This document shows, piece after piece, positions 1 to 34,453 of a stretch of 34,453 nt of DNA (positions are counted from its first letter, which is position 1; each line of letters starts with the position of its first letter). The notes beneath the pieces are model-generated. The model saw only the letters and a list, made by a program, of their open reading frames with translations. It was not told the origin of the DNA and made no database searches. A program made the translations under genes and the position numbers. This stretch comes from Flavobacteriales bacterium (lineage in GTDB: Bacteria; Bacteroidota; Bacteroidia; Flavobacteriales; Flavobacteriaceae): assembly GCA_026996605.1 (NCBI GenBank), contig JALWLE010000129.1, forward strand, positions 1-34,453, read 5' to 3'.

Positions 1-1263
1 GAAGTGCTTAATACATCTTTGTATTTTATGACAGCTTCATCAAAGGGCTTGAATACATCAGAACAACTTTTTGATGTTAATGAATTCGGGGCGGATGTAA
101 CTTTGAAATTTCCACAGTTATTGCTCCCATTTGGTTTAAGTAAATATATTCCCAAATATATGATGCCAAAGACTTATGTTACATTTTTGTCAAATTCGCA
201 AACTAATATCGGTTTAGACCGTAGTAAATATGCCGGTATTTTCGGTTTTGAATGGCGTCCTATTAAGGAACGAAAATTTAAAGTCGATTTGCTTAATTAT
301 ATGTTTATAACTAATAAAAAAGCTTATAAATATTTTGAAATTTATACTCTGGCATTTAAACAAGTACAAGATATTGCACAACAATTAGGACAAACATTAA
401 ATGCTCCTGAAGCAGCGGATGCTTATATAAATTCCCTATTGCAAGATACAAACTTTGCTATTAATCACCCTGAAATTTACAGTGAACTGAAAACTATCAA
501 AGAACGTGAAAAACGTATAACACAGAATATTTTCATATTAAGCAATAAATTTGATTTTTTTTATGATAGTCGAAAACATCCGCTACAACCTGATTTCTAT
601 CTATTTAATTCGACCTTTGAGTTAGCCGGTGGTTTGTTGAGTGCTTTGAAAAGTACTTTAAAACAGAACGAATACGGACAATATACCGTTAATAATGTGC
701 CTTATGCCGAATATTTCAGAACAGATTTAAGTTTTATCAAACATTGGCAACTACATAAAGAACATATTTTGGCTTATCGGGCATTTATCGGTTATGCAGT
801 TCCTTATGGAAATTCAAAAAGTGTACCTTTTGTATCAAGTTACTTTGCCGGAGGTTCAAACGATATCAGAGGTTGGCGTGCCTATTCATTAGGACCGGGA
901 TCAACCGGTGGACCAAATGAATTTAACGAAGCTAATTTTAAATTAACAACTAATTTGGAATACCGTTTTCCTATAGCAGGATATTTTAAAGGAGCTTTAT
1001 TTACTGATGTCGGAAATATTTGGAATATCGATAATGGCGAAACTGCCCCCAATAGTCGGTTTACCGGCTTACAATCTTTGAAAGATATTGCTATCGCAAG
1101 TGGTTTCGGTTTAAGAGTAGATTTTACCTATTTTATTATCCGGTTTGATTTGGCTTACAAAGTTTATGATCCTGCCAAAATAGGTCAAGATCGCTGGATA
1201 AATTTAAAAAATACCAAATTAACAGATGGAGTCTTAAATATCGGGATAAGTTATCCGTTTTAA
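1..1263 (+). CDS. Omp85-superfamily outer-membrane protein, TamL/BamA-like, C-terminal part
   Basis: The reading frame is open from the first base, so the 5' end lies outside the window and about 420 C-terminal residues are seen. The sequence is a string of amphipathic beta strands. It contains the Omp85 loop-6 type motif GGSNDIRGWRAYSLGPGS (the family's V/IRG[FYW] signature, about residue 282) and ends in a strand with terminal Phe (NIGISYPF), the usual beta-signal for insertion by the BAM complex. Proteins of this family insert or translocate proteins at the outer membrane. In Bacteroidota the TamL type is a lipoprotein, but its N-terminus is not visible here, so TamL versus BamA cannot be settled. 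A gene for an outer-membrane-associated T9SS protein follows on the same strand. Confidence 0.85.
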   Translation, partial: EVLNTSLYFMTASSKGLNTSEQLFDVNEFGADVTLKFPQLLLPFGLSKYIPKYMMPKTYVTFLSNSQTNIGLDRSKYAGIFGFEWRPIKERKFKVDLLNYMFITNKKAYKYFEIYTLAFKQVQDIAQQLGQTLNAPEAADAYINSLLQDTNFAINHPEIYSELKTIKEREKRITQNIFILSNKFDFFYDSRKHPLQPDFYLFNSTFELAGGLLSALKSTLKQNEYGQYTVNNVPYAEYFRTDLSFIKHWQLHKEHILAYRAFIGYAVPYGNSKSVPFVSSYFAGGSNDIRGWRAYSLGPGSTGGPNEFNEANFKLTTNLEYRFPIAGYFKGALFTDVGNIWNIDNGETAPNSRFTGLQSLKDIAIASGFGLRVDFTYFIIRFDLAYKVYDPAKIGQDRWINLKNTKLTDGVLNIGISYPF

Positions 1264-1391
1264 TACTTATAATAGTAATTTAGGAATTATTTTATATATG
1301 CCAATAGAATATAAATAATACAACACAGCACGATAAAAAGCTTAATGTTCTTAATATCTTAATGGTAAAAAAAAATAAAACTATATTGATA

Positions 1392-2633
1392 ATGAAAAAT
1401 TTACTAATTATTTTGGCTTTTACAGTATTACAAGTGGCTAATGCTCAACTTCAAGATTTGATAGTTACGCCCCCGTATTATATCAAAACAGTCAAACTTG
1501 ATGACGGCAAACAACCGGTTTCATCACCCATTATTCAGTTGGGACATCGCATCAATTTTTCTTTTGACGACTTACAAGCCGATGAAAAGGAATATGCTTA
1601 TAAGATTTTACGATTTGATGAAAATTGGCAGCCGAGTATTTTAAACGAATCGGAATATATCGACGGATTTGCTTCTAACATCATTACCGATATTACCAGT
1701 TCTACCGGTACCTTGCAATCTTATACGCATTATCATTTGGCATTACCTAATGATGATACCCGTATTTTATTATCGGGGAACTATCTTTTGCAAGTTTTGG
1801 ACGATGACGAAAATGTGGTATTTAGCAAGCCGTTTATTTTATATCAAAAAGATTTGAATGTCGGTGTACAAGTCAAATGGGCGACCGATGTACAACTGAA
1901 AGATCAAATGCAGTTTATCGATTTTTCGCTGTATGTATCGGGCTATACTATTCAAAATGAATCGGAAAACCTTTTGATTAAAATATTTCAAAACAATAAT
2001 ATCAATCGCAGCATCAATTTTAGGCAACCGACTTTTTACAAAGGTGCCGAGTGGGCTTATCATTACCCGAATAAAGCGCTGTTTGAAGGACTTAACGAAT
2101 TTCGCCGTTTTGAATGTAAAGATGTGCGTGGGTACAATTATGGTGTGAGCTACAAAGAACTAACTGACAAATTATATGATTTTTATACATATACTGCATT
2201 ACCGCGTACACGTTATTCTTATTACAAAGATATTGACGGTTGTTATATTTTAAATTCGGTTCAAGCATATGACGATGTCAATTCCGAAGCCGAATATGTC
2301 AAAGTACATTTTACCTATCAAGGTGATTTGAATGCCGGAGAAACCATTTATGTTGTAGGGCGTTTTAATGATTTTATTGCCGATGAATCTTCTCGTTTAA
2401 GGCTAAATGAAGAAACCGGTGTATATGAAAATGTACAACTGCTCAAACAGGGTTATTACGATTATATGTTTGTAACAAAAAATGCTTCCGGACAGCTTAA
2501 TCAAACTGCCATTGAAGGTAGTTTTGCAGAAACTGAAAATATTTATACGGTCTTGGTTTACTATAAAGCCCCCGGTGCCCGTTATACCAAAGTTATCGGT
2601 TATGGTGAGGCCTCATCGGACAATATCAGGTGA
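1392..2633 (+). CDS. Type IX secretion system plug protein (DUF5103 family)
   Basis: The 413-residue product matches the DUF5103 family, whose characterised member is the periplasmic Plug that closes the SprA translocon of the type IX secretion system. I chose the ATG at 1392 over an in-frame ATG at 1362 because it begins directly with a signal peptide (MKNLLIILAFTVLQVANAQ) and the upstream extension is Lys-rich. The mature part starts with the family's DLIVTPPYYIKTVKL segment. It has an Ig-like N-terminal region and a C-terminal carbohydrate-binding-module-like fold (VVGRFNDF, about residues 320-405). No T9SS sorting tail is present, as expected for a machinery component. The cargo at 23310-25970 would depend on this pathway. 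The family call is firm; the role follows from family knowledge. Confidence 0.85.
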   Translation: MKNLLIILAFTVLQVANAQLQDLIVTPPYYIKTVKLDDGKQPVSSPIIQLGHRINFSFDDLQADEKEYAYKILRFDENWQPSILNESEYIDGFASNIITDITSSTGTLQSYTHYHLALPNDDTRILLSGNYLLQVLDDDENVVFSKPFILYQKDLNVGVQVKWATDVQLKDQMQFIDFSLYVSGYTIQNESENLLIKIFQNNNINRSINFRQPTFYKGAEWAYHYPNKALFEGLNEFRRFECKDVRGYNYGVSYKELTDKLYDFYTYTALPRTRYSYYKDIDGCYILNSVQAYDDVNSEAEYVKVHFTYQGDLNAGETIYVVGRFNDFIADESSRLRLNEETGVYENVQLLKQGYYDYMFVTKNASGQLNQTAIEGSFAETENIYTVLVYYKAPGARYTKVIGYGEASSDNIR

Positions 2634-2771
2634 GATTTAGGGTAAATGAGAAATTGAGGAAAAATTGTGCCCGAGTCAAATGAATAGTATTAGTCAATTT
2701 ACTTTTACATTTTTTACCTTATATTTGTTTCTTAATTTGATGTATTCTGAACTTTTCAGCAGACCCTAATT

Positions 2772-2827
2772 GCACTTTTACTTTCTACTAAATCGCTTGG
2801 CAGTTTCCACTAAGCACTTTCCACTAA
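2772..2827. repeat. Heptanucleotide tandem array H1 (8 units)
   Basis: Eight consecutive 7-base units (gcacttt, tactttc, tactaaa, tcgcttg, gcagttt, ccactaa, gcacttt, ccactaa) occupy the convergent intergenic space. The last unit contains the TAG stop codon (2824-2826, minus strand) of the SDR gene. The same unit family recurs at 3939, 11222 and 12136, with a related array at 19594. Confidence 0.85.
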
Positions 2828-3813
2828 GTTCTTTTAACTCTTTTATACCATTCTACTGTTTTTGCAACGGCTTCATCCAATTTGGTACGGGGTTGATAGT
2901 CAAAAAACTTCTGAAGTTTACCAATACTGAAATGATAGTCTTTGCCACCGTTATTGATACGATAAGGTGTCAAAAATGGTTCTGATTTTAAGCCCAAAGT
3001 TTTGTGAATGCCATAATAAATTTTGGCAACGGGAAATGCAACACCATAAGGAATAGAAGCTTTTGGTAATTTAATACCCAAGCTGTCAGCCAATTTACCG
3101 TTAAACGTATGCCAATCTATATCCAAACCGTCAGTGGCAATAAAAGCGTGTCCGTCGGCTTTAGCTTCACGGCTTACCAAGGTAATAATATCAATCAAAT
3201 TATCGATAAAAACCGGACAAGTTTTACTACGTCCTTTATTGACTTCCATAAATTTGCCGGTTTGCATGGCTTCGAGATATTTAAGCATAAAAGTGCGGTC
3301 ATTAACCCCAAAAACATTACCCGGACGTACGGCTGTAATTTTCATATCCGTCTGGTTTTGAAAATCCCATAACCATTGTTCGGCTTTGTATTTGGTATCG
3401 GCATACGGAATCAAGTTTTTGGCAACCGGTGATTCTTCTGTCATATTAATTTTTCCGAATCCGTGAAATGCCACCGTACTGATATACACCAATTTTTTAA
3501 CACCTGCTTTTGATGCGGTTTGGGCGACATTTTTTGTGCCTTGAAAATTGATCTTGTCAAAAATACTGTAAGGACCCCAATCGGCAGCCAAACCCGCAAC
3601 ATGAAAAATCAAATCGATGTCTATTAAAGCAGTTTTTAAGCTTTCAATATCATTGATATTACCATAAAAAATTTGAGTATTTAAACCGTCTAAAAAACTT
3701 AAATCGGAAGTTTTTCTAACCAAACTTCGTACTACATTGCCTTCAGATAAGAGACGCTTCACCAAATTACTGCCAATAAAACCATTAGCACCGGTAACCA
3801 GTATTTTTTGCAT
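2824..3813 (-). CDS. Extended short-chain dehydrogenase/reductase (NAD-dependent epimerase family)
   Basis: The 329-residue product opens with an N-terminal Rossmann motif (ILVTGANGFIGSNLVKRLL, TGxxGxxG) and has the SDR catalytic pattern: Ser/Thr in LVYISTVAFHG and YxxxK in YADTKYKAEQW. It resembles dihydroflavonol reductase/3-beta-HSD-like extended SDRs. The start is ATG 3813, because the nucleotide-binding fold begins there and a perfect -7 box (TACTTTTG, minus strand) lies 17 bp upstream; an upstream in-frame ATG at 3912 would precede that promoter. Caulobacter ceramide reductase and the Bacteroides ketosphinganine reductase also belong to extended or atypical SDRs. A role with the spt operon 9 kb away is therefore conceivable but unproven. 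The substrate is unknown. Confidence 0.8.
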   Translation of the reverse strand: MQKILVTGANGFIGSNLVKRLLSEGNVVRSLVRKTSDLSFLDGLNTQIFYGNINDIESLKTALIDIDLIFHVAGLAADWGPYSIFDKINFQGTKNVAQTASKAGVKKLVYISTVAFHGFGKINMTEESPVAKNLIPYADTKYKAEQWLWDFQNQTDMKITAVRPGNVFGVNDRTFMLKYLEAMQTGKFMEVNKGRSKTCPVFIDNLIDIITLVSREAKADGHAFIATDGLDIDWHTFNGKLADSLGIKLPKASIPYGVAFPVAKIYYGIHKTLGLKSEPFLTPYRINNGGKDYHFSIGKLQKFFDYQPRTKLDEAVAKTVEWYKRVKRT

Positions 3814-3830
3814 TGCTTTTAATTTTGAAA

Positions 3831-3838
3831 CAAAAGTA
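3831..3838 (-). promoter_or_regulatory. -7 promoter box of the SDR gene
   Basis: Read on the minus strand this is TACTTTTG, a perfect match to the Bacteroidota -7 consensus TAnnTTTG, 17 bp before the chosen ATG. I see no clear -33 TTTG at 17-23 bp upstream, so the promoter is tentative. Confidence 0.5.
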
Positions 3839-3938
3839 AGTTTTTTTCTGATATATATAGAAACTGTGCTAAGCAGTATTAAGGTATGAAGTAGTAAATT
3901 AACATCAAACAATTAACATTAAATAGAATACACAAATC

Positions 3939-3973
3939 GCACTTTCCACTTTCTACTAGGTACTAGGTACTAT
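3939..3973. repeat. Heptanucleotide tandem array H2 (5 units)
   Basis: Five in-register 7-base units are present: gcacttt, ccacttt, ctactag, gtactag, gtactat. They are the same family as arrays H1, H3 and H4, but this copy lies in a divergent intergenic region and not at a stop codon. Confidence 0.8.
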
Positions 3974-4008
3974 TGTTCCCCTCAATAATCAATATAGCGC
4001 AAAAGTTT

Positions 4009-4026
4009 TTAACAAATATTTGTTAA
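4009..4026. promoter_or_regulatory. 18-bp perfect palindrome, candidate operator of nrdJ
   Basis: TTAACAAATATTTGTTAA is exactly self-complementary and lies 90 bp upstream of the nrdJ ATG. A site with the same arms and length (TTAACCAAAAATTGTTAA, 16545-16562) precedes guaA. It does not match the NrdR-box pattern I know. Operator function is inferred from symmetry and position only. Confidence 0.4.
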
Positions 4027-4116
4027 TAAAAAACAAAAATAAACTCAAAATATTTTAAAAATTCATTCTAACTTTAAAACACTTTTGTTAACCTAATAAA
4101 TTAAAACTTTACGACT

Positions 4117-6672
4117 ATGTTACAAGATGTTAAGGGTGTTGCGACAGTAAAAAAAAGAAAAAAATATACCTTTAATGAGGTTTTTGAAGCTACCAAATTC
4201 TATTTTAAGGGTGATGAACTGGCAGCAACCACTTGGATGAATAAATATGCTTTAAAAGATGCTCAAGGCAATTTTTTAGAAAAAACACCGGCTGATATGC
4301 ATCGGCGAATGGCTAAAATGTTTGCCAAAACAGAACTAAAATATCCGACGGTTAAATCAAAAGACCTTTCGGCATACGGTCAAAAACGGGACACTCTAAC
4401 CGAACAAAAGATTTTTGATATGTTTGACCGTTTCAAATATACTATTCCGCAAGGAAGCATCATGTTTGGCTTAGGCAATGACCAAGTAATAGCATCCTTA
4501 TCTAATTGTGTGGTGATTCCGGCGCCTTATGATTCTTACGGTGGCATTATGTACACCGATCAACAGTTGGTACAGCTTTTTAAACGTCGTTGCGGTGTAG
4601 GCACCGACCTGTCAAAATTACGCCCCAAAGACGCTCATGTTTCCAATGCAGCTCGCACAACCACCGGTGCCGTGAGTTTTATGCACCGATTTTCTTTTAC
4701 CACGCGCGAAGTGGCTCAAAATGGCAGACGTGGCGCCCTAATGCTGACTATGGACGTCGCGCATCCCGATATTCTCGATTTTGTGACAGTCAAACAAGAC
4801 CTGACCAAAGTAACCGGTGCCAATATTTCCGTTCGTTTGTCCGATGAGTTTATGCAAGCAGTCGTACAAAATAAACCATATACTTTGCGTTGGCCCATTG
4901 ATGCCGAAAATCCAAAAATTACCAAACAAATAGACGCTCGAAAATTGTGGGACGTCATAGTCAAATCTGCGCACAATACGGCTGAACCCGGTATGATATA
5001 TTGGGACAGACAACACAAATATTCCACTTCGTCACTATATCCGGGATTTGAAAACGTATCGACCAATCCGTGTAGCGAAATAGCTATGCAAGGGGGCGAT
5101 AGTTGCCGGTTGATTGCCGTTAATCTGTATAGTTTTGTAGAAAATCCTTTTACGCCGGATGCCTATTTTAACAAAGAAAAATTTTATGAAACAGTCTATG
5201 AAACCCAACGTTTAATGGACGATTTGGTGGATTTGGAACTGGAATCAGTCGATCGCATTTTAGCCAAAATTGATAGCGACCCTGAACCGGACAATATCAA
5301 GCAGGTGGAACGTGAAACTTGGCAATTATTAAGAGATAACGGCAAAATAGGACGACGTACAGGGCTGGGTTTTACAGCTTTGGCTGATGCCGTTGCGGCA
5401 TTAGGAATTAAGTTTGATACCGATGAAGCATTGCAAGCGGTAGATGAGATGATGCGTACCAAACTGCAAGCCGAATTTGACAGTAGTATAGATATGGCAA
5501 TCGAACGTGGTAAATTTGAAATTTTTGACTCTCAAGTTGAACAACAATCGGAATTTGTACAGATGCTTGAAAAAGAATTTCCAAAACTGTATAAACGCAT
5601 GATGCAACACGGACGGCGTAATATTTCTATCAGTACCGTAGCGCCTACCGGTTCGTTGAGTATGTTGGCACAAACTTCTTCGGGTATTGAACCGGTTTTT
5701 ATGTTAAGCTACAAACGCCGACGAAAAGTTAATGCTAGTGACCCCAATGCCAAAATAGATTTTATCGATGATATGGGCGATGCTTTTGAAGAGTTTACCG
5801 TATATCATCACAAACTGAAAGAATGGATGCGTATTTCGGGTAAAGAAAAAATTTCAGAGAGTCCGTATGCCGGCGCTACAGCACCCGAAATCGATTGGCA
5901 AAAACGGATTGAAATGCAAGCGCTGGTGCAAAAATATACCACACATTCTATCAGCTCTACCATTAATTTACCTGCTGATGTCAGCGTTCAAAAAGTCAGT
6001 GATATTTACATTCGAGCATGGGAAAAGGGATTGAAGGGCATTACGGTTTATCGAGACGGTTCGCGTAGCGGTATTTTGATTGCCGATGACAAAAAAGAAG
6101 AAAAACCGGATGAAACCCGTCATATTTTTCCTTCTAAACGGCCTAAAAAATTAGAAGCTGATGTTGTCCGTTTTATGAATAAAAAAGAAGCGTGGCTGGC
6201 AGTAGTCGGACTGATAGACGGCAAACCTTATGAAATATTTACCGGTAAAATGGAAGATGTCTTTAACCTGCCCGATTGGGTTGAGAAAGGTTGGGTGATT
6301 AAAAACAAAAACGGTAAAGGCAAAAGCCGCTACGATTTTCAGTTTATTGATAAGCAGGGCTATCGTGTAACTATTGAAGGACTTTCGCGTTCGTTTGATA
6401 AGGAATATTGGAACTATGCCAAGTTGATTTCCGGCGTGTTGCGGCACGGTATGCCCATGCACGAAGTTGTTAAATTGATAGAAGGGCTTAACCTTTATGA
6501 TGATTTTATCAATACTTGGAAAAATGGTGTAGCTCGCGCCCTTAAAAGTTATATTCCCGACGGCACTACCCCGCAAGACAAGAAATGCCCGAGCTGTGGC
6601 GACCCCGATGGTTTGGTCTATGAAGAAGGCTGTCTGGTTTGCAAAAGTTGTGGCTATAGTAAGTGTGGGTGA
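4117..6672 (+). CDS. nrdJ: Adenosylcobalamin-dependent (class II) ribonucleotide reductase
   Basis: The 851-residue enzyme reduces ribonucleotides to deoxyribonucleotides with a B12-derived thiyl radical. Visible catalytic features include the redox Cys in SNCVV (Cys131) and the N-P-C-S-E active-site block at 317-321 (Asn317, radical Cys319, Glu321). Further along are the RRTGLGFTALADA block and STVAPTGSLSMLAQTSSGIEP (about 508-528). A TSCPD-like region follows (about 690-800). The C-terminus is a Cys-rich zinc-ribbon tail (CPSCG...CLVCKSCGYSKCG), thought to relay electrons. No N-terminal ATP-cone is evident, so overall activity regulation by dATP is not expected. No class I subunit lies in the window. 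Codon use resembles its neighbours. Confidence is high from the conserved motifs. Confidence 0.95.
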   Translation: MLQDVKGVATVKKRKKYTFNEVFEATKFYFKGDELAATTWMNKYALKDAQGNFLEKTPADMHRRMAKMFAKTELKYPTVKSKDLSAYGQKRDTLTEQKIFDMFDRFKYTIPQGSIMFGLGNDQVIASLSNCVVIPAPYDSYGGIMYTDQQLVQLFKRRCGVGTDLSKLRPKDAHVSNAARTTTGAVSFMHRFSFTTREVAQNGRRGALMLTMDVAHPDILDFVTVKQDLTKVTGANISVRLSDEFMQAVVQNKPYTLRWPIDAENPKITKQIDARKLWDVIVKSAHNTAEPGMIYWDRQHKYSTSSLYPGFENVSTNPCSEIAMQGGDSCRLIAVNLYSFVENPFTPDAYFNKEKFYETVYETQRLMDDLVDLELESVDRILAKIDSDPEPDNIKQVERETWQLLRDNGKIGRRTGLGFTALADAVAALGIKFDTDEALQAVDEMMRTKLQAEFDSSIDMAIERGKFEIFDSQVEQQSEFVQMLEKEFPKLYKRMMQHGRRNISISTVAPTGSLSMLAQTSSGIEPVFMLSYKRRRKVNASDPNAKIDFIDDMGDAFEEFTVYHHKLKEWMRISGKEKISESPYAGATAPEIDWQKRIEMQALVQKYTTHSISSTINLPADVSVQKVSDIYIRAWEKGLKGITVYRDGSRSGILIADDKKEEKPDETRHIFPSKRPKKLEADVVRFMNKKEAWLAVVGLIDGKPYEIFTGKMEDVFNLPDWVEKGWVIKNKNGKGKSRYDFQFIDKQGYRVTIEGLSRSFDKEYWNYAKLISGVLRHGMPMHEVVKLIEGLNLYDDFINTWKNGVARALKSYIPDGTTPQDKKCPSCGDPDGLVYEEGCLVCKSCGYSKCG

Positions 6673-6721
6673 TAGTTGTTGACTTTTTTTGTAAGTTTGT
6701 CAGAAAGAAACCTGTAATCCA

Positions 6722-7384
6722 ATGAAAAAATCCTATTACCTTTTTTTTATATTTATATTTTTTCTGTTTTATTCTTGTGAAAAATGCCCAAAAGGTATAA
6801 AAAGAGCAGATATAAAATTGAGTTCACGTAGTTTAGAATATTTACCCGGTAACATTTCAAATACGGTTATTTATAAAAATGCCAATAACGATTTAGTTAC
6901 TTTTACCACCTCCGGACTAAAAAATACAATTGATCAATTGGTGACAGACGTACCATGTTCTCATCCACCTTTATCTGCTACGTATAATTATGTTAATACG
7001 GAAATAAAAGAGATTAATTACGATAATGATTCAATCTCATTGAGTTACAGATTGTCAATTTTTAATGGATTTGAAATTGAAAACCCGGTCAGTATAGATA
7101 CAAATTTCGTTGATGCGATTAACTTAAGAATATTTAATAAACTTAATAATTCAGACCTGCTGGGTTTGACGTTGATAACTGATATGAGAGGGAAAGCTTT
7201 AACTAATGATAGTAACAACAGATATGTTAATAGTTATGTGTATCATAATTCTTATACATTGATTGATACCACATTTACCAGTGTTTATTCAGATACCAAT
7301 AACAATTTTTTTTATAATAAAGAATTAGGAATTATTGGGTTTACAACTAATGGTGTTTTGTACAGGTATAAAAATTCTAATTAA
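6722..7384 (+). CDS. Putative lipoprotein of unknown function
   Basis: The product has 220 residues. It opens with a Lys-Lys start and a strongly hydrophobic Phe-rich stretch ending in a lipobox-like LFYSC (Cys at about residue 19), so it is probably a lipoprotein anchored in the outer or inner membrane. The rest is Asn/Thr/Ser-rich with predicted beta strands, has only a few Cys, and shows no domain I recognise. It begins 49 bp after nrdJ and heads a run of four small same-strand genes with higher AT content than the flanking core genes. Confidence 0.6.
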   Translation: MKKSYYLFFIFIFFLFYSCEKCPKGIKRADIKLSSRSLEYLPGNISNTVIYKNANNDLVTFTTSGLKNTIDQLVTDVPCSHPPLSATYNYVNTEIKEINYDNDSISLSYRLSIFNGFEIENPVSIDTNFVDAINLRIFNKLNNSDLLGLTLITDMRGKALTNDSNNRYVNSYVYHNSYTLIDTTFTSVYSDTNNNFFYNKELGIIGFTTNGVLYRYKNSN

Positions 7385-7434
7385 TGATTAACTCTTAAAT
7401 TTAAACAGAAAAACAGTATAAAATTAACTCTAAC

Positions 7435-7863
7435 ATGACAAAAATCTATAAATCAGAAGTATCATACGGCTTGCTGCTGGTTATTTTCTTGGTTTTTTAC
7501 GGACCTTTAGTGCCTGTTTTAATGAAACAAGAATTTAATAACAAAACGTTGATGACAATAGGACTGTTAACATTGCTTTTTGCTTTTATTTTACACATGT
7601 TCTTTAAAACCAGATACATTATAGATGGTAATAAATTAAAAATAAAATCCGGATTTATTCCTTATAAGCCGATTGATATTGCAACAATCAAAGAAGTTGC
7701 CAGAACCAAAAGTATTATTTCATCACCGGCGCCTTCGTTTGACCGGATTATCATCAAGTACGGCAAATATGATGAGATAATTATTTCGCCCAAAGACAAG
7801 CAAAATTTTGTTAAAGATTTATTAAAGATTAATCCGGAAATAAGTAATAAGATTTCGGATTAA
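7435..7863 (+). CDS. Small membrane protein with a bacterial PH-like domain
   Basis: The product has 142 residues. Two transmembrane segments (about 11-28 and 38-57) are followed by a short soluble domain with the pattern TRYIIDGNKLKIKSGF...IDIATIKEV...DRIIIKYGKYDEIIISPKDKQNFVKDL. That is the layout of the bPH_6/YdbS-type bacterial pleckstrin-homology-like domains, which typically follow two membrane helices. No enzymatic residues are visible. The role of these proteins is poorly known. It is the second of four small genes on the plus strand. Confidence 0.6.
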   Translation: MTKIYKSEVSYGLLLVIFLVFYGPLVPVLMKQEFNNKTLMTIGLLTLLFAFILHMFFKTRYIIDGNKLKIKSGFIPYKPIDIATIKEVARTKSIISSPAPSFDRIIIKYGKYDEIIISPKDKQNFVKDLLKINPEISNKISD

Positions 7864-7954
7864 ATACCGGTAGAATTTTAGTGAAATGTTTTGTTCTGTT
7901 AATTTGAATTAGAAATATGTAATAAATAAAGATTATTATTATTTTAGACAGGCA

Positions 7955-8602
7955 ATGAATAAATCAAAAAAAATAATAAAATACTTTTTATATGTTTTGA
8001 TAATACCTGTGTTTTACTTAGTAGTATCTTTAATTTTGACTTTCATAACTATTGACCGGAAAGGTCACAATGAGACTTTAGATAAAGCTATTTATTTAAA
8101 TACAAACGGCATACATTTAGATATAATAATACCAAAGAAAAATATAGATAGTTTATTGTTAAAAGGCATTAATACCGGTACAGATGACCAATATTTGTCT
8201 TTTGGATGGGGTGATAAAGATTTTTATTTAAATACACCGACTTGGAACGATTTGACTTTTGAAACTGCCTTTAAAGCATTGTTTTTGAACAGTGAAACTT
8301 TGTTGCATATAACGCGGTTTCAAAATAGACATAAAGAGTGGAAAGAGATAAAAATATCGGCTAATGAATTGCAAAAACTAAATAATTATATATTGTTGTC
8401 TTTTAAAACAAATGAAGATGGATATAAACAGATACTTAAAAATAAGGGTTACTCTTTTAATGATGATTTTTATCAAGCCAAAGGTAGTTATTCAATATTT
8501 AAAACTTGTAATACTTGGGTTAATACCGGATTTAAAGATAGTGGATTAAAAGCTTGTTTATGGACACCCTTCGATTTTGGATTACTAAACAAATACGAAT
8601 AG
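7955..8602 (+). CDS. TIGR02117/DUF2459-family protein
   Basis: The product has 215 residues. A single N-terminal hydrophobic segment (about 9-30, signal anchor) precedes a conserved region with NGIHLDIIIP, FGWGDKDFYLNTPTW and a late KTCNTWVN block. These are hallmarks of the DUF2459 (TIGR02117) family. The conserved His, Asp and Cys suggest a possible NlpC/P60-like or other thiol-hydrolase fold, but this is inference. It lies 3 bp upstream of the next gene, so the two are probably co-transcribed. Biological role is unknown. Confidence 0.7.
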   Translation: MNKSKKIIKYFLYVLIIPVFYLVVSLILTFITIDRKGHNETLDKAIYLNTNGIHLDIIIPKKNIDSLLLKGINTGTDDQYLSFGWGDKDFYLNTPTWNDLTFETAFKALFLNSETLLHITRFQNRHKEWKEIKISANELQKLNNYILLSFKTNEDGYKQILKNKGYSFNDDFYQAKGSYSIFKTCNTWVNTGFKDSGLKACLWTPFDFGLLNKYE

Positions 8603-8605
8603 AAT

Positions 8606-9121
8606 ATGTTAAAAAAGAAACAGTTTATTGTTATACTAACTATATTGATTTCAGGTCAAATAAATTTTTCACAAACAGGAACTATTAAAGGTTACGTCTA
8701 TGATAGTATTGAGCGAGGTCCGTTTGTTGGTGCTAATCTCTCTTTGGAAAAACTTGATAAACAGAGTTCAGTTGATTTTGATGGAAATTTTGTTATTGAT
8801 AGTATTCCTATAGGTACCTATGATTTAAAATTAAGTTATTTAGGTTACCGTGATACAATTATAAAATCCGTTCGGGTTTATAACGATTCCGTTGTTACAC
8901 TCAATATTACTTATCTGCCACTACCTTGTATGTATCGTGATAAGAATGATAAAACTTGTCCTATTTGTAATAAGAGCGACAAAGTCATTCCTATAATTTA
9001 TGGTTTACCGAGTCCTGAACTGGTTAAAGATGCAGAAAAGGGAAAAGTTTGGCTGGGGGGATGTCAGATAAGTTTTTGTATGCCACATTGGTATTGTAAG
9101 CGAGACAAAAAAGAGTTTTAA
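8606..9121 (+). CDS. Exported carboxypeptidase-regulatory-like domain fused to a Cys-rich zinc-ribbon-like tail
   Basis: The product has 171 residues. It has a signal peptide (about 1-22, ending NFSQ), then a CarboxypepD_reg/CNA_B-like beta-sandwich (about 23-105: GTIKGYVYDS...GANLSLEKL...GNFVIDSIPIGTYDLKLSYLGYRD), as found at the N-terminus of TonB-dependent receptors. The C-terminal 55 residues switch to a Cys-rich module (CPICNKS...YGLPSPELVKDAEKG...LGGCQ...HWYCKRD). This resembles small stand-alone zinc-ribbon-like proteins with the pattern CPxC...YGxPxPE...LGGC...WxC. The combination in one exported protein is unusual, and I cannot assign a function. Confidence 0.6.
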   Translation: MLKKKQFIVILTILISGQINFSQTGTIKGYVYDSIERGPFVGANLSLEKLDKQSSVDFDGNFVIDSIPIGTYDLKLSYLGYRDTIIKSVRVYNDSVVTLNITYLPLPCMYRDKNDKTCPICNKSDKVIPIIYGLPSPELVKDAEKGKVWLGGCQISFCMPHWYCKRDKKEF

Positions 9122-9157
9122 TTACAGAAAATTATTGACTGAAAGGATTGGTAAATC

Positions 9158-9700
9158 TTATCGCTTCTTCAACATATCCGCCAGTAACTTACGCGCCCGC
9201 ATAATTTTAACTTTGACATTATTCAGTGGTTCACCGAGTTGTTCGGCTATTTCTTTATAGCTTAAATCGTGAAAAAAACGCAATTCCAAGACTTCTTTGT
9301 AGTGGGGTTTAAGCCGGTTGATAGCTTGTTTGACTTGCAAGAGTTTTTGTTCCAAAATCATTTGGTCTTCGGCAGTTAGTTCTTTGTCCGGTAGTTGAAA
9401 CACTTCGCTCTCTTCTTTGATAGAGACAAAATCGTGCTTTTTTTTACGTTGCGAGTCGATATAAACCTGCTTGGACATCATCAGAAGCCAATTCTTAAAA
9501 TCATATTTCGGATTGTATTGTTTCAGATTGTCAAATGCTTTGGCAAAGGTCTGAATGGTAATATCTTCGGCATCATTCTGATTGTTAATCCGTGATTTTT
9601 GAAACCGAAACACATCATTCCAATAGCGGTTAAGCAAATAATCATAAGCCGATTGCTTACCGTCGAGTGCCGCCTTGATATGTTTGTTTACTTGTTCCAA
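9158..9700 (-). CDS. ECF-type RNA polymerase sigma factor
   Basis: The 180-residue protein has a sigma-70 region 2 (about 20-85: LLNRYWNDVFRF...DAEDITIQTFAKAFDNL) and a region 4 helix-turn-helix (about 118-172: LKPHYKEVLELRFFHDLSYKEIAEQLGEPLNNVKVKIMRARKLL). There is no region 1 or 3, the layout of ECF sigma factors. Its start overlaps the end of the glycosyltransferase gene by 13 bp, so translation is likely coupled. No anti-sigma gene is adjacent: the next gene downstream is convergent. The regulon cannot be told from the sequence. Confidence 0.88.
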   Translation of the reverse strand: MEQVNKHIKAALDGKQSAYDYLLNRYWNDVFRFQKSRINNQNDAEDITIQTFAKAFDNLKQYNPKYDFKNWLLMMSKQVYIDSQRKKKHDFVSIKEESEVFQLPDKELTAEDQMILEQKLLQVKQAINRLKPHYKEVLELRFFHDLSYKEIAEQLGEPLNNVKVKIMRARKLLADMLKKR

Positions 9701-10809
9701 TACACCGGTTTTTTAAACAGATTTATGATAAAAAAATACAACTGCATGAGTATTAAAGATATTTCCAAAACAGGGAACCAAGCCGTCAAGCCGGTCTCTT
9801 GCAATCGTTTGTTGGTTTTGTAATTTATATACCATGCTGTTGCCAATCTTACAAAAACAATGCCTAAAACAATTTGACATTGATAACGAATTGCCAACAA
9901 CATACCTGCGGTAAGCCAAAAACCTGATAAGCTGACGAAATACCATGCAAGAAGCAAACGGTGTTGTAAACGGTAATATTGTGCCGTACTGATATGACGC
10001 CGTTTTTGCCGGACAAAATCGCCAAAACTTTGTTTGGGTTTTGAGATTGTAAAACTATCCGGGTGCAGGCAAACAGCTGTATTTTTTGCTGTGGCTACTT
10101 CATTGACAAACAAGTCATCATCGCCTGATAAGATGTCTAAATGGGTATAAAAACCGTTGTTTTGCATAAACAATTCTTTGGTATAAGCCAAGTTGCGCCC
10201 AACGCCCATATAAGGCATGCCTTTAAGGGCATACGAAACATATTGCAAGGCGGTTTGTACGGTTTCAAAGCGAATCAGTTTGTTTAAAAAGCCGGTTTGC
10301 GTTTGGTATTTGCCATAGCCCAAGATCAATTGTTTCGAATTACTAAATTTTTGTGCCATTTGTTGTATCCAAGCAGCTGATGCCGGACGACAATCGGCGT
10401 CGGTAAAGAGCAGATACGGATGTTTGGCAGCTTTGATACCTAGAGTCAAAGCATATTTTTTGTTGCCGCGCAGGCGTTCATCGTCATTAAAATTGACTTT
10501 AACCAAACGGGTTTTATCGGGAAAACGTTCTTTGAAATCTTGCATCACGTCAAAAGTGTCATCTATAGACCGATCATCTATCAAAACCACTTCAAAGTCG
10601 GGATAATTTTGACGATAAATTTCCGGTAAGAATTCCTTGAGATTTTCGGCTTCGTCTTTGGCACAAATGATCACCGAAACGGGTAGATTGGAAGTTTGTT
10701 TTTCAGATTCCGGTTTGTTGAGTATTAATCTGAAAATACACAGATAATAACATAACAAACTCAATGAAAATATGAGAAATAACCCGAAAAGACTTAACTG
10801 CCACACCAT
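9688..10809 (-). CDS. Family 2 glycosyltransferase, membrane-associated
   Basis: The product has 373 residues. An N-terminal membrane helix (about 4-27) is followed by a GT-A domain: PVSVIICAKDEAENL (about 43-57), VVLIDDRSIDDT, the DxD-type FTDADCRP, the acceptor-side LSGDDDLF and a QKRRH motif like the QxxRW of processive GT2 enzymes. Two or three C-terminal membrane segments follow. It would transfer a sugar from a nucleotide donor at the cytoplasmic face of the inner membrane; the product is unknown. The ATG (10807-10809) directly abuts the stop of the preceding NqrM-like gene, and the sigma factor overlaps its 3' end, giving a three-gene operon. Confidence 0.85.
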   Translation of the reverse strand: MVWQLSLFGLFLIFSLSLLCYYLCIFRLILNKPESEKQTSNLPVSVIICAKDEAENLKEFLPEIYRQNYPDFEVVLIDDRSIDDTFDVMQDFKERFPDKTRLVKVNFNDDERLRGNKKYALTLGIKAAKHPYLLFTDADCRPASAAWIQQMAQKFSNSKQLILGYGKYQTQTGFLNKLIRFETVQTALQYVSYALKGMPYMGVGRNLAYTKELFMQNNGFYTHLDILSGDDDLFVNEVATAKNTAVCLHPDSFTISKPKQSFGDFVRQKRRHISTAQYYRLQHRLLLAWYFVSLSGFWLTAGMLLAIRYQCQIVLGIVFVRLATAWYINYKTNKRLQETGLTAWFPVLEISLILMQLYFFIINLFKKPVYWNK

Positions 10810-11088
10810 TTATTTACTTTTATTCAAACTTTCTATAAATTTGGTTAAATCGCCTTTGGCTTTTTCTTCGGCTATCTTGCGATGTAATTCATGGTCACAG
10901 TTCCCTTCATATTCTTCACGGGTACGTCCGCAGAATGAGCAGGGTTTGTTGTCCGGATTCGTTTCCGGATTTAAACTGGCACAAGTCCCTTCAATACGTC
11001 CGTCTTTTTTTAAGATGATTTTAACGGCAATTCCCATAACGCCAAGGGCTAATACCAATAAAGTGAGAAATATTAATTTGAGTGTCAT
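10810..11088 (-). CDS. Small membrane protein with Cys cluster, NqrM (DUF539)-like
   Basis: The product has 92 residues. One N-terminal transmembrane helix (about 3-26) is followed by a basic stretch and four Cys (GTCASL...PCSFCGRTREEYEGNC). The order, a TM helix then KKxxxxGTC then a CxxC pair, resembles NqrM, a small protein needed to mature Na+-translocating NADH:quinone reductase, probably by handling iron. No nqr genes are in the window, and the Asp/Glu/His-rich C-terminal tail is longer than in proteobacterial NqrM, so the assignment is tentative. A good promoter lies 20 bp upstream, and it is the first gene of the GT2-sigma operon. Confidence 0.55.
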   Translation of the reverse strand: MTLKLIFLTLLVLALGVMGIAVKIILKKDGRIEGTCASLNPETNPDNKPCSFCGRTREEYEGNCDHELHRKIAEEKAKGDLTKFIESLNKSK

Positions 11089-11107
11089 TTTCTTAAAATT
11101 TGAGTCA

Positions 11108-11136
11108 CAAAATTACATTAATTTTATGAGACCAAA
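11108..11136 (-). promoter_or_regulatory. Promoter of the NqrM-like/GT2/sigma operon
   Basis: On the minus strand a TTTG (-33, 11133-11136) is separated by 17 bp from TAATTTTG (-7, 11108-11115). This matches the Bacteroidota pattern TTTG-N17-23-TAnnTTTG, 20 bp before the ATG. Confidence 0.6.
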
Positions 11137-11221
11137 AGTTTAAAACGCTGTTAATTTTTATGACAACTACTTTTCACTTTCCAATTTTCCACCGACATTA
11201 GTCGGGGATTTACTCTGCTTC

Positions 11222-11271
11222 GCACTTTATCGCTTTCTACTTGGCACTTGGCACTTTCCACTTCCCACTAA
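11222..11271. repeat. Heptanucleotide tandem array H3 (7 units)
   Basis: Units in register are cacttta, tcgcttt, ctacttg, gcacttg, gcacttt, ccacttc, ccactaa. The last one contains the TAG stop (11268-11270, minus strand) of the CPBP-family gene, exactly as in arrays H1 and H4. Confidence 0.85.
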
Positions 11272-11987
11272 TAAATAATAAACAGATCCGTCAAAACCCC
11301 AATCAAGGCGTGCAGGATAAAAACATACCAAATAGATTTGGTTCGCAAGGCGATGATGCCGAAAAGCACCCCGACAATAATAGACCCGATAATTTCCCCT
11401 TCCGGCTTACCTATATGCACCAGACAGGATGAAATGGTTTGAATCAAAATGGCATTGAAAGCCCCAAACCGGTCTTTTAAACCGAATAACAAGAAGCCCC
11501 GAAAATAAAATTCCCAAGCGATATAGTAGAAAATGATATAAGCAATTTCGTATAAAATTAAATGGCTTTGATCATGTAATAAGGATTTTGCCAAGGGATA
11601 TTCCGACCGGACATCGGGCATATCGACAGCAAAATAAAGAGCAATAAAAATAACCGGCACTAAAAACAACAGTGTTTTTATTCCGGTTTTTATGTCCCCG
11701 AAACCCAGTCCGAAATCATTTAAGTTTTTGTGCATGACAAATTTGACATAAACTGCCGGTAGCACAAAGAACAAGCCGAAAAATCGAAAAAATTGACTGA
11801 TTCTCAAGTTTTGGTCAGCGGCTAAACCAAAGTCAAAATCTGCCGTAAAAAATCCCGGATAGGCATGGTAGCGGTAAACAGTTAATAAAACCGGTGCGCT
11901 CAAAAGAATGATGTAGGTGTGAATGTCTCGCCAATCAAAGTCTATTTGTTTTAGAAATTGAGGAACTGATGAGTTTTTTTGCTTCAT
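11268..11987 (-). CDS. CPBP-family (CAAX-protease-like) intramembrane protein
   Basis: The 239-residue polytopic membrane protein has the family's first motif as WEFYFRGFLLFG (about 156-167) and a later His-containing membrane motif SCLVHIGKPEG...GVLFGIIALRTKSIW...HALIGVLTD. The usual EExxxR reads EFYFR here: the first Glu and the Arg are kept, but the second Glu is Phe, a variant seen in part of the family. CPBP proteins include prenyl-protein proteases and putative bacteriocin-immunity proteins, and the substrate cannot be told. It is monocistronic, and its stop codon sits in a heptamer repeat. Confidence 0.8.
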   Translation of the reverse strand: MKQKNSSVPQFLKQIDFDWRDIHTYIILLSAPVLLTVYRYHAYPGFFTADFDFGLAADQNLRISQFFRFFGLFFVLPAVYVKFVMHKNLNDFGLGFGDIKTGIKTLLFLVPVIFIALYFAVDMPDVRSEYPLAKSLLHDQSHLILYEIAYIIFYYIAWEFYFRGFLLFGLKDRFGAFNAILIQTISSCLVHIGKPEGEIIGSIIVGVLFGIIALRTKSIWYVFILHALIGVLTDLFIIY

Positions 11988-12135
11988 AGATTATTTTGTT
12001 ATTTGATGAATATTTCCTGTTTCATACGATAACTTCTACTTATAATTTGTGGAATTGATGAACTGAATATATCGAAGTGACCGTTATTTTATTTTTCCCA
12101 AATCTAAACCGGGTTTCACTGCTCTAATTACTTTA

Positions 12136-12163
12136 TCGCTTGGCACTTTCCACTTTCAACTAA
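12136..12163. repeat. Heptanucleotide tandem array H4 (4 units)
   Basis: Units are tcgcttg, gcacttt, ccacttt, caactaa. The last contains the TAG stop (12160-12162, minus strand) of the PAP2 gene. A further degenerate unit (ttacttt) lies at 12128. Confidence 0.8.
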
Positions 12164-13059
12164 CGAATAAACGTCACAAAATATTTTTGATAGAGTTTGT
12201 CATAAAATTTTTCAGTAATAGCAAAAGCTATTAAAGTCCAAACAACACCGGCAATTATGTCAATAAAATAATGGTAACGGCAATAAATCAATGAAATCAA
12301 TATGCCAATAAATATAGGTATAAAAATCCACAACCATTTTTTACGGTATTGTACTATAATCATTATGGTTGCCAAGCTTATGGCAGTATGCAAACTCGGA
12401 AACGCATCAAATTTATTATGCTCTAACGCGCTAATGGTATCTCTGATAACATCTGTCAGCCATAAACCGTTTAAGGGGACTTTTTGTTGGGCAACCAATT
12501 CAGGAAAATAGCGTGGACCAAGTGCCGGTACTAGAAAATATAGTAGGTAAGCACCGTAGTAGGTTATAAGCATAAATACCAATGCTTTATCCAGTTCTTT
12601 AAATTTGTTTTGCTTATATAAATAGCTCAAAATAATCAAAGGCATCGGGAAATAAAAGAAATATAAGATATACATCAATTCGGTTACATACGGATTGATA
12701 AACTGTTCTATCCAAACCGTAGGATTAACCCCTAGTAACCACCGGTCTATCTCATAAAGCTCTTTGTCGTAAACATGCGAATTGATATAAGGTAACACCA
12801 AATGAATACCGTCAAAAATCATCACTAAAAAAATGGCAGGGTACATCAGAAGTAAGATTTTTTGCCATTTTTTCTGTTTGGGTAGTTGCCTGATTTTGAT
12901 GATATACGCCATAAAAACCAACAAACCGGAAAGCAATAAAAATCCATGTAATTTATAAATGGAAACCGGAAAACTAATAACGTAAAAAATGAAAATGGCT
13001 AACCAAAAGATCAAGTTAACCACATCTACGAGACTCAATTTCTTATATAAATTCAGCAT
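12160..13059 (-). CDS. PAP2-superfamily membrane enzyme (Aur1/Ipt1-like), candidate sphingolipid head-group enzyme
   Basis: The 299-residue polytopic protein has PAP2 motifs: GPRYF (about 181), FPSLHTAIS (about 216-224, catalytic His) and YCRYHYFIDIIAG (about 257-269, second His and Asp). The region before them (ELYEIDRWLLGVNPTVWIEQFINP...ELMYILYFFYFPMPLI) is typical of the PAP2_3 group that includes inositol phosphorylceramide synthase. It is the last gene of a tight operon (17 bp after the acyltransferase) with serine palmitoyltransferase. I infer head-group transfer to, or dephosphorylation of, a ceramide-type lipid. A general lipid phosphatase is the alternative. Confidence 0.75.
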   Translation of the reverse strand: MLNLYKKLSLVDVVNLIFWLAIFIFYVISFPVSIYKLHGFLLLSGLLVFMAYIIKIRQLPKQKKWQKILLLMYPAIFLVMIFDGIHLVLPYINSHVYDKELYEIDRWLLGVNPTVWIEQFINPYVTELMYILYFFYFPMPLIILSYLYKQNKFKELDKALVFMLITYYGAYLLYFLVPALGPRYFPELVAQQKVPLNGLWLTDVIRDTISALEHNKFDAFPSLHTAISLATIMIIVQYRKKWLWIFIPIFIGILISLIYCRYHYFIDIIAGVVWTLIAFAITEKFYDKLYQKYFVTFIR

Positions 13060-13076
13060 TTCAATAAAACAACCGG

Positions 13077-14204
13077 TTAAAATTCTTTGGCATAAATTCG
13101 ACGTCGCATATGTTGGCGGTGTTTAAAGTTTTTAAACATTTGCAGGGAAGGTTTATTGTCTTCCAAAATATGACTGGTAATGGCTTTGGTAACACCATTA
13201 TCGATACAAGCTTGGGTCATATTTTCATAAAAAATAGCCGGTACCCCTTTGCCGTGATAATCCGGATGAACCGCATGCAAGAGCAAGTCTATAGTGTCGT
13301 TGTAATACATGGCTTTGAGCAAATGGAACCAACCCAGAGGTAACATTTTTCCTTTGGCTTTTTGCATGGCTTTTGATAGGGACAAGAAGCCCAATCCAAA
13401 TCCGACCAATTTATCATTTTTATCAACCACCATTCCTACGTATTTAGGATTGACCATATCAAAATACATTTTGGTATAGTAATCTATTTGTTTTTGGGTC
13501 AATGGCACAAAGCCGTATAAATCTGTATATGAAAGGTTTATCAAATCAAAAAGTTGTTGCGCATAGGGTTTAATTTGTTTGGCACTTTTAAACTTTTTAT
13601 ACCGTAAACCGTATTTTTCTTGAATTAGTCTGGAAATTCGTTTGATTTTTGCCGGGACTTCTTTGATATGCAGGTCCAATTCCATTTGTAGCCAATCGGT
13701 ATCTTTATGAAAACCGAGTGCTTCCATAAATTTGGGATAATACGGATAATTGTAAATTTCGGCTTGTGTTGATAGTTCTTCAAAACCTTCAACCAACATA
13801 CCTTCCAAATCCATATCGGTAAAGCCGAGCGGACCGTGTATGCTGGTCATACCTTGGGTTTTGCCCCATTCTTCAACTTTGTTAAGCAATGCATCGGCAA
13901 CTTCTTGGTCTTCAACAAAATCAATCCAACCGAAACGCACATTCTTTTCATTCCAAATTTCATTAGATTTATGATTGATAATACCGGCAATACGTCCGAC
14001 TATTTTACCATCACGGTAAGCTAACCAATATTTGGCATCACAATATTCAAAAGCGGGATTTTTGCTTTTATCTAATGTAGATATTTCAAAAGTATGCAGG
14101 GGAGGCACCCGGTACGGATTACCTTTATAAAGTTGGTCCGGAAAAGCAATGAACTTTTTTAAATCTTTTTTGGATTGAACTTCTTTGATGTCAATGGGTG
14201 CCAT
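13077..14204 (-). CDS. GNAT-like acyltransferase, candidate bacterial ceramide synthase
   Basis: The product has 375 residues. Its N-terminal half has the NPYRVPPL...YWLAYRDGKIVGRIAGIINHKSNE pattern of large GNAT-like proteins. Its C-terminal half contains a second GNAT core (VGMVVDKNDKLVGFGLGF...LLHAVHPDYHGKGVPAIFYENM, about 255-325), so it looks like a tandem GNAT fold. The adjacent spt gene ends 18 bp upstream. In Caulobacter a non-homologous-to-eukaryote acyltransferase (bCerS) adds the second acyl chain to the product of Spt, and this gene is the natural candidate for that step here. Sulfonolipid N-acylation is an alternative. The fold call is good; the substrate is inferred from context. 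Confidence 0.65.
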   Translation of the reverse strand: MAPIDIKEVQSKKDLKKFIAFPDQLYKGNPYRVPPLHTFEISTLDKSKNPAFEYCDAKYWLAYRDGKIVGRIAGIINHKSNEIWNEKNVRFGWIDFVEDQEVADALLNKVEEWGKTQGMTSIHGPLGFTDMDLEGMLVEGFEELSTQAEIYNYPYYPKFMEALGFHKDTDWLQMELDLHIKEVPAKIKRISRLIQEKYGLRYKKFKSAKQIKPYAQQLFDLINLSYTDLYGFVPLTQKQIDYYTKMYFDMVNPKYVGMVVDKNDKLVGFGLGFLSLSKAMQKAKGKMLPLGWFHLLKAMYYNDTIDLLLHAVHPDYHGKGVPAIFYENMTQACIDNGVTKAITSHILEDNKPSLQMFKNFKHRQHMRRRIYAKEF

Positions 14205-14222
14205 AAGTTATCGTAAAAAAAA

Positions 14223-15398
14223 TTAAAGTTTTTTAGCTGATTGAATTAAAACGTCTATAGAACGGTCGATTTGCTCTTTGGTATGTGTTGCCATAAGAGA
14301 ATAGCGCAAAATAGCTTTGCCTTTTTCTACGGCGGGATGCACAACCGGATTAACATAAACCCCGTTTTGCAACATCATTGTTGCTAAGTGGTAAGTTTTG
14401 ACATCATCACCAACATGAATCGGGATAATAGGTGTTGTACTTTCACCGATGTCAAAACCATTTTCTACTAATAATTTTTTAGCATAATTGGTATTTTCCC
14501 ATAAGCGCTCAATACGTTCAGGTTCACGTTTGATGATTTCAAGTGCTTTTAAAACCGTAGCAGCTGAGGCAGGGGGAATACTGGCACTAAACAATAATGC
14601 ACGCGCATTGTGTTTTAAGTAATTGATAGCATCTTTACTACCGGCAACAAATCCACCTAACGAAGCTAATGATTTACTAAATGTTCCCATGATGACATCA
14701 ACTTTGTCGGTAACCCCGAAATGGTCGGCAGTACCGGCACCATTTTTACCCAAAACACCGAGAGAATGGGCGTCATCAACATAGACAGAAGCATTATATT
14801 GGTCTGCCAAATCTGTTATCTTGTCCAAAGGAGCAATATCACCTTCCATACTGAAAATACCGTCCATAACAATCAAAATAATACGATCTTGATCAAGAGA
14901 TTGCAGTTTTTTCTCTAAATCCTCCATATCGTTATGACGATACTTTATGACTTTAGCAAAAGATAATCGAGAACTTTCTATAATTGATGCGTGATTTTTT
15001 TCATCGAGTAAAATATAATCATTACGTCCGACAAGAGCAGCAATACTTCCTAAATTAGATTGAAAACCGGTACTAAAAACCGTAGCGGCTTCTTTACCAA
15101 CATAAGCTGCCAATTCGGCTTCTAATTGTTCGTGTAAATCAAGATTACCGTTCATCAGTCTGGAACCGGATGCGCCTGTGCCGTATTTATCCAGCGCTTG
15201 TTTACCGGCTTCAATCAATTCGGGATGTTGGGTCAAGCCCAGATAACTATTGGAACCGAACATCAAGGTTTTTTTACCTCTTAATATAACTTCAGTGTCT
15301 TGTCCCGTTTCAATAGGATGATAAAAAGGATAAATCCCCTGTTCCATAAACATTTGCGGAATACGATACTCTGCTAGTTTCTTTTGTAATGGCTTCAT
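14223..15398 (-). CDS. spt: Serine palmitoyltransferase-type alpha-oxoamine synthase
   Basis: The 391-residue PLP enzyme condenses an amino acid (serine) with a fatty acyl-CoA or acyl-ACP to a 3-keto long-chain base. Family marks are FGSNSYLGLTQHPE, YGTGASGSRLMNGN, HASIIES, DDAHSLGVLG (about 209-218) and the PLP lysine in GTFSKSLASLGGF (about 238-250). It is soluble and lacks a membrane anchor, as in bacterial SPTs. KBL and BioF are paralogues, but the operon with an acyltransferase and a PAP2 enzyme favours lipid synthesis. Cysteate acyltransferase (capnine/sulfonolipid pathway) is a close relative I cannot exclude. A perfect -7 box (15453-15460) gives a leader of about 50 nt. Confidence 0.85.
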   Translation of the reverse strand: MKPLQKKLAEYRIPQMFMEQGIYPFYHPIETGQDTEVILRGKKTLMFGSNSYLGLTQHPELIEAGKQALDKYGTGASGSRLMNGNLDLHEQLEAELAAYVGKEAATVFSTGFQSNLGSIAALVGRNDYILLDEKNHASIIESSRLSFAKVIKYRHNDMEDLEKKLQSLDQDRIILIVMDGIFSMEGDIAPLDKITDLADQYNASVYVDDAHSLGVLGKNGAGTADHFGVTDKVDVIMGTFSKSLASLGGFVAGSKDAINYLKHNARALLFSASIPPASAATVLKALEIIKREPERIERLWENTNYAKKLLVENGFDIGESTTPIIPIHVGDDVKTYHLATMMLQNGVYVNPVVHPAVEKGKAILRYSLMATHTKEQIDRSIDVLIQSAKKL

Positions 15399-15452
15399 AT
15401 ATTATATTATCTATAATTTAGTTACTTTTCTTAGTTTAAGATGTACAAGTAG

Positions 15453-15460
15453 CAAAACTA
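15453..15460 (-). promoter_or_regulatory. -7 promoter box of the spt operon
   Basis: The minus-strand TAGTTTTG fits TAnnTTTG and lies 55 bp upstream of the spt ATG. No convincing -33 TTTG is visible at the expected spacing, so other regulation may apply. Confidence 0.45.
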
Positions 15461-15576
15461 CAATTTTTTTTCTAATCTGTAAAGAAATCGTAATATTCTA
15501 ATGTGAGTTTCATTACATAAAATGTTATTAGAACGTATAATTTTTGTATTTTTACCAAAATAAAAAAACATAAATT

Positions 15577-16410
15577 ATGGAAACTTATCAAAAAGTTGAT
15601 AAAAAATTAAAGTTAGGCATAGGAACTGGAATTTTGTTATTTATTTTAATTATCATGTTTTTTTCATCTATGACTACTATAGAAACGGGATACAAAGGAG
15701 TTTTATACAAAACCTTTGGCAATGGTGTTGATACAACGCAAATTCCTTTAAATGAAGGCTTTCATTTTGTTGCTCCTTGGAACAAAGTTTATAAAATAAA
15801 TGTCAAACAGCAACAATTATTTGAGAGTATGAAGGTTTTATCATCAAACGGTTTGGATATTCAGTTGGATGCAACGGTTTGGTTTCAGCCCCGCCATAAA
15901 GATTTGGCAAAATTGGTCAAATTGCGCGGACTCAATTATATCGATGATGTGATTAAACCCGCTATTCGTTCCGCTACCAGAAATGTTGTAGGACGCTATA
16001 CGCCGGAAGAAATTTATTCGACTAAAAGAGAAGCTATAACACAAGAAATTTTTGATGAAACCAATAAAATTCTCAATGATAACTTCGTTCATTTGAAAAA
16101 TGTTTTGGTACGCGATGTGACACTACCGGCAACTATTAAAAATGCCATAGAACGCAAACTCAAGCAGCAGCAAGAAGCTTTGGAATACGAATACCGCCTG
16201 CAAAAAGAGAAAAAAGAAGCTGAACGTAAACGTATAGAAGCCAAAGGTATTAAAGATTTTCAAGACATTGTGTCTATGGGTATTTCCGATAAGCTTTTGC
16301 GTTGGAAAGGGATTGAAGCCACTTTAAAATTATCGGAATCGCCTAATACGAAAGTAATTATTGTCGGTGGTAAAGATGGCTTGCCTATTATTATGAATGC
16401 TGGAAAATAA
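15577..16410 (+). CDS. Prohibitin-like SPFH-domain membrane protein
   Basis: The product has 277 residues. It has an N-terminal membrane anchor (about 14-32), then an SPFH/band-7 domain (about 33-200: TTIETGYKGVLYKTFG...LNEGFHFVAPWNKVYKINVKQQQ...AIRSATRNVVGRYTPEEIYSTKRE). A charged coiled coil follows (about 187-225: RKLKQQQEALEYEYRLQKEKKEAERKRIEAKG), and the protein ends with a short hydrophobic-Gly tail. Such proteins form large oligomeric rings in lipid microdomains and control membrane proteases. It is divergent from the spt operon, with a possible link through sphingolipid-ordered membrane, but that is speculation. It is monocistronic. Confidence 0.85.
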   Translation: METYQKVDKKLKLGIGTGILLFILIIMFFSSMTTIETGYKGVLYKTFGNGVDTTQIPLNEGFHFVAPWNKVYKINVKQQQLFESMKVLSSNGLDIQLDATVWFQPRHKDLAKLVKLRGLNYIDDVIKPAIRSATRNVVGRYTPEEIYSTKREAITQEIFDETNKILNDNFVHLKNVLVRDVTLPATIKNAIERKLKQQQEALEYEYRLQKEKKEAERKRIEAKGIKDFQDIVSMGISDKLLRWKGIEATLKLSESPNTKVIIVGGKDGLPIIMNAGK

Positions 16411-16439
16411 ATTAGTTCCCGGTTATATGTTTTTTTCAA

Positions 16440-16470
16440 ATGTCATTTCGAACGTAGTGAGAAATCTCAA
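16440..16470. repeat. Dispersed intergenic repeat (TGTCATTTCGA... GAGAAATCTC type)
   Basis: The TGTCATTTCGAACGTAGTGA segment followed by the palindrome GAGAAATCTC is a dispersed repeat type I recognise from many Bacteroidota genomes. A fragment (GAGAAATCTCAATCATT) recurs at 28468-28484. After this copy come short TTTTCAAT repeats and a single heptamer-like unit (about 16520-16535). Confidence 0.55.
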
Positions 16471-16544
16471 TTTTCAATGATTTCTTTCAATTTTCAATTT
16501 TCCATGATTTGATTTAGTTTCACTTTCAACTACGTCTTAACTTA

Positions 16545-16562
16545 TTAACCAAAAATTGTTAA
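16545..16562. promoter_or_regulatory. Imperfect palindrome upstream of guaA, candidate operator
   Basis: TTAACCAAAAATTGTTAA has the same length and outer arms as the perfect palindrome upstream of nrdJ (3 differences in 18). Here the arms extend to TTATTAAC...GTTAATAA (16542-16565). It sits just upstream of the -33 element, compatible with activator or repressor binding. Function is inferred only. Confidence 0.4.
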
Positions 16563-16580
16563 TAATTTTTTTGAATTGTA

Positions 16581-16611
16581 TTGGTAAAAAAACAAAATAG
16601 GTTTACTTTTG
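16581..16611 (+). promoter_or_regulatory. guaA promoter, probably giving a leaderless mRNA
   Basis: TTG (16581-16583) is followed after 20 bp by TACTTTTG (16604-16611), a full match to the Bacteroidota promoter pattern. The ATG begins only 4 bp after the -7 box, so a normal start site would fall at or just inside the start codon. Confidence 0.65.
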
Positions 16612-16614
16612 CAA

Positions 16615-18174
16615 ATGGCTACAAAAAACACACATTTGCAACAAAATAGTATTGTAATTCTTGATTTTGGATCACAATACAATCAGCTCATCGCCAGAAG
16701 AATTAGAGAATTAGGTGTTTATAGCGAAATCTTACCTTATGATACTCCCTTAGAAGAAATTACCAAGCGAAAACCGGATGGAATCATTTTGTCAGGAGGA
16801 CCGTCATCGGTTTATAGTCCTGATGCGCATTTGATTTCACCGGATATTTTCAAGCTGAAAATTCCGGTGTTTGGTATCTGCTACGGTATGCAACTTATGA
16901 CTTACTTGTTGGGAGGTAAGGTTGATAAAGGTGAAATAGGTGAATATGGAAAAGCTATTTTCTATAAAAATACCGGACATTCACTACTTAAAAATGTGCC
17001 TGAAGTATCTCAAGTTTGGATGAGTCATTTTGATGAAGTATCCCAAGTGCCGGACGGCTTTGGTATTTTAGGACATACGGATACTTGTATAGCAGGTATT
17101 TATAACGACAGTCAAAAGTTTTATGCCACGCAGTTCCACCCCGAAGTAGAACATACAGAATACGGTCGGCAAATTTTGAAAAATTTTGTTTTAGACATTT
17201 GTAAATCAAACCCTAATTGGGATTTGCAAGATTATATTACGAAAAGTATTGCTGCTATAAAAGAAACTGTAGGAGATGAAAAAGTAATATTGGGACTTTC
17301 CGGCGGCGTAGATTCGTCAGTGGCTGCTATGTTGATACACAAAGCCATTGGTAAACAACTGACTTGTATTTTTGTCGATACCGGCTTGTTACGTCAAAAT
17401 GAAGCGAAAGCGGTAATGGAAACTTACGGTAAACATTTTGATATGAATATTAAGTATATCGATGCAAGCGAACAGTTTCTAAAGGCATTAAAAGGCGTAT
17501 CGGACCCTGAAGCCAAACGCAAAATCATAGGAAGGGAATTTATAGAAGTGTTTAACAGAGAAGCCGGCAAAATCAAAGATGCCGGTTTCTTGGCACAAGG
17601 CACTATCTACCCGGATATTATTGAATCGCAATCGGCAAAAGGTGGTCCGTCCGCTACTATCAAATCACATCATAATGTGGGTGGATTACCAGAAAATATG
17701 CACTTAAAATTGTTAGAGCCGCTTAAAGAATTGTTTAAAGACGAAGTACGAAAAATCGGTTTGGAATTGGGTATTCCTCGAGGCATGATTATGCGACATC
17801 CGTTTCCCGGACCCGGACTCGGTATCCGTATTCTCGGAGAAGTAAGCCCGGAAAAAGTCCGGATTTTGCAACAAGCAGACGCTATTTTTATTGATGAATT
17901 ACGTCAAAATGATTTGTATGAAAAAGTTAGTCAGGCATTTGTCGTATTGTTACCGGTAAAATCTGTCGGTGTTATGGGTGACGAACGGACCTATGAATAT
18001 ACGGCAGTTATCCGTTCGGTAAATACAACGGATTTTATGACGGCAACATGGTCGCGTTTACCCTATGATTTTTTGGAAAAAGTATCTTCAAGAATTATCA
18101 ATGAAGTAAGATGTATCAATCGCGTGGCTTATGATATTAGCAGTAAACCGCCGGCAACAATCGAATGGGAATAG
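16615..18174 (+). CDS. guaA: GMP synthase (glutamine-hydrolysing)
   Basis: The 519-residue enzyme converts XMP to GMP using glutamine and ATP. The N-terminal class I amidotransferase domain shows [10 protein letters not shown] (catalytic Cys, about residue 93) and QFHPEVEHT (catalytic His/Glu). The ATP-pyrophosphatase domain shows the P-loop [13 protein letters not shown], and the C-terminal dimerisation domain is complete ([15 protein letters not shown]... ending PATIEWE). I chose ATG 16615 because a -7 box ends at 16611; the in-frame TTG at 16609 lies inside the promoter. guaB follows 266 bp downstream on the same strand, so the last two steps to GMP sit together. The TAG stop is part of an inverted repeat. 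Confidence 0.97.
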
Positions 18175-18195
18175 AGACTTAGCAAGCTACGTCTC
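18174..18195. repeat. TAGAGAC...GTCTC inverted repeat abutting the guaA stop
   Basis: GAGAC (18174-18178) pairs with GTCTC (18191-18195), with a second TAG/CTA pairing inside. The first G is the last base of the guaA TAG stop. The same arrangement follows guaB. There is no T-run afterwards, so this is not a typical terminator. A second hairpin, GAGATGTT...AACATCTC, lies at 18231-18253. Confidence 0.6.
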
Positions 18196-18284
18196 GTGTT
18201 AAACCATAAATGTTCATAATGTTAAATATGGAGATGTTATGCCAAAACATCTCTATAACCGGAAAGTAGATGAAACAATAAAAA

Positions 18285-18429
18285 ATAACCGTTGAGTTCC
18301 GACGGAAGTTTGGACGATACCTTTTGTACGGGAATCAATAAGAAAATACCTTTGAGTCCCGTAGGGACGATAGCTTTGTAATAAATAATAAGAATAACCG
18401 TAGAGCGCCGTAGGTGCGATACTTTTGTA
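18285..18429. repeat. Three CCGTAGG-type palindromic units upstream of guaB
   Basis: Units at 18285-18328, 18345-18380 and 18393-18429 share the plan AATAAC(C)...GAGttCCGacGGaa / GAGTCCCGTAGGGAC / GAGCGCCGTAGGTGC. Each is then followed by GATA(C/G)CTTTTGTA. The middle palindrome GTCCCGTAGGGAC is perfect. Related units lie inside the MITE-like element at 20851-21148. Confidence 0.75.
18420..18427 (+). promoter_or_regulatory. guaB -7 promoter box carried by a repeat unit
   Basis: TACTTTTG matches TAnnTTTG and lies 13 bp before the guaB ATG at 18441. The box is the tail of the third palindromic unit. A second perfect box (TAGCTTTG, 18371-18378) ends the middle unit. Confidence 0.55.
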
Positions 18430-18440
18430 AAAAAAATAAA

Positions 18441-19571
18441 ATGTTACACGGAAAAATTATCAAAGAAGCATTCACATTTGACGATGTATTATTAGTACCG
18501 GCATATTCGGAAGTCTTGCCGCATCAAGTGGATTTGAAAACCAAATTAACCAAAAACATCACATTAAACATACCTTTAATATCCGCGGCTATGGACACGG
18601 TTACCGAAAGTGCGATGGCAACGGCTATGGCATTGGAAGGCGGTTTGGGGATTATTCATAAAAACTTGAGTATCGAAGAGCAAGCTGCCGAAGTTATTAA
18701 AGTCAAAAATACACCGGTTCATCGAGAAAAATACCCACGAGCTGTATTCGGAAAAGAAGGTAAATTACTAACAGGTGCAGCTATTGGTGTAAGTGCCGAT
18801 TTGATTGATCGTGTTACCGCTTTGTATAAAGCCGGTGTAGATGTGGTTACATTAGATTCGGCACACGGACATTCCAAAGGTATTATCGATGCACTGAAAA
18901 AGGTCAAACAGTTATTTCCGGATTTAGACGTGATTGCCGGTAATATTGTGACGGTACAAGCGGCTCAAGATTTAGTCGATGCCGGTGCAGATGCCGTAAA
19001 AATAGGGGTTGGTCCGGGAGCAATTTGTACCACGAGGGTAGTTGCAGGGGTTGGCGTACCGCAACTGACTGCTGTCAATGATGTGTTTGAACAACTCAAA
19101 GAGCAGAATATAGGAATTATTGCCGATGGTGGTATCAAATTTTCAGGTGATATTGCTAAAGCCATTGCCGTAGGTGCGCATTCGGTAATGCTAGGACGAC
19201 TGCTTGCCGGAACCGATGAAGCGCCCGGTGATATTGTCATCAAAAATGGTAAAAAGTTCAAATCTTATGTCGGAATGGGGTCAATGGCAGCCATGCAACG
19301 TGGTAGTAAAGATCGGTATTTTCAACAAAACCAATCCGATAAAAAATTAGTCCCCGAAGGAATTGAAGCCATTGTAGATTATAAGGGAAGTGTACATCAA
19401 ATTATTTTTCAATTGCTAGGCGGACTGCAAGCCGGAATGGGCTATTGCGGTACAAAAAATATTGAGGCATTGCGTTATGATGCCCGATTAGTCAAAATAT
19501 CGAGTGCCGGACTGACCGAAAGCCATCCGCACGATGTATTGATTGCTAAAAATGCACCGAATTACGAGTAG
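18441..19571 (+). CDS. guaB: IMP dehydrogenase lacking the CBS (Bateman) domain
   Basis: The 376-residue enzyme oxidises IMP to XMP with NAD+. The catalytic core is complete: [36 protein letters not shown], the catalytic loop [13 protein letters not shown] (Cys196), [12 protein letters not shown] and the flap RGSKDRYFQ with the Arg-Tyr pair. GMP reductase lacks that Arg-Tyr flap, which excludes it. Between the KVKN block (about residue 94) and LLTGAAIG (about 115) there are only about 20 residues, where ordinary IMPDHs of about 490 residues carry two CBS domains of about 120 residues. The frame is continuous, so this is a clean domain absence. I chose ATG 18441 over an in-frame ATG at 18414 because the -7 box lies between them. 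Confidence 0.93.
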
Positions 19572-19593
19572 AGACGTTTTGAAAAAACGTCCC
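19571..19593. repeat. Inverted repeat abutting the guaB stop
   Basis: GACGTTTT (19573-19580) and AAAACGTC (19584-19591) form a perfect 8-bp stem with a 3-nt loop, extending to GAGACGTTTT/AAAACGTCCC with one mismatch. Its first base is the G of the guaB stop TAG, as at guaA. It may terminate transcription weakly, but no T-run follows. Confidence 0.6.
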
Positions 19594-19628
19594 AAGTTAA
19601 AAGTTTAATGTTAAAAGTTAAAAGTTTT
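19594..19628. repeat. Heptanucleotide tandem array H5 (5 units)
   Basis: Units in register are aagttaa, aagttta, atgttaa, aagttaa, aagtttt. The array ends on the first base of the TAA stop (19628-19630, minus strand) of the NlpC/P60 gene. The sequence differs from arrays H1-H4 but the 7-base period and the stop-codon position are the same. Confidence 0.75.
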
Positions 19629-20083
19629 TATCGTAAAATCCGTCTTGCTGTTACATACGAACGTTTCCAATATTTTAAATCTAAACGGGACTTGGTAACC
19701 CCCTTAGATGACGAAGCATGCATAAAAATGCCGTTGCCCATATAAATACCGACATGATAGTATTTCCGAGTCGGGTGAAAAAAGACCAAATCACCGATTT
19801 TTAATCGGCTTTTCGATATTTTTTTACCGGTTTTCATCATGGCTCTGGTTGTACGAGGTAATTTTTTATGAAATGCATCCATATATGCCCGTTGTACAAA
19901 ACCGGAACAGTCAAAACCACGAGATGTGGTTCCGCCGTAACGATACCGAACACCTTTGTATTTTTTGTAAACTTTTTCCAGCTTTTGTTTGATGCTATTA
20001 TGTTGTTTAACGCTTGTTTTAGTTGATTTACATTGGGCAAAAAACAGGCTTATTGTCAGTATTATCAATAAATATTTTTTCAT
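19628..20083 (-). CDS. NlpC/P60-family cell-wall hydrolase, lipoprotein
   Basis: The product has 151 residues. The signal is MKKYLLIILTISLFFAQC, with Cys18 as lipobox Cys. A single NlpC/P60 domain follows: RYRYGGTTSRGFDCSGFVQRAY (catalytic Cys about 60), PRTTRAM, IGDLVFFHP and YYHVGIYMGNGIFMHASS (catalytic His). These enzymes cut peptide bonds in peptidoglycan stem peptides. There is no LysM or SH3 targeting domain, and the length is normal for the single-domain lipoprotein type (Spr/MepS-like). It is convergent with guaB; the AT-rich gap upstream shows no clear promoter. Confidence 0.88.
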   Translation of the reverse strand: MKKYLLIILTISLFFAQCKSTKTSVKQHNSIKQKLEKVYKKYKGVRYRYGGTTSRGFDCSGFVQRAYMDAFHKKLPRTTRAMMKTGKKISKSRLKIGDLVFFHPTRKYYHVGIYMGNGIFMHASSSKGVTKSRLDLKYWKRSYVTARRILR

Positions 20084-20207
20084 TTCATATTTTCAATTTA
20101 GGACACTGAGTGTACCGATGTTAATCGGGATGTATCGAAGTGTCAGATTTGTGATGTTTTTCAATTTTAAAAAAATCAAAGTATGATGATCTGTTTTGTG
20201 CTTTTAA

Positions 20208-20735
20208 CTAATTCAAATTCAAATAATTATACAATCTTGCCAAACTTGTTTCAAAGTTTTCATTTCCGACTTTAAAATTAAGGTCAGCATGTTTATCATA
20301 TATTTGTTTCCGGCTTTCAAAAAGAGCTTTGACATAATCAGTAAATTCATTTTCTCTTATATCTTTCAGTAGCGGACGCTCCGCTTTTTGTGTCTTTAAA
20401 CGTTCAGTTAATACATCAATATCGACATTGATGTAAATTTTAAAAAAATTTCTTAATTCGAGTAGTTTTCGATTGGTCGGATGCAAAATACTGCCGCCAC
20501 CCAATGCTAACACCACATTATCAAGATTTTGTTTGATAAAATTTTTTAAAACCAAATGTTCTACTTTTCTAAATGCGATTTCACCTTCTGATTTAAATAT
20601 CTCGTTGATAGTTTTGTCGGTAAAAGTTTCTATTTCGGTATCTAAATCGATAAAGTCATAACCGAGTTTTTGAGCTAATTTTTGTCCCAAGCTCGACTTA
20701 CCGGCACCCATAAAACCGTATAAAGCTATCCGCAT
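20208..20735 (-). CDS. aroK: Shikimate kinase
   Basis: The 175-residue enzyme phosphorylates shikimate at the 3-hydroxyl. The Walker A motif is GFMGAGKSSLG (about 7-17), and the shikimate-binding Asp/Arg lie in FIDLDTEIE and IAFRKVEH. GGG follows in ALGGGSIL, and the LID Arg is in LKTQKAERPLL. It lies near, but is divergent from, the DAHP synthase/chorismate mutase gene, so two steps of aromatic synthesis flank the 298-bp inserted element. It starts at ATG 20735. Confidence 0.95.
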   Translation of the reverse strand: MRIALYGFMGAGKSSLGQKLAQKLGYDFIDLDTEIETFTDKTINEIFKSEGEIAFRKVEHLVLKNFIKQNLDNVVLALGGGSILHPTNRKLLELRNFFKIYINVDIDVLTERLKTQKAERPLLKDIRENEFTDYVKALFESRKQIYDKHADLNFKVGNENFETSLARLYNYLNLN

Positions 20736-20840
20736 TTGTTAGTGTTTTCAAACCACAAAGATAGGTTTTGATTCCGGATTATTAAAATAATTTTGGATTT
20801 ATAAAATCACGATAAAATTTTATGGCTAAATTGGTCAGAA

Positions 20841-21158
20841 CTTTATTTATCAGGGCAAACGCACCATATGAGTTTATTCTGGAATGCCATAAAACATTAA
20901 TGTAACCATGCAAAATGATTTACAACCCCCTTAATATCAGCTCCGTAGGAGCTGTACTGTTTGTAGCAAGATAAATTAATGATAACAAATAGCTCCGTAG
21001 GTGCGACCTGTAACATGTAGTATTGATAATTTTATTAGGTCGCCCCTATGGGGCTTTATTGGATTGTAATGGTATTATGTTCTATAAACAGGATGCCCCT
21101 AAGGGGCTAAAAGAAGTATTTTATTTTTTTTATAGTGCGTTTGCCCTGCTTTATTTAT
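20841..21158. mobile_element. MITE-like element (298 bp) with 14-bp TIRs and 10-bp target duplication
   Basis: CAGGGCAAACGCAC (20851-20864) is the exact reverse complement of GTGCGTTTGCCCTG (21135-21148); extending inwards the match is 17 of 18. The perfect 10-bp direct repeat CTTTATTTAT flanks both ends (20841-20850, 21149-21158), the hallmark of transposition. The inside holds no ORF of note but has at least four palindromes: CAGCTCCGTAGGAGCTG (20938-20954), AGCTCCGTAGGTGCG (20991-21005), GCCCCTATGGGGC (21042-21054) and GCCCCTAAGGGGC (21095-21107). It is non-autonomous, since no transposase is present in the window. The rest of the aroK/DAHPS gap (20736-20840) shows nothing recognisable. 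Confidence 0.85.
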
Positions 21159-21165
21159 GTAAGCT

Positions 21166-21197
21166 TTTGATGTCCTTTTAAAAATATTGTATTTTTG
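21166..21197 (+). promoter_or_regulatory. Promoter of the DAHPS/chorismate mutase-rsgA operon
   Basis: TTTG (21166-21169) and TATTTTTG (21190-21197) are separated by 20 bp, a full match to the Bacteroidota promoter. The ATG follows 6 bp after the -7 box, so the leader is absent or nearly so. The MITE-like element ends 17 bp upstream. Confidence 0.65.
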
Positions 21198-21202
21198 CGC
21201 TT

Positions 21203-22300
21203 ATGACAAACACAAATTTTACAAATTGGCATCAGGCGATTGCCGGTAACCGGATTATGATAATTGCCGGACCTTGTAGTGCTGAAACTGAATCGCAAGT
21301 ATTGGCAACGGCACAGGGTGTTAAAAAAGCCGGCGGGCATGTTTTAAGAGCCGGTATTTGGAAACCACGTACCCGTCCCGGAAATTTTGAAGGCGTAGGA
21401 GCCATAGGTTTGAAATGGATACAACGTGCCAAGCAAGAAACCGGTTTATTGACTGCAGTAGAAGTGGCAAATCCGCATCATGTAGAGTTGGTACTTGATC
21501 ATGATATTGATATCCTTTGGATTGGTGCGCGCACCAGTGTCAATCCTTTTTCGGTGCAAGAAATAGCTGATGCTTTACGTGGAACGGATAAAATTGTATT
21601 AGTTAAAAATCCTATTAATCCGGACTTAGCATTATGGATAGGTGCCATGGAACGGATAGCCAAAGCCGGTATTGACAAACTCGGCGCCATTCATCGCGGT
21701 TTTTCGAGTTATAAAAAAATGCCGTATCGCAATGAGCCGTTGTGGCAAATACCCATAGATTTAAAAACCCGCTTTCCGCAACTACCGTTGATTAACGACC
21801 CGTCTCATATTTCGGGTAAGCGTGAAAATGTGTTTGATATTGCTCAAACTGCTGTGCAAATGCTGTTCGATGGCTTAATGATAGAAACCCATATCGATCC
21901 TGAAAATGCTTGGAGCGACGCCAGACAACAAATTACACCGGAAATGCTGTCAGAAATGATTCCGGAATTTGTACCACCTAAAGATATTGTTTTTAATGCC
22001 GATTTGCTTAAATCCTTCAAGTTACTTCGAAAAGAAATAGATGACTTAGATACCGAACTGGTGCAATTATTAAGAAACCGGCAAGATAAAATCGAAGAAA
22101 TAGGGCGTTTAAAATTCAAAGAAAATTTAGCAATTTACCAAAAAGAACGTTGGCTGGATATTTTGGATAAAGCGATTAATAATGCCCGGGAAAATCAAGT
22201 GAATCAAAAATTTATTGAACAATTGTTTCGCTTGTTGCATCAAGAAAGTTTAAAACTGCAACATCAGGTATTTAAGAACTTAAATTCTGAAGACCAATGA
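21203..22300 (+). CDS. Bifunctional 3-deoxy-7-phosphoheptulonate synthase/chorismate mutase
   Basis: The product has 365 residues. The N-terminal DAHP synthase domain (about 1-255, the short KDO8P-synthase-like type) shows IAGPCSAETE, the RAGIWKPRTRPGNFEG loop, LVKNP, AIHRGFSSY and NDPSHISGKR, including the metal ligands Cys, His, Glu and Asp. The C-terminal AroQ-type chorismate mutase (about 270-355) is all-helical: FKLLRKEIDDLDTELVQLLRNRQDKIEEIGRLK, with conserved Arg, Asp and Lys positions. It joins the entry step and a branch-point step of aromatic amino acid synthesis, so the mutase part may confer prephenate feedback. Its stop overlaps the rsgA start by ATGA. Confidence 0.93.
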   Translation: MTNTNFTNWHQAIAGNRIMIIAGPCSAETESQVLATAQGVKKAGGHVLRAGIWKPRTRPGNFEGVGAIGLKWIQRAKQETGLLTAVEVANPHHVELVLDHDIDILWIGARTSVNPFSVQEIADALRGTDKIVLVKNPINPDLALWIGAMERIAKAGIDKLGAIHRGFSSYKKMPYRNEPLWQIPIDLKTRFPQLPLINDPSHISGKRENVFDIAQTAVQMLFDGLMIETHIDPENAWSDARQQITPEMLSEMIPEFVPPKDIVFNADLLKSFKLLRKEIDDLDTELVQLLRNRQDKIEEIGRLKFKENLAIYQKERWLDILDKAINNARENQVNQKFIEQLFRLLHQESLKLQHQVFKNLNSEDQ

Positions 22301-23232
22301 AAGGCTTAGTTACCAAATCTACCGGTAGTTGGTATGAAGTCAAAAATGAAGCAGGGGAGAAGTTGCTTTGTCGGATTCGTGGTAAATTTCGAATCAAAGG
22401 TCTCAAAACCACCAATCCGGTTGCCGTTGGTGATTGGGTAGATTATCATATTGAACAGGGTAAAGACACCGGTGTTATTACGCAAATTTATCCGCGTAAA
22501 AATTACTTGTTGCGTCGTTCTATCAATTTGTCCAAACAATACCATATTTTGGCGGCAAATATCGACCGGGTTTTTGTAACGGTAACACTTGTCCAGCCGG
22601 AAACGACCACTATTTTTATCGACCGGATTTTGGTAACGGCGGAAGCCTATAATATTCCGGCGGTAATTCTGATCAACAAAGTTGATTTATTGAACAACGA
22701 AGACTTACAATATCAAAAGGAAAATTTTGTTAAAATATATAAAAAAGCCGGTTATCCGGTTTTGGAAGTATCTACTAAAACCGGTTATAATATTGACCGG
22801 TTAAAAGCAATGATGAAAAATAAAACTTCGATGTTTGCCGGACACTCCGGTTCGGGAAAATCGTCCTTAATCAATGCGGTAGAACCCGGATTAAATCTTA
22901 AAATCGGTGATATATCACAAGCGCACAGGCAAGGTAAGCATACCACGACTTTTGCACAAATGTATGATTTGAGTTTTGGCGGACATATTATCGATACGCC
23001 GGGCATTCGCGGATTTGGGGTTGTGGATATGAAACCGGACGAGTTGGATAGTTATTTTCCCGAAATATTTAAACATAAGCAAGATTGTAAATTCAATAAT
23101 TGCCGGCATTTGAATGAGCCCGGCTGTGCCGTAAAACCGGCAGTGAAAACCGGCGATATTCCTTTGTCGCGTTACAAATCTTATCTGCAATTGCTCGATG
23201 AAATAGAAAATGACAATAGTCCATATAGATAA
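22297..23232 (+). CDS. rsgA: Ribosome small-subunit biogenesis GTPase
   Basis: The 311-residue circularly permuted GTPase acts late in 30S maturation. An N-terminal OB-fold (about 1-75) is followed by G motifs in permuted order: NKVD (G4), GHSGSGKSSLIN (G1, about 184-195), the KHTTTF region (G2) and DTPGIRGFG (G3). Next is a zinc motif, CKFNNCRHLNEPGC (about 264-277), and a C-terminal helix. It overlaps the previous gene by 4 bp (ATGA), indicating translational coupling. In this 936-bp gene I count 20 CCGG sites. Confidence 0.96.
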   Translation: MKGLVTKSTGSWYEVKNEAGEKLLCRIRGKFRIKGLKTTNPVAVGDWVDYHIEQGKDTGVITQIYPRKNYLLRRSINLSKQYHILAANIDRVFVTVTLVQPETTTIFIDRILVTAEAYNIPAVILINKVDLLNNEDLQYQKENFVKIYKKAGYPVLEVSTKTGYNIDRLKAMMKNKTSMFAGHSGSGKSSLINAVEPGLNLKIGDISQAHRQGKHTTTFAQMYDLSFGGHIIDTPGIRGFGVVDMKPDELDSYFPEIFKHKQDCKFNNCRHLNEPGCAVKPAVKTGDIPLSRYKSYLQLLDEIENDNSPYR

Positions 23233-23241
23233 ATCATGATA

Positions 23242-23274
23242 AAAAAGTCGACTTTTAAAAAAGCCGACTTTTTA
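23242..23274. terminator. Bidirectional terminator between rsgA and the HYR/FBA protein
   Basis: The A-rich stem AAAAAGTCGACTTTT pairs with AAAAAGCCGACTTTTT, with one mismatch and a short loop. It has A-tracts before and T-tracts after on both strands. It can serve the convergent rsgA (+) and the T9SS cargo gene (-). Confidence 0.75.
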
Positions 23275-23309
23275 TTCACATTAACATCGCACACACTATG
23301 CACAAACTA

Positions 23310-25970
23310 CTATTTATTAACTAAAAATTGTTTTACATATAAACCGGAATCTGTTTGCAAATGCATAAAATATTTACCGGTTGTCAGTTTAGAAATAATA
23401 ATTGGTTTATTTTTAAAAGCTTTATTATAAGTCACGGAATGTAACTTGCGACCTGTTATATCATAAATGTCAATTTTATTAATGTTTATATTTTCAGCAA
23501 CTTCAAGATTTATAGTATTTTTAGCCGGATTAGGATAAAGTTTGATCTTATTCGTTCGATGATTTTCATTAATTCCGTTGACTTCATTTATAACCAATTC
23601 AAATGAACAAGTTTGTGTATTACCGGAGGGGTCAGCGGCTTCAAAGTTTATTTGATAAGTTCCGGCGTTTAAATCAGTCCCTGCTGCGGGGGTTTGCGTG
23701 ACGTTAACAACATTACAATTATCACCAGCCGTGACATCACCATTTGAGATATAATCGGGTAAAGTATATATGGTTTGATTGGCTTGTAAATCAATAGTTT
23801 GATTGCCGGGGCAATTGACAACTGGTAATTCATTATCTGTTACCGTTACATCAAAAGTGCAATTTGAGAGGTTGCCTGCCAAATCTTTGGCTTGATATTC
23901 GTTAGTCGTGGTGCCTACCGGATAAGTATCACCGTCAGCCAGTCCGGTAATTTGTTTAACCAAAACTTTATTTTGTATTTGGATTTGTGTACCATACATA
24001 ATAGACCCGTAATGTCCCGCCCAACCTTCTGCATCTCTACCGCCATCTTCTATTACAATTTGTCTTACGCCGGACGGATACCCGCTAAAAGTATGACTTA
24101 TTGTTTGTACAGCACTAGTAGTTGTTATTAAACCGCTATCAAAGCTATCTAATTCATTACCATTAGCATCTAATAATCTAACTATAAATTTATATGTGTC
24201 GGAATAATTAGGTGCGCCACCTTGATATTTTTCAGATACGATGATATCCGGAGAAGTGTCTAAAACTTCAGGGTCGTAGTTTAAACTCAATAAATCAATA
24301 ACACGCGTTTTTGAATTCCAAGCGTAAGATGTTTGAAAATGATTATCGGAATTAATAGTCCAACCATCGCCACCATTATAAATTATAGTCCAATCACTGA
24401 GGTTGTTTAAAGTATGTTCGCTTAAAGCAACGTAGTAACTATTTGTATCGCAGTTATCACTTGCCGTAGGGGTGGTATAATTTACTAAGGCACCACAACT
24501 ACCTGAATCGACATCAACAGTAATGTCATTGGGACAATTTGCAAACTGTGGTCCTTCATTATCTGTAACACTTATATTGAATGAGTAGTTAGAATAATTG
24601 CCTGCTAAATCTTTGGCTTGAAAGACATTAGTGGTTGTACCTATCGGGTAAGTGTCACCGTCAGCCAGTCCGGTAATTTGTTTAACCAAAACTTTATTTT
24701 GTATTTGGATTTGTGTACCATACATAATAGACCCGTAATGTCCCGCCCAACCTTCTGCATCTCTACCGCCATCTTCTATTACAATTTGTCTTACGCCGGA
24801 CGGATACCCGCTAAAAGTATGACTTATTGTTTGTACAGCACTAGTAGTTGTTATTAAACCGCTATCAAAGCTATCTAATTCATTACCATTAGCATCTAAT
24901 AATCTAACTATAAATTTATATGTGTCGGAATAATTAGGTGCGCCACCTTGATATTTTTCAGATACGATGATATCCGGAGAAGTGTCTAAAACTTCAGGGT
25001 CGTAGTTTAAACTCAATAAATCAATAACACGCGTTTTTGAATTCCAAGCGTAAGATGTTTGAAAATGATTATCGGAATTAATAGTCCAACCATCGCCACC
25101 ATTATAAATTATAGTCCAATCACTGAGGTTGTTTAAAGTATGTTCGCTTAAAGCAACGTAGTAACTATTTGTATCGCAGTTATCACTTGCCGTAGGGGTG
25201 GTATAATTTACTAAGGCACCACAACTACCCGAATCGACATCAACAGTAATGTCATTGGGGTAGTTTGTAAATTGTGGTGCTTCATTATCAGTAACCGTCA
25301 CATTAAAGTGAGAAAAAACGGCTTCGCCGGTATTATCAATTCCTTTATAGATTACTTGTGTCAAACCAATAGGAAAAGGATCTCCACTGGCCGGTCCCGA
25401 TAGTAATTCAAAAGGCTGTCCTGCTTTTTCGATGATAGCTTTAATAGTAGTAGTTTCAGGATAATCATTCCAATATCCGTTGGAATATAATTCTGTATAG
25501 TCTTCGTTATTTACATTATTGGGCTCTCCGGCAGCCCAATTGGTGTAAGTGCTTGTATTGCCACTATCCCATACAAAAGTTCCTTCTATGTTAACGTCAC
25601 TAAAACCTATTTCTGCTGATGCAATATTATTGGTTGATAAATAATTTGCTAAGAATTGATTGACGTCGGCGTTGGGTACGGTTGCTACGTAAGCATTTAA
25701 ATTATGAGCATTTGTATAAGAATCCTGTGCAGTTACCTCATCTTGTGAGATATAATAATAACTACCATCTTTAAATCCAATCGTGTTATATCCTGTTAGG
25801 GTATGTGGCGGTATTGAATCTTGATAGGTTGTTTCCGGCGCCGTGTAAGTTACAATGGCACTACATTGACCGGGGTCATTGTTAACTGAAATATCAGTTT
25901 GTTGCGCATGCGACTGTTGCCATAAAAATAGAACAGACCATAAAACTAGAGAAAATACATTTCTTTTCAT
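23310..25970 (-). CDS. Secreted T9SS cargo: C-type-lectin-like and two FBA-like domains nested in HYR repeats
   Basis: The product has 886 residues. It has a signal peptide (about 1-23) and a C-terminal type A T9SS sorting domain (about 807-886: KLYPNPAKNTINLEV...DITGRKL...GKYFMHLQ...KQFLVNK), so it is exported to the cell surface or medium. HYR half-domains (PNDITVDVDSGSCGALVNYT...DNC and LADGDTYPIGTTTNVFQAKDLAGN) bracket inserted domains. These are a C-type-lectin-like domain (about 62-188, with EPNN and WND) and two F-box-associated-like domains (about 275-420 and 517-662). The FBA marks are GGDGW, TSYAW, VIDLL, ISHTF, GVR and GGRDAEGWAGHYG. A fourth HYR (about 711-795) has no insert. Glycan binding or adhesion is inferred. 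Confidence 0.8.
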   Translation of the reverse strand: MKRNVFSLVLWSVLFLWQQSHAQQTDISVNNDPGQCSAIVTYTAPETTYQDSIPPHTLTGYNTIGFKDGSYYYISQDEVTAQDSYTNAHNLNAYVATVPNADVNQFLANYLSTNNIASAEIGFSDVNIEGTFVWDSGNTSTYTNWAAGEPNNVNNEDYTELYSNGYWNDYPETTTIKAIIEKAGQPFELLSGPASGDPFPIGLTQVIYKGIDNTGEAVFSHFNVTVTDNEAPQFTNYPNDITVDVDSGSCGALVNYTTPTASDNCDTNSYYVALSEHTLNNLSDWTIIYNGGDGWTINSDNHFQTSYAWNSKTRVIDLLSLNYDPEVLDTSPDIIVSEKYQGGAPNYSDTYKFIVRLLDANGNELDSFDSGLITTTSAVQTISHTFSGYPSGVRQIVIEDGGRDAEGWAGHYGSIMYGTQIQIQNKVLVKQITGLADGDTYPIGTTTNVFQAKDLAGNYSNYSFNISVTDNEGPQFANCPNDITVDVDSGSCGALVNYTTPTASDNCDTNSYYVALSEHTLNNLSDWTIIYNGGDGWTINSDNHFQTSYAWNSKTRVIDLLSLNYDPEVLDTSPDIIVSEKYQGGAPNYSDTYKFIVRLLDANGNELDSFDSGLITTTSAVQTISHTFSGYPSGVRQIVIEDGGRDAEGWAGHYGSIMYGTQIQIQNKVLVKQITGLADGDTYPVGTTTNEYQAKDLAGNLSNCTFDVTVTDNELPVVNCPGNQTIDLQANQTIYTLPDYISNGDVTAGDNCNVVNVTQTPAAGTDLNAGTYQINFEAADPSGNTQTCSFELVINEVNGINENHRTNKIKLYPNPAKNTINLEVAENININKIDIYDITGRKLHSVTYNKAFKNKPIIISKLTTGKYFMHLQTDSGLYVKQFLVNK
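23929..24533. repeat. 605-bp direct repeat, copy A (inside the HYR/FBA gene)
   Basis: This is identical to 24655-25259 except for one base (T24504 versus C25230) in my base-by-base reading. The period is 726 bp, which is 242 codons, so the frame is kept. It covers the second FBA-like domain with its flanking HYR parts. Confidence 0.92.
24655..25259. repeat. 605-bp direct repeat, copy B (inside the HYR/FBA gene)
   Basis: This is the partner of 23929-24533 and encodes the first FBA-like domain. The 121 bp between the copies has diverged, which argues for sequence homogenisation of the two copies or for a recent duplication with clear boundaries. Confidence 0.92.
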
Positions 25971-26156
25971 AAAGCTATTTTTTTGGTATTAAAATTATCA
26001 CTGCAAGTTATAATAAGCTTTATGACAATACAATACGTGATTCTACTGATTTTTTATAAGGGTTTTCTCGTATAATTAATTGAGAACAAGTTATTATTAA
26101 TATCGACCTTTGAAGATTACATTACAGTATTTTTAATTTTTTATCATTAAAGTGAT

Positions 26157-26191
26157 AAAAAAATCCTGCTATGTTAATAACAGGATTTTTT
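26157..26191. terminator. Terminator of the metallophosphoesterase gene
   Basis: AAAAAATCCTG (26158-26168) pairs with CAGGATTTTTT (26181-26191) across a 12-nt loop, 20 bp beyond the minus-strand stop at 26212. It is symmetric, so it could work from either side. Confidence 0.7.
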
Positions 26192-26211
26192 AATTTTTAT
26201 AAGAAATAAAA

Positions 26212-28122
26212 TTACCGCAACTTGACGGTTTCAATCACTTCAAATGTGTCGGGATTGATGACTTCCATATTGATATGTTGACCATCGACATTGAATAACA
26301 TTAAGGCGTGTAAGGTTGAGAATTTTTTAACAAATTTTCGCCAAGGTGTTTGTTCTAAAGAATAATAAGGCGCACCGGCACTACCATTGGTTATTTGCAC
26401 AAAAGGTCGTTTGAATTTGATTTTTTTACCGGTCCAATTATCCGGATATATTGGTGTGTTATTGTTGACTTCCAACCGGCTGTAATTATGTTCATCGCCG
26501 CAGAGTAGAGCGACAAATTTATCACTTTTATTGACTAAAATATCCAAAATTTCATCACGGCGTTCTATGATGCCTTTATCAACCGGTTTGCCGGCTATAT
26601 AAGGACGTATTTGGTTGTTGCCGTTATACCACATATCATCTCCCATATGTCCGGCATTGGGAAACGCCGGTGTGTGAAACGTCACAAAAATATGGTCAAT
26701 GTCTTTGTCGGCTTCATATTTTGCCATTGTTTTTTTAAGCCATTGGAGTTGGTTATCCATGATGTAACCGTGTACATTGCCGGAAGTTAATGGAATATCA
26801 GCCGTTGATGAAGCATACCAATAATTAGAATTCATCACAATCATAGCTACATTGCCATAGGTGTAATCATAGACATTTTCTTTGTAGGACGGAAAATCTT
26901 CGGTTTTTCGTGACGGGTCGAAAGCACTGCCGTCTTCCGATTTCAAATCGCTGACCGGCATGGTGAAATTATCGGCAAAAGTGGCTTCGGCACTGTATTT
27001 TTTAAATGGAAATTTATCGACAAATAAATGTCCCAGGTAGTATGAATGCCCTTTGTATCCGGTGCGTTTAAAGATACGTTCAACAGATTCGTGATTGCCC
27101 ATAGCTACGTAAACCGGATGATAGTGCCAGTAGTTACCGACAGCATGTTTCCAGTTGATTAATTCTAAATTATGTTTATCATTGCTACCGCTATAACCGT
27201 TAATTAAGTCACCGGTAAATTGAAAAAAAGCAGCATTTTTATACCCGGCAAACATCATCATTTTTTTTAAAATATAGGCATTAACACCAAACAAATCGCG
27301 TTCGCCACCGCCTTGTCCGGCACGACTGTCGGAAGCGTAAGCAAAAGTAAATTTACTACGGCAACCTTTCTTGGGAGCTGTTGTAAATTGATAATATTCT
27401 TTCCAGTCATCATAAAGCACGGTATAATTATATGATGTTTGTGGTTTGAGTCCGGTGATGCTAATTTCGTGTTGACGCGTGGGAACAATATCGGAATAAA
27501 CTTGGTCGCCAATGCGGATTTGTGCCAATACGTTTTTATTGGTTTTGAACGAAATAACCAAGCTTTCGGCTTTGACTTGATTGATATAAGGTCCTTCAAT
27601 CAAATAAATATCTTCTTGAAACAGTCCGTTTTTGTCCTTTTTAAGATTTAACCGCCCATCATAAATAACCTGTCCTTTGTCATCAATTAAGCGGTAACCT
27701 AAACGAGCTTTACCGGTTTGTTCCCAGTTGATAAAATCGTATTTACCTTTTAAACGTTTGAAAGGAATGACCACTTTCCCGTTTTTGACTTTGGATGTTT
27801 TTTTGAAAAAGACAGGTCCTGGATATTTGACATTATCCATTTTGATGAAACCATAGCTGACTTTTCCGTTGATGCGTTCATCTTTAAAATCCAGCTGTAC
27901 ACCGTCATTAGTGCCTGTAACTTTGGGTTCGGCAATTTTGCTGTATGTATAAATCGGATTTGGAATTTCTTCCGGATAGAATTCTTTTTTATTGACCACA
28001 CCCAAAATTCCCTTTTTATACTTGATGTTAGAGTATGATTTTGGCACTTTAATTTTTTGAGCTTGCAAACTAAATCCTGCCATAAATATTATCAGGAAAG
28101 CCCATTTATCTATTGTTTTCAT
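26212..28122 (-). CDS. Exported metallophosphoesterase with N-terminal fibronectin-like domain
   Basis: The product has 636 residues. It has a signal peptide (about 1-22, ending LQAQ), then a beta-rich purple-acid-phosphatase-like N-domain (about 170-250, ending TSYNYTVLYDD...YQFTTAPKKG). The calcineurin-like catalytic domain shows YASDSRAG, GDLINGYSG, GNHES, VTFHTPAF and GDEHNYSR. The last motif is normally GHxH, so here the first His is Asp. The first motif, usually DxH or GD, reads SDSR, so metal coordination may differ from the textbook set. It would hydrolyse phosphate mono- or diesters in the periplasm or outside. It has no T9SS tail. It is divergent from tatA, and Tat export is not indicated because no RR motif is seen. 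Confidence 0.82.
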   Translation of the reverse strand: MKTIDKWAFLIIFMAGFSLQAQKIKVPKSYSNIKYKKGILGVVNKKEFYPEEIPNPIYTYSKIAEPKVTGTNDGVQLDFKDERINGKVSYGFIKMDNVKYPGPVFFKKTSKVKNGKVVIPFKRLKGKYDFINWEQTGKARLGYRLIDDKGQVIYDGRLNLKKDKNGLFQEDIYLIEGPYINQVKAESLVISFKTNKNVLAQIRIGDQVYSDIVPTRQHEISITGLKPQTSYNYTVLYDDWKEYYQFTTAPKKGCRSKFTFAYASDSRAGQGGGERDLFGVNAYILKKMMMFAGYKNAAFFQFTGDLINGYSGSNDKHNLELINWKHAVGNYWHYHPVYVAMGNHESVERIFKRTGYKGHSYYLGHLFVDKFPFKKYSAEATFADNFTMPVSDLKSEDGSAFDPSRKTEDFPSYKENVYDYTYGNVAMIVMNSNYWYASSTADIPLTSGNVHGYIMDNQLQWLKKTMAKYEADKDIDHIFVTFHTPAFPNAGHMGDDMWYNGNNQIRPYIAGKPVDKGIIERRDEILDILVNKSDKFVALLCGDEHNYSRLEVNNNTPIYPDNWTGKKIKFKRPFVQITNGSAGAPYYSLEQTPWRKFVKKFSTLHALMLFNVDGQHINMEVINPDTFEVIETVKLR

Positions 28123-28220
28123 AGAGATTAAATTTTATATCACACAAAAATAAATCATTTTTATTTCTCTAATTGAAAAATTTGCATTAATTTCGTTTTA
28201 TAATTTAAAAACGGAATATT

Positions 28221-28427
28221 ATGATCGCATATATATTACCTTTGGGTGTCATCGGTCCGCAACAATTAATTTTAATAGCTGTCATTGTGCTGATATTATT
28301 CGGTGGTAAGAAAATTCCCGAACTTATGGGGGGTATCGGTAAGGGTATTAAAGAATTTAAAAAAGCGACTTCTGATGACCAATCGGATAAAATTACAGAT
28401 GAAACTGAAAAAAAAGAGCAAAATTAA
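28221..28427 (+). CDS. tatA: Twin-arginine translocase subunit TatA/E
   Basis: The product has 68 residues. A short N-terminal membrane helix with polar Gln ([19 protein letters not shown]) is followed by the [23 protein letters not shown] amphipathic helix and a charged tail, the standard TatA plan. It oligomerises to form the passage for folded Tat substrates in the inner membrane. No tatC lies in the window. The stop codon sits in the loop of its own terminator. Confidence 0.92.
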
Positions 28428-28440
28428 TTTTGCTCTTTTT
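28411..28440. terminator. tatA terminator overlapping the stop codon
   Basis: AAAAAGAGCAAAATT/AATTTTGCTCTTTTT is a perfect 15-bp-arm palindrome with T-runs on both strands. It contains the tatA TAA (28425-28427), so little sequence separates coding end and termination. It can also serve the convergent DUF4837 gene. Confidence 0.85.
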
Positions 28441-28487
28441 TGTATAATGGTGAATCAATTGTTTACTGAGAAATCTCAATCATTATT

Positions 28488-29456
28488 TTACTCTTTCAAT
28501 TTTATCGTTCTTAAAATAGCTTCCAACTGCACCATATAATCGCGTTTGTCAATAGCCGGAGCATAGATAAAGCCTTCGCCTACGATCATACGTTTATGTT
28601 TCTTGTCAATGATAGAATAATTGACATAAGGACCACCCATAAAATCATTTTTCATATTCCACAGACCGCGAGTTTCGATGGTGCGCTTACCATTGATAGT
28701 CGTCATCACTTGCGAAGGTGACAGATTATGTTCCGATTTCATATAAGTACTATCCAACGGACCGGGAATATATTTTTTGCCTATGGAATCACGATAGTAA
28801 ACTACGCGATTGCCTTTTAAATCTTGTTCATCTTTTAAAGGAACGCTGTATAATAAAATGTCAGCTTCTCCGTTTTTGACATCGCGACGGAACCAAAAGA
28901 AGTTTTTTTGATGATCGACCAAAGCAAAATAATCGGGGATTTCAATACTGATACCCAGTTCTTTTTCAACATCGGCACTGTTACGTAATGCTTTTCGATG
29001 TAGGTTTTGCAGATGTTTAATCTCGAAATTGTTAAACCGGTCAACGATTTCCTGTGAGTGTTTGTAGAGTAATTTTTTTATTTCATCGTTATTGCGTCCT
29101 TCCACTTGCACGATTAGTTGTGGACGCGCAAATCTATCTTTAAAGTATTGCACACCGGATTTATCTCCTTTTTTAATAATTAAAACATCTCGAACTCTTT
29201 TAAAAATATCCGTAAACAATTCTGGTGCTGCTTGGTGTAAGGTATATTGGGGTTCGGATTGTGGCAGATCACTAAATTCGGATGCAAAATATTTTCGAAT
29301 ACTGTCACCGACTGTCCCTTTCCAATCATTGTCATCCATTATTACCAGAATACTATGTGTCTTGCCGGTTGAGTCCGGTAATAGTTTTTCATGGTCATCA
29401 TGACAAGAAAGACTAATAAATCCCAATATGATAGCAGAAATAATATATTTTTTCAT
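28488..29456 (-). CDS. DUF4837-family lipoprotein
   Basis: The product has 322 residues. The signal peptide ends in LSLSC-like lipobox (GFISLSC, Cys18), followed by acidic His/Asp. The body matches the DUF4837 family found in Bacteroidota: SILVIMDDNDWKGTVGDSIRKYF, LPQSEPQYTLHQ, KSQEIVDRF-like helix, YFALVDHQKNFFWFRRD and the GLWNMKNDFMGGPYVNY block. The family's function is unknown. It lies downstream of the lytic transglycosylase and pgk on the same strand, with a 130-bp gap. Confidence 0.8.
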   Translation of the reverse strand: MKKYIISAIILGFISLSCHDDHEKLLPDSTGKTHSILVIMDDNDWKGTVGDSIRKYFASEFSDLPQSEPQYTLHQAAPELFTDIFKRVRDVLIIKKGDKSGVQYFKDRFARPQLIVQVEGRNNDEIKKLLYKHSQEIVDRFNNFEIKHLQNLHRKALRNSADVEKELGISIEIPDYFALVDHQKNFFWFRRDVKNGEADILLYSVPLKDEQDLKGNRVVYYRDSIGKKYIPGPLDSTYMKSEHNLSPSQVMTTINGKRTIETRGLWNMKNDFMGGPYVNYSIIDKKHKRMIVGEGFIYAPAIDKRDYMVQLEAILRTIKLKE

Positions 29457-29586
29457 GTGTATGGTCTTTTAAATCCGTCATTTACATTTACAAAAATTGT
29501 TCCTAAATAAGTATAACTGCTAAAATTTCATGGTATAAAAAAATTATCAATTCTACCTATATTATTTATCGAAATAAAGTTTAATA

Positions 29587-31218
29587 TCAAGACTTATAAA
29601 TCTTCAATTTCATCCCCGGTTTGAGTTTACTGTGTTTTTTTAACCGGTTCCATTTCATGATTTCGGACAAGCTGACATTATATTTTCTAGATATATTCCA
29701 AAGGGTGTCGCCGGGTTTAACTTTATAGGTTACTAATCGTCTTTTTTTGTTGGTATGTTTTTTTACTTTTTTTGAATTATTTAAATTTTTTGCTGCTAGT
29801 GGGTAACGTGAATAAATTTTTAGTTTTTGTCCGACACGTAACCGGTTGGAACGAAGTCCGTTCATCCGCTTGATTTTTCTAACGCTTGTATGAAAACGGC
29901 GTGCAATTTTACCTAAATAGTCCCCTGAACGAACCCTGTAAACAATATAATTATTCAATTTGTAAAACTTTGGTAAAGGTTTTTCTTTTTTGTTCAGTTC
30001 TTTTTCAACCAAAGCATAAATAAGGGCTTCATTATTGACAAAAATACCGCTCAATTCTAACGGTAATTTCAGGGTATAAAGCTGCTCTTCGACATAAGGA
30101 ATAATGTTTAATTTGTATTGCGGATTTAAAAATTCGAGTTCTTTTTCATCAATTTTTAACAAGCGCGAAATTTGATTAAAGGTAATAGTATGCTTTACGA
30201 CTATTGTATCCGTTGCGATATAATGAAAATGTGGTTTGGTTGTAACAATACCGTAATCTTTGGCATATTCGCCTAAAAATAATGTGGCTTGAAACAAGGG
30301 AACATAGCCGGCGGTTTCGCGCGGCAGATAAGGACGAATATTCCAATAATTGGTGTAACCGCCCGAGCGGCGAATGGCTTTGGTAACGTTACCGGCACCT
30401 GAGTTGTATGCCGCTAACACCAAATTCCAATCATGAAAGACTTGATACAAATCTTGCATATGCTTGCAAGCGGCTTCTGTTTCTTGTATGGGGTCAAAGC
30501 GTTCATCGACATAAGAGTTGATTTCCAGTCCGTAAACTTTTCCGGTAGAGTACATAAACTGCCATAAACCACCGGCACCGGCAGGTGATATGGCCCTCGG
30601 ATTAAGCGCCGATTCTACAATAGCCAAATATTTCATTTCCAAAGGGATATTGTATTTTGCCAATTTTTCTTCAAATATCGGGAAATAATATTCTGCCATA
30701 CCAAACAAGCGTCCCAAACTTTTTTTACGATGCTTTAAAAATGCTTTGATGGTTCTGATTAAAGCAGGATGATAGACAATATCCAATTGCGTTTTTTGAT
30801 TGAGCAATTCTAATTGTTTTTTTATGACAACGGTATCTAACCTGACATCATTGGTCCCCATATTGTCCATATCCATTTTCAGATTATTGATGCTGTCAAA
30901 CAGTTCCGGTTGGTATAGTTCTTTGAACCACAAGCTATCCATACGTTTGATATTAGGCAAGTCTTTTAAGATGACATTGTCTATTGTCAGTCCGGTTGTG
31001 TCAATAGGCAAATTTTGATTTGCGCTTCGGTTTATGTCTGCTGTTATTGTTTTTCCGGTTTCTATTGTTGTTTGGGTTTGCTTTTGCGTTTGTGTATGAT
31101 GTGGTTTGTCGTCAAGCCATATCGTATCGGATTTGACCTGCTTGTTTTGATCGGATTTTTCTTGCGCAAACAACACAAGTGTGACAAGCATAAAAATGGA
31201 TGTTATAAGTTTCTTCAT
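29587..31218 (-). CDS. LysM-containing lytic murein transglycosylase (MltD-like)
   Basis: The product has 543 residues with a signal peptide (about 1-18, ending LFAQ). A Gln/Lys/Thr-rich linker precedes an SLT family 1 catalytic domain (about 185-340). This shows MKYLAIVESALNPRAISPAGAGGLWQFM with catalytic Glu (about 206), AACKHMQDL and LAAYNSGAGNV. A degenerate LysM-like stretch (about 365-400) and two clear LysM domains (about 424-470 and 495-541, YRVRSGDYLGKIARRF and YKVKPGDTLWNISRKY) end the protein. It cleaves the MurNAc-GlcNAc bond, giving anhydro-muropeptides. It starts 8 bp after the pgk stop, so the two are probably co-transcribed. Confidence 0.9.
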   Translation of the reverse strand: MKKLITSIFMLVTLVLFAQEKSDQNKQVKSDTIWLDDKPHHTQTQKQTQTTIETGKTITADINRSANQNLPIDTTGLTIDNVILKDLPNIKRMDSLWFKELYQPELFDSINNLKMDMDNMGTNDVRLDTVVIKKQLELLNQKTQLDIVYHPALIRTIKAFLKHRKKSLGRLFGMAEYYFPIFEEKLAKYNIPLEMKYLAIVESALNPRAISPAGAGGLWQFMYSTGKVYGLEINSYVDERFDPIQETEAACKHMQDLYQVFHDWNLVLAAYNSGAGNVTKAIRRSGGYTNYWNIRPYLPRETAGYVPLFQATLFLGEYAKDYGIVTTKPHFHYIATDTIVVKHTITFNQISRLLKIDEKELEFLNPQYKLNIIPYVEEQLYTLKLPLELSGIFVNNEALIYALVEKELNKKEKPLPKFYKLNNYIVYRVRSGDYLGKIARRFHTSVRKIKRMNGLRSNRLRVGQKLKIYSRYPLAAKNLNNSKKVKKHTNKKRRLVTYKVKPGDTLWNISRKYNVSLSEIMKWNRLKKHSKLKPGMKLKIYKS

Positions 31219-31226
31219 AAATAATC

Positions 31227-32420
31227 TTATTCTGATAAAGCAGCAATTCCGGGTAGGGTCTTACCTTCAAGCATTTCTAACAAAGCACCACCCCCGGTTG
31301 AAATATAGCTGACTTTATCGGTTAAACCTAATTTTTTTACCGCTGCTACCGAGTCGCCACCACCGACTAATGAATAAGCACCTTTTTCAGAAGCTTTACC
31401 GATAGATAGACCGATGTGTTCCGTTCCTTTGGCAAATTTGTCAAACTCAAAAACACCGGCAGGTCCGTTCCAAATGATGGTTTTGGAATTTTGCAAAACT
31501 TTATCTATCAGTTCACGAGTTTTTGGTCCGATATCCAGTCCTTGCCAATGGTCAGGTATGTTATCGACATCAACCACTTTGGTTCGGGCGTCATTTGAAA
31601 ACTGATCGGCAATTACCAAATCAACGGGTAAAATGATATTGACGCCTTTGTCTTTTGCTTCTGACAAGATGCGTTTGGCTAAATCCAGCTTATCATCTTC
31701 AACGATGGAGTCTCCTATTTTATTGCCAAGCGCTTTCAAAAATGTAAAAGCCATGCCGCCTACAATAATCAGGTTATCCACTTTATTTAAAAGATTTTCA
31801 ATTACTCCGATTTTACTCGATACTTTTGCGCCGCCAATGATTGCAGTAACAGGTTTTTGTCCTTCGTCAAGGGCTTTGCGAATACTTCTGATTTCTTTTT
31901 CCAAAAGTTTGCCCGGTGCTTTGTGATTTTTGTCAAAATAACGGGCAATGATTGTCGTAGATGCATGCGCACGATGGGCAGTTCCGAAAGCATCATTGAT
32001 ATAATAGTCGGCACCTAAATCTGCCAAGGCTTTGGCAAAGTTTTCATCGCCTTTTTTCTCTTCGGGGTAGAAACGCAGATTTTCCAGTAATAAAACTTGT
32101 CCTGAGTTTAATTCTTTAACCGCTTTTTGAACTTTCTTACCTATGCTGTCGTCAACAAAAATAACACTACGCCCCAATACTTTTTCTAATTCGGGAACGA
32201 TATGACGCAATGAAAACCGGTCATCTTTACCCTTAGGTCGTCCTAAATGTGACATTAAAATAACACTGCCACCGTCATTTAATATTTTTTCAATGCTTGG
32301 TTTGGCTGCTAATATTCTGGTGTTGTCTGTCACTTGGAAGTTTTCATCTAACGGCACATTAAAGTCTACGCGTATTAAGGCTTTTTTATCTTTAAAATTT
32401 ATGTCTTTTATGCTTTTCAT
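31227..32420 (-). CDS. pgk: Phosphoglycerate kinase
   Basis: The 397-residue glycolytic enzyme transfers phosphate from 1,3-bisphosphoglycerate to ADP. Substrate-binding marks are [46 protein letters not shown] and [13 protein letters not shown]. The nucleotide side has [25 protein letters not shown] and the C-terminal GGGDSVAA and [11 protein letters not shown]. Length is normal and there is no fusion. It is the first gene of a pair with the lytic transglycosylase. Confidence 0.97.
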
Positions 32421-32445
32421 GGGTTGGTGTTTTTGTTATGTAATA

Positions 32446-32453
32446 CAAAATTA
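32446..32453 (-). promoter_or_regulatory. -7 promoter box of pgk
   Basis: The minus-strand TAATTTTG matches TAnnTTTG, 25 bp before the ATG. The nearest TTTG (32478-32481) is 24 bp upstream, one or two longer than usual, and it overlaps the T-tract of the upstream terminator. Confidence 0.5.
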
Positions 32454-32471
32454 CGCCATTTTTTCCGGTTA

Positions 32472-32503
32472 TAAAAACAAAGTCCGTTGCTTTTGCAACG
32501 GAC
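32472..32503 (-). terminator. Terminator of the PpiD-like gene
   Basis: GTCCGTTGC (32482-32490) pairs perfectly with GCAACGGAC (32495-32503) across a 4-nt loop. On the minus strand the stem is followed by TTTGTTTTTAT, giving a typical intrinsic terminator 25 bp past the gene. Confidence 0.8.
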
Positions 32504-32527
32504 TCAGGTTAAAAAATGTAATAACTT

Positions 32528-34453
32528 TTATTGATACAGAAGCGCTCTATTATCTTCGATATCGGCTTTTTCTTTAAGCGCTTTTACAACATCACGATTA
32601 ATATTGGCAATTCGTTGTTTGCGCAATTTTTCGGCATACGGTACATAATTTTTGATATCCGGTGCCTTGGTTACCTTGATGGTTTTAATCACATAAACCG
32701 CTCTGTTACCGGCAATGGGTTCGGAAACTTTGTCGGGTTCTAAGGCAAAAGCTCTGGCTACTACTACCGGTTCTCTACCAAATCCGGGAATGGTGGGGTT
32801 GTTTAAAGTTACACCGGTTGCTACGCCGACTTTGGCATCGGCATTTTTTGCCATTTCTTCGAGTGTATTGCCTTTGAATTTGGCTTTGATTAATTCGGCT
32901 TTCTTTTCTTTAATTAATTTCGGTTTAACCAAAATAGAAGCTTCTTCGGGTGTCATCAAACCTTCTTCACGGATACCGGATACATATACGATTATGTGTC
33001 CTTTATCGGTATCAAATTTGGTAACATCACCTACTTTTCTATCGCCTTTGTATAACCAACGCACAACATCTCTGTTTTGACCTATACCAGGCATGCGGTC
33101 TTCAAAACGACCGATTTTTTTAACAGGTTTGGCTTCGTAGCCTTTTTCTTTGGCTAGTGCATTAAAGTCTTTGGTATCTAATGCTTCACTTGCAAATTGT
33201 GCCGCTTTGGCAAAGGTTTCATTTTCGGTTTCTTGACTGGGTTCTACATTTCTAATGATTGAAACCATTTTAATGGCTTTTTCCGGTTGGGTCAGGTCAT
33301 TAATTTTAATAATGTGGAACCCAAAAGATGTTTCAACCAAACCGATTTGTCCTTTTTTGCCTGTAAAAACAAAATCGTTAAATTCGGGGACCATTTGTCC
33401 GTAAGTAAACCAGCCCAAATCACCACCTTTGGTTTTGGTAGGTCCGTCGGATAATTTTTTGGCATAATCGGCAAATTTAGCCGGATTTCTTTTGACGACT
33501 TTCAATATACTGTCAGCTTTCTTTTTTGCCGTTTCCTTGTCACGGGTAATAGACGGATTGGCTCGCATTGCGCCTTTGTAAGCTATCAATATATGAGCCG
33601 CTTTGGCAGAATCGGGTATCATTTTGGTATCAAGCACTTTGGATAAATACACTTGATTTTTCATCTCGTAAGGACCGAATATATCGCCTTTATTGAGTTT
33701 GATTAGCGTATCAGCATAGTCTTTTGGTAATTGATTTTTAAAGTAATAGCGAGCTTGTTGTTTAACATCCGAATAGTTGTTGGCAAAAGCTTCTGCATCA
33801 TCGGTGTTTTTAAAGCCTTTTTCTATTTTTTTATGATCCGGGGCTTCTTTATCGTAAACTTCTTTATCATTGATGAGCGCTTTTAGCTCGTCCATTATTT
33901 TTTGTTTGTCTTTGGCAGAAGGTTTCAAGGGGATAAAAACATATTCTATATCACGGCTTTCATCCGCTTTATATTCATCTTTATGTTTATTGATATAAGC
34001 TTGAATATCGGATTTGGTTACTTTGACCAACGAATCGGGAATGCTTCTATATGGAACAGCAGCATATTTGAAATCTACGGCGTCATTTTCATAATGGTAT
34101 AACCATTCACCTTCTTTTATAGTAGGATTGACTGCTGCTTTGAGCATATCCATATATATTTTTTGTTTTTCAGATTCTATTAATGAATTTTCAAAATTTT
34201 TCCATTGGGCAAATAGCTCGGGGTTTTTATTCTTGTTTTTATAAACATTATCAATATAATCGGCTAAGGCATTGTCGTCAAAAACGCCTTGTTGGTTAGT
34301 GAATGCTTGTTTGATACTAGGGTTGCTGACGATTAATTCTCTCAATCGGTCTTGACCGACTTTAATACCTAATTTGTCATATTGATTATTTAAGACAGCT
34401 TCGTTAACCATTTGATCCCAAACAGCTTTAACGGCTTGCATTTGAGACATATT
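32528..34453 (-). CDS. PpiD-like periplasmic peptidyl-prolyl isomerase (5' end cut by window)
   Basis: About 640 residues are visible. The frame stays open to the window edge, so the N-terminal membrane anchor and true start are missing. An N-terminal SurA/PpiD-type chaperone region (about 1-150) is followed by a parvulin domain (about 280-385): AAHILIAYKG...FADYAKKLSDGPTKTKGGDLGWFTYGQMVPEFNDFVF...IGLVETSFGFHIIKI. A long C-terminal chaperone segment comes next. It would assist folding of exported and outer-membrane proteins at the periplasmic face of the inner membrane. A good terminator separates it from pgk. Confidence 0.88.
   Translation of the reverse strand, partial: NMSQMQAVKAVWDQMVNEAVLNNQYDKLGIKVGQDRLRELIVSNPSIKQAFTNQQGVFDDNALADYIDNVYKNKNKNPELFAQWKNFENSLIESEKQKIYMDMLKAAVNPTIKEGEWLYHYENDAVDFKYAAVPYRSIPDSLVKVTKSDIQAYINKHKDEYKADESRDIEYVFIPLKPSAKDKQKIMDELKALINDKEVYDKEAPDHKKIEKGFKNTDDAEAFANNYSDVKQQARYYFKNQLPKDYADTLIKLNKGDIFGPYEMKNQVYLSKVLDTKMIPDSAKAAHILIAYKGAMRANPSITRDKETAKKKADSILKVVKRNPAKFADYAKKLSDGPTKTKGGDLGWFTYGQMVPEFNDFVFTGKKGQIGLVETSFGFHIIKINDLTQPEKAIKMVSIIRNVEPSQETENETFAKAAQFASEALDTKDFNALAKEKGYEAKPVKKIGRFEDRMPGIGQNRDVVRWLYKGDRKVGDVTKFDTDKGHIIVYVSGIREEGLMTPEEASILVKPKLIKEKKAELIKAKFKGNTLEEMAKNADAKVGVATGVTLNNPTIPGFGREPVVVARAFALEPDKVSEPIAGNRAVYVIKTIKVTKAPDIKNYVPYAEKLRKQRIANINRDVVKALKEKADIEDNRALLYQ

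Follow-up and report, generated by a model that had tools for sequence, protein, structure and literature searches.

The gene at positions 23310-25970 of the analysed DNA encodes a protein of 886 amino acids which, judged by its sequence and its modelled fold, is a genuine bacterial FBA-family protein with a new architecture, in which two FBA domains and a C-type lectin domain (CTLD) interrupt HYR domains. The analysed DNA, here called the window, is a stretch of 34,453 nucleotides from a Flavobacteriales bacterium (Flavobacteriaceae; GCA_026996605.1, contig JALWLE010000129.1, positions 1 to 34,453); the gene and all its features lie on the minus strand. It was delimited by the list of open reading frames, by Pfam, NCBIfam and HYR profiles and by an orthologue in a sister species. 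A Pfam scan of the open reading frame found FBA (E = 2.6e-54, two stretches), HYR (9.9e-32), the T9SS tail PF18962 (2.5e-12) and Lectin_C (8.3e-08). The order along the product is signal peptide, CTLD-in-HYR, two times FBA-in-HYR, HYR and T9SS tail.

Ends of the protein, C-type lectin domain and HYR insert slot

A signal peptide is predicted, from a reading by eye, for residues 1-22 (25905-25970) with cleavage near AHA|QQ. At the other end (23319-23540), in line with the exported protein of the first-pass annotation, two profiles, PF18962 and the NCBIfam model TIGR04183 (E = 1.4e-10, 41 bits, cut-off 23), identified a T9SS type A C-terminal sorting domain. The CTLD (residues 82-173, 25452-25727) matched PF00059 with 33.4 bits (cut-off 22.6) and carries EPN and WND motifs. 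The best PDB matches of the CTLD were mannose-binding protein 1hup (6.5e-14) and a chain of the macrophage mannose receptor, whose value of 1.8e-15 is a sum over several domains; in the alignment to mannose-binding protein EPNN and WND are retained, and both are also present in the sister species. The EPN motif is associated with mannose (PMC5379193), and from its motifs the CTLD would be expected to bind sugar. An AF2 model of the lectin-in-HYR part, made from two sequences only, had a pLDDT of 29.5.

Three of the four HYR domains are interrupted by lectin-type domains, and at E 0.01 the HYR profile matched this gene alone in the window's own genome. HYR 4 (23592-23837, profile positions 2-80) is uninterrupted. 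The HYR that hosts FBA copy 2, HYR 3, is broken in the profile at 43|46, with the FBA domain between its N-terminal half (24435-24563, profile 2-43) and its C-terminal half (23841-23948, profile 46-81). Around copy 1, the N-terminal half of HYR 2 (25161-25289, profile 2-43) scored 19.5 bits, below the cut-off, and was found by a custom HYR model with an i-E of 6.2e-10; the C-terminal half (24567-24677) was outside the profile table at E 0.01 and was recovered with the same model (residues 415-468, i-E 1.2e-11), its boundary being set by homology to HYR 3. With this model, for which six of 26 seed stretches had been dropped beforehand (wrong strand, stops), both halves flank both FBA copies in the right order, so that the proposed nesting of each FBA domain in an HYR domain stands. 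The same had been proposed for the lectin-like domain and the first HYR. Here the lectin match and a clear C-terminal half behind it (25293-25427, profile 37-81) were found, whereas the N-terminal half ahead of it (25830-25898) can be read by eye and gave a weak match to the custom model (i-E 8.6e-6) which runs into the CTLD. The claim that inserts follow a DNC motif applies to the FBA-bearing HYRs; the first HYR is without DNC.

HYR matches were found in 54 of 119 relatives, and the slot was surveyed in the window and 23 further loci, where 32 ORFs, that of the window among them, gave 298 HYR hits and eight split pairs. With i-E 1e-3 for both halves, six split HYRs were retained (the window and L055 with two each, L093 and L095 with one each), a count which is no frequency since the loci were picked for strong or half HYR matches. 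Another split HYR is visible in L056, outside the filtered set. L055 (genome G017) has ALK_LTK_GRD inside one HYR and LamG inside a second, in L095 (G020) one HYR has a LamG insert, and in L093 one is split by a stretch of 244 residues to which no domain was assigned. The insert follows the DNC motif in L055, L056 and L095, like in the window; the case in L093 is without DNC. The first-pass idea of HYR as a scaffold with a "pluggable" site is strengthened, since LamG and ALK_LTK_GRD use the same HYR slot in genomes of the same family, and it holds beyond the window gene.

Family, fold and sugar pocket of the FBA copies

The first-pass annotation had described two copies of a segment with a common series of short motifs and had recognised the FBA domain in it. 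Indeed, both copies are present with these motifs, at 24702-25139 (copy 1) and 23976-24413 (copy 2), each matching PF04300 with 95.9 bits (E = 3.4e-27), and the whole protein scored 184.1 bits against a curated cut-off of 32.4. By sequence, the FBA part matched only FBXO2, FBXO6 and FBXO44 in the PDB with E-values of 1.2e-18 to 6.5e-16, the entries ranking next having E-values of 1 or worse; domain-wide identity to FBXO2 is 36%. Passages of PMC4603797 and PMC3210139 describe FBA in a few animal proteins, where it reads the substrate or the glycan. The name FBA also turns up in plant F-box surveys. An F-box profile was not among the Pfam matches of the 886-aa protein at E up to 1. Since neither an F-box nor the full pocket of the lectin-type F-box proteins was found when looked for, the window protein does not belong to that group.

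The second FBA-in-HYR unit (residues 472-714) was modelled with AF2 from four bacterial rows only, the two window copies and the two copies of the sister species. The best model had a pLDDT of 74.8 and a pTM of 0.70, the remaining four averaging 60.9-64.4; in blocks of ten residues, pLDDT was 82-90 and then 63 in the N-terminal HYR half and 83-93 and then 76 in the C-terminal half. With the FBA part of the model, the top ten rows of Foldseek and the top nine rows of VIA-align were all FBXO2, FBXO6 or FBXO44. In VIA-align, Fbs1 (2e32) was matched with Z 17.0 and an rmsd of 1.8 Å over 133 residues, FBXO6 with 16.2 and FBXO44 with 14.8, and the best non-FBA row was a virus capsid protein with Z 12.3. 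Looser neighbours were CBM16 (Z 8.9), CBM61 (Z 8.8) and CBM22 (Foldseek E 4.1e-5). According to the model, the FBA part thus has an Fbs1-like beta-sandwich, as had been expected when a fold check was suggested.

Phe177, Tyr279, Trp280 and Lys281 of Fbs1 correspond by alignment to Tyr, Gly, Trp and Ala in the window copies, which agrees with the earlier reading that the pocket Trp is kept and Tyr and Lys appear as Gly and Ala. Since the pocket loop including the Trp (model residues 179-181) has a pLDDT under 50, the pocket was assessed by sequence alone. In passages of PMC4603797, Phe177, Tyr279 and Trp280 are essential and touch GlcNAc-GlcNAc; two of these three positions are aromatic in the window copies and the Lys is absent. 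Furthermore, the window FBA is without the beta2-beta3 loop that bears Asp158/Asn159 in Fbs1. In excerpts of PMC5457524, human Fbs1 bound less well when two of the residues Asp154, Asp212 and Lys280 were changed to alanine, and F173Y (human numbering) was selected, jointly with E174R, in improved Fbs1 variants; Tyr at 177 is therefore compatible with sugar binding. Besides Trp280 and this Tyr, the Asn that the window has for D216 was also counted in favour of binding. FBG3/FBXO44, with Tyr, Tyr and Trp and then Ala, did not bind sugar, which the passages of PMC4603797 put down to loops that differ from those of Fbs1. With two of three aromatics, no Lys and a non-binding FBXO44 that has the Tyr, the high-mannose N-glycan binding that the first-pass annotation links to FBA finds no support in that form for the window copies. 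Sugar binding appears possible from their residues but looks weakened compared with Fbs1.

The pocket was also tabulated for 11 aligned bacterial FBA sequences; G1145, whose frame was not recovered, was left out. Trp280 is present in ten of the 11 and is Tyr in the remaining one, and Lys281 was found in none. Six sequences have three aromatics (G093, G1129, G1115, G1125, G1151 and G1152) but are not independent, because four of them (G1129, G1115, G1151 and G1152) come from one genus; G1152 has Tyr-Tyr-Trp. In copy 2 of the sister species, position 177 is His and position 279 is Asn. Judged by these residues, some bacterial relatives look more binding-competent than the window copies, and since Trp280 is so widely kept and G1152 has Tyr-Tyr-Trp, the ancestral bacterial FBA may well have had a pocket.

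That the two FBA segments are alike, as noticed at first, is an understatement: residues 248-438 and 490-680 are encoded by nucleotides that are 100% identical, in tracts of 573 nt (24657-25229 for copy 1 and 23931-24503 for copy 2). The adjoining 60-nt blocks match in 45 of 60 positions and farther blocks in 25-32 of 60. Copies 1 and 2 of the sister species have diverged from each other. Because of the identity over 573 nt, the window copies were probably homogenised recently; gene conversion is the simple explanation, and an assembly cause could produce the same identity. Compared with the sister copies, 25 sites are copy 1-like and 21 copy 2-like (runs test p = 0.056), which is no more than suggestive of a mosaic descent of the homogenised FBA copies from these two. 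Compared part by part, the protein is most like that of the sister in HYR 4 (85% identity), followed by the tail (74%), the FBA and lectin parts (65-68%) and the signal peptide (32%). NG86 dN/dS values against the sister were 0.069/0.403 for HYR 4, 0.257/1.628 for FBA copy 1 and 0.213/1.185 for the whole gene; in the signal peptide dN was 0.596 and dS 0.577, and in every other part dN < dS, with dS partly saturated and YN00 giving no estimate for most parts.

Distribution and origin of the gene and the domain

The sister species (contig JALVEJ010000094.1, 13215 bases; Flavobacteriales MAG '134-614', G007) has a syntenic orthologue of 885 amino acids that is 69% identical, and in both genomes the gene sits between rsgA and a metallophosphatase gene. 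The sister locus also has a histidine kinase-like and a response regulator-like gene at this place, as read by eye. The sample code of the sister MAG recurs in a paper on deep-sea hydrothermal vent deposits (excerpt of PMC9793634); the genus therefore probably lives in vent deposits, and the host bacterium is probably marine. Since the full-length gene was found in only two of 13 genus members, it is accessory; four others match the HYR 4/tail part only. The locus was compared in nine of the 11 genus members lacking the gene. In five of them rsgA and the metallophosphatase gene adjoin, about 90-230 nt apart, and in the other four no metallophosphatase match was found in the examined stretch and another gene follows rsgA. 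The gene was either gained once or lost repeatedly.

The FBA domain itself was found in 11 distinct species of the window's class from four families, the own genome counted. By draw (overlapping, own genome counted), it was present in 4 of 99 relatives, 4 of 395 genomes of the order and, searched with alignment A1, 4 of 395 of the class. A phylum draw searched with alignment A5 (n = 385) gave the own genome only, and another searched with the Pfam model (n = 395) the own genome and one hit below the cut-off. Apart from the own genome, FBA occurs in three of 12 members of family f15 and in five of 35 of family f73, the latter all from one genus. The T9SS tail was present in all seven FBA proteins scanned, the window's included, which cover seven of the 11 species. 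Standalone FBA-T9SS genes adjoin or lie near an NlpC/P60-like gene. A match in G330, below the cut-off and with an internal stop, was set aside; it is absent from the results of the A5 phylum draw, which may not have included that genome. Among 14 control genomes searched with the FBA profile at E up to 10, one weak match below the cut-off was seen, in Methanosarcina acetivorans. FBA relatives were not found in viral contigs (single query, alignment A1), phages or plasmids, and an origin from a mobile element or phage is thus unsupported. A scan of genome contigs with alignment A2 confirmed the sister locus alone, one of 45 pattern-matching stretches; its silence means little, because the search was confined to two narrow peptide patterns and yielded no loci from the FBA-bearing families f15, f73 and f98.

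In a tree of 13 FBA rows, in which FBXO2 and 5b4n (an Fbs1 loop mutant) were the only animal sequences and FBXO6 and FBXO44 were left out, the join between animals and bacteria had a support of 56/20 with a long-branch warning. A wide scenario, which we regard as speculative and rather doubtful, is that FBA is an old family of exported Bacteroidia lectins on HYR and other surface proteins, that the animal Fbs domain was recruited from bacteria (the reverse being less likely) and that HYR is a general display scaffold, one loop of which can take up entire lectin domains. Among the open-licence PMC papers listed in the searches, no report of a bacterial FBA was found; automatic database annotations may exist.

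Proposed function and comparison with known systems

We consider it fairly probable that the gene product is an exported multivalent lectin adhesin which uses HYR as display scaffold. The protein would be secreted by the type IX route to the surface, with HYR (Ig-like) beads making up a stalk. A whole domain of carbohydrate-binding type would take the place of one loop in three of the four HYRs (in the two FBA hosts, the loop after DNC). These domains are one Ca2+-type, mannose-class C-type lectin and two identical copies of the FBA beta-sandwich, a homologue of the domain by which animal Fbs ligases bind N-glycans. With three lectin heads per chain, displayed on the cell surface or in the matrix, attachment to glycoproteins or glycan-coated surfaces would be multivalent and hence avid. 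Adhesion would then be the biological role, although the pocket residues point only weakly to sugar binding by the FBA heads.

The fold neighbours CBM16, CBM61 and CBM22 also allow a tentative reading of FBA as a CBM-like module of the same beta-sandwich class, used for algal, matrix or microbial polysaccharides and not for N-glycan cores. A pocket composition unlike Fbs1 would suit this, and the standalone FBA proteins G084 and G093 begin NPGAE..L/I.GW, a start that we take to resemble a CBM. However, Z-scores under 9 may just mean a common jelly-roll, since virus capsid and toxin domains score equal or higher, and among the nine window proteins scanned neither a polysaccharide-degrading enzyme nor any other polysaccharide-use gene was recognised, the sole sugar-active enzyme being an SLT/LysM transglycosylase. 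Slightly less likely still is that the FBA copies lost sugar binding and became protein-binding or structural spacers, much as FBXO44 seems to be in animals, with the CTLD as sole lectin. Gly and Ala at two of the four key pocket positions, the His and Asn in sister copy 2 and FBXO44, in which the Lys is replaced by Ala and which binds no sugar according to the passages of PMC4603797, would fit such a loss; the conservation of Trp280 across the bacterial sequences, with Tyr as the only exception, and the Tyr-Tyr-Trp of G1152 speak against it. The finding of dN < dS indicates constraint on the FBA copies, which fits sugar-binding and non-binding readings alike.

That an animal domain entered the assembly by eukaryotic contamination or in a chimeric contig might be suspected from the narrow human distribution of FBA, which passages of PMC3210139 give as annotated in NCCRP1 and five FBXO products only. 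But the orthologue with the same neighbours comes from a separate sister genome, FBA occurs in nine further species, of which five were scanned and all had the T9SS tail, and the window FBA is nested in a bacterial HYR with a T9SS tail on the same protein. Such an artefact is extremely improbable and was rejected.

T9SS-tailed FBA proteins in four bacterial families would represent a second, extracellular setting for the domain, and small bacterial homologues such as G1152 offer a set for testing sugar specificity and origin. The HYR slot illustrates how flavobacteria can vary the head while the scaffold stays constant, a point that bears on adhesion and on multivalent glycan binders.

Among known systems, the FBA part is closest to animal Fbs1-FBXO2, Fbs2-FBXO6 and FBXO44, with which it shares the PF04300 match, the identity to FBXO2, the modelled fold and Trp280. 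Unlike the cytosolic animal Fbs proteins, the window protein has no F-box, bears FBA inside HYR and ends in a T9SS tail, and it differs from Fbs1 in a shorter beta2-beta3 loop, Gly for Tyr279 and Ala for Lys281. The CTLD resembles mannose-binding protein, DC-SIGN and the mannose receptor in EPN, WND and similarity across most of the domain; it has Tyr for the Cys after EPN of mannose-binding protein and, unlike mannose-type lectins, is bacterial, lies between HYR halves (the front half by eye) and is accompanied by a T9SS tail. HYR is tabulated as a cell-adhesion domain in a passage of PMC9957290. HYR beads are shared with HYR-repeat proteins of related flavobacteria, but whereas the inserts of those are LamG, ALK_LTK_GRD or unassigned, the inserts in the window are lectin-type. 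Finally, the standalone FBA-T9SS proteins (G084, G093, G500, and G1129 with its relatives) have the same domain and the same tail, but carry FBA near the N-terminus and have no HYR or CTLD match.

Gene order at the standalone FBA loci

In three standalone FBA loci of the bacterial families f15 (genome G500; L019:4774-5583) and f73 (genomes G1129 and G1115; L109:7000-7821 and L110:5199-6020), a gene that by eye was named NlpC/P60-like immediately adjoins the FBA gene. Since this gene is directly adjacent in both families, the common neighbour suggests that the standalone FBA genes of f15 and f73 are vertical orthologues. A similar gene is one gene away from the FBA gene in G084 and two genes away in G093, and in the window an NlpC/P60 gene (19628-20083), confirmed by Pfam, is separated from the FBA gene by several genes.

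Neighbours of the multi-lectin gene

The conserved neighbour at 26212-28122 of the window encodes a metallophosphoesterase (Pfam Metallophos above the cut-off, a purple acid phosphatase N-domain slightly below it) and, judged by eye from its sequence, it likely carries a signal peptide. Its gene flanks rsgA whether the multi-lectin gene is present or absent. In the sister species, two genes named by eye (L007:5739-8478), one histidine kinase-like and the other resembling a LuxR-type response regulator, are located between the multi-lectin gene and the metallophosphatase gene; both are absent from the window.

An interrupted HYR domain and a further FBA architecture

An M36 fungalysin-type protease with a T9SS tail (L093:8101-13965) has one HYR domain that is interrupted by a stretch of 244 residues (residues 1010-1253), for which no Pfam match was found. 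In G1125 (family f98), one protein (L111:4980-7535) combines an FBA domain with MAM and GEVED domains, and it also has a T9SS tail. Among three singly queried bacterial FBA domains, that of G1125 scored highest against the FBXO2 chains in the PDB, with an E value of 1.2e-24 against the Fbs1 loop mutant 5b4n in the PDB sequence search.
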